From positions 1 to 36,451 of the forward strand of contig DATLUO010000040.1 of assembly GCA_035533075.1 (NCBI GenBank): a stretch of DNA of 36,451 bases, written 5' to 3'. The translations under genes were made by a program, and so were the position numbers. This DNA is from Pirellulales bacterium (GTDB taxonomy: Bacteria > Planctomycetota > Planctomycetia > Pirellulales > JAICIG01). Every line of letters begins with the position of its first letter. Within the stretch, counting starts at the first letter, position 1. Under the pieces are notes generated by a model. The model saw only the letters and a program-made list of their open reading frames with translations. It searched no databases and was not told the origin of the DNA. Below, one piece after another: positions 1 through 36,451 of the stretch.

Positions 1-64
1 ATGCCGTTACGATCTGGACGACCGGCAAAACTCGAACTTGTCGCCGGGGCCCGACATCAAAGGA

Positions 65-790
65 ATGCGCCGCGTGCCGTTACTTTCGCTGAAGGCGCGT
101 CGCCGCGAGCCTGAATGGATGGACCAGCCGGGTCTGGAGGCCGGCCTGCACCAAGACGCGCTCGCCGCGTTGCGCCGGGTCAACCGCATCAGTGGCACAG
201 CCAGATGGCTGTGGCGGCCCATTCATCGTCTCGCGGGCGAAGGCGCCAGCCGGCCCTTGCGTATTTTGGATTTGGCCAGCGGTGGAGGCGATGTGGCGGT
301 GGGTTTGGCACTCGAAGCACGCCGGGCGGGGGTCACCGTCGAAATCGACGGCTGCGACATCAGCCCCTTGGCGGTAACTCTCGCCCAAGCTCAGGCATGT
401 GGCGCCGGTCTTACGCAACTGCGGTTTTTTAAGCACGACGTGGTTCGTGACGAACTGCCCCGTGATTACGACATCGTGACCTGCTCGTTGTTTCTGCACC
501 ATCTGGACGAAGCGGATGCCGTGCGGGTGATGCGGAAAATGGCCCTATCGGCGAAGCGGCTGGTGCTGATTGACGACCTCCGCCGGTCGCCGCTGGGGTA
601 TGCACTGGCATGGACCGGCTGCCGTATGTTGACGCGGTCGCCGGTCGCCCACACCGACGGTCCGCGCTCGGTGCGAGCGGCGTTCACGCTCGATGAAGTT
701 GCTCGCCTGGCCGACCAGGCCGGCCTGGCAAGCTTTCGCTTGTCGCGGCATTGGCCCCAACGGTTTCTGTTGAGTTGGAGCAACTTATGA
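65..790 (+). CDS. Class I SAM-dependent methyltransferase of a type III PKS cassette
   Basis: Predicted cytosolic methyltransferase that transfers a methyl group from S-adenosylmethionine to a small molecule, most likely the product of the polyketide synthase two genes downstream. The SAM-binding motif I reads ILDLASGGGDVAVGLAL near residue 70, followed by an acidic strand end (EIDGCDIS) and a motif near residue 145 (YDIVTCSLFLHHL), as in Methyltransf_11/25-like Rossmann enzymes. The protein is about 241 residues from the ATG at 65. The reading frame is open to the window edge, so TTG at 38, GTG at 74 (AAAGGA lies 9 bases upstream) or a start outside the window are alternatives. Its TGA overlaps the ATG of the next gene (ATGA, 787-790), so the two are probably translationally coupled. 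The substrate is inferred from context only. Confidence 0.85.
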   Translation: MRRVPLLSLKARRREPEWMDQPGLEAGLHQDALAALRRVNRISGTARWLWRPIHRLAGEGASRPLRILDLASGGGDVAVGLALEARRAGVTVEIDGCDISPLAVTLAQAQACGAGLTQLRFFKHDVVRDELPRDYDIVTCSLFLHHLDEADAVRVMRKMALSAKRLVLIDDLRRSPLGYALAWTGCRMLTRSPVAHTDGPRSVRAAFTLDEVARLADQAGLASFRLSRHWPQRFLLSWSNL

Positions 791-1977
791 GCGCCGCGGG
801 CGATTGGAATGCGAGCTTGCCGGCCGAGAGGTACTGTGATGCCGTCGTGATTGGCGCCGGACCCGCGGGGTCGATGGCGGCCCGAGAGTTGGCGCGGCGT
901 GGCATGCGCGTCTTGCTGGTGGAACGAAAAACACTCCCGCGTTCCAAGGTCTGTGGGGCCTGTCTCAACCAGCGGGCGGTGTCGTGGCTGGAGTTGGCGG
1001 GCCTGAGCCATGTATTGCCGCAGCTCGGCGCCGTGCCCACGAAACGCTTCCGGGCATGTTGCGGCCGGCGGAGTGTCGAGATCGAGTTGCCCGGCGGGGC
1101 CGCCGTTTCGCGCGAGTCGTTCGATTTCGCCCTTGCACAGGCGGCCGTCGACTGCGGCGCTCAACTCTTGACCGGCACCACGGCAATGTTGCGAGACGTC
1201 GGAAGCGATGCCGGCGGCCGCGAAATCGAGTTGCGCGGCCCTGCCGGCAACACGCGGACGATTCAGGCGGGTGTCGTGCTGGCGGCCGATGGCTTGGCAC
1301 ACCCGTCGCTCGCTCAATGCCGTGAATTCGCGTGCCGCGTGCCGCGCGGCGCCAAGCTGGGAGTGGGCACGCGGACCGTCGACGCGCCACAGAGCTTTCA
1401 ACCGGGCACGATTTATATGGCCATCGGTCGAGGCGGCTACGCCGGCCTTGTTCGCCTGGAAGACGGCAGCCTCAGCCTGGCGGCCGCCGTCGTGCCGCAA
1501 GCAATCAAACGTGCCGCATCTCCCGCGGCCGCCGTCGCCGCAATTCTCGCTGAAGCGGGAATGCCGGAGTGCGGTCTCGCCGCGGCCGGTCCGTGGCAAG
1601 GAACGTTGCCGCTGACGCAGTCCACCCCGCGTCCCGTCGGACACCGCGTCTTGGTGTTGGGCGATGCCGCGGGCTATGTCGAGCCCTTCACGGGCGAAGG
1701 CATTGCGTGGGCGCTGTCCGGCGGCCTGGCAGTGGCCGAGTTTGCCGAGCGCGGCCTGTGCGAATGGAACGCTCACGTGGAACAAGGCTGGTTGCACGCC
1801 TATCGCCGGCTGGTCCGCGACCGCCAACTCTGCTGCCGGGGATTTGCCGCGGTGTTGAGGCACCCGTCGATCGCCAGGATGGCGGTCCAACTCGCGTCGG
1901 CCTGGCCGGCAGTGTGCCGGCCGATTGTTCGCACTCTAAATCGTCCTGTACGGCCCCTGGAGCTTTGCCAATCATGA
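787..1977 (+). CDS. FAD-dependent oxidoreductase (geranylgeranyl-reductase/hydroxylase-like)
   Basis: Predicted flavoprotein monooxygenase or reductase of 396 residues. The N-terminal dinucleotide-binding motif is VVIGAGPAGSMAARELA (about residues 20-36), followed by the acidic strand end VLLVER. A KVCGACLN segment resembles the Cys motif after the first Rossmann unit in geranylgeranyl-reductase-like proteins. A second FAD motif, VLGDAAGYVEPFTGEGIAWAL, begins near residue 289 with its Asp at about 292. Start: the ATG at 787 overlaps the upstream stop and is preferred to an in-frame TTG at 751. Its TGA overlaps the ATG of the PKS gene (1974-1977). Position between a methyltransferase and a type III PKS suggests oxidative tailoring (ring hydroxylation or quinone formation) of a polyketide. 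That role is inference; the flavoprotein fold is clear. Confidence 0.88.
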   Translation: MSAAGDWNASLPAERYCDAVVIGAGPAGSMAARELARRGMRVLLVERKTLPRSKVCGACLNQRAVSWLELAGLSHVLPQLGAVPTKRFRACCGRRSVEIELPGGAAVSRESFDFALAQAAVDCGAQLLTGTTAMLRDVGSDAGGREIELRGPAGNTRTIQAGVVLAADGLAHPSLAQCREFACRVPRGAKLGVGTRTVDAPQSFQPGTIYMAIGRGGYAGLVRLEDGSLSLAAAVVPQAIKRAASPAAAVAAILAEAGMPECGLAAAGPWQGTLPLTQSTPRPVGHRVLVLGDAAGYVEPFTGEGIAWALSGGLAVAEFAERGLCEWNAHVEQGWLHAYRRLVRDRQLCCRGFAAVLRHPSIARMAVQLASAWPAVCRPIVRTLNRPVRPLELCQS

Positions 1978-3077
1978 GTCTACACCTGGAAGCGATCGGC
2001 ACCGCTGTGCCGCGGCACTTTATAGAACAAACGGACGCCGTGGAAGTGGCCCGCGACTTTTGTGCGTCGTCGTGCGTGCAACCGCGCGTGCTGGCCAGAC
2101 TTTATGCGCGCTCCGGAGTGCGGACGCGGCACAGCGTCGTGTTGCGAGAATCCACCAATGGCGCTCCGGCGAACCAGTCGTTTTATTTGCCGGCCAGCGG
2201 CGTCGACGATCTTGGCCCCACCACGGCCGAACGGATGCGCGTCTATGAAGAAGCGGCTTCGCAGCTAGGCGTGAGGGCCGGCGCCGATGCGCTGGCGATC
2301 GCCGAGACCGCTCCGCGCGAAGTCACGCATTTGATTACGGTTTCCTGCACCGGCTTTCATTCGCCGGGCGTCGACGTGGCCCTGGTCCGCGAATTGGGGC
2401 TGGACGCCGGCGTGGCCCGCACGCACGTCGGTTTCATGGGCTGCCATGCCGCGCTCAATGCGCTGCGCGTGGCGAAGGCGTTCACGGACTCGCGCCCCGA
2501 GGCCTGCGTGCTGGTGTGCGCGGTCGAACTTTGCAGCTTGCACTATCAATATGGTTGGGACCCGGACCGGCTTGTCTCCAACGCCCTGTTCGCCGACGGC
2601 GCCGCGGCGGTGGTGGCCCGCAGTTCGCTTGGCTCGAAGGGAGGCCAGCCAGGCGGATGGCAGCTTATCTCTTCGGCATCGGCCATAGTGCCCGAAACGG
2701 AGGACGCCATGCGCTGGCATATCCGCGATCACGGCTTCGAGATGGGCCTTTCGGCGCGAGTGCCGGACTTGATCCGCGAGAGGCTGCGGCCGTGGCTGGC
2801 ATCGTGGCTGGCGGATGCGGATTTATCGATCGAGGAGGTGGGATCGTGGGCGATTCATCCGGGCGGGCCGCGCATCTTAACGGCCTGCGGCCTGGCCTGC
2901 GATTTGAGCGAACCGGAGCTGCGCGCCTCGGCCGACGTGCTGGCGGAGTACGGCAACATGTCGTCGCCCACGATCTTATTCATTCTGGAGCGATTGCGCC
3001 GCCAATCGGCGGCCGGCCCCTGCGTGGCGCTGGCCTTTGGTCCGGGGTTGACCATCGAGGCCGCCTTGTTCCATTAA
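1974..3077 (+). CDS. Type III polyketide synthase (chalcone/stilbene synthase family)
   Basis: Homodimeric ketosynthase-like enzyme that extends an acyl-CoA starter with malonyl-CoA units and cyclises the chain. The 367-residue protein has the full catalytic triad: Cys125 in TVSCTGFHSPG, His295 in SWAIHPGGPRIL and Asn328 in EYGNMSSPT, plus a C-terminal GPGLTIEAALF of the family's GFGPG type. Length is normal for bacterial members. The start at 1974 is fixed by an ATGA overlap with the oxidoreductase; the longer frame upstream is an out-of-frame shadow of that gene. A PKS, a methyltransferase and an FAD enzyme together match known phenolic-lipid pathways such as Streptomyces griseus srsABC. 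Product identity (alkylresorcinol, alkylpyrone or alkylquinone) cannot be read from sequence. Confidence 0.93.
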   Translation: MSLHLEAIGTAVPRHFIEQTDAVEVARDFCASSCVQPRVLARLYARSGVRTRHSVVLRESTNGAPANQSFYLPASGVDDLGPTTAERMRVYEEAASQLGVRAGADALAIAETAPREVTHLITVSCTGFHSPGVDVALVRELGLDAGVARTHVGFMGCHAALNALRVAKAFTDSRPEACVLVCAVELCSLHYQYGWDPDRLVSNALFADGAAAVVARSSLGSKGGQPGGWQLISSASAIVPETEDAMRWHIRDHGFEMGLSARVPDLIRERLRPWLASWLADADLSIEEVGSWAIHPGGPRILTACGLACDLSEPELRASADVLAEYGNMSSPTILFILERLRRQSAAGPCVALAFGPGLTIEAALFH

Positions 3078-3197
3078 CGGCCGTTTATGGCAATTGTCCA
3101 GGAAAAAACGCTCCATGCCGGTTTTTTTGTGGCCGAGAGTCGTCGCCCTGTTTCGCATAATCGGATTGCCCCGGTTACCGAATTTGGCTGTTTCTCC

Positions 3198-3225
3198 TTG
3201 CAGTGCCGGGACCGCCGATTATAAT
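3198..3225 (+). promoter_or_regulatory. Candidate sigma70-type promoter of the PEP-CTERM gene
   Basis: A perfect TATAAT hexamer at 3220-3225 sits 16 bases after TTGCAG (3198-3203), which keeps only the TTG of the -35 consensus. It lies 47 bases before the next start codon in an otherwise AT-poor region. The rest of the 3078-3272 spacer has only a weak A/T-rich inverted repeat (AAAAAAC ... GTTTTTT near 3103-3128) that might terminate the PKS operon. Confidence 0.4.
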
Positions 3226-3272
3226 CCATTCACTCGTCATTCCGCGTTTTCACACTTAAAGGAGATTACCCC

Positions 3273-4259
3273 ATGAAGTGGGTCGTTTTTGGGGCCGTGG
3301 TTCTCGCCATGTTTTCTTCGGTGCCGGCAGCCCATGCGGTTGCTTTTGTTCGGATCGGGATTACCGCGACGGACACGCCCAATGTCGATGGGACCTACAC
3401 TTGGTCGTACGACATGCACCTGGAAAGCGGCAGTTTTTTTCGACGCGACACGTTTCAGCTTAACTTTCTGAGTAAGGACCTTTACAAACCCGGCAGCGAG
3501 ACGGTTACAACGACAACTTATGGAGGGGATTCCTCGGTCACGTGGAATGCCAGCGAGAGCGGTGCAACGATCAACTTTTCCGCCTCGGACACGAATCCTA
3601 CCGACCCGAACGCCGAATCTCGTCTGACCGACGTCAATTTCCAATTTATTTCCAGCGCTGGTCCCAATGGCTCAACCGTGGCCGGCTTTGGATCGGCGGG
3701 CGCGATCGATGAGCTGACCCAGGATCTTCTCGGGCCCGCTACCGCAACTACCCCCGGCATCTCGGACGTGAACCCTTTGGTCGTCCCGCTCAACACGGGA
3801 GCGGGAACCTACGATTTCACCGGAATTCGTTCCGACGTCTGGGTTGATCCTCCTACGACCTACGGGTATCTCTACGATTTGACTAGCGGTGGCACGATTA
3901 CGGAAATCGCCGGTTTGCCAAGCGGTTACAGTAACTTGACGGTGGAAGACGGAAGCGGCAACATCATCGGCACAATTACCGATTCGGGCGCTATTTCCCC
4001 GTCAAACCCCTTTCCGATCAATCTTAGCGAGTTTCAGATCTTGGGCATTGCGCCTCCTGTGGACGGCACGAACTCCAATGCATTCCCGGTACTTCTAGAG
4101 TTCAGCAATGCAACGGGCAACAATCTGACCGTCACGCCGCTTGACGCTTCGACTCCTGAACCAACCTCGCTCCTTCTTTTCGGCTTGGGGATGGTGGGTT
4201 TGGCCGGTTCACGCTGGCGGCGCGGACGCCAATCCCAATCACTGCTGCTCGATGAGTAG
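3273..4259 (+). CDS. PEP-CTERM sorting-domain exported protein
   Basis: Secreted or surface-anchored protein of 328 residues. A signal peptide is visible (MKWVVFGAVVLAMFSS, cleavage probably after AHA near residue 23). The body is rich in Ser, Thr, Gly and Asn with predicted beta character and no recognised enzymatic motif. The C-terminus has the full PEP-CTERM layout: the TPEPTS motif near residue 292, one hydrophobic helix (LLLFGLGMVGLAG) and a basic tail (SRWRRGR). Proteins of this type are known to be processed by exosortase at the membrane. The tail continues 9 residues past the Arg cluster, slightly longer than usual. Start: AAAGGAG lies about 8 bases before the ATG. Codon use is less GC-biased than in neighbouring genes. 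No exosortase is present in the window. Confidence 0.88.
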   Translation: MKWVVFGAVVLAMFSSVPAAHAVAFVRIGITATDTPNVDGTYTWSYDMHLESGSFFRRDTFQLNFLSKDLYKPGSETVTTTTYGGDSSVTWNASESGATINFSASDTNPTDPNAESRLTDVNFQFISSAGPNGSTVAGFGSAGAIDELTQDLLGPATATTPGISDVNPLVVPLNTGAGTYDFTGIRSDVWVDPPTTYGYLYDLTSGGTITEIAGLPSGYSNLTVEDGSGNIIGTITDSGAISPSNPFPINLSEFQILGIAPPVDGTNSNAFPVLLEFSNATGNNLTVTPLDASTPEPTSLLLFGLGMVGLAGSRWRRGRQSQSLLLDE

Positions 4260-4281
4260 GGCTGGAAAATGGGGTCGGGGA

Positions 4282-4307
4282 AAAGGGGAGAAGTAATTAT
4301 TGACTCC
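4282..4307. repeat. Direct repeat, left copy
   Basis: Reads AAAGGGGAGAAGT then AATTATTGACTCC. The right copy at 4809-4836 is identical except for two extra bases (CC) in the middle. The pair brackets the 500-bp non-coding stretch. Confidence 0.75.
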
Positions 4308-4588
4308 GCAACGTATGCCCGACGCGCTGCGGCACCTCCCGCGCCCATCACGAGTGCCCTTGGAATCGTCGCGACTTCGGTTTTCGGCACGGCTTCCCCG
4401 AGGTTGAGCGTAGTCGGCAGGCCAGCGGCGCGGCCGACACGAAAACCCTCAAAGCCAGCCCTACGGTAGGAACGACGTAGGCGGACGATCGAGGGCGGGC
4501 GGTGGGCGGCCGATGTCGGAACGTCGCAAGTCGAAGCAGAAAAAGCATTTACGTCGATCGTGCCGGGTGGCGCCGCACCCGCGTCCGC

Positions 4589-4630
4589 GCCGAAACAAAA
4601 GCGCCGCGCGCGCGGCGCTTTTGTTTCGGC
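4589..4630. repeat. 42-bp perfect palindrome
   Basis: Two 21-base arms with no spacer: the left arm runs GCCGAAACAAAA then GCGCCGCGC, and 4610-4630 is its exact reverse complement. No T-run follows on either strand, so it is not a classical intrinsic terminator. Possible roles are a protein-binding site, a REP-like unit or the core of a mobile element. Confidence 0.8.
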
Positions 4631-4808
4631 ACGCGCCGCCCGCGGCGCGCGGCACGCGCTGGAGGTGCTCCAGGACCTCAACGTGCCCCTGACGGACGTC
4701 CAAGCGAAGCCGCGCCGCGGCTTCCTCTCATTGCCCGACGGCGGAGGAGGCCAGGGATTCCGGCCGCATCGCCGGTTCTGCCGGCACGTTTTCGGTCTCG
4801 GCCGGGCC

Positions 4809-4836
4809 AAAGGGGAGAAGTCCAATTATTGACTCC
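4809..4836. repeat. Direct repeat, right copy, overlapping the end of the HtrA-like gene
   Basis: Second copy of the repeat at 4282-4307, with an internal CC insertion. Its right end covers the TAA stop codon (4826-4828) and the last codons of the minus-strand HtrA-like gene, so the repeat forms that gene's 3' end. Confidence 0.75.
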
Positions 4837-5917
4837 CTACCGGATACTTGTCCGGCGCCGCCAACTCGAACTCGATGAGTTGCCGCCCGCGAAGGACGGT
4901 GATCTTCACCTTGTCGGCACGATCGATGCGTCCCATTTCGGCCGCGAGCGCCTGACACGATTGCACCAGATGGGTGTTGAGGAAAATCAGCAGGTCGTCG
5001 GCCGAGAGACCCGCGGCGGCGGCGGGCGAGTTCGGCAGCACGCGCTCGACGTAAGGCGGCGTGCGGTCAAGCACGTCGGGCACCATCACCAGCCCGAGCG
5101 AGGCGAGATCCAAGGGGTGCTTTGGCTTCGTGCCGTCGTCGGTCGACGAGGCGGGCACAAACTTGCCCGCACGAATCGCGTCGACGGTGCCTAGGATCTC
5201 CGGCACCGGCACGGCATAGTTCAGCCAGGTGTTGCTGAGCGCGTTGCGCAGCTCTTTGCCCAACATGCCGACCAGCCGGCCCTGAGCGTCGGTCAAGGCG
5301 CCGCCCTGGGCGCCGGGATTGTTGGTCATGGCGTCGAGAATGTAAGCCATGCCGTGATAAGGCGTCTCGAAACGCCCCCGCCTGGCTTCCAACGGGGCCT
5401 TCACCGCCACAATGCCGTGTTGCACGCTGACCGGTTCGTTGCCGGTGGCCACGCCAAACAGGTTGCTGAAGGCCAGCACGCGGGATCCCGCTGCCACGTC
5501 CTGCGATTGCGTCAGATCGAAGTGCGGCAAGCCGGTGGCGTCGATCTTGAGCACGGCCACCTCCAACCGCGGGTCGGCGCCAAGCAGCTCGGCGTCGAAC
5601 TTTCGCCCGTCGTCGAGCGTCACGCCCACGTATTGCGTGTCGAGCACGTAGCTCCAGGCAGTCAGGATGTGGCCCTCGGCAGAAATCAGAAAACCGCTCT
5701 GATAGGCCTCGAGGCCGCGGAAGCCGCCGGCACCGTAGATTTTGACGATCTTCGGCTCGACCTCTTGGACCACCTTGGCCAGCGAACCCGCGGCCATAGC
5801 CGCGGGGGCAGGATACGATGAAGCGCAGAGGGCCGCTACCAAGGGTAGAACGTACAAATTGCAAATTGCAAATTGATGTGGCTGACGCCTGACGCCTCGT
5901 TCCTGACGCCTGATCAT
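4826..5917 (-). CDS. HtrA-like pseudoprotease with PDZ domain
   Basis: Predicted periplasmic HtrA/DegP-fold protein of 363 residues that should not be a serine protease. Against its active neighbour, the three catalytic positions differ. The His loop reads GHILTAWSYV (Ser at about 89). The Asp strand reads LEVAVLKI (Glu119). The Ser loop reads NNPGAQGGALTD (Gln204 in place of the nucleophile). Glycines and flanking hydrophobics of the fold are kept, and a PDZ-like domain covers roughly 265-350 (VLPNSPAAAAGLSADDLLIFLN). An N-terminal hydrophobic stretch (LYVLPLVAALCASS) is probably a signal peptide. The ATG at 5917 overlaps the upstream TGA, but the first 20 codons lie in short tandem repeats, so a TTG near residue 21 is an alternative. 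Likely a regulatory or substrate-binding partner of the active protease (inference). Confidence 0.85.
   Translation of the reverse strand: MIRRQERGVRRQPHQFAICNLYVLPLVAALCASSYPAPAAMAAGSLAKVVQEVEPKIVKIYGAGGFRGLEAYQSGFLISAEGHILTAWSYVLDTQYVGVTLDDGRKFDAELLGADPRLEVAVLKIDATGLPHFDLTQSQDVAAGSRVLAFSNLFGVATGNEPVSVQHGIVAVKAPLEARRGRFETPYHGMAYILDAMTNNPGAQGGALTDAQGRLVGMLGKELRNALSNTWLNYAVPVPEILGTVDAIRAGKFVPASSTDDGTKPKHPLDLASLGLVMVPDVLDRTPPYVERVLPNSPAAAAGLSADDLLIFLNTHLVQSCQALAAEMGRIDRADKVKITVLRGRQLIEFELAAPDKYPVGSQ
5855..5875. repeat. 7-bp tandem array, three exact units
   Basis: Three perfect copies of CAAATTG (+ strand) inside the proposed signal-peptide region of the HtrA-like pseudoprotease. Together with the array at 5883-5913 they suggest the N-terminus of that gene was built from spacer repeat DNA. 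Confidence 0.85.
5883..5913. repeat. 7-bp tandem array (TGACGCC)
   Basis: Units in register: TGACGCC, TGACGCC, TCGTTCC (degenerate), TGACGCC, TGA. The array sits directly downstream of the HtrA stop codon and codes the first residues of the next gene if the ATGA start is used. Confidence 0.85.
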
Positions 5918-7713
5918 TCTACGTGCTCCTTCCAACTTACATCGCTGAACGCGAACAGCCCGTAAACGTGGTCGCCGTAGCGGACCAACATCCGCGCGGG
6001 AACCTCGCGGCCATCGACCTCGCGATAGTCGGCAAAGTGCAGCTCGCAGGGATCGTCGTCGGGGTGCAGGTAAAGCTCCACGACGAGCAGGTGGCCGGAG
6101 GTGGCGTCGATGAGGAAATTGCACTCCACGCCGCCGAAAGTGCCGCTGAGCATATCGACCAGGCCCGCGTGTCCGGCCAGCGGCCCGGCTGGACCGCTCA
6201 GGGGCAGAGTGCCGTAGTATTCGACGCTGCCGAACTCTTCCGGACCCTTCACCAGCAAGCGGCGCCAAAGATAGAGCGCGGCCAGCAGGCCGCCGCTGCC
6301 CGGTGGAACAGCCGCGCCGACGAGATTATCGTCGATCGGTAAACTGGCTTTGCCGCCGGGCAAGCTGCACGCCACCAGATTCTCGGAGATGCGGAACTCG
6401 CTGTCGCCCGCTTCCATCAGTTGCCCGCGCAACACCCACTCGCCGGTCAGCGACGCGAAGTCGCCGCGGACGGTCAGCGTTTTCCACACGCGGTCGCGGT
6501 TGAGGCGATTGTAGTAGTAGTTGGCGTAGCCGCGTCGCGCGTCGTAGTGCTGTTTGACCACGGCGGGCACTTCGGCCTTCGGCTTTTCAGGCACGATGAT
6601 CGGCGGCGGCGGGCGATCTTCGTCGTCCTTTTTGTCTTTGGGCTTTTCCGGACGCTTCGGCCTGGGAGCGGGTGGTTCGATGGCGGGCTTACCCGTCACC
6701 TTGTCGATCAACTCCTGGGCGCCGTGTACGCCCGCCAAACGCACCAGCACGTCGTGGCGCTCGCCACGGCGTCGATACGAGAGCGGCACGCGCCAGCCCT
6801 TGGGAAAGGTGCCCAGCACGTTCTTGAAGGCGTTGACTGTTTGAATCGGGCGGCCGCCGAATTCGAGCACTTCGTCTCCGTAGCGCAGTCCGCGGCGAAA
6901 GGCGTCGCAGGTATCGAGCACGTCGGCCACGAGCACGCGGCCGTCTTCCTGGCTCGCCAAGCGGGCGCCGAGCGTGGCGTGATCGACAATCCGCCCGCTG
7001 CGCAGGCAGCCCATGAAGTTTTTGATCTGGTTGATGGAGATGGCGTAGCCGACGCCCACGTTCACGCGGCCGCGTTTTTCGAACGAGCCGCGGCCGTTGA
7101 TGCCGATCAGCCGTCCCTCGCTGTCGAACAGCGGCCCCCCGGAATTGCCGGGATTGATGGAGGCATCGGTCTGGATGCAGTCGGCGTATTCCAGCAGCGT
7201 GCCCGCCGGATACTGATAGCGATGCACTCCTGAGACGATGCCGTAGCTGACGGTTGGTTTGAAATTCGTGGCCAACAAGAAGGGGTTTCCGATGACGAAC
7301 ACCCAGTCGCCGGCCGACACGTGATCGCTGTCGCCCAACGCGGCGGTGGGAAAGTCGTCTCGGCCGAAGAGTTGAATCAGGGCCACGTCGCCGACCGGGT
7401 CGATGCCGACGACCGCCGCGTCGTACAGACCGCCGTCGGCCATGCCGCACCTGACGCCTTCGCCGGCGCCGGCCACCACGTGGAAGTTGGTCAGCGCGTA
7501 GCCATCAGGCGAAATGACCACGCCCGATCCGCCGCCCTGACCCTGATTGGTGAAGATGGCGACGGCGGCCTGTTGAGCTTTGGCCACCACCGCCACGCGC
7601 TGCGCTTCGGCTTCGAGCACGGCGCCATCGACATCCGCGCGGGCGGGCAGCGCGGCCCAAAGGAGCATCCCCAGGGCGCCCAGCATACTTCTGCCAATCG
7701 AACGGCCGTTCAC
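5914..7713 (-). CDS. HtrA-type serine protease with PDZ domain and unknown C-terminal module
   Basis: Exported trypsin-fold protease of 599 residues, long for the family. A signal peptide (MLGALGMLLWAALPARA) is followed by the protease domain. The triad is His78 in ALTNFHVV, Asp109 in PVGDVALIQL and Ser191 in INPGNSGGP. A PDZ domain spans roughly 246-328 (RRGLRYGDEVLEFGGRPI). A Pro/Lys/Asp/Glu-rich linker occupies 340-388. The last ~210 residues form a folded-looking module (GDFASLTGEWVLRGQLMEAG onward) that I do not recognise. HtrA proteins act in envelope protein quality control and stress signalling. The ATG at 7713 overlaps the upstream NPCBM gene's TGA, and its own TGA overlaps the start of the catalytically dead paralogue, which implies coupled expression of the pair. 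Confidence 0.92.
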   Translation of the reverse strand: MNGRSIGRSMLGALGMLLWAALPARADVDGAVLEAEAQRVAVVAKAQQAAVAIFTNQGQGGGSGVVISPDGYALTNFHVVAGAGEGVRCGMADGGLYDAAVVGIDPVGDVALIQLFGRDDFPTAALGDSDHVSAGDWVFVIGNPFLLATNFKPTVSYGIVSGVHRYQYPAGTLLEYADCIQTDASINPGNSGGPLFDSEGRLIGINGRGSFEKRGRVNVGVGYAISINQIKNFMGCLRSGRIVDHATLGARLASQEDGRVLVADVLDTCDAFRRGLRYGDEVLEFGGRPIQTVNAFKNVLGTFPKGWRVPLSYRRRGERHDVLVRLAGVHGAQELIDKVTGKPAIEPPAPRPKRPEKPKDKKDDEDRPPPPIIVPEKPKAEVPAVVKQHYDARRGYANYYYNRLNRDRVWKTLTVRGDFASLTGEWVLRGQLMEAGDSEFRISENLVACSLPGGKASLPIDDNLVGAAVPPGSGGLLAALYLWRRLLVKGPEEFGSVEYYGTLPLSGPAGPLAGHAGLVDMLSGTFGGVECNFLIDATSGHLLVVELYLHPDDDPCELHFADYREVDGREVPARMLVRYGDHVYGLFAFSDVSWKEHVE

Positions 7714-8897
7714 TGCAAAATCCTTGCGTCACAAAGGTCGAACAGGTCCATGACTTCCCCGTTGGCGCCGAAATCGGCCACGATTTTCACTCGTCTCACT
7801 CCGCTCACATCCAGGTCGATGGCCAGCGGCTCCTGCGTGCCGGTCACGTCGGTCTCCAACAGCGGCTTGTCGTCGCCATAGATCGCCAGTCGCACCGCGC
7901 CGTCGGGCCGGGCACGCGAATCGATGCCCGCCACCGCCGTCAACCGCTTGAACTCACCCGCCGGCAACCGATACACGATCTCGCTGCGGCTGCATAACGC
8001 GACTCCCTTGGCGAAAACCGTGCCGCCGATCTTCAAATCTCCGCCGTCCAGAGCCTCGTTGAACCTGGGCCTGAACCAACGAGCCACCGAAGCCGGCAGG
8101 TTGGGACCCGAAACGTAAGCCTTCCAAGTCGCCGATTCCGGCTCCAGGTCGCTAAGATATTGTACCCGCGCGGTGATGGCCGCGAGTTGATCCAGCGGAA
8201 CTTCCTGTTTTAGCCCGGCCGGGGTCGTCACTCGCAGGCTGCCGCCGGCGAGCGTGGCTTCGCTGACTTCCAGGCGCGAGCCCGACGCATCGACAAGCTG
8301 GCAGATGCTGGCCGGCAGCTTTTTGCCCGACGGGTGGTAATAGACCATGCCGGCGACTTTCGAGCGTTTGACCGCGAGTTTTTCGTCGTCGAGCGTAAAG
8401 GCGACGGTCGTATCGGTTATGTCGCCGAGCACGCCCGGCTGATAGTCGAGCGCGCCCTTTTTATGGACCACGATCAGATCGCCCGCGGCCTCGCTGCCGA
8501 CGATTTTGCCCCACTGCGAGGCCAACTCAGGGTTGAACGGCTGAAAGCGGACATGCCCGACGGCGGCGGTCGCCAGCTCGACGACCCGCTTATCGGTCAA
8601 CTGAATGCGTGCGGTCCGCTCCGCTACGGTGTACTGCGTGGCAACAAGCTGCGAACCATCGTTCAACTCGATCCAGGCGGCAGGCTTCTCGTCGGGCACG
8701 CTCGGCTTGGCGACGCGCGAGACGTCCGAAAGCCTGGCCAGCGGAACGGTCAAACGCATCTGGGGAGTTTCAAAGGCCACGCCCTCGGCGTCGATGCCGA
8801 CAAGCTCACCATAATAGGTTTGCCCGTCGGTGGTCTGCAACTGAAACTCCGCGTCGGACGTCATGGCCAACGCCACCAAACACGCGATAGAGATCAT
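7710..8897 (-). CDS. Exported protein with C-terminal NPCBM/NEW2 domain
   Basis: Predicted secreted protein of 395 residues. A short signal peptide (MISIACLVALAMTSDA) precedes several repeated beta segments that alternate 'DGSQL', 'LDQLAAI' and 'VPLARLSDV' phrases, as in planctomycete SH3-like or SLA1-like repeats. The last ~130 residues fit an NPCBM carbohydrate-binding jelly roll (KIGGTVFAKGVALCSRSEIV, then FKRLTAVAGIDSRARPDGAV and an IVADFGANGEVMDLFD ending). Such domains usually bind glycans or cell-surface polymers. Start: ATG at 8897, one codon after an in-frame TTG, with AAAGG about 10 bases upstream. It ends in an ATGA overlap with the HtrA gene. Envelope function is inferred from context. 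Confidence 0.82.
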   Translation of the reverse strand: MISIACLVALAMTSDAEFQLQTTDGQTYYGELVGIDAEGVAFETPQMRLTVPLARLSDVSRVAKPSVPDEKPAAWIELNDGSQLVATQYTVAERTARIQLTDKRVVELATAAVGHVRFQPFNPELASQWGKIVGSEAAGDLIVVHKKGALDYQPGVLGDITDTTVAFTLDDEKLAVKRSKVAGMVYYHPSGKKLPASICQLVDASGSRLEVSEATLAGGSLRVTTPAGLKQEVPLDQLAAITARVQYLSDLEPESATWKAYVSGPNLPASVARWFRPRFNEALDGGDLKIGGTVFAKGVALCSRSEIVYRLPAGEFKRLTAVAGIDSRARPDGAVRLAIYGDDKPLLETDVTGTQEPLAIDLDVSGVRRVKIVADFGANGEVMDLFDLCDARILQ

Positions 8898-8923
8898 CAA
8901 GGCTTACCTTTCATAAGGGTCGA

Positions 8924-8939
8924 CGGTAGACAGTAGACG
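8924..8939. repeat. 7-bp tandem array (CGGTAGA)
   Basis: Two units (CGGTAGA, CAGTAGA) plus CG, in the 92-bp spacer between two minus-strand genes. It is the inverted counterpart of the array at 8974-8994, so the transcript of this spacer could form a hairpin. Confidence 0.7.
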
Positions 8940-8973
8940 TGGGTTCGATATTAGCGAGTTTCCAGTCATTCCC

Positions 8974-8994
8974 CTCTACCGTCTACCGTCTACC
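8974..8994. repeat. 7-bp tandem array (GTCTACC) forming a stop codon
   Basis: Units CTCTACC, GTCTACC, GTCTACC. On the minus strand the array contains the TAG (8990-8992) that ends the neighbouring gene. Confidence 0.8.
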
Positions 8995-10042
8995 TTTGCT
9001 CTGTCTCAGCCGCCAGCTTCCGAAAGTATTGCTCGATCGCGTCGCGATAGTGAGGCGGAAAATCCTTGCCGATCTGCTGCAATGCCTCTTCGCGCTGCTT
9101 GGGCGGCAATTCGCCCCAGCCCGAAGTGTTGCCAATGCGGCGGCGATCGACGTCGCCCGCTCCCTGCATGCGCGCAATGCGGCTGTCGGGCATGGCCTGC
9201 TGAGGCTGCGGCATCGCGCCGGCTCCCGCGGAATTCTGCGACTGCTTCGATCGGTCTTCCATTTCCTTAATCAGTTTATCGAGCGCGGCAATCACGTCGT
9301 CTTCCACCTGCCGCACTTTCTTGCCGGCACGCCCCAAGGCGAGTCGCCGCCGCACGTCCTCCATTTGCCTGGAAATGTGATCGAGCGATTCGTCCTTGAG
9401 CGCGTCCAGATCGCTCTTCATCAGGGCCGCGATCGACCGATAGCGGTGGGGTATCCCAGAAACGTTATCCAACAAGGTCTGAATGGCCTTGAGCCCGTGC
9501 TCTTTGTCGAGCAGCCGGTGATAGACCACGGCTTGGTAAAATAAAAGGGTCGCGGGATCGACGACGTCACCGGGCACCAGTTCGCCAAGCTGGGCAAGCG
9601 CCTCGTCATACAGCCGCTCCTGGGCCAGCCATCGCCCATAAATTAGGCGTAAGTTGTTGCGCTCGAAGGCAGGCAGATCCTCGCTTTTCAGCCATTCTTG
9701 AGGAGCCAGCGGGCCGATTGGGCGAGGCTTGGCAGCGAGCGCCGCCAGTGACGCCGCCCGTTCGTCGGCGAGAGCAAATGTGCTGGCCAACCGGTCGAGC
9801 AGGCCGGTCTGTTGTCCGTCTTGCCAGAGCTGCTGGGCGGCCTGCCGCGTGGCGTCGTCGCCTTGCCGCGCCGACAGCCACTCCATCGCCTTTTGGCGAA
9901 CCTCCTCAACGCTCGCGGGCCTGAACTTCGGCTCGCTGTTCAGCGCGCCAATCTCGGCGACTCCGGCCGCGCGCACCGCAACAGCGCCGCAGACGACCAG
10001 CAGCACGATCGAGGCCGCACATCGCCGATTTGACCCGTTCAT
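8990..10042 (-). CDS. Exported helical protein of the envelope operon, function unknown
   Basis: Unrecognised secreted protein of 350 residues. A signal peptide is visible (AASIVLLVVCGAVAVRAAG). The body is almost entirely alpha-helical with TPR-like phrases (NNLRLIYGRWLAQERLYDEALAQLGEL, then ATLLFYQAVVYHRLLDKEHG). A coiled-coil segment (IAALDKLIKEMEDRSKQSQ) leads into a low-complexity QPQQ tract and a C-terminal GELPPKQREEALQQIGKDFPPHY-type motif often seen at the ends of planctomycete proteins of this context. ATG at 10042 overlaps the TGA of the upstream coiled-coil gene. The protein may be a scaffold; no catalytic motif is visible. Confidence 0.8.
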   Translation of the reverse strand: MNGSNRRCAASIVLLVVCGAVAVRAAGVAEIGALNSEPKFRPASVEEVRQKAMEWLSARQGDDATRQAAQQLWQDGQQTGLLDRLASTFALADERAASLAALAAKPRPIGPLAPQEWLKSEDLPAFERNNLRLIYGRWLAQERLYDEALAQLGELVPGDVVDPATLLFYQAVVYHRLLDKEHGLKAIQTLLDNVSGIPHRYRSIAALMKSDLDALKDESLDHISRQMEDVRRRLALGRAGKKVRQVEDDVIAALDKLIKEMEDRSKQSQNSAGAGAMPQPQQAMPDSRIARMQGAGDVDRRRIGNTSGWGELPPKQREEALQQIGKDFPPHYRDAIEQYFRKLAAETEQR

Positions 10043-11853
10043 TCGTTTTTCCCCAGCACAATGTCTCGCGTTGTCCGATAAATCCGCTCTTCTCGCTGGC
10101 TGAGCTTCTCCAGTGCTTCAAGCAACTCGGCCTTGTCCGCCTGGCCCTCGTCGCCATCCACCAGCTTGGCATAGTTGGCGGTGCGCTTGTTGACCCGCAT
10201 TTGCAAGGCACGGATCATCTTCAGCTCGGCGATGGCATCGACCAGCGGCGGCTCTTGTTGCTCGCCCGCCTGCTGTTGTTGCTGTTGCTTCTTTTCTTCA
10301 TTTTCTTTCTGGGCCTTTTGGAATGCGGCAATCATCTCCTCCAGTGCGGCCAGGATGTCTTGCTCGGTCAACTGTGTGATCTGGTCGACCTTGGCCTCTG
10401 CCAGGCGCGCCGCCACCTGCTCCATGTCTTCGCGCAACTCGTGGACGGCCTCCGGGAATGCAACTGACGTGCCGTCCTCGCGCAAGAGCATTTCCGCCCC
10501 CGACAGTTCTTCGAGAATGGCCCGCTCGTGCCGGCTTAGCCGCCCGGCCTCAATTTCCTCATTCTGCGTGCGGTCTTCCAGCTTGACGCGGTCGACGCGG
10601 ACGGTGCCTTCGTAAACTTCGGTCTGCATTTGCAGCATTTTGCGGAAGCGGGCTTCGAGCAAGGCTAACGAACGCTCGACTTCTTCTTCGCGAAGCTGTC
10701 GCAGCACCTCTTCGAGCCGGGCCTTGGCCTCTTCCAGCTTGCGGCGGGCCTGTTCCTGGTCTTCCGCGGCTCCCTCGCGCTTGGCTTGTTCGAGCTTCTT
10801 GCGGGCCTCATCCATCGCCTGTTGGGCCTCGCGCACCCGTTGCCGGGCGGCCTCGCTATCGGAGGGCGGCGGCTGGTCCGATTGACTTTGCTCTCCCGCC
10901 GGGGTTTCACCGGGCGGCGGCTGCTGGGGCTGACCGCCCTCTTGCGGCTGACCGGGCGATTTCTGACCGTCGGCCGGTTTTGATTCTTGTGGCGACTGGC
11001 TCTTGCCGTCGGCCGGCTTTTGCTCGCTTTCGTCGGCCGGTTTCTTTTCTGATTTCTTTTCTGTGCCGGACGACTTTTCGTCACCGCCGTCCTTAGGTTG
11101 ACCGTCCTGGCCCTGGCCTTGCTGTCGGTTGTCAGCGTGCTCGCCGCTCTTCTCCTTGTCGTCTTTCCGGTCGTCTTTTTGGTCGTCCGGAGATTTGCGA
11201 TCGGAGTCGTCGTCCGATGGTTTGCGTTCCTTCTTCGATTTCGAATCGGCATCGGGCGCGTCGCTCATATCTTCAGCCAGCTTGCCGGTCTGCTCGCCGA
11301 GCTTGCCTTGGCTTGGAGCGAGTTTCTTGGGATCTCCGCTGCCCTGAGTCTGGCCTTGGAGTTGTTGCTGCTTGTTGATCAGCTCGTTGATGCGGCGGAT
11401 CTGCTCCTTGATGCGTTCGCGCTCGCTCTTCAGTCGGTCCGCGCGCTGCTCGCTGAGCAGCAAATCGAGCAGTTGCTTGAGGTCCCCTTCGACCTCCTTT
11501 TGGTTCGTGACGGCGGTGGCCAACTGGTCGCGCTTGAGCAAGTCGACCAGGCGGTCGAACTGGACGCCGATCAGTTTGTCTTTGCTCTGACCGACGGCTT
11601 TGCGGAGCAGGGCCGCCCGTTTGGGATCGCTCGCGGCCGTCAGTTCCGACATCCGCAGCAGCACCTCCTCGAAGCGCTGATACTTCCGCAGCACCTGCTC
11701 CTGGGACAGCGGCAGCTCGGCGGCCTTGTCGGGCTCGGCCACTTCTGGCCTGGCCGGAGGTTCATCGGCTGGGTCGGCCAGCACGAGTCGAGACGGAACC
11801 GCCAGCACGCTAGAGAGGAAAACGATCTTGAGGATTATGCACCCGACCTTCAT
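10039..11853 (-). CDS. Exported coiled-coil protein with K/D/Q/P-rich low-complexity centre
   Basis: Unrecognised secreted protein of about 604 residues. The start at 11853 gives a clean signal peptide (MKVGCIILKIVFLSSVLAV, then LADPADE) with GGGGA about 7 bases upstream; an in-frame start at 11883 lies in the less likely leader. A helical coiled-coil block (about 40-165) is followed by a 150-residue hydrophilic tract rich in Lys, Asp, Gln, Pro and Ser (KPADESEQKPADGKSQSPQ type). A second coiled coil (EAQQAMDEARKKLEQAKREG) and a helical C-terminus with a run of seven Gln complete the protein. The overall design (helix, disordered spacer, helix) suggests a structural tether in the periplasm. 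Its 3' end overlaps the next gene by ATGA. Confidence 0.82.
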   Translation of the reverse strand: MKVGCIILKIVFLSSVLAVPSRLVLADPADEPPARPEVAEPDKAAELPLSQEQVLRKYQRFEEVLLRMSELTAASDPKRAALLRKAVGQSKDKLIGVQFDRLVDLLKRDQLATAVTNQKEVEGDLKQLLDLLLSEQRADRLKSERERIKEQIRRINELINKQQQLQGQTQGSGDPKKLAPSQGKLGEQTGKLAEDMSDAPDADSKSKKERKPSDDDSDRKSPDDQKDDRKDDKEKSGEHADNRQQGQGQDGQPKDGGDEKSSGTEKKSEKKPADESEQKPADGKSQSPQESKPADGQKSPGQPQEGGQPQQPPPGETPAGEQSQSDQPPPSDSEAARQRVREAQQAMDEARKKLEQAKREGAAEDQEQARRKLEEAKARLEEVLRQLREEEVERSLALLEARFRKMLQMQTEVYEGTVRVDRVKLEDRTQNEEIEAGRLSRHERAILEELSGAEMLLREDGTSVAFPEAVHELREDMEQVAARLAEAKVDQITQLTEQDILAALEEMIAAFQKAQKENEEKKQQQQQQAGEQQEPPLVDAIAELKMIRALQMRVNKRTANYAKLVDGDEGQADKAELLEALEKLSQREERIYRTTRDIVLGKNE

Positions 11854-11905
11854 GTTCGATCCCCGCGTAAGCTTAGCCATCATCTTAGTTTAGGCGTTTA
11901 CATCG

Positions 11906-12019
11906 CATTGGTCCATCACGTGGATCATCCGTATGCAGGACGTTCATGCGGGTCGGTGTTTCCGCTATGGGGCGACCGTCTCCCGTGGGATAGTCGATTG
12001 TGATAGGCGTTGTGGCCAT
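11906..12019 (-). pseudogene. Uma2-family N-terminal fragment (duplicate of neighbouring gene)
   Basis: The minus strand reads MATTPITIDYPTGDGRPIAE, closely matching the first residues of the intact Uma2 gene whose ATG is at 12788. The match then continues only after a frameshift (LIRMIHVMDQ versus LIRMIHVLDH) and stops after about 38 codons. The rest of the gene is missing. It is a truncated duplicate in the 212-bp spacer between the Uma2 gene and the coiled-coil gene. Confidence 0.85.
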
Positions 12020-12065
12020 TGTTTGCTCCACTCTGCATCTCTAAATCCAAGACAGTGAACGACCG

Positions 12066-12788
12066 CTAAGCGTCGTCTTCGGTGTGCCGGCCGTTGCCTC
12101 CCTGCTGGCGTTCCAGTTCCGCGAGCCTGCGCCGCAAGCGTTCGGCTTCTTGCTCGGCCCGCAGGCGTCCCTCCCGCTCCCGAAGACGCTCCTCTTCGGA
12201 CCGCGCTAGCTCCGCTTCGGTCTTCGTAAGCAGGCACTTGCCGGTCGCGGGGTTGTAAATCTGCAACTCTTCCCCCACCGCCTCGAACTGAGGCCCCTCG
12301 AGCACTTCGCTGGGCAAGCGGCCATCGACGGCTTCCATCGGCACGTATTGCCCCTCTTGCAGCCGAAAACCCTGCAACCGCGGCTTCAGATACTCGCCGC
12401 GCGGGTCGAACAGATAGTATTCCCGTACCCGCAGCACGTCCCGATACAGAGCGTGCTTTTTCCGCTGGTCCTCGCGCCGCGTCGACTTGCTCGTCACTTC
12501 GATCACCAGATCGGGGCCGCGGCCGCCTTCCTCCCAAGTGAAATAGGCGTCGCGCCGCTTGTCTTTCGGTATGCCCAAGGTCACAAACACGTCGGGCGAC
12601 ACGTGCTGACGCGGATTACCCTCGACGTAGTACATCAACATGTTGCCCGCGACATAGACGTTGGAGTCTTCCTCGAACCAGTGATCGAGCACGTGGATCA
12701 TCCGAATCAGGACGCTCTGGTGGACCGGTGTTTCCGCCAAGGGACGACCGTCTCCTGTGGGATAGTCGATTGTAGACGTCGTGGCCAT
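12066..12788 (-). CDS. Uma2-family (PD-(D/E)XK fold) putative endonuclease
   Basis: Cytosolic Uma2-like protein of 240 residues. Motifs of the nuclease core are present: VSPDVFVTLG (Asp) and DLVIEVTSKST (Glu and Lys of the ExK signature), followed by the family phrase YRDVLRVREYYLFDPRGEYL. The C-terminus has a charged coiled coil (EEERLREREGRLRAEQEAERLRRRLAELE) typical of planctomycete and cyanobacterial members. The start at 12788 (MATTSTIDYPTGDGRP) is favoured over an upstream ATG at 12815 because the truncated copy at 11906-12019 begins at the same residue. Uma2 genes are highly multiplied in these genomes and their role is unsettled. Here the gene interrupts an otherwise continuous envelope operon, which suggests insertion. 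Confidence 0.9.
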   Translation of the reverse strand: MATTSTIDYPTGDGRPLAETPVHQSVLIRMIHVLDHWFEEDSNVYVAGNMLMYYVEGNPRQHVSPDVFVTLGIPKDKRRDAYFTWEEGGRGPDLVIEVTSKSTRREDQRKKHALYRDVLRVREYYLFDPRGEYLKPRLQGFRLQEGQYVPMEAVDGRLPSEVLEGPQFEAVGEELQIYNPATGKCLLTKTEAELARSEEERLREREGRLRAEQEAERLRRRLAELERQQGGNGRHTEDDA

Positions 12789-12827
12789 CGCTTCGCTCCC
12801 TAACGCCCCCCTCACAGTTTACGCCCG

Positions 12828-15065
12828 TTAATCCTCGTCATCCAAGAGCGATCGCAGCTTTTTGCCGCGTTCTTTCTTGGTTTGTTCCGACACCTGCTGC
12901 TGCGCGGCAATGATCTCGCGCAACAAGTCAACCGCCTCGTTGAAACTTTCCAACTGCAGCATCTGGTCGCGCACCTTTTGCAGGGCCACGATCATAAGGT
13001 CCGCTTGCTCGATGGCCGGCTTGGCGGCATCGGTGTGCGCGGCACTGCCCGCCAGTTGCTTCTTTAGCGTCGCCAGGCTGCGGCCGAGCTGGGCGAATTG
13101 CACGTCGACGATCTGTTTGAGCGGACCGGAGATGCGGTCTTTGAGCCGGATGCGCAGCTCTTCGGTATCGACGCGGTTATTGACCAGCTCGTCACGGATA
13201 TCGTCGAACGCCACCGCCACGCCGCGCGTCTCTTCGGCATTTTTCTGATTGTTCTGCTCGGCACGCTCCACTCGCAACAAGTTGCGCTGCAAAACGGTTT
13301 CCGCGGCGGCCTCCTGTTCTGCATCCGCCGGCGGCTTCTCGGCCCGTTCGCTCGGCGCTGTTTCCAGTGCCGCCAACGAATCGCGCGTGTCCGTGACTTC
13401 TTGAATGATCGTTTCGAAACGCTGACGCAAGTTCAGCTCGCGCGTTTCCATCAGTGCCAGCAACTGGTCGGGGGTGACGACGTCGAGCAAAAAACGCTCA
13501 CCCTGGGCGACGTTCGGCTCGTCGGCGGCAGGCGGCGCACGGTTGTCAGCGGCTCGCGCGCCCACCAGCAGCTTCTGGCCGGGCTTAAGCTCCAATTGCG
13601 CCACTTCGAACGGAAGATCCACATCCACCTGGCTGCGGCTGGCCGGACTGGCCAGATCGCTCCGGCGTGGGTCATCGTCGTCGATGGTGTATTCCAGCCA
13701 GATATGGTCGACGCCGTAATCGTCTTCAACTCGCCCCTTCAGCGGCAGCCGCGCTTGCGGCGTAATGGCCGAGCCGATGCCCTCGATACGCACGTCGACT
13801 TGCGGCGGCTCGTCGGCCACGGCGGTCAAGGCGAGCTGGATCGGGCCGCGGTTGGCCACGCCGTCGGCGTCGAGCAGCGAAAACGAAAACGTCTGGTCCG
13901 ACGCCAGCCGGTCGATGGTGAAATGGAAATCGCGGCCTCCGTCGAGCACAAACTTGCGGGTCTGCGGCGCGTCGTCCGCCAGGTAGTCGATCTGTGCCTG
14001 ACGCAGGTTCTTGGTCGCGTGGGCCCGCACTTTGATCCGAGTGCCGATGGGCAAGGGCATCACGCCCGTCACCGGCACTTCGGCGGCGGCCCGTTTCATA
14101 TAAGCCGGGTACTCGCACGCCAGGGTCAGGCCGAGATTCGGGCTTTCCACCACCCGCAGCCGCAGACCGCGCAGCCGTGCGTCGCCGCCCACCACGTCGA
14201 AGGCGACGCCCGACAACACACTGCTGAAGGTATAGCGGTAATCCTGAAACGCGTTCTCGCCCGGCGCGGCGGTGCCTTCGCGGACCATCATGCCGCGGTC
14301 TCGCTTGCCGTCGTCGGTGCGGTAGCCGACTTCGACGACCTGCGGCACCACGCGTCCCGGCGCGGCATCGGCCTGCACGTGGATTTCGAAGTCCATGCCG
14401 CGAGCCACCACCTGCTCGCGCTGCGGATTGTCGAAGCCCTCGATCCGCAGGTGCGTGTTGCGGGGCCACGGCTCGTCGGTGATCGTAGTCAGCCGCCGCA
14501 GGCCAAACCGCAGCATGTCGGGCGAAGCGACGGCGGCGGCGACGAGGGAAACCAAAATCGCGCCGGAGGCAATCCATGCCCGGCCAAGGGGACGGAAGCT
14601 GAATACGGCGCCGAGCTGCACGTTACGCGACCGTCGGTCGGCCTCGCGGCAGGTCTCCGTCAACATTTGCCGTCCAAACTCGTCGATCTCGGTCGCCGGC
14701 TCTCGCGGCGAGGTCAACTCGACCGCGGTCACCAGGCTGTCTTGCAGGTTGCCGAACCGCCGCTCCAACAAAATGGCCATGCTGTGGTCGCTCAGCCGGG
14801 CCAAGAGACGTCGCAGCAGAAACCAGACCGCCGACGCCACGCCCGCCACACCGATCGTCGCCAGTAGCCCGTAGCGCACCGCGCGGGGAGGCTCGAAGAA
14901 CCAGTCGGCGCCGAGCGCCAGCCAGAACGACGCGCCCACCACGGCGATGGTCGCCGCCAGCCCCTCATACCAAACATAGCGGCGGATGCGGCGGCGCAGT
15001 GCGGCCAGGAGTTGGCGAATGCCGGGAGCGATTTCGGGCGAAGGTTCCGTGACCATGAGTTCCAT
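12828..15065 (-). CDS. DUF4175-like large membrane protein, head of the envelope operon
   Basis: Inner-membrane protein of about 745 residues. Two adjacent transmembrane helices lie near the N-terminus (GLAATIAVVGASFWLALGA and GLLATIGVAGVASAVWFLL), with a third around residue 180 (WIASGAILVSLVAAAVA). Between them is a cytosolic helical segment (LERRFGNLQDSLVTAVEL). A long periplasmic part follows with Ig-like beta domains (VGYRTDDGKRDRG; LEYTIDDDDP). The C-terminal 200 residues are coiled coil (LREIIAAQQQVSEQTKKERG). The layout matches DUF4175/BatA-context planctomycete proteins. Start: ATG at 15065 or at 15056; the long upstream frame reaches into the divergent lipoprotein gene and is rejected. 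It is transcribed divergently from the lipoprotein/DUF4129 pair. Confidence 0.82.
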   Translation of the reverse strand: MELMVTEPSPEIAPGIRQLLAALRRRIRRYVWYEGLAATIAVVGASFWLALGADWFFEPPRAVRYGLLATIGVAGVASAVWFLLRRLLARLSDHSMAILLERRFGNLQDSLVTAVELTSPREPATEIDEFGRQMLTETCREADRRSRNVQLGAVFSFRPLGRAWIASGAILVSLVAAAVASPDMLRFGLRRLTTITDEPWPRNTHLRIEGFDNPQREQVVARGMDFEIHVQADAAPGRVVPQVVEVGYRTDDGKRDRGMMVREGTAAPGENAFQDYRYTFSSVLSGVAFDVVGGDARLRGLRLRVVESPNLGLTLACEYPAYMKRAAAEVPVTGVMPLPIGTRIKVRAHATKNLRQAQIDYLADDAPQTRKFVLDGGRDFHFTIDRLASDQTFSFSLLDADGVANRGPIQLALTAVADEPPQVDVRIEGIGSAITPQARLPLKGRVEDDYGVDHIWLEYTIDDDDPRRSDLASPASRSQVDVDLPFEVAQLELKPGQKLLVGARAADNRAPPAADEPNVAQGERFLLDVVTPDQLLALMETRELNLRQRFETIIQEVTDTRDSLAALETAPSERAEKPPADAEQEAAAETVLQRNLLRVERAEQNNQKNAEETRGVAVAFDDIRDELVNNRVDTEELRIRLKDRISGPLKQIVDVQFAQLGRSLATLKKQLAGSAAHTDAAKPAIEQADLMIVALQKVRDQMLQLESFNEAVDLLREIIAAQQQVSEQTKKERGKKLRSLLDDED

Positions 15066-15090
15066 TCTACTCGATTCGCCGCCCCGCGGG

Positions 15091-15109
15091 TCAGGCGTTT
15101 CAGGCGTCG
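15091..15109. repeat. Short tandem repeat TCAGGCGTT/TCAGGCGTC
   Basis: Two 9-bp units just upstream of the DUF4175-like gene. The sequence is related to the reverse complement of the TGACGCC array at 5883-5913 but has a 9-bp period. Confidence 0.6.
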
Positions 15110-15145
15110 CGTGATCCCGCCTGTGTGATTTGCGCTCTGCAGACG

Positions 15146-15151
15146 ATATAA
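15146..15151 (+). promoter_or_regulatory. Candidate -10 element of the lipoprotein/DUF4129 pair
   Basis: Perfect TATAAT in the 121-bp divergent spacer, 35 bases before the lipoprotein ATG. No good -35 hexamer is visible at 16-18 bases, so this may be a weak or activator-dependent promoter, or chance. Confidence 0.35.
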
Positions 15152-15186
15152 TTGCTGTCAGGCAACCAACTGAAGAGCATACTTTC

Positions 15187-15423
15187 ATGAGGCGAGCAAT
15201 CCACTTTCTGGGTCGATTATCGGTGCTCATCGGCGCCTGCCTGACGGCCGGCTGCGAACCGCCGCCGCCCAAGCCGCAGGATTTGGGGCGCATTATGTAT
15301 AACCCCGCGGAAGTTCCCGGCACGGACCAGCCTTACGCGCTGCCGGAGTACCTGCGCAACATCCAGCCCGAACAGCCAGAACTGCCAGAACATCCTGAGG
15401 AAGGGCGGCCGCGCGGCGAATAA
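15187..15423 (+). CDS. Small lipoprotein
   Basis: Lipoprotein precursor of 78 residues. The basic N-terminus and hydrophobic core (MRRAIHFLGRLSVLIGA) end in a lipobox LTAGC, with Cys at residue 24. The mature part is a short Pro/Glu-rich chain (EQPELPEHPEEGRPRGE) without a folded-domain signature. The ATG at 15187 is chosen over an upstream frame start at 15130 because it places the signal peptide at the N-terminus. The TAA shares a base with the next ATG (TAATG, 15421-15425), so translation of the two is likely coupled. The small size and coupling suggest an accessory subunit of the DUF4129-like membrane protein (inference). Confidence 0.82.
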   Translation: MRRAIHFLGRLSVLIGACLTAGCEPPPPKPQDLGRIMYNPAEVPGTDQPYALPEYLRNIQPEQPELPEHPEEGRPRGE

Positions 15424-17645
15424 TGGCCAAGTCGCGCCCCCAGATGACTTCGGTCGATTATGTGGTCATCGCCCTCAGCCCCTTTCTGATCATGCTGCTG
15501 GTGGGCAGCCTTTCGTTTTTTCTTTTGGAACTGGGCTACCGTGGCGAGCTGACCACGCGGCTGCGCTGGATTCTGTTCTGGTTTGTGATCGGCACGGTCG
15601 GCATTGCCCGCATCTCGATGGAGGAGGGCGCCGAGCGGGCCAGCATCTATGGTCTGGGACTGGCCGGGGCAGTGGCACTGGCGGCTTGGCGGCTGGTCGA
15701 TTCGCCTTTTCTCTGTTGGGGACTGATGGCCGTCGTCTGGTGGTGTGCCCACAAGCTTACCTGGGACTGCACGCTCATCGACGAAGAGCAAGACGCTTCG
15801 GGCGAAGGGCTGCTGCAGGTCGCCGGGCTGGAGGAAGGAATTGGCAACGGTACACCCGCGGCAGGCAGCTCGGACGACGAAAAGCCACGCCGCCGGAACT
15901 GGTGGCAGCGGTTTTTGGAAAGCCCCGAAGAACGCCGCAAGCGGCCGCACGCACCGGGCGTATGGGTGATCTACTTTTCGCTGGCCGCATTGCCGCTGTT
16001 CGGTTTGGGCCAGGCGCTGATTCCGGCGGGCGACATCGAGCGGCGACGGACCGCGTTCTGGCTCCTGGTGTGGTACGTGGCCAGCGGCATGGGCCTGCTG
16101 TTGACGACCAGTTTCCTGGGACTGCGGCGGTATCTCAGGCAGCGAAAACTCGAAATGCCCGTGTCGATGACGGGCGTCTGGTTGGGAGTCGGCGGCACGT
16201 TGATCGTGCTGTTGATTCTCGTGATGATGCTCATCCCCCGCCCCAGCCCGGAATACCCGGTCGAGGAACTGATCGCCAACGCCATCCGCTCGCCGGTTCA
16301 ACAGGCGTCGCGACATGCCGTGATGCGCGACGGCGGCGTGCAGCAGGGCCCGGCCGACGCCAAGCCGGCCAATCCGCCGCACGACGATTCGCAAACGAAC
16401 CGCTCGCAGCAACCCGAACAGAAAGACCCGCCCGGAGGACAGCAACAGGCGGGTGGACAACAGCAGGGCGGACAACAGCAGGGCGGACAGCAACAGAGCG
16501 GGCAACAACAGGGTGGGCAACAACAGGGCGGGCAGCAACAGGGCGGGCAGCAACAGGGCGGGCAGCAACAAGGCGGGCAGCAACAAGGCGGACCACAGCA
16601 GGGCGGGCAACAGCAGGGCGGACAGCAGCGGAGTGGGCAACAACAGGGTGGGCAACAACAGGGTGGCCAACAGCAGAGTGGGCAACAGCAGGGCGGACAA
16701 CAGCAGGGCGGGCAGCAACAAGGCGGACAACAACAGGGCGGACAACAACAGGGCGGACAACAACAGGGCGGGCAGCAACAGAGCGGGCAGCAACAGGGCG
16801 GGCAACAGAGTGGCCAGCAACAGAGTGGCCAGCAAGCGGGAGGTCAACAACAAGGCGCGCAGCAGCAGGGAAATCAGCAACAGACTGGGCAACAACAGGG
16901 AAGCCAGCAGCAGAGCGGTCCGCAAAACCAGCCCAAGGAACAGCCGCGTAATCAATCACCGGCTGGACAACCGCCGACTCAGCCATCGGCCGAACGACAG
17001 CAAGAGCGACCGTCCGACACGAACCAACAGCAGGGCCAGCAACCGCAGGCTGGCACATCGAAGCCCGAAACGCCTCCGCCACAGCCCTCGCGACTGCCAA
17101 AACTCCCCAGCCTTTCGCTGGCCGGCTGGATCCGCTGGCTGATGTGGGGCGCGCTGGCAGTGGCGGCCATTATCGGCTTCTTGCGATATCGCGAACAAGT
17201 CATCGCGTTCCTACGGCAACTTTGGGCCGAGTTGCTGGCACTCTGGGGCGAACTGTTCGGTGGCCGCAAGACAAAATCGGCCGATGTCGCGGATCCTGAG
17301 CGGCTTGAGCCGCCACGTCCTTTCGCTGCATTTCGCAATCCCTTCGCGTCGGGCAAGGACGATCGCCTCCCTCCGGAGCAACTCGTGCGATACACCTTCG
17401 AGGCGCTCGACGCCTGGGCCTTCGAGCATCAAGCGGCGCGGCGGCTGGACGAGACGCCGCTGGAGTTCGCCGACGCCGTCGGCGACCGGCATCCCGCCTT
17501 GGCGCAAGACACGCGCCAGCTCGCGCGGCTCTATTCACAGATGGTTTATGCCCGTACCAATCCCACGCACGACTGCCTGCCGCTGCTTCGCCGCCTTTGG
17601 GACGAGATGACTCGCCGCGCGCGTCAGCCGGTCGGAACCTCGTAG
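15423..17645 (+). CDS. Multi-pass membrane protein with GGQQQ repeat and DUF4129-like C-terminus
   Basis: Membrane protein of 740 residues. Seven hydrophobic segments lie in the first ~275 residues (for example VDYVVIALSPFLIMLLVGSL and WLGVGGTLIVLLILVMMLIP). A roughly 160-residue extracytoplasmic low-complexity tract of about 33 GGQQQ-type units (residues about 338-497) follows, then a Pro-rich stretch, one more helix (WLMWGALAVAAIIGFLRY) and a cytosolic C-terminal domain. That domain fits DUF4129 (YTFEALDAWAFEHQAARRLDETPLEFA; LARLYSQMVYA). DUF4129 proteins commonly accompany MoxR/DUF58/transglutaminase envelope clusters. Gene start shares a base with the lipoprotein stop. The repeat length is expected to vary between strains. 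Confidence 0.85.
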   Translation: MAKSRPQMTSVDYVVIALSPFLIMLLVGSLSFFLLELGYRGELTTRLRWILFWFVIGTVGIARISMEEGAERASIYGLGLAGAVALAAWRLVDSPFLCWGLMAVVWWCAHKLTWDCTLIDEEQDASGEGLLQVAGLEEGIGNGTPAAGSSDDEKPRRRNWWQRFLESPEERRKRPHAPGVWVIYFSLAALPLFGLGQALIPAGDIERRRTAFWLLVWYVASGMGLLLTTSFLGLRRYLRQRKLEMPVSMTGVWLGVGGTLIVLLILVMMLIPRPSPEYPVEELIANAIRSPVQQASRHAVMRDGGVQQGPADAKPANPPHDDSQTNRSQQPEQKDPPGGQQQAGGQQQGGQQQGGQQQSGQQQGGQQQGGQQQGGQQQGGQQQGGQQQGGPQQGGQQQGGQQRSGQQQGGQQQGGQQQSGQQQGGQQQGGQQQGGQQQGGQQQGGQQQGGQQQSGQQQGGQQSGQQQSGQQAGGQQQGAQQQGNQQQTGQQQGSQQQSGPQNQPKEQPRNQSPAGQPPTQPSAERQQERPSDTNQQQGQQPQAGTSKPETPPPQPSRLPKLPSLSLAGWIRWLMWGALAVAAIIGFLRYREQVIAFLRQLWAELLALWGELFGGRKTKSADVADPERLEPPRPFAAFRNPFASGKDDRLPPEQLVRYTFEALDAWAFEHQAARRLDETPLEFADAVGDRHPALAQDTRQLARLYSQMVYARTNPTHDCLPLLRRLWDEMTRRARQPVGTS
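16434..16913 (+). repeat. Coding minisatellite, 15-bp units encoding GGQQQ
   Basis: About 33 in-frame units, mostly GGQQQ with SGQQQ, AGGQQQ, GNQQQ and GSQQQ variants. CAA/CAG and GGC/GGT/GGA are used variably, so the protein repeat is better conserved than the DNA. The length stays in frame throughout. The antisense strand reads as a Leu/Ala-rich pseudo-membrane protein, an artefact. Confidence 0.95.
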
Positions 17646-17713
17646 GGTAGGGCTGACATGCGCAGAATCAGCGGTGCTCCAGAATCCGGGTGAGGGCCGA
17701 ACAACCTTCCGCT

Positions 17714-18179
17714 TCACTTCTTGACCGTTTGTGGCGACCGCTTGCGTCGCACGGCCAACTCGGCCACGAAGCGCTCGTGCTCGGCGGACCGCAGGCCCTC
17801 CTGAAGCCGGTCGAGTACCTGCCGCAGGTTGCCCGACAAAAGTGCCTGGCCGTCGAGCCAAAGGCCGGGAAAGATTCGCGAGCGATAAAGTCCGTCTGCA
17901 TTGGGCGAAAGAAACTGGTAGCGGCCGTCGACGAGCACGTGCCAGCGGATTTCCTGCTCGAAGACCACCACGGCCAGATACTCGGGAATGCCGGCTGACT
18001 GATAAAGCCTGAATTTCTGGTGCAGATCGTAGGAGGCGGTAGAAACGGAAACTTCCGCCAGCAACTCGGGCGTGCCGTGCAGAAATTTGTCTTCGACCCG
18101 CGACCCGCCGCCATACTCCGCGGGTCAAATGATCGCCGGCCATCAGCGGCGCGACGCGCTGTTCGGTTACAATTGCCAT
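17714..18179 (-). pseudogene. Uma2-family gene with internal deletion
   Basis: The N-terminus MAIVTEQRVAPLMAGDHLT (from ATG 18179) is followed after a frameshift at about 18120 by the C-terminal half of a Uma2 protein (EYGGGSRVEDKFLHG, then LLAEVSVSTASYDLHQKF and YQSAGIPEYLAVVVF) ending at the TGA at 17714. Roughly 80-90 codons expected between HLTR and EYGGG, including the Asp motif region, are missing. The gene cannot make an intact nuclease. A 116-residue open frame (17714-18064) remains but lacks the N-terminal core. It lies convergent to the DUF4129-like gene and downstream of glgC. Confidence 0.85.
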
Positions 18180-18241
18180 AGTGCCACCTCGTCCTTTCAT
18201 TCTAGGTGTCCGGTCGCGGAGCGCCAATCATTCAAACGTGG

Positions 18242-18266
18242 ACGGTAGACAGTAGACGGTAGACAG
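18242..18266. repeat. 7-bp tandem array (ACGGTAG)
   Basis: Units ACGGTAG, ACAGTAG, ACGGTAG, ACAG. It lies in the 130-bp spacer between glgC and the Uma2 pseudogene. A related CGTCTAACGCCTAC sequence at 18299-18312 includes the glgC stop codon. Confidence 0.8.
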
Positions 18267-18309
18267 GGATTCGCAAATCCACCAATGCCCACCGTCCATC
18301 GTCTAACGC

Positions 18310-19617
18310 CTACCCCGGCGACAGTGCGTCGGACAACTTCCAGCCATCTCGCAACACCGCCTCTTTCGGTGTCACGATGATCCCTTCGCAAACCATGGCC
18401 TGGTCGCTGTCGGGCGTCGTTTCGATGCCCCGCTCGTTAAGCAATCGCACCCGCCGGCCAACATGGCAATTCTTGTCGACGATCGCCCCCTCGACCACCG
18501 ACCCTTCGCCGATGGCCAGCGGCGGAATGCCGGCGTTGCAGTCGGCGGCCATCATTGCCGGCGACTGGAAAAAGTCGTTGCCCATCAAGACCGAATTGCG
18601 GATGGTGACGTTGCGGCCAATGCGGCAGCGCAGACCGATGACGCTGTTCTCGATGGTCGCCCCGCTCTCAATGTGGCAGCCGTCGGCCACGAGGCTGTTT
18701 CGCACGGTGGCCCCCTCGATGCGCGTGGGCGGCAGAAACCGCGGGTGCGAGTAAATCGGCGCATCGGCCGACGTCAACTCGAAGGACGGCTCCGGCCTGG
18801 CCAGATCGAGATTCGCCTGGTAGAACGACTTGATCGTGCCGATGTCTTCCCAGTAGCCGTCGAACAGATGCACGTGGACTCGGTGCGTGCGAATGGAGGC
18901 CGGGAAAATTTCTTTGCCGAAATCCCGGTAATCCGTCTTCGTCAACAGCTCGACCAGCGTATCGCGGTTGAAGAGATAAATGCCCATGCTGGCCAGCAGG
19001 TCGCGGCCGCGGCTGGCGATGCCTTGGGCATCAATCCAGGCGGGGTCGGTCCGCATATGCCGCACCTCCGGCTCGGTTTTGGGCTTCTCCAGAAAGCCGG
19101 CCACCGCGCCCGAGGCATCGAGCCGCAAAATGCCCAACTGCGAAGCTTCGTGGCGGGCCACCGGCAAGGTGCCGATCGTGGCCTCGGCTTTGTTGCGGCG
19201 GTGCGTCACCAGCATGTCGAGGTAATTCATACGGTAAAGCTGGTCGCCCGACAGAATGAGCACATACTCGATCCCCGGCTGCTGCAAGGCCCGCAAGTTC
19301 TGCCGCACGGCGTCGGCCGTGCCCTGATACCAGCCGGCGTTTTCGGGCGTCTGCTGCGCCGCCAGGATTTCGACGAAGCCGCCGTTGAAGGCGTCGAAGC
19401 GATACGTCTGCCGGATGTGCCGGTGCAGGCTCACCGAGTTGAACTGCGTGAGCACGTACATCCGATTCAGGCCGCTATTGATGCAATTCGAGAGCGGAAT
19501 GTCGATCAGCCGATACTTGCCGGCCAAGGGCACCGCCGGCTTGGAGCGGACCTTCGTCAGCGGGTGCAGCCGTGTCCCGCGCCCGCCCCCCAGAACCATC
19601 GTCAAGATATTTTTCAT
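18310..19617 (-). CDS. glgC: Glucose-1-phosphate adenylyltransferase
   Basis: ADP-glucose pyrophosphorylase: ATP + glucose 1-phosphate to ADP-glucose + PPi, the committed step of bacterial glycogen synthesis. The 435-residue protein has the nucleotidyltransferase signature VLGGGRGTRLHPLT, the phrase PAVPLAGKYRLIDIPLSNC, GTADAVRQN, the metal-site region LILSGDQLYRMNY, the FLEKP sugar-phosphate motif and FDGYWEDIGTIKSFY. A C-terminal left-handed beta-helix hexapeptide domain (VIGLRCRIGRNVTIRNSV) is present. Length is normal. The start at 19617 (MKNILTMVLGGG) is the only sensible one. It is divergent from the DUF447 gene with an 83-bp spacer. No other glycogen gene lies in the window. Confidence 0.97.
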   Translation of the reverse strand: MKNILTMVLGGGRGTRLHPLTKVRSKPAVPLAGKYRLIDIPLSNCINSGLNRMYVLTQFNSVSLHRHIRQTYRFDAFNGGFVEILAAQQTPENAGWYQGTADAVRQNLRALQQPGIEYVLILSGDQLYRMNYLDMLVTHRRNKAEATIGTLPVARHEASQLGILRLDASGAVAGFLEKPKTEPEVRHMRTDPAWIDAQGIASRGRDLLASMGIYLFNRDTLVELLTKTDYRDFGKEIFPASIRTHRVHVHLFDGYWEDIGTIKSFYQANLDLARPEPSFELTSADAPIYSHPRFLPPTRIEGATVRNSLVADGCHIESGATIENSVIGLRCRIGRNVTIRNSVLMGNDFFQSPAMMAADCNAGIPPLAIGEGSVVEGAIVDKNCHVGRRVRLLNERGIETTPDSDQAMVCEGIIVTPKEAVLRDGWKLSDALSPG

Positions 19618-19700
19618 CGCCTGGAACCCGTTTGAAGCTCAACCATTCGAACCGTGAGCGACATTGTAACCGAAGCGGCCAATTGTGGTAGGTTGACGTT

Positions 19701-20279
19701 ATGATCCTCGAAGGCATTGTGACCACGCTCAACGCCGATGGAACCGTCAATGTCGCTCCCATGGGACCGCAGGTCGACCTCGAGCGGCGTCAGATCGTGC
19801 TGCGGCCGTTTCAGACTTCAACCACCTTTCAAAATCTGAAGCGGGCCGGCCAGGGCGTATTTCACGTCACCGACGACGTCGAGCTGCTGGCACGGGCGGC
19901 CATCGGACGACTCGATCCGCTTCCCGAACTGATGGCGGCCGAAGGCGTCGAGGGTTTTCGCCTGGCCGACACCTGCCGTTGGCACGCCTTCCGCGTGCGA
20001 CATGGCGACGATCAAAGCCCGCGCGCGACGTTCGTTGCCGATGTGGTCGCCACGGGGCATGTGCGGGATTTTTTTGGTTTCAACCGGGCCAAGCACGCCG
20101 TGGTGGAAGCCGCAATTCTCGCCACCCGCACGCATCTGCTCTCGTCGGAGGAGATCGCCGGGGAGTTTGCCAAACTGAAGATCCTGATCGACAAGACTGG
20201 CGGTCCGCAGGAGCATCGCGCTTTTGCCCTGCTCGGCGATTATGTGGCCGCAACCGGAAAGCGAGGTGGAAATGGCTGA
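19701..20279 (+). CDS. DUF447 family protein, probable H4MPT-pathway protein
   Basis: Cytosolic 192-residue protein that fits DUF447, a family with a flavin-reductase-like split-barrel appearance. Family phrases visible are MILEGIVTTLNADGTVNVAPMGP at the N-terminus, FHVTDDVELLARAA and a C-terminal helical half with NRAKHAVVEAAILATRTHLL. DUF447 genes are characteristic neighbours of tetrahydromethanopterin genes in archaea, methylotrophs and planctomycetes; the biochemical step is not established to my knowledge. Its last 8 bases overlap the beta-RFAP synthase gene (ATGGCTGA, 20272-20279), which supports a shared pathway and coupled translation. Confidence 0.87.
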   Translation: MILEGIVTTLNADGTVNVAPMGPQVDLERRQIVLRPFQTSTTFQNLKRAGQGVFHVTDDVELLARAAIGRLDPLPELMAAEGVEGFRLADTCRWHAFRVRHGDDQSPRATFVADVVATGHVRDFFGFNRAKHAVVEAAILATRTHLLSSEEIAGEFAKLKILIDKTGGPQEHRAFALLGDYVAATGKRGGNG

Positions 20280-21252
20280 GCGAGTCGTGAGTGTCGTTGC
20301 CGGCAGCCGGCTGCACTTTGGCATGCTTTCTTTCGGCCAAAGCGGCCTGCGGCAGTTCGGAGGCGCCGGAGCAATGATCGCCGAACCGGCACTTCGACTC
20401 GGCATTCGCGAAAGCGACCGCTTCGAAGTCCACGGGCCCTTGAGCGACCGCGTGCGGCAGCATGTGGCCCACCTGTCGCGTCACGCCCCCTGGTGGGGTA
20501 GCAGCATTCGTGAGAATTCTGGCGCTCCCCCGTTGAGCATCACCGTCGAATCGGCGCCGCCGCAACACGCCGGACTGGGCAGCGGCACTCAGTTGGGCAT
20601 GGCGCTCGCGCGAGGCCTGGCCGCTTATTTGGGTGCGCCCGATGCGACCGCCGAGCAACTTGCCCGATGGGTGGGCCGGGGCAGGCGATCGGCGGTCGGC
20701 ATCCACGGTACACTCGGCGGCGGGCTGATCGTTGAAGGCGGAAAGCTGCGCGACGACGAGATTTCGCCGTTGGTCAGCCGGGTGGCGCTCGCCGAACAAT
20801 GGCGGTTTGTGCTGCTTTTGCCGGGCGAATCGGCGGGGCTATCCGGCGAAACGGAGCAGCGGGCGTTCGACCGGCTTCCTCCGGTCCCCTTGGCGACGAC
20901 CGCCGCCCTGTGCCGCGAATTGGTCTGCGAGTTGGTGCCCGCTGCCAGCCAGGGCGACTTTGAGCGTTTCGGCGAAAGCCTTTATCGCTATGGCCGGCTG
21001 GCGGGCGAGTGCTTTGCGGCGGTGCAAGGGGGCATTTACGCCAGCCCTGCCCTGGCCAGCCTGATCGAGCGGTGCCGCACGCTGGGCGTGGCCGGCGTCG
21101 GGCAGTCGTCTTGGGGACCGACCGTGTTTGCCCTTTGCCGGGGACAGAACGAGGCCGAAAAGTTGATCGCGGCAATCCGGGACGCAATGCCGCTCTCGGC
21201 GAGCTACCTTGCCGCGCCGGACAATCAGGGCCTCCGCGTGATTTTCCGTTGA
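20272..21252 (+). CDS. Beta-ribofuranosylaminobenzene 5'-phosphate synthase (GHMP-kinase fold)
   Basis: First committed enzyme of tetrahydromethanopterin biosynthesis: condenses 4-hydroxybenzoate or 4-aminobenzoate with PRPP, releasing CO2 and PPi. The 326-residue protein begins with the typical SRLHFGMLSFGQSGLRQFGG segment, has the GHMP glycine-rich loop QHAGLGSGTQLGMALARGLA, then SAVGIHGTLGGGLIVEGG and a C-terminal GVAGVGQSSWGPTVFAL motif. Start: ATG at 20272 with GAGGTGG immediately upstream; the earlier frame start at 20224 lies deep in DUF447. H4MPT serves formaldehyde oxidation and C1 transfer in planctomycetes. No other H4MPT gene is in the window, so the pathway must be split over the genome. 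Confidence 0.93.
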   Translation: MAERVVSVVAGSRLHFGMLSFGQSGLRQFGGAGAMIAEPALRLGIRESDRFEVHGPLSDRVRQHVAHLSRHAPWWGSSIRENSGAPPLSITVESAPPQHAGLGSGTQLGMALARGLAAYLGAPDATAEQLARWVGRGRRSAVGIHGTLGGGLIVEGGKLRDDEISPLVSRVALAEQWRFVLLLPGESAGLSGETEQRAFDRLPPVPLATTAALCRELVCELVPAASQGDFERFGESLYRYGRLAGECFAAVQGGIYASPALASLIERCRTLGVAGVGQSSWGPTVFALCRGQNEAEKLIAAIRDAMPLSASYLAAPDNQGLRVIFR

Positions 21253-21278
21253 CTATCAAATTCGCCCCAAGTTATACT
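21249..21278 (+). promoter_or_regulatory. Candidate sigma70-type promoter
   Basis: TTGACT (21249-21254) and TATACT (21273-21278) separated by 18 bases, overlapping the stop codon of the beta-RFAP synthase gene and 57 bases upstream of the next ATG. It is the best-matching promoter in the window and would separate the following gene from the H4MPT pair. Confidence 0.5.
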
Positions 21279-21335
21279 GAATCCACTGGTTAGCAACTCA
21301 AACGGCGATCGGCCGAATTCTAGGAGCGGTTTGCG

Positions 21336-22208
21336 ATGAACCTGCTGGGAAAAATCTTCGTTGTCTTGATCCTGGTGATGAGCCTGTTGTTCCTCGGTTT
21401 TTCCGTGGCCGTGTATGCCACGCACAAGAACTGGAAGGCGGTCGCCTTGCGGCCGCGCGACCAGGCGAAGCCGGGCGAGCCGATGGGTCTGAAGTATGAA
21501 TTGGAAGACGCGAAATTCAAGGCCGATGGGTTGCAAGCCCAGCTAAAGAAGCTGCAAGAAGCAACGCAAACGGAAGACAATTCCCGCCGTGCCCAGTTGG
21601 CGCGTCTCGAAACCACAAAGGCCGAGCTGAAAAAAGAATATGACCAACTCGTCGAGCAGCTTGCGAAACTGACCGAAGGCCAGCGTCGCGCCACCGAGGC
21701 CGCTCAGGTCGCGCAAGAGTTGCTCTCGGCCAAGTTGGAGGAAATCGACAAAGCACGGCAGGAAATCGCCGAGACTCACGAAGCCCGCGACACGGCCTTC
21801 AAAGAAGCGGTGGCTCTGACCGACAAGCTGCACGAAGCGGAAGGCGAGCGCGACCGTCTAACGGCCAGCACTCGGACGCTGGTGCGGCAGATGGCTCAGA
21901 TGCGCGACATCGCGGCCAGGAAAGGCATCGATATCAACGAGCCGGCCGACAACCTGCCGCCGAAAGTCGATGGCATTGTGCTGGCCAGCAATGCCGACGG
22001 GCTGGTCGAAATCTCCATCGGTGGCGACGACGGCCTTCGCAAGGGGCATCAGGCCTACGTCTATCGCAAACAAAAGGGCGAGAGCAGGCCGATCGCCAAA
22101 ATTGAAGTCGTCGAAGTGCGGCCCGATAAATCGGTTGCCAAAGTCATTCCCGAATTCCGCCTGGCTCCCATTGCGAGGAACGATCTTGTCGCCACAAGAC
22201 TTAACTGA
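21336..22208 (+). CDS. Membrane-anchored coiled-coil protein
   Basis: Unrecognised 290-residue protein, conserved-looking in style for planctomycetes. One N-terminal transmembrane helix (IFVVLILVMSLLFLGFSVAVYA) is followed by a long coiled coil (about residues 55-180, heptad-rich, e.g. QLKKLQEATQTEDNSRR and LEEIDKARQEIAETHEA). A compact C-terminal beta domain (GIVLASNADGLVEISIGGDD, then GHQAYVYRKQKG and IAKIEVVEVRPDKSVAKV) follows; it resembles the barrel-like ends of FlgT/MreC-type cell-shape proteins. Start: AGGAG about 9 bases before the ATG. The next small gene begins inside its 3' end. A periplasmic scaffold role is possible but unproven. Confidence 0.85.
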   Translation: MNLLGKIFVVLILVMSLLFLGFSVAVYATHKNWKAVALRPRDQAKPGEPMGLKYELEDAKFKADGLQAQLKKLQEATQTEDNSRRAQLARLETTKAELKKEYDQLVEQLAKLTEGQRRATEAAQVAQELLSAKLEEIDKARQEIAETHEARDTAFKEAVALTDKLHEAEGERDRLTASTRTLVRQMAQMRDIAARKGIDINEPADNLPPKVDGIVLASNADGLVEISIGGDDGLRKGHQAYVYRKQKGESRPIAKIEVVEVRPDKSVAKVIPEFRLAPIARNDLVATRLN

Positions 22209-22407
22209 CGCCAATCGCGGCGTTGTCGTTCAAAAACCGAAGGCCGATATCTACACCTGGCTGCTGTTGGTGGCGCTGGTCGCGATCTTGATGGCCATCA
22301 CCTGTCTGGCGCTGGAATTGAAGCGCTACGACTGGGATTTCAAGGCGGCTGGCGCCGGTGCCGTGGCGATGGACGTCCGTGGTCCGTTGTCCGTAGTCCG
22401 CGGCTAG
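22186..22407 (+). CDS. Small single-pass membrane protein (TTG start)
   Basis: Predicted 73-residue protein read from TTG at 22186 (MSPQDLTDANRGVVVQKPK), with AGGA 7 bases upstream and a 23-bp overlap with the coiled-coil gene. One transmembrane helix (YTWLLLVALVAILMAITCLAL) is followed by a short tail. The last ten codons lie in a 7-bp tandem array (22375-22402), so the C-terminus has probably drifted. Genes of this size and layout often accompany the preceding coiled-coil protein in planctomycetes. No function is recognised. Confidence 0.7.
   Translation: MSPQDLTDANRGVVVQKPKADIYTWLLLVALVAILMAITCLALELKRYDWDFKAAGAGAVAMDVRGPLSVVRG
22375..22402. repeat. 7-bp tandem array (GTCCGTN)
   Basis: Four units in register: GTCCGTG, GTCCGTT, GTCCGTA, GTCCGCG. 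It codes the end of the small membrane protein and lies directly before its stop codon. Confidence 0.85.
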
Positions 22408-22416
22408 AGCCTGGGC

Positions 22417-22572
22417 CGGTGGCTGGGGCAGAGCTTGGCCCGATAGCGGCTGGCACCCTTCAAGAGCGGGGCGGCCAAGCGATGCCCAGGTGCGTCCAAC
22501 CGGGGCATCGCCTGGCCGCCGAGATGAACGGAGCGCCAGCCTCCACTTGGCCAGGCTCTGCCCCAGCCACCG
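22417..22572. repeat. 156-bp long imperfect hairpin element
   Basis: Outer arms at 22417-22440 and 22549-22572 match as reverse complements at 23 of 24 bases. An inner stem pairs 22470-22487 with 22503-22520 (17 of 18 bases) around a 15-base loop. A third short stem (GGCTGGC/GCCAGCC type) lies between. No open frame fits. The compensated, multi-stem structure could be a structured RNA or a miniature palindromic mobile element. It directly precedes the dehydrogenase gene fragment. The stretch 22408-22766 contains no intact gene. Confidence 0.7.
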
Positions 22573-22623
22573 CCAACGTCTCATCCTCGGCCGCGTTAAG
22601 TATGCATCGTTCGTGCCACTGAC

Positions 22624-22671
22624 ACCGATGCCCTGCGATCCGCCGGTGACGAGGGCGACCGTTGACGGCAT
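22624..22671 (-). pseudogene. Short-chain dehydrogenase N-terminal fragment
   Basis: The minus strand from ATG 22671 reads MPSTVALVTGGSQGIG, a textbook Rossmann TGxxxGIG start of an SDR (FabG-like) gene. After 16 codons the similarity stops (VSGTNDAYL) and the sequence runs toward the long hairpin element. The remainder of the gene is absent. The SDR at 31161-31967 has a different N-terminus, so this is not its duplicate. Confidence 0.7.
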
Positions 22672-22681
22672 GGGCGCACGT

Positions 22682-22709
22682 CCCTCATCTCTCAGCCCTC
22701 ATCTCTCAT
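22682..22709. repeat. 7-bp tandem array (CCCTCAT/CTCTCAN)
   Basis: Four units: CCCTCAT, CTCTCAG, CCCTCAT, CTCTCAT, in the spacer before the four-helix membrane protein. Confidence 0.8.
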
Positions 22710-22766
22710 CACCTTGTAGGCAAATACGCGCTAGATGTTACGATAGAAACGGGCTTGTGACGAGTC

Positions 22767-23477
22767 ATGACCGAGAATCTTCCCAACCGCGCCGGACAAT
22801 TCGACGGACTGAACCAGCTTGCGCGCGCCAGCCGCTTGCGCCGCTGGTCGACAGGGCGCGATGGCAACCGCGAGGAGACGGGCGATGCACAGCCGAGGCC
22901 GGCCGAAATTGCCGCTTCTCCGCTTCAGTTCCGTTTGCGAACGATGCTCTACCTGGTGGCGGTGGCCAGCGGGCTGTTGGCGCTAATGCAGTTGATCGGG
23001 GCAGTCTGGTCGTCGGTGCTCGTGGCGCTGTTGCTACTGGGTGGCGCGCATGTCAGCGCGAATTTTTGGGGGACGCGCGTCGCACCGTGGGCCAGCCACC
23101 GGGCCCGCACGGCCGACGAACCGGTAAGCTCAGCGGCCCCAGACCGGCCGATCACCCCTATGGTCGGCCCGGCTCGGCTCAGCGAAAGTTGCCGTCCCGG
23201 CTGGCCAATGCTGGTCGCCACGGGCGTCGGGGCGCTCGTGGGCGGCAGTTTGGGAAGCGTGGCGCTGGTGATGTTAAGCCTTGAACGGGCAGGGTATTGC
23301 GGCGTGATCGTCGGAACCATCTCCGCGGCGGCCGTGGGCGGTTTTCTCGGTTTTCTGGCCAGCAGCTTTGCTGAAATCGCCTTTCGTGCCTGGAAAGAAG
23401 CAATTGAAACCGCGCCTGCCCGCCCCGCGCCGGAGCCGTTGCCAGAGACAATCCCTGAGCCTCCTTGCGCATTTTGA
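22767..23477 (+). CDS. Four-helix membrane protein of unknown function
   Basis: Unrecognised 236-residue inner-membrane protein. A 60-residue hydrophilic N-terminus leads to the planctomycete-typical FRLRT phrase directly before the first helix (MLYLVAVASGLLALMQLIG), a second helix (VLVALLLLGGAHVSA), a Pro-rich loop and two Gly-rich helices (LVATGVGALVGGSLGSVALVML and VIVGTISAAAVGGFLGFLA). The stop TGA (23475-23477) lies in an 8-bp tandem repeat (ATTTTGAT twice, 23471-23486), so the exact C-terminus may be recent. It stands alone between the SDR fragment and the inverted repeat upstream of DUF4058. Confidence 0.75.
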   Translation: MTENLPNRAGQFDGLNQLARASRLRRWSTGRDGNREETGDAQPRPAEIAASPLQFRLRTMLYLVAVASGLLALMQLIGAVWSSVLVALLLLGGAHVSANFWGTRVAPWASHRARTADEPVSSAAPDRPITPMVGPARLSESCRPGWPMLVATGVGALVGGSLGSVALVMLSLERAGYCGVIVGTISAAAVGGFLGFLASSFAEIAFRAWKEAIETAPARPAPEPLPETIPEPPCAF

Positions 23478-23506
23478 TATTTTGATATTGCGCTTTCGGC
23501 GAGGCC

Positions 23507-23596
23507 GTAGGGTGGGGCAAGCGAGCTTGCGAGCGCCGGCCCACCGTAAGCGACGTCGTCTGGCCAGCGCTCGCAAGCTCGCTTGCCCCACCTTAC
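23507..23596. repeat. Inverted pair of the GTAGGGTGGG repeat
   Basis: Arms 23511-23535 and 23568-23592 are exact reverse complements over 25 bases, extending 4 more with one mismatch. Each arm is one copy of the ~40-bp repeat also found at 25723-25761 and 27393-27435. The pair could form a hairpin with a 32-base loop upstream of the DUF4058 gene. Confidence 0.88.
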
Positions 23597-23685
23597 GAGG
23601 CACGGCCGGTGCGGAATGTTGCCGCGCAAAGCGGCATGATAAAATTAGGGGTGACACCAAGTTCACCTTGCAGCAAGTTACCGCC

Positions 23686-24453
23686 ATGCCATCACCGTTT
23701 CCAGGAATGAATCCGTTCCTCGAGCAGGACGACGTTTGGGAAGATTTCCACCATAACTTCTTGACGTGGGCGCAAGCCGCACTCAATTCGCAGTTGGGTG
23801 ACGACTACTTTGCGAGAATCGAGGCCCGCGTCTATATTCGCGAACTTTCCGAGGAGGAGCGCCGCTTTTTCGGTCGCGCCGACGTTGCCGTCTCCGCCGC
23901 AAGTCGTCCGGAGCATCCGACGGCCGTCGTGGAGCTTGACGCGCCCGTCGAGCTGGTGCTGCCGGAAGTCGACCTCGTGCGCGATTCGTGGCTTGAAATC
24001 CGCGACCGTCGCGATCGCCGCGTCATCACGATCATCGAACTGCTCAGTCCGGCCAACAAGAGACGCGGCCCCGATCGCGACGCTTACCTGAGCAAGCGAA
24101 ACGGCGTCCTTGCCAGTCAGACGCACCTGGTGGAGATCGATCTGCGGCGAGGCGGGACGCGACCCGAGTTGCCGCCGCTTCCGGACTGCGACTACTACGT
24201 ATTCATTTGCCAGTATGAATTGCGGCCCCGGATCGGCTTTTGGCCAATTGGCCTGCGCGACCGATTGCCGACCATTCCTGTGCCGCTTACAAGTTCGGAG
24301 CCGCCGATCATGCTCGATTTGCAGGAACTGCTGCACCAGAGCTACGACTCGGCGGACTACGGCAAAACCATCTACGCCGAGGTGCCCGATCCGCCGCTTT
24401 CGGCCGTCGATGCCGCCTGGTCGCGTCAGTTTATCCCCGTGGACCATGAGTAA
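23686..24453 (+). CDS. DUF4058 family protein
   Basis: Cytosolic 255-residue protein. The start is fixed by the family's N-terminal signature MPSPFPGMNPFLEQDDVWEDFH; the frame continues upstream through repeats and is not coding there. Other family features are the ARVYIRELSEEERRFFGRAD segment, the conserved ITIIELLSPANKRRGPDRDAY block with acidic and basic residues as in PD-(D/E)XK-like folds, and the DYYVFICQYELRPRIGFWPI segment. DUF4058 is multiplied in planctomycetes and cyanobacteria, like Uma2, and its function is not known to me. The spacer after it holds two GC hairpins and the gene converges on the rhomboid-like gene. Confidence 0.92.
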   Translation: MPSPFPGMNPFLEQDDVWEDFHHNFLTWAQAALNSQLGDDYFARIEARVYIRELSEEERRFFGRADVAVSAASRPEHPTAVVELDAPVELVLPEVDLVRDSWLEIRDRRDRRVITIIELLSPANKRRGPDRDAYLSKRNGVLASQTHLVEIDLRRGGTRPELPPLPDCDYYVFICQYELRPRIGFWPIGLRDRLPTIPVPLTSSEPPIMLDLQELLHQSYDSADYGKTIYAEVPDPPLSAVDAAWSRQFIPVDHE

Positions 24454-24474
24454 GCTTACCTGTTCGGCAGGATG

Positions 24475-24507
24475 CCGCCGGCTTGCCCGGCGGAAGCCCG
24501 CGCGGGC
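24475..24507. terminator. Double hairpin between convergent genes
   Basis: CCGCCGG-CTTGC-CCGGCGG (24475-24493, 7-bp perfect stem) is followed two bases later by the self-complementary GCCCGCGCGGGC (24496-24507). It lies in the 82-bp spacer between converging genes, so a bidirectional transcription barrier is plausible. No U-tract follows. Confidence 0.45.
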
Positions 24508-24535
24508 AGTCCTCATTGAACGCAACTCCGCACGT

Positions 24536-25681
24536 TCATCCACCACGCGCGCCTTTGCGAGCGCTCTTTTTTTGCTGCCGCTGGAGCGCGTCGAGCACGC
24601 GGTCTTCAATGCCTTGGGCTTCCACCGCTTTCTCCGCAGCCCTATCAAATGCCTGGCCATCACCTTGCGACAGGGCATCGGCCACGAGATCGAAAGCCTG
24701 TCTGCGCAGCTCCATCGAATGTCGAAGCGCCTCGATCTGCTCGACTGCGAAAGGCGTGAGTCCCTTGAGATCGAGATCCTTCAGATGCGCCTCTTTGCGG
24801 CGCCAGTTGGGCAAAATCTCCTGTTCGATGCGGCGGACGAATTCTTGCGCCGTGATCCGGTCCGCCTTGAAATCATCCTCCGCTTTGGAGTACGTCTCGA
24901 TCGCCTGCCGTCGTAGGTCGTACCAGGCGGTGACCTCGGCCGGAACATCGGGCGGCGGCGGATGGGCCACGAACGGTGCGACAACGAATATGACCAGCAC
25001 CGTCGCAGCCGCCACGATCGCGTTTCTCCACCACCGCACGGGCGGTTCCGGCCCGGAGAGCGGCTGAGAGAGCACAAGCCCCGTCAAGAAGCCGGCCGCA
25101 AGTCCGCCAAAAAAACCGCCGCTGTCGAGTCGTTGCCGATAAAGCTCGACGCCCACGTTATACGCCAGAAACACAAACGTGCCGGCACGCAAGCGTCCCA
25201 AGGCCGCCGACGGCACCGTTCCCGGCGAGCGCCAGTAAAAGGCGGCCAACGCGCCGATCAAACCGTAAATCGCGTTGGTGCTGCCCGCCAGCGTGGCCTC
25301 GGGTCGCCAGCGGACGCCGAGCATGCTGCCGACGAACCCGGCCAGAAGGTACAGCAGCGCAAAACCGACGTGGCCCAAGAAGCGTTCCAGCCAGCTTCCC
25401 AACTGGTACAGCACCCATTGATTCACCAGCAATTGCACGATGCCCGCGTGAACGAACAAGCACGTCGCCAGCCGCCATCCCTCGCCGCGGGTCGAGAGGG
25501 GCGCATAGTTGGCTTCCCAGGCGCGCAGCGTTTCGGCGCTCGGATCGAGCCAATCGGCGCCGCTGGTGACCATCATCAACCAGATCATCGCGTTGACGGC
25601 GATCATCGCCACGGTCACGGGAGCGTGAGGCCCCAACTCCTTCAGCCGGCGATCGAACTCGATCAACTCGTCTCTCTTCAT
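24536..25681 (-). CDS. Rhomboid-fold membrane protein lacking the catalytic dyad
   Basis: Inner-membrane protein of 381 residues with the rhomboid topology: a first helix (VTVAMIAVNAMIWLMMV), the L1 segment GWRLATCLFVHAG, then five more helices and a ~170-residue soluble, partly coiled C-terminus. Catalytic positions differ from active rhomboids. GxSG reads GSTN (Thr135 for Ser, Asn136 for Gly). The TM6 His of HxxGxxxG is Phe190 (FFGGLAAG). The HxxxN of TM2 has Gln83 for His, with Asn87 kept. It is probably a pseudo-rhomboid that binds rather than cuts membrane proteins, unless Thr135 can act as a nucleophile. Start ATG 25681 is clear. It is encoded downstream of the MlrC-like gene but separated from it by a repeat. 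Confidence 0.85.
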   Translation of the reverse strand: MKRDELIEFDRRLKELGPHAPVTVAMIAVNAMIWLMMVTSGADWLDPSAETLRAWEANYAPLSTRGEGWRLATCLFVHAGIVQLLVNQWVLYQLGSWLERFLGHVGFALLYLLAGFVGSMLGVRWRPEATLAGSTNAIYGLIGALAAFYWRSPGTVPSAALGRLRAGTFVFLAYNVGVELYRQRLDSGGFFGGLAAGFLTGLVLSQPLSGPEPPVRWWRNAIVAAATVLVIFVVAPFVAHPPPPDVPAEVTAWYDLRRQAIETYSKAEDDFKADRITAQEFVRRIEQEILPNWRRKEAHLKDLDLKGLTPFAVEQIEALRHSMELRRQAFDLVADALSQGDGQAFDRAAEKAVEAQGIEDRVLDALQRQQKKSARKGARGG

Positions 25682-25691
25682 GGGATGCTGT

Positions 25692-25707
25692 CCTAACGCC
25701 TAACGCC
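25692..25707. repeat. 7-bp tandem array (CCTAACG)
   Basis: Two exact CCTAACG units plus CC, 11 bases upstream of the rhomboid-like start codon. Confidence 0.7.
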
Positions 25708-25722
25708 GATCGCCTCAAACAT

Positions 25723-25761
25723 GGTGGGCCGGCGCTCGCAAGCTCGCTGGTCCCACCCTAC
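25723..25761 (-). repeat. GTAGGGTGGG palindromic repeat, third copy
   Basis: On the minus strand GTAGGGTGGGACCAGCGAGC continues into TTGCGAGCGCCGGCCCACC. The outer GGTGGG...CCCACC ends are self-complementary, so each copy is itself an imperfect hairpin. It lies in the spacer between the MlrC-like and rhomboid-like genes. Confidence 0.88.
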
Positions 25762-25791
25762 GGCTGTTGTTCCAGGTCAGGGTGCGGTCCG

Positions 25792-27273
25792 TCACGTGTC
25801 CAAAGGAAAGATCGGCCGGCGCACGTGCTGATAGGGCAGCGTGCGCAGGTCGCTCGAACAAGGCCCCGGCGTGCCCACCAGATAGCTGGCCGCCGCGATC
25901 GGCTCGTAGGCGCGGCGATGAGCGACCGCGGCCTTGACGCAAATCACGAACATTTTTTCGGGGGCGATTCCCTGGCTGCGCCATTGGCCAAGGTCGAAGG
26001 GCGGCGTGCGGCGGCTGGTGAGCAAGACCGTCATCCCTTCGTGCCGCACCACCGCGGACCGCCCCATCTCGAATCGGGCACCCGACATCGAAGCCAGATG
26101 GCTTTGCGGGTCTTCCAGTTTGAATCGCCCGTCGCTGCGCGACAGCAGCTCGACCTCCACCCTGACCGGCGGTCCGGAAAGCCGATGCCCTTTGCCGCCG
26201 ATGGCCAGCGTCTTGCGTCCGCCGATCGCCACGTCGGCCAACTGCTCGACCGACTGCGGATCGCAGATGGCGACGGCCGCCGGGCCGATGCGGTTGTCGA
26301 TCAGCGCCCGCAAAACCGCGGTGCCGTCGCCGGGCGCGCCCGCGCCGATGTTGTCGGACGGTTCGACCAGCAGGACCGGTCCCCGCTTGTGCTGACTCAG
26401 CCGCGGCAGCACCTCTTCCAACGGTGGTTCGAGGCGGTTTCCCTGTTGACGATGGTCGAAGGCCCAGCGACTCAGATGACGCAACTGGGCGTGCGCATCG
26501 TCGGGGTCGCCCAACGTGACGGCCGTGAAGCTCGCGCCGGTGTCGGGGATGTCGGCAAAAGCAAAGCCGGCGAACACGTTGACCGCCAGAAAGTGCGGCT
26601 CGTCGACTTCCAGGTTGCGCGCGGCGGCTTCCAGCGTGGCCAGGGGATTGTCGGCCGTGCCGGTACCCGTCGGCGGCCACATCAAGGGGGGATGCACCCA
26701 GGCCGTCAGGGGACGCTCACCGGTGTGCATCAGCCGCTTCAACAGCTCGGCCGCGTCGGTCGCGGCGCGGCGTGCGTCGGCGTGCGGGTTCTCGCGATAG
26801 GCGATCAGCCCGTTGCTGTGGCGGGCCATCCGCTCGGTAAAATTCGCGTGCAGGTCGACCACGCCGCACAGAGGGACGCCGGCACCGCCGGGCAAGCCGC
26901 GAATCCGGTCCAGCAGTTCGCCTTCGACGTCCCGGCACGAATGCGTGACCATGCCCCCGTGCAATACCAAAAAGACGCCGTCGATGCCCTGTGCCAATGC
27001 CGGTCCGGCCACCGCCAGGAACTCCTGCCAAAACTGCTCGAACACGGCGTCTTCGACCGTCGGACCGGGCGTGGCCCGAACGTCGACGACTGGTAGCAGC
27101 GACCAATCGTAGGCGTCGGCGGCTTCCAGCACGCCGGCCAGGGGCGAGCCGTCGCCCGCCGCCGCCAGCAACTCTTTTCCGCGGCGAAACTGAAAGTCGG
27201 CCAGCGGGGTATGACCTTCGAGAAACGTGTGCGTCTCGTGAAAGAGGCCGGCCAGGAGAACCCGTTTGTCCAT
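25792..27273 (-). CDS. M81 family metallopeptidase (MlrC-like)
   Basis: Predicted zinc metallopeptidase of 493 residues related to MlrC of microcystin degradation. Family features: VLLAGLFHETHTFLEG at the N-terminus with metal-ligand His/Glu candidates, DGVFLVLHGGMV, CGVVDLHANFTERM with Asp and His, AYRENPHADARRAA, the FAGFAFADIPDTGASFTAV block and LLVEPSDNIGAGAPGDGT. Length agrees with the family. The natural substrate in planctomycetes is unknown and is unlikely to be microcystin. No signal peptide is seen, so it is cytosolic. It is divergent from the DUF1571 lipoprotein gene with a 183-bp spacer containing a palindromic repeat. Confidence 0.93.
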   Translation of the reverse strand: MDKRVLLAGLFHETHTFLEGHTPLADFQFRRGKELLAAAGDGSPLAGVLEAADAYDWSLLPVVDVRATPGPTVEDAVFEQFWQEFLAVAGPALAQGIDGVFLVLHGGMVTHSCRDVEGELLDRIRGLPGGAGVPLCGVVDLHANFTERMARHSNGLIAYRENPHADARRAATDAAELLKRLMHTGERPLTAWVHPPLMWPPTGTGTADNPLATLEAAARNLEVDEPHFLAVNVFAGFAFADIPDTGASFTAVTLGDPDDAHAQLRHLSRWAFDHRQQGNRLEPPLEEVLPRLSQHKRGPVLLVEPSDNIGAGAPGDGTAVLRALIDNRIGPAAVAICDPQSVEQLADVAIGGRKTLAIGGKGHRLSGPPVRVEVELLSRSDGRFKLEDPQSHLASMSGARFEMGRSAVVRHEGMTVLLTSRRTPPFDLGQWRSQGIAPEKMFVICVKAAVAHRRAYEPIAAASYLVGTPGPCSSDLRTLPYQHVRRPIFPLDT

Positions 27274-27392
27274 TGAATTACGAGAATGGGTCTGGAAGCT
27301 TTCTCTGTCGCTTCCCTTATGATAGCACTACCGCTTGAAGCGCTCATGCGTGAAAAGCCAAAATCGGGTATGGTAGTTGCCGGAGAGACGGG

Positions 27393-27435
27393 CAGGGTGG
27401 GACCAGCGAGCTTGCGAGCGCCGGCCCACCTTACG
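27393..27435 (+). repeat. GTAGGGTGGG palindromic repeat, fourth copy
   Basis: CAGGGTGGGACCAGCGAGCT continues into TGCGAGCGCCGGCCCACCTTACG. It ends 21 bases before the DUF1571 start codon, so it would lie in the 5' leader of that mRNA. Confidence 0.88.
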
Positions 27436-27456
27436 TACTGGACAAAACAAGCTGCC

Positions 27457-28338
27457 ATGAAATTGCTGTATTCGATCCTGACGGGATCTGTCGCCGGCTG
27501 CCTCTTGGCGGTCGTCGGTTGCGGCGCGCCCGCGGCCCAGGGCACCGCGCCGCCCGCTTCAACCGCCGACGCCGATGGGGCGCCAGTGCAGGCGGAGAAC
27601 GCCCAGCCTGCCGATGGCCACAAGGAGACGCCGTCCAGCGACGCCGCAAGCGATCTCGATCGCGCCTTGGCGCTGGCCCGGCAGTCGTTGGCCAATCTCG
27701 AAACCATCAAGGATTACACCTGCGTCTTCTCGAAGCGCGAACGCGTGGGCGATGTGCTGCTGCCCGAAGAACGCAGCGAAATGAAAATCCGGCACCAGCC
27801 GTTCAGCGTCTATTTGCGCGCGATCGAGCCGACTTCGTCCGCCGGACAGGAAGTGATCTATGTCGAGGGCCGCAACGACGGCAACCTGATCGCCCACACC
27901 ACGGGTTTCGGCAGCAGCGTGATTGGCCGCCTGAGCCTCGATCCGCACGGCTACTTGGCCACGCGCGGCAATCGTTACACCATCAAGGACGTCGGGCTGG
28001 CCAACCTGGTCCAGAAGCTGATCGACCTGGGCAGCAAGAAGGAGTTGTTCCGCGACAGCACCACGACGATCGAGAAGACCGAGTTTGCCGAACGGCCGTG
28101 CACGCAGGTCGAAATCAGCAGCCCGCGGCCGGTGGGCGATTTCCGGCTGGCGATCGCCCGCATCGTGCTCGACGACGAGTGGGACGTGCCCGTGCATTTC
28201 GAATCGCACGAATGGCCGGCCGGCGACGCCGCGGAGCCGGTGCTGAGCGAGACGTATTCCTACTACGACTTGAAGCTGAACGTCGGGCTGACCGACCGCG
28301 ATTTCGATCCCGACAATCCGGAGTATTCGTTTCCGTGA
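27457..28338 (+). CDS. DUF1571 lipoprotein
   Basis: Exported lipoprotein of 293 residues. The signal peptide MKLLYSILTGSVAGCLLAVV ends in a VVGC lipobox (Cys at about 22), followed by a Pro/Ala-rich linker to residue 65. The DUF1571 domain (about 70-290) carries the family phrases ANLETIKDYTCVFSKRERVG, MKIRHQPFSVYLRAIEP, GQEVIYVEGRNDGNLIAHTTG and a YYDLKLNVGLTDRDFDPDNP ending. DUF1571 is restricted largely to planctomycetes and its structure resembles lipoprotein-carrier (LolA-like) folds, by my inference from the beta-rich pattern. The start at 27457 excludes upstream repeat DNA. Its TGA overlaps the dapB GTG (GTGA, 28335-28338). Confidence 0.88.
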   Translation: MKLLYSILTGSVAGCLLAVVGCGAPAAQGTAPPASTADADGAPVQAENAQPADGHKETPSSDAASDLDRALALARQSLANLETIKDYTCVFSKRERVGDVLLPEERSEMKIRHQPFSVYLRAIEPTSSAGQEVIYVEGRNDGNLIAHTTGFGSSVIGRLSLDPHGYLATRGNRYTIKDVGLANLVQKLIDLGSKKELFRDSTTTIEKTEFAERPCTQVEISSPRPVGDFRLAIARIVLDDEWDVPVHFESHEWPAGDAAEPVLSETYSYYDLKLNVGLTDRDFDPDNPEYSFP

Positions 28339-29123
28339 CACGCATTGCCATACACGGGGCTGCGGGCCGCATGGGGCAACGGCTGGTGGCGCTGGCCAGC
28401 GCCGACCGCGACCTGAAGCTCGTCGCCGCCCTGGACGCCGGCAATCATCCGCGGCTGGGCCAGGACGCAGGCCTCGTGGCCGGAGTCGGCGAGTTGGGCG
28501 TGCCGCTGGTTGGCAAGCTGGACGCGGCGGTCGATGTCGTGATCGATTTTTCTTCTCCGGCCGGCGCGGCCACGATTCTGGAAACCTGCCTCAGCCGTGG
28601 CGCGCCGCTTGTGCTGGCGACCACGGGGCTGGACGCGGCACAGCAAGCGCGGATCCGCGAAGCGAGCCAACGCATTGCCGTGCTGTGGTCGCCGAGCATG
28701 AGTCTGGCAGTGAATCTGGCGATGAAGTTGTCAGCGGCGGCGGCCGAGGCGCTGAAAGACCATGCCAGCGGCGCCGACGTGGAAATCATCGAACGCCACC
28801 ATCGGTACAAAGAAGACGCGCCCAGCGGCACCGCGCTCAAGTTTGGCGAGATCATCGCCGGCGTGATGGGGCAAAAGAACCGGCGGCATGGCCGCGAGGG
28901 TCGCGTTGGTGCCCGGCCGCACGACGAGATTGGCTATCACGCCGTCCGCCTGGGCGACAATCCCGGTGAGCACACGATCATGTTCGGACTGCTGGGCGAA
29001 ACGCTGGAGATCACGGTCAAGGCGACCAACCGCGACTGCTATGCCTGCGGGGCATTAGCGGCCGCCAAGTTCCTGGCCTGCAAGCCCCCGGGGCTGTATG
29101 GAATGCAGGACGTGCTGGAATGA
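28335..29123 (+). CDS. dapB: 4-hydroxy-tetrahydrodipicolinate reductase
   Basis: Cytosolic NAD(P)H-dependent reductase of the diaminopimelate/lysine pathway. The 262-residue protein has the N-terminal Rossmann motif RIAIHGAAGRMGQRLV, DFSSPAG, VLATTG and the catalytic signature EIIERHHRYKEDAPSGTAL (His-His and Lys with the DAPSGTA loop), then GYHAVRLGDNPGEHTI and FGLLGETLEI. Length is normal. A GTG start at 28335 is chosen because the motif begins five residues later and it overlaps the DUF1571 stop. Its own TGA overlaps the next gene by ATGA. Coupling of an essential peptidoglycan-precursor gene to an envelope lipoprotein is notable. No other dap gene is nearby. Confidence 0.97.
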   Translation: MTRIAIHGAAGRMGQRLVALASADRDLKLVAALDAGNHPRLGQDAGLVAGVGELGVPLVGKLDAAVDVVIDFSSPAGAATILETCLSRGAPLVLATTGLDAAQQARIREASQRIAVLWSPSMSLAVNLAMKLSAAAAEALKDHASGADVEIIERHHRYKEDAPSGTALKFGEIIAGVMGQKNRRHGREGRVGARPHDEIGYHAVRLGDNPGEHTIMFGLLGETLEITVKATNRDCYACGALAAAKFLACKPPGLYGMQDVLE

Positions 29124-29509
29124 GAGATATGGCCAAATGCGAACAAGGCTATCTCTGCGATATTTGCGGCGGCGACGTAGAAACGATCGCCGACAGCGAC
29201 CTCTATTTGCGCTATGTGATCGGCCTCGTCGATCCGGAAACCCTGCACACGACCCGCGAACGGCACATTCGCTGCAACCCCGCGCTGGCGCAATTCATCG
29301 TCGCCGACGACTTCGGTCCGGTGGTGATGGACGGGCCTTTCGATAAGCGGCAACTCGACGCCGACTACGTGCGCCAGCAGGAACAGCTCGTCACGCGCGG
29401 CTGGCGCCGGCTGGTCGAACTTAGCCGGCGTCTGGAGCCAACGATCCTCGACTATCCGCTGCCCGAGGTCCGGGCAAGAATGGCGGCCCACCCCAACTCA
29501 GCCCACTGA
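29120..29509 (+). CDS. Small Cys-containing protein coupled to dapB
   Basis: Unrecognised 129-residue cytosolic protein. The N-terminus carries CEQGYLCDICGG, a CxxC knuckle that could bind zinc, with a further Cys in HIRCNP about 40 residues later. The middle has hydrophobic-beta phrases (AQFIVADDFGPVVMDGPFD) and the C-terminus is helical (QEQLVTRGWRRLVELSRRLE). The ATG at 29120 overlaps the dapB TGA; an in-frame ATG at 29129 is an alternative. Nothing in the sequence ties it to lysine synthesis beyond position. Confidence 0.8.
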   Translation: MRDMAKCEQGYLCDICGGDVETIADSDLYLRYVIGLVDPETLHTTRERHIRCNPALAQFIVADDFGPVVMDGPFDKRQLDADYVRQQEQLVTRGWRRLVELSRRLEPTILDYPLPEVRARMAAHPNSAH

Positions 29510-29516
29510 CGTCGGG

Positions 29517-30740
29517 TCACAATCCCAAAAAGGGCACGGGCACAAGAAAGGCGTGCTGTTCATAGAGGCTGGCGACGCCATGCCACGAGGTGTACTGCGT
29601 CAGGAAGACGACAAGCACATAGAAGGCCACCACCGGCACCATTGCCAACCGCGCCGCCTGACGGACGAAAAAGTTGCGGTTCGTCGGCCGACGCGCAGCG
29701 CGGCCACACGTCCAGCCGGTGAGCAACCGGGCCGGAAAAATGAAGATCACAAACACCAGGCTCGGCAGCCAGGCCGCCTCGCGCGGCACCATCTCAATCT
29801 TCAGCAAATAGAGCGGCAGCGCGAAGAGCAGCGTACAAAACAGCGACAGCCAAAACAGCACCGGCGCCTTGTGAAACAGAGCGCGCACCGCCGAGAGCTC
29901 GAACTGCGCTCCGAACCGGTTCTCGGCCGCGAAGCGGGCCTGCAGGAACGGCAAGTACATCAGCACCCACATCAATACAAACGCCCCCAAAAAACCGACC
30001 GGCGGAACCTTTTGCGCGGCAGCCAGCAAGCTGATGGGAACGAACAGCCAGACCAGTCCGCCGACAAACCCTCGCAGACCCAGCCAGAAATAGTGCCGCA
30101 ATTGCAAGCCGGCGACGAACTGCAACACGGCGTCGCGGGTTTCGGTATAGGCCCCTTTGCGACGGAGACTTTTCAAGAGTCGAACCGGCCGCGGCCAAAG
30201 AAAATGCCGCAAACGGCCTCCCCGCCAACAGGCACTCACGATATGCGCGACGGCCAGCACCGTGAGTACGATCAGCGCCATCGACCAGCCACGGGCTGCC
30301 CGGCTTTCGGGATCGATCAGCGTGGCCGATGCAGCCATCGACGAGACGAACCGCAACGGCAGCAACACCAGCCATGTGCCAAACGCAATGCTGCCCAATC
30401 GGGCGGCCTTCCGCACGCCGATGAAGCCGTCCCTAAGCCGTCCCGTTCGGGCAATCCGCCCGCTCACCTGCAGCAGGTATCCCAGGCTCAGCATCTGCAA
30501 CACTGGATAGCTGGCCAGCAGCGCCAAGCCGACGATCAGCGTCGCCGCGCCAAACAGCCAATCGGTGGCCGAAACGGTCAGCCGGGCAACCTTCCTGACA
30601 AAACCGACTTGAGGCTCGTCGAAGGCGGCGGGCCTGTCGACCGATTCGGCCACAACAGCGCCGCCAGCGGCATCGACCGTGTCGATCACCTCGGCGTAGT
30701 GTGGAACGTCGGCTGCCGCGATAGGGGTGGAAGAAAACAT
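29517..30740 (-). CDS. Multi-pass membrane protein of unknown function
   Basis: Unrecognised inner-membrane protein of about 407 residues with some eight hydrophobic segments (LFGAATLIVGLALLASYPVL, IAFGTWLVLLPLRFV, WSMALIVLTVLAVAHIVSAC, GGLVWLFVPISLLAAA, FLGAFVLMWVLMYLPFL, FWLSLFCTLLFALPLYLL, WLPSLVFVIFIFPARLL, MVPVVAFYVLVVFLT). The SLGYLLQVSGRIARTGRLRDGF phrase after the first helices is typical of a planctomycete-specific DUF4013-like family. Start: ATG at 30740 gives an acidic N-terminus (MFSSTPIAAADVPHY); GTG at 30788 is possible. It converges on the Cys-containing gene with 7 bases between stop codons. Confidence 0.8.
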   Translation of the reverse strand: MFSSTPIAAADVPHYAEVIDTVDAAGGAVVAESVDRPAAFDEPQVGFVRKVARLTVSATDWLFGAATLIVGLALLASYPVLQMLSLGYLLQVSGRIARTGRLRDGFIGVRKAARLGSIAFGTWLVLLPLRFVSSMAASATLIDPESRAARGWSMALIVLTVLAVAHIVSACWRGGRLRHFLWPRPVRLLKSLRRKGAYTETRDAVLQFVAGLQLRHYFWLGLRGFVGGLVWLFVPISLLAAAQKVPPVGFLGAFVLMWVLMYLPFLQARFAAENRFGAQFELSAVRALFHKAPVLFWLSLFCTLLFALPLYLLKIEMVPREAAWLPSLVFVIFIFPARLLTGWTCGRAARRPTNRNFFVRQAARLAMVPVVAFYVLVVFLTQYTSWHGVASLYEQHAFLVPVPFLGL

Positions 30741-30915
30741 TGGTAACGCGGCGAAAGTACCTATCCTTGCAATCCAGTCCCCAGCCACCTTAAGATACCC
30801 GGCCGGCGGTGATTCGGTGTCAAAAATCTTGCCCGTGCGGATTTAATCTTGTAGGGTGTAGCGAGCGCGATCAAGTTCGCACCGAACCAGCCACTGCCCA
30901 CTTCTGAGAACAGCC

Positions 30916-31155
30916 ATGACGATCCAACAAATCCGCAATTTTTATGACGCCGAACCGTTCCAACCGTTCGTTATTCATCTGGCCGACGGCCGGGAGGTTC
31001 CTGTACCCAGCCGTGAATTCATGGCCTCCGCGCCCAGCGGGCGGACCGTTATTGTGTATCAGCCCGATGACACGTGGAACGTAATCGACTTGTTGCTCGT
31101 CACGGACCTGGAAGCGAAGCGGGCCGGCAACGGTGCCCGGCGGCGAAAGCGATAA
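30916..31155 (+). CDS. Small conserved protein upstream of an SDR
   Basis: 79-residue cytosolic protein whose sequence (MTIQQIRNFYDAEPFQPFVI, then HLADGREVPVPSREFMA and VIVYQPDDTWNVIDLLLVT) looks like a compact beta-rich domain and has clean coding character, unlike the shadow frames around it. I recognise the 'EPFQPFVIHLADGR' pattern as common in small planctomycete proteins but know no function. It ends 5 bases before the SDR ATG, so the two are probably in one transcript. Confidence 0.8.
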   Translation: MTIQQIRNFYDAEPFQPFVIHLADGREVPVPSREFMASAPSGRTVIVYQPDDTWNVIDLLLVTDLEAKRAGNGARRRKR

Positions 31156-31160
31156 CGTCC

Positions 31161-31967
31161 ATGAAGCTTGAACTGGAGCATCAGGTTTCGGTAGTCGTCG
31201 GCGGCGCTCGCGGCATCGGGCGTGCCATCGCCGTTGCGTTGGCGGAGGAGGGCGCGACCGTCGTGCTCGTCGATCGCGAGCCGGCGGTGGCCGAGGTCGC
31301 CCGAGCACTCGAAGACCGCAGCGGCCGCGCGGCGGCGGGCGTGGTGGGCGATGTCACCGATTACGCGGCGATGCAACGCCTGGCTGCCGAGACGCACCAG
31401 CGCCAGGGCCGCATCGACCATGTGTTCTTTGCAGCCGGCGTCGGTTCGGGCAAGTACGGCTTTCCCTTCTGGAACCTGGAACCGGCCGACTGGGGCCGCG
31501 TCTTGCAAGTCAACCTCGTCGGTGCGGTCCACGTGGCGCATGCCTTTGCGCCGTTCCTGATCGCCGCCCGCAGCGGTACGTTTCTGTTCGTCTCGTCGAT
31601 CGCCGGGCAGATCGGTTCGCCGACCGATCCGCCCTACAGTGCCGCCAAAGCGGGGTTGATCAACTTCTCGCAGTGCGCAGCCAAGGATCTGGCCGAATAC
31701 AACGTGCGGGTGAACTGTGTTTGTCCCGGAATGATCAAAACGGAGTTGAACCAATCGGTGTGGGCGGCGTGGCGTGCGCGGCAGCCCGACGGCGCCCAAG
31801 GCTACGAGGAATGGGCGGCCGAAAAAATCCGCCGCAACGTGCCGCTCAACCGCTGGCAGGAGGCCGAAGACGTGGCCGCGCTGGCGGTCTTCCTGGCATC
31901 GGCGCGTGCCAAGAACATCACCGGGCAAACGATGAACGTCGACGGCGGGCAGGTCATGCACTGGTAG
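31161..31967 (+). CDS. Short-chain dehydrogenase/reductase
   Basis: Classical SDR of 268 residues: NAD(P)-dependent oxidoreductase with a Rossmann fold. The cofactor loop reads VVGGARGIGRAIAVALAEEG, with an acidic residue after the second strand (VVLVDRE) that favours NAD. Active-site elements are LFVSSIAGQ (Ser), YSAAKAG (Tyr-x-x-x-Lys) and NVRVNCVCPGMIKTEL. The C-terminal AKNITGQTMNVDGGQVMHW is typical. The ATG at 31161 is chosen over an upstream frame start inside the preceding gene. Substrate unknown. Its TAG (31965-31967) abuts the stop of the convergent nucleoside hydrolase with no spacer. Confidence 0.93.
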   Translation: MKLELEHQVSVVVGGARGIGRAIAVALAEEGATVVLVDREPAVAEVARALEDRSGRAAAGVVGDVTDYAAMQRLAAETHQRQGRIDHVFFAAGVGSGKYGFPFWNLEPADWGRVLQVNLVGAVHVAHAFAPFLIAARSGTFLFVSSIAGQIGSPTDPPYSAAKAGLINFSQCAAKDLAEYNVRVNCVCPGMIKTELNQSVWAAWRARQPDGAQGYEEWAAEKIRRNVPLNRWQEAEDVAALAVFLASARAKNITGQTMNVDGGQVMHW

Positions 31968-33011
31968 TCATCGCTCGCTCCTTGCCGGCGGCTGAGAGCA
32001 AAGCTGCACGAGCGCTTCCACAATGCGAGCGCGACGATCGGCCGGCGCCACGAGATAGCGATGTCGCCCCGCGGCATCGGCCGTGAATTTCGTAAAGCCG
32101 TCCGGCTCGACGGCCACCATGCCCGATGGCGAAAGGTCGAAGTAGCCGCGATCAGGATAAACTGCGTAGAGTACGCTCGTCAGATCCCAGGTGGGCCGCT
32201 CGTGCGGCGGCGGATTGCGAAGGATGTAGGCCTCGGCCAGCGGATGGTGCTCGACGTAGCCGTAATCGCGCTCGATGCTCACGGCCGGATAGGGCAAGGC
32301 GATGCCGACTTCGAACCCGCTCCAGACCATCGGGGTCGGCCAGCGCTGGGCGACCGTCCGCGCACTGGCCACGTCCTGAGTGATGTTATATTCGCGGTAG
32401 CGCCGCTCGCCGCCGATCGAAGTAAAGGCGCCGGCCATCAACGACAGCAGGCGGACCTTGCGTCGCACCAACTCCTCGCCTGGCAACGGCGAAACATCAT
32501 CGGGCGGCGAGTCGAGCAGCCGGGCCAGATTGGTCGAGAAGCCGACCTGCACGATCACGACTGATGCGTCGTCTTCGCCCGCCAGCGTCTTGCGGAGCAG
32601 GCGGGTGGCCGACGGTAGCTCAGAACCATAGGTCTCGCTGCGCGGATAACGCAACCGGCCGTCGTCGCGCCGTTCGGCAAGCGAAAGAAACTGGCTTTCG
32701 GCGCGGACTCCACCTCGGCCGACGATGCCGATCGGAACTTGCCCGCGGCCGTAAAAGTGGTTTATCGCTTCGACGAACGGCGCGGCCAGCTCGTTGTCGG
32801 CGCTGACGGTGACGGCCAGCAATCGACAGGCGCCGCGGTCCGCGAGCGCGTGGATCATGCCCAGCGCCAGCACGTCGTCGCAATCGCCGCAAATATCGGT
32901 ATCGAAGATCAGCCGGACGGCGTCGGGCGATCGTGCATCGTCGGCTTTCGCCGCAACCGTGAGGTGCGCCGCGAGACTCAATGCAAGCAGGCTCAAGATT
33001 GTGGCTTTCAC
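31968..33011 (-). CDS. Exported nucleoside hydrolase family protein
   Basis: Inosine-uridine-preferring nucleoside hydrolase-like enzyme, cleaving N-glycosidic bonds of ribonucleosides. The 347-residue protein starts at GTG (33011) with a signal peptide (ILSLLALSLAAHLTVAAKA), so it is probably periplasmic. The calcium-binding signature is FDTDICGDCDDVLAL, a close match to DTDxGxDxDDxxAL. Later family elements are AVTVSADN, VQVGFSTNLARLL and LSLMAGAF, then EYNITQDVASARTV with the Asn/Asp region of the active site. A substrate-specific His is not obvious. The GTG overlaps the stop of the upstream small membrane protein (GTGA), so the two are co-translated. Confidence 0.9.
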   Translation of the reverse strand: MKATILSLLALSLAAHLTVAAKADDARSPDAVRLIFDTDICGDCDDVLALGMIHALADRGACRLLAVTVSADNELAAPFVEAINHFYGRGQVPIGIVGRGGVRAESQFLSLAERRDDGRLRYPRSETYGSELPSATRLLRKTLAGEDDASVVIVQVGFSTNLARLLDSPPDDVSPLPGEELVRRKVRLLSLMAGAFTSIGGERRYREYNITQDVASARTVAQRWPTPMVWSGFEVGIALPYPAVSIERDYGYVEHHPLAEAYILRNPPPHERPTWDLTSVLYAVYPDRGYFDLSPSGMVAVEPDGFTKFTADAAGRHRYLVAPADRRARIVEALVQLCSQPPARSER

Positions 33012-33436
33012 GGGCGTGCCTCAATATCCGGTGAATACACGGTGTCGCCCTCGACAATCGGGTTTGTCACATAGCGCATCCTCGCAACCTGATCGGAGCC
33101 GTGAGAGAAGTGAATTTCGACGACGTTGGGACCAAGAAACTGGTTAACGCGGGCCGTAGCTTTGAAATTCGCGAAACGAGTGATCTTTTCGCCGGAATCG
33201 TAGATGGCCACCGTCTTGACCGACTTAAGGAATCGAGGATCTTCGAATCTCACGTACGCCGCCTGATTTCGTTCGTCCACCCAAACCACTTTTCCATGCG
33301 GCTGCCGAGGCGTGATTGCAGCTTGATACCATTGGCCTAACCAACCGAGACTGCAACCCAGCGCAAGTGCAGCGAGCATGAAGCTCCTTAAACTGAACTG
33401 TGCCCACCTGCGTCTGCTTCGGATTTGCACGGTCAT
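33008..33436 (-). CDS. Small membrane protein with FSLR motif
   Basis: Unrecognised 142-residue protein. After a short basic N-terminus it has the planctomycete-typical AQFSLRSF phrase before a single helix (MLAALALGCSLGWLGQWY), then a compact beta domain (KVVWVDERNQAAYVRFEDPR, then TVAIYDSGEKITRFANF and VVEIHFSHGSDQVARMRYV). The ATG at 33436 is preferred to an upstream in-frame start at 33541 that would add 35 residues without coding character. The beta domain faces the periplasm or cytosol depending on orientation. It is coupled to the nucleoside hydrolase by a GTGA overlap. Confidence 0.78.
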   Translation of the reverse strand: MTVQIRSRRRWAQFSLRSFMLAALALGCSLGWLGQWYQAAITPRQPHGKVVWVDERNQAAYVRFEDPRFLKSVKTVAIYDSGEKITRFANFKATARVNQFLGPNVVEIHFSHGSDQVARMRYVTNPIVEGDTVYSPDIEARP

Positions 33437-33529
33437 GATATTTGGGTCATGCGTCGAGACGCTCAACCGCATCGAGCAAGCCAAGCGCTCGCCCAGCGTG
33501 GCCACGTTCGACAACCTACTACAAATAAA

Positions 33530-33637
33530 TGACAGAAACATTGCCAGACAGAAAAATTGAGCAGATGGCGAAAAACATGGATGGGCGCGCCTGCATTAAT
33601 CCTTCCCTCGTTTTTCTGTCTGGTAATTTTTCTGTCA
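33530..33637. repeat. Inverted-repeat element (27-bp arms)
   Basis: Arms 33530-33556 (TGACAGAAACATTGCCAGAC...) and 33611-33637 match as reverse complements at 25 of 27 bases and enclose 54 bases. The motif GACAGAAA occurs twice in each arm. No gene is contained. The stretch 33437-33777 has no other convincing feature. It resembles a miniature inverted-repeat transposable element. Confidence 0.75.
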
Positions 33638-33777
33638 CCAATCCGTCCGACCCGCCATGCCAATAACCGTCGACGCCGCTGAACCGCGCGATGCAGCGGG
33701 GCGAAGCCGAAGCAGACCGCGCAAGTCGGCCCGACGCCGGCAAGCGAAAAGTACGCAAGTAATCGAATACGAATAAA

Positions 33778-34773
33778 TCAGGTCGTCTTGGGCCGCGCGA
33801 TGTTCACGTAGGCGTGAACGTGGGGCGAGCCGCGGAAGTGCCAGACAAAGCCGGGGCCTTCCAGCCGCCAGATGTCCCACTCTTCGTCGCCGCCCAGATT
33901 GCCCGACTGATAAAAGGCGGCGTGCAACTTCGCCAGACCGCCTTCGGACTTGAGGATCGTCACGGCCTCGTCGACGTCTTCTTGACGATAAGGCGCCAAG
34001 ATGACTTTGATCACCTGCTCGACCAGGGCCTGCTGGTCGGGCGACAGCTCGCCCACCGCGATGCCGGGGAACGTCGCCTGCGGACCTTGCACGGGCACCT
34101 GGTTTTCTTGCGGGGCCTTGGGCAGCAACGCCTTCTCGCGCTGCTTGCCGTCGAGCGCGGCGAAGACCTCGTTGGCCTTCTGGGTTTGATAATAGAAGAC
34201 GTTGCCCGGCAGACCGGCCTCGCCGTCGCCTTCTCCGTGGCCGTAAATGATCGGGCCGCCGAAGGCCACGTTCTCCACGCTGTCGCCGTCGGCCCGAATG
34301 GTCATGTGGCGGCCCGTCATTTCGAACTCGAACCGGCCGGTGCCCGGCGCGCCGAACAAGGCCACGTGATAGCGGCCGAACCCGCCCGCGTCGCCCTCCA
34401 TTTGCTTGAGGAACCGCTCATAACCGTCGGGGCTGGTCACGCCGCGGAAGATCTCGTCGATGGTCGCCTGCTGCTCCTTGGAGAAGAAGTCGGCGATGCT
34501 CGGTTTGGTGATCGCCCAGTTGGCGTTGATCTTCTGCCGCAGCGGATGGTCGAACTCGAAGCAGATTTCCTTGCGTTGCTCGTCGCTGAGCGACTCGTAC
34601 AACCGCTTGGCGGCCGTTTCAGCGGCGCTGCTCGCCAGGGGAGCCGCGGAAGCCCTGGGCACCAGCGGCATCGTGCCCGCGATCAGAGCGGCACCGCCCG
34701 CCGCTTTGACGAAATCGCGTCGCGTCCAACCACTTTCGCACTCCGGGCAGGTTATCCGTTTGTCGTTGTTCAT
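33778..34773 (-). CDS. Tat-exported DUF3500 protein
   Basis: Predicted secreted protein of 331 residues. A short Cys-containing leader (ITCPECESG) precedes a twin-arginine signal (WTRRDFVKAAGGAALIAG, RR at about 18-19), implying export in folded form, perhaps with a cofactor. The body fits DUF3500: LSDEQRKEICFEFDHPLRQ at the start of the domain, GRYHVALFGAPGTGRFEFEMTGRH in the middle, FGGPIIYGH, and a C-terminal WDIWRLEGPGFVWHFRGSPHVHAYV with conserved His residues that could bind metal. The enzymatic role is unknown. It is transcribed in the same direction as the DUF1501 gene upstream, with an 87-bp spacer. Confidence 0.9.
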   Translation of the reverse strand: MNNDKRITCPECESGWTRRDFVKAAGGAALIAGTMPLVPRASAAPLASSAAETAAKRLYESLSDEQRKEICFEFDHPLRQKINANWAITKPSIADFFSKEQQATIDEIFRGVTSPDGYERFLKQMEGDAGGFGRYHVALFGAPGTGRFEFEMTGRHMTIRADGDSVENVAFGGPIIYGHGEGDGEAGLPGNVFYYQTQKANEVFAALDGKQREKALLPKAPQENQVPVQGPQATFPGIAVGELSPDQQALVEQVIKVILAPYRQEDVDEAVTILKSEGGLAKLHAAFYQSGNLGGDEEWDIWRLEGPGFVWHFRGSPHVHAYVNIARPKTT

Positions 34774-34802
34774 TGCCGCAGCTCCTGATAGGGGTCGATT
34801 TG

Positions 34803-34823
34803 CAAGCCCGACCGCCGGGCTTG
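34803..34823 (-). promoter_or_regulatory. Leader hairpin upstream of the DUF3500 gene
   Basis: A perfect 8-bp stem (CAAGCCCG/CGGGCTTG) with a 5-base loop lies 30 bases upstream of the DUF3500 start codon, between that codon and the candidate -10 at 34832-34837. It has no U-tract. It could stabilise the mRNA 5' end or attenuate read-through from the DUF1501 gene. Confidence 0.4.
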
Positions 34824-34831
34824 TGCTGGCT

Positions 34832-34837
34832 AGTATA
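34832..34837 (-). promoter_or_regulatory. Candidate -10 element of the DUF3500 gene
   Basis: TATACT on the minus strand in an AT-rich pocket (GTTTGTTATACTAGCC), 59 bases before the ATG. No convincing -35 element is seen 16-18 bases upstream. Confidence 0.35.
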
Positions 34838-34860
34838 ACAAACTTGCTCGTCGTTCGTAG

Positions 34861-36303
34861 TCACACCAAGATCTCGTGGACCACCCGGCCGCTGACGTCG
34901 GTGAGGCGGAAGTCGCGGCCGCTGTAACGATAGGTGAGCCGCTCATGGTCGATGCCCAGCATGTGCAGAATCGTGGCGTGCAGGTCGTGAATATGGACCT
35001 TGTCTTTGACGGCGTCGTTGCCGAACTCGTCGGTCTCGCCAAACGCCAGGCCGCCTTTGACGCCGCCGCCGGCCAGCCAGGACGTGAAACCACGGGCATG
35101 ATGATCGCGGCCTTTCGCCCCTTGCGACCAGGGCGTGCGGCCGAACTCGCCGCTCCAAACGATCAACGTTTCGTCGAGCAGGCCCCGGCGTTTGAGGTCG
35201 CTGATCAGGGCCGCGATGGGCCGGTCGCTCTGCTGGGCGTGCTTGGCGTGGTTCAGGATGTCGCCGTGATCGTCCCACGGCTGCCCGCCGCCGAAGTAAA
35301 CCTGCACCATCCGCACGCCGCGCTCGACCAACCGCCGCGCCACCAGGCAGGCGTCGGCAAACTGGCCGGGGCCATAGTCGTCGCGTGTGGCGACCGTCTC
35401 GCGATTGAGGTCGAACACTTCCTGGGCCGCGAACTGCAAGCGGAACGCCATCTCCAGCGACTCGATCCGCGCTTCGAGCTGGCCGTCTTCGCCGCGCTCG
35501 GCGAGGTGCTCGCGGTTGAGTTGCTGCAACAGGTCGAGCTGCTTTCGCTGGGCGTCGGGCGGCAGATAGTTGTTGTGGACGTGCTCGATGACCGACTGCG
35601 GGGCGATTTTGCCATTGTTGATGTGGCAGCCCTGAAACACGCCCGGCAGAAAACTGTTGCCCCAAAGCTGCGGTCCGACCGTCGGCTTGCCGGGGCAGAG
35701 CACCACGAAGCCCGGCAGGTTCTGGTTCTCGGTCCCCAGGCCGTAGGTCAGCCACGAGCCCATGCAAGGCCGCGTCGGTTGCGTGTGGCCCGAGTTCATC
35801 ATCAGCAAGGCCGGCTCGTGGTTGGGAATGTCGGTGTGCATCGAACGAATCACGCACACCTCGTCGATCACTTGGGCCGTGTGCGGATACAGCTCGCTCA
35901 CATCGATGCCGTTCTGGCCATACTTGGCGAACTTGAAGGGCGAGGGGAACAACTTGCCGACCGTGCGCTGATAATTCTTCGTCAGCTCTTCGGGCTGCTG
36001 ACCGGCATATTTCTCCAACGCCGGCTTGGGGTCGAATGTATCGACGTGCGACGGGCCGCCGTTCATGAACAGGAAGATCACCCGCTTGGCCCGCGGCGCG
36101 AAGTGCGGCGACTTCGGCGACAGCGGACTGGCCGCCGCGCCGCTCGAGGCGGCCTGCGCGGCCCCCTCGCCCAGCAGTCCCGCATCGGCCAGCACCGCCG
36201 CCAGGCCCAGGGCACCGAAGCCGGTGCCCATCTGCGACAGCCAGCGCCGCCGCGAAGAGGGAAGCCCAAGGTGAAGATGGTTTTCCGCGATGTGGATTCT
36301 CAT
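34861..36303 (-). CDS. DUF1501 family exported protein
   Basis: 480-residue planctomycete DUF1501 protein with an alkaline-phosphatase/sulfatase-like fold. The N-terminal signal (SSRRRWLSQMGTGFGALGLA) is Tat-like. Family motifs: KRVIFLFMNGGPSHVDTFDPKP, VIRSMHTDIPNHEPALLMMNSG, GSWLTYGLGTENQNLPGFVVL, DACLVARRLVERGVRMVQVY, WDDHGDI, LIVWSGEFGRTPWSQ, GRDHHARGFTSWLAGGGVKGG and HDLHATILHMLGIDHERLTYRY. Asp/His residues in these motifs are likely metal ligands. DUF1501 genes usually follow a large PSD1/DUF1549-DUF1553 cytochrome-like gene in the same operon. That partner would lie beyond the right edge, but the 148 bases remaining show only a spacer. Confidence 0.95.
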   Translation of the reverse strand: MRIHIAENHLHLGLPSSRRRWLSQMGTGFGALGLAAVLADAGLLGEGAAQAASSGAAASPLSPKSPHFAPRAKRVIFLFMNGGPSHVDTFDPKPALEKYAGQQPEELTKNYQRTVGKLFPSPFKFAKYGQNGIDVSELYPHTAQVIDEVCVIRSMHTDIPNHEPALLMMNSGHTQPTRPCMGSWLTYGLGTENQNLPGFVVLCPGKPTVGPQLWGNSFLPGVFQGCHINNGKIAPQSVIEHVHNNYLPPDAQRKQLDLLQQLNREHLAERGEDGQLEARIESLEMAFRLQFAAQEVFDLNRETVATRDDYGPGQFADACLVARRLVERGVRMVQVYFGGGQPWDDHGDILNHAKHAQQSDRPIAALISDLKRRGLLDETLIVWSGEFGRTPWSQGAKGRDHHARGFTSWLAGGGVKGGLAFGETDEFGNDAVKDKVHIHDLHATILHMLGIDHERLTYRYSGRDFRLTDVSGRVVHEILV

Positions 36304-36341
36304 AGCCTACCTAGCCTGGATTCCCATAGTGCCGTATTCAC

Positions 36342-36384
36342 CTAAGAGTCGGCCCCCCCGATCCAACGGGGCCGGGGCCCTTAG
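36342..36384. terminator. Hairpin upstream of the DUF1501 gene
   Basis: CTAAG (36342-36346) pairs with CTTAG (36380-36384), and GGCCCC pairs with GGGGCC further in. It lies 39 bases before the DUF1501 start (minus strand) and could terminate an upstream transcript or shape the leader. No T-run is adjacent. Confidence 0.35.
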
Positions 36385-36451
36385 TCGATCGCTTTACACC
36401 ATAGCGGCGCTTCAACCGAATTGAAATCGCAGACGCTTGTTGCCTAGCCAC

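Follow-up and report, generated by a model that had tools for sequence, protein, structure and literature searches.

HtrA proteases have usually been studied as homo-oligomers, and the envelope biology of the Planctomycetota is poorly understood. In magnetotactic bacteria, active and dead copies of HtrA have been paired independently, and the dead HtrA MamO is needed in a non-catalytic manner for proteolysis by MamE, that is, it activates MamE (PMC4794232). Some cyanobacterial Deg proteins are also inactive (PMC4877387). In Clostridioides difficile, the active protease CspB is encoded as a fusion to the dead CspA, followed by the dead CspC, and the two dead proteins bind each other, and not the active one, in pull-downs (PMC12880746). 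Here we describe a planctomycete trio composed of one active HtrA and two dead paralogues, which we call PSEUDO1 and PSEUDO2. No published description of a planctomycete active/dead HtrA trio was found in the literature searched. We consider it probable, at about 0.6, that the trio represents an ancient planctomycete envelope-protease module, in which two non-catalytic pseudoprotease subunits gate one active HtrA.

The window, which is the whole 36,451-nucleotide stretch of DNA that was analyzed, is contig C40 of an 8.5-Mb assembly of a Pirellulales bacterium. It contains the genes of the active HtrA and PSEUDO1, which are joined by an ATGA overlap, as the earlier note had claimed (Table 1). 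The catalytic residues His78, Asp109, and Ser191 that it had assigned to the upstream protein are present in the sequence and invariant in the five closest orthologues, and the complete triad is found in 91 of 91 distinct orthologues in which all three sites are covered. Two candidates for active proteins lacking the triad, L115 and L116, proved to be artefacts, in which the best match was PSEUDO1 and the true active gene is located elsewhere in the genome. The C-terminal domain of the active HtrA was predicted by AlphaFold with pLDDT values mostly of 70–90, and the model can be superimposed on the structure 3bk5 with a Z-score of 12.6 and rmsd of 4.0 over 179 aligned residues. This LolA-like fold suggests that the domain binds lipid-linked or hydrophobic ligands. 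The PDZ domain of the active HtrA was also modeled well, and the protease domain poorly. The prediction for PSEUDO1, based on an alignment of six rows, has a pLDDT of 40, and its PDZ domain alone is usable. Both proteins are predicted to be secreted, and PSEUDO1 contains a single N-terminal hydrophobic segment.

Table 1. Positions of the described features in the window
Feature	Position	Strand	Description
Inverted repeat, near-perfect, 24-nt arms	4586..4633	.	Between convergent PSEUDO1 and PEP-CTERM genes
PSEUDO1, 363 aa	4826..5917	-	Signal-peptide-like N-terminus, trypsin-like domain (about 74-218), one PDZ domain (about 287-352)
PSEUDO1 Gln204 codon	5306..5308	-	Catalytic Ser position; Ala in most orthologues
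PSEUDO1 Glu119 codon	5561..5563	-	Catalytic Asp position
PSEUDO1 Ser89 codon	5651..5653	-	Catalytic His position
ATGA overlap	5914..5917	-	Stop of active gene and start of PSEUDO1
Active HtrA, 599 aa	5914..7713	-	Signal peptide, trypsin-like domain with His78/Asp109/Ser191, PDZ domain (247-325), linker, C-terminal domain
Active HtrA C-terminal domain, residues 402-599	5917..6510	-	Lipoprotein-sorting (LolA-like) fold; predicted structure
Active HtrA Ser191 codon	7141..7143	-	Catalytic
Active HtrA Asp109 codon	7387..7389	-	Catalytic
Active HtrA His78 codon	7480..7482	-	Catalytic
Predicted secreted NPCBM-domain protein	7710..8900	-	Upstream of active HtrA, with GTGA overlap; conserved neighbour
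Predicted secreted operon protein, 350 aa	8990..10042	-	Conserved
Predicted secreted coiled-coil-like operon protein, 614 aa	10039..11883	-	Conserved
Membrane-anchored operon protein, 831 aa	12828..15323	-	Conserved

The two window proteins match the families Trypsin_2 (PF13365; E-values of 9.7e-22 and 1.3e-33) and PDZ_2. The regions matched to the structures of DegP, DegQ, and DegS span most of these structures, so that the catalytic columns can be placed with confidence. Residues Ser89, Glu119, and Gln204 of PSEUDO1, located in the motifs ILTAWSYVLD, DPRLEVAVL, and NNPGAQGGAL, align to the catalytic His, Asp, and Ser, respectively, in agreement with the proposed replacement of all three. Conservation in PSEUDO1 covers the fold glycines and the PDZ domain, both of which the earlier note had pointed out, as well as the NNPG.xGG loop, and it includes no catalytic residues. 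A CAATTTG(CAATTTG)n repeat at positions 5849-5875 lies inside the signal-peptide region of PSEUDO1 and is confined to window-derived loci among the 234 loci fetched.

Orthologues of PSEUDO1 are present in 219 of 247 Pirellulales genomes (about 89%, E ≤ 1e-30), many of which are MAGs, in a search scoring the best few candidates per genome, and they also occur in other planctomycete classes. With a phylum-wide profile, the orthologues of 46 genomes (E ≤ 5e-68) were clearly set apart from other HtrAs, which gave E ≥ 8e-54. A pattern-based scan of 84,980 species, the reach of which is limited to close relatives, recovered only planctomycete orthologues and one ordinary HtrA with 31% identity. As far as the searches reached, the trio appears to be restricted to planctomycetes. 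The extracted set comprises 135 distinct PSEUDO1 sequences, 129 of which cover all three triad sites. Orthologues with an intact triad, set beforehand as the observation that would speak for decay, were sought in this set, and not one of the 129 sequences retains two or more canonical residues; 101 retain none, and in 28 there is a single one, nearly always the Asp. The loss of the triad is conserved, whereas the exact combination Ser/Glu/Gln is not: the commonest set is Ser/Glu/Ala, and that of the window is one variant. The His site is occupied by Ser, Asn, Gly, Thr, and other residues, the middle site is Asp or Gly in many orthologues, and Gln at the Ser site is shared by the window PSEUDO1, its nearest relative, and several distant orthologues.

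In relatives, another HtrA-like gene, that of PSEUDO2, is positioned directly after PSEUDO1. The coupled pair described in the earlier note is real, but the complete unit is a trio, the second dead member of which is encoded on another contig, C262, in the window genome. In PSEUDO2, the trypsin-like domain is accompanied by two PDZ domains and a C-terminal region, and the protein matches PF13365 and PDZ_2 above the gathering score, as do PSEUDO1 and the active HtrA. The nucleophile site is Tyr, within the motif NYGG, in 125 of 125 distinct PSEUDO2 sequences, and none of them has a full triad or even two canonical residues. The loss of PSEUDO2 from the window genome, suspected from its absence downstream of position 4826, was ruled out by the intact copy at G000:C262:4198-6204 (L141), which is located beside an unrelated gene, contains Asn/Met/Tyr at the triad sites, and is 63% identical to its relative. 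An imperfect 22-nt direct repeat (window positions 4273-4294 and 4800-4821) flanks the place where relatives have PSEUDO2, and is a possible scar of the rearrangement that moved the gene.

Because the triad is missing from all 129 PSEUDO1 and all 125 PSEUDO2 sequences, both proteins can be classified, as judged from sequence, as non-peptidase homologues. Hidden catalysis by either of them using other residues is very unlikely. It would find support in the Cys at the Ser site of a few PSEUDO1 proteins from g91 genomes (L159, L161, L176, and L177) and in the Ser of L154; however, a general base is missing, as the His site of PSEUDO1 holds His in one of the 129 sequences, and at the nucleophile site most PSEUDO1 sequences have Ala or Gln and all PSEUDO2 sequences have Tyr. 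L154, L159, and L161 have Thr at the His site, which is not covered in L176 and L177.

The dN/dS ratios, determined by the NG86 method for close pairs after exclusion of one very close pair (dS of about 0.1) and of pairs in which dS was saturated, are 0.033-0.134 for PSEUDO1 and 0.027-0.135 for PSEUDO2, not far from the 0.020-0.068 obtained for the active protein. In the PMSF tree of 78 sequences, the active, PSEUDO1, and PSEUDO2 proteins form three clades with supports of 100/100, 100/100, and 100/99, respectively, each of which covers several classes. The two triad losses can therefore be explained most simply as single and old events. The possibility that PSEUDO1 is a copy of the active gene that has recently begun to decay, in favor of which nothing was found beyond the triad loss itself, was rejected and retains almost no probability: the dN/dS ratios are far below 1, the dead clade is monophyletic across classes, and most Pirellulales genomes have kept the gene. 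The same observations, together with the lack of intact triads, bear out the selected non-catalytic role that the earlier note had proposed for PSEUDO1.

The genes are arranged in the order active HtrA, PSEUDO1, PSEUDO2 in 82 of the 85 distinct loci with wide flanks. In the three exceptions, one of which is the window, the cluster is split, yet all parts are kept; in genus g118, the three genes lie apart from one another, and none has been lost. Among the 247 Pirellulales genomes, 214 contain all three members, 24 none, and nine a partial trio, mostly in fragmented assemblies of MAGs. The pairwise Fisher p values for the co-occurrence are below 1e-25, and ignore shared ancestry. At the scale of the phylum, PSEUDO2 is present in 46 of 46 genomes with PSEUDO1, and one genome has PSEUDO2 only. 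An active/dead pair, which had been considered unusual, is thus the rule in Pirellulales and not an oddity of the window genome.

In about four lineages, the active HtrA and PSEUDO1 are fused in one open frame. The fusions were found in Pirellulales f6 g66 (five genomes, L093-L096 and L192), in Pirellulales f17 g69/g91 (L158, L159, and L161, with L173 identified from partial matches that are weak), and, in other classes, in two families (L074/L064 and L092). The linker of the L093 fusion is without a signal peptide. The fusions favor, short of proof, a physical association of the active HtrA with PSEUDO1; however, the loss of a stop codon is enough to fuse neighboring genes that share a frame, which counts against equating fusion with association.

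The trio is accompanied across planctomycete classes by the 831-, 614-, and 350-aa operon proteins (window 10039-15323), which have no Pfam family above the cut-off and belong to an uncharacterised envelope system; the 831-aa protein has no NCBIfam family either. A gene for a putative nuclease of the Uma2 family (12066-12815) separates the 831-aa and 614-aa genes in the window, whereas the two directly adjoin in the relatives examined for synteny. No flagellar genes were identified among the annotated conserved operon neighbors. The inverted repeat downstream of PSEUDO1, with arms that are 96% complementary, no loop gap, and a folding z of -4.55, is a probable bidirectional terminator, which would make PSEUDO1 the last operon gene in the window. 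Elsewhere in the window, the plus strand encodes a chalcone/stilbene synthase-like type III polyketide synthase (1569-3077). The operon behaves as one module, because 21 of the 24 trio-less genomes also lack the 350-aa gene (E > 1e-6), and of the matches in the remaining three, two are marginal. Since the co-occurrence extends to this upstream operon gene, the three HtrA-like proteins may act in a common pathway and yet not bind one another.

The co-loss of the whole operon, beyond the trio, from most trio-less genomes also speaks for the main rival explanation, in which PSEUDO1 and PSEUDO2 are a scaffold or receptor for other envelope or operon proteins, such as the coiled-coil and NPCBM proteins, and the active HtrA is merely an operon-mate. 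The binding would be mediated by the PDZ domains and trypsin-like surfaces, as in PflC of the Campylobacter motor, an inactivated HtrA that serves as a structural lattice (PMC11482838). The C-terminal region gained by PSEUDO2, with a weak esterase-like match (NCBIfam, E 3.8e-7, below the cut-off), fits this explanation as well. In contrast, the repeated fusion of PSEUDO1 to the active HtrA and the strict adjacency of the three genes point to the active HtrA as the partner, and we regard the scaffold or receptor role as possible rather than probable.

The preservation by selection of dead copies beside an active HtrA suggests that they control or build the working HtrA, as in the gated module that we prefer. 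PSEUDO1 and PSEUDO2 would be made together with a single secreted HtrA serine protease whose C-terminal domain is LolA-like, and would bind to it or to each other. The dead subunits would then gate the activity of the HtrA and its recognition of substrates or signals via their trypsin-like scaffolds and PDZ domains, in a complex with one catalytic subunit and two that regulate it or serve as a scaffold. We infer both the complex and the gating from sequence comparison, and the binding of the dead Csp proteins to each other without the active partner counts against such a module. We more tentatively consider that the three proteins assemble into an obligate mixed HtrA complex, possibly as a 1:1:1 heterotrimer that has only one active site; its dead subunits would sense a ligand or stress and switch the third. 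Such an assembly, if it exists, would represent a naturally occurring heteromeric HtrA that incorporates pseudo-subunits, that evolved independently of the Csp and Mam systems, and that has been conserved in several planctomycete classes. The position of DegP Tyr163 and HtrA2 Phe256, which we take to be part of the HtrA trimer core, although no literature support for this aromatic position was found, is occupied by Trp/Arg/Trp in the active HtrA, PSEUDO1, and PSEUDO2, respectively, in 51 of 103 trios. This pattern would fit a mixed assembly, but descent is a confounder, and the pattern is no more than suggestive.

A role in the binding of metals or other ligands, with the control of proteolysis being secondary, has a precedent in the second function of MamO (PMC4794232). 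It is improbable for the trio, since PSEUDO1 and PSEUDO2 have no conserved pair of His or Cys residues (the best columns reach 48% and 61%, respectively); the di-histidine metal motif of MamO is absent, with His columns of at most 48% in PSEUDO1 and 29% in PSEUDO2.

As a phylum-level module of one active and two conserved dead paralogues, some of them fused, the trio provides a test case for the control of active enzymes by pseudoenzyme relatives. It adds an independent case of the pairing of active and dead proteases to those of the magnetosome and Csp systems, and it provides a first point of entry to an uncharacterised envelope operon that is conserved in Planctomycetota.

The trypsin-like and PDZ architecture of the trio is common to DegP, DegQ, and DegS. 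All three proteins have the trypsin-like domain followed by PDZ that is characteristic of HtrA/DegP (MEROPS S1C), and the active member keeps the His-Asp-Ser triad (91/91), unlike PSEUDO1 and PSEUDO2. The scores against the Do family model TIGR02037 are 114.7 for PSEUDO1, 220.5 for the active HtrA, and 190.4 for PSEUDO2, below the curated cut-off of 416.2. In Arabidopsis, the HtrA paralogues Deg5 and Deg8 act as a 1:1 hetero-oligomer, built from homotrimers, and, unlike in the trio, the assembly of which is a proposal, both keep the triad (PMC4877387, PMC3640471). PflC resembles the dead members of the trio in its HtrA fold, PDZ domains, lost triad, and conserved non-catalytic role, but it is a component of the flagellar lattice, and the accessible part of its description contains no operon pairing with an active HtrA (PMC11482838).

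Similar to the trio, MamE, MamO, and the inactive MamE copies of magnetosome islands are active and dead HtrAs that are encoded together and that arose, as the trio probably did, by duplication followed by triad loss (PMC4794232). The active member of that system requires the dead one non-catalytically (PMC4794232), which for the trio we infer from sequence. The trio differs in its two dead partners, phylum-wide conservation, and lack of magnetosome context, and PSEUDO1 is without the TauE-like C-terminal multi-pass membrane domain of MamO. Judged by the low scores against the MamO family NF040961 (44.4 for PSEUDO1, 53.7 for the active HtrA, and 27.8 for PSEUDO2, with a curated cut-off of 800), and by scores that are also far under the MamE cut-off, the trio probably originated separately from the Mam proteins. 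CspBA-CspC of C. difficile has one active and two dead proteases per locus and an active-dead fusion, as in the trio (PMC12880746), but its members have a subtilisin fold, function in spore germination, and belong to a family unrelated to the trio, which is trypsin-like by Pfam; the resemblance is one of design and not of descent. The trio resembles both MamE/MamO and the unrelated CspBA-CspC, and belongs to neither.
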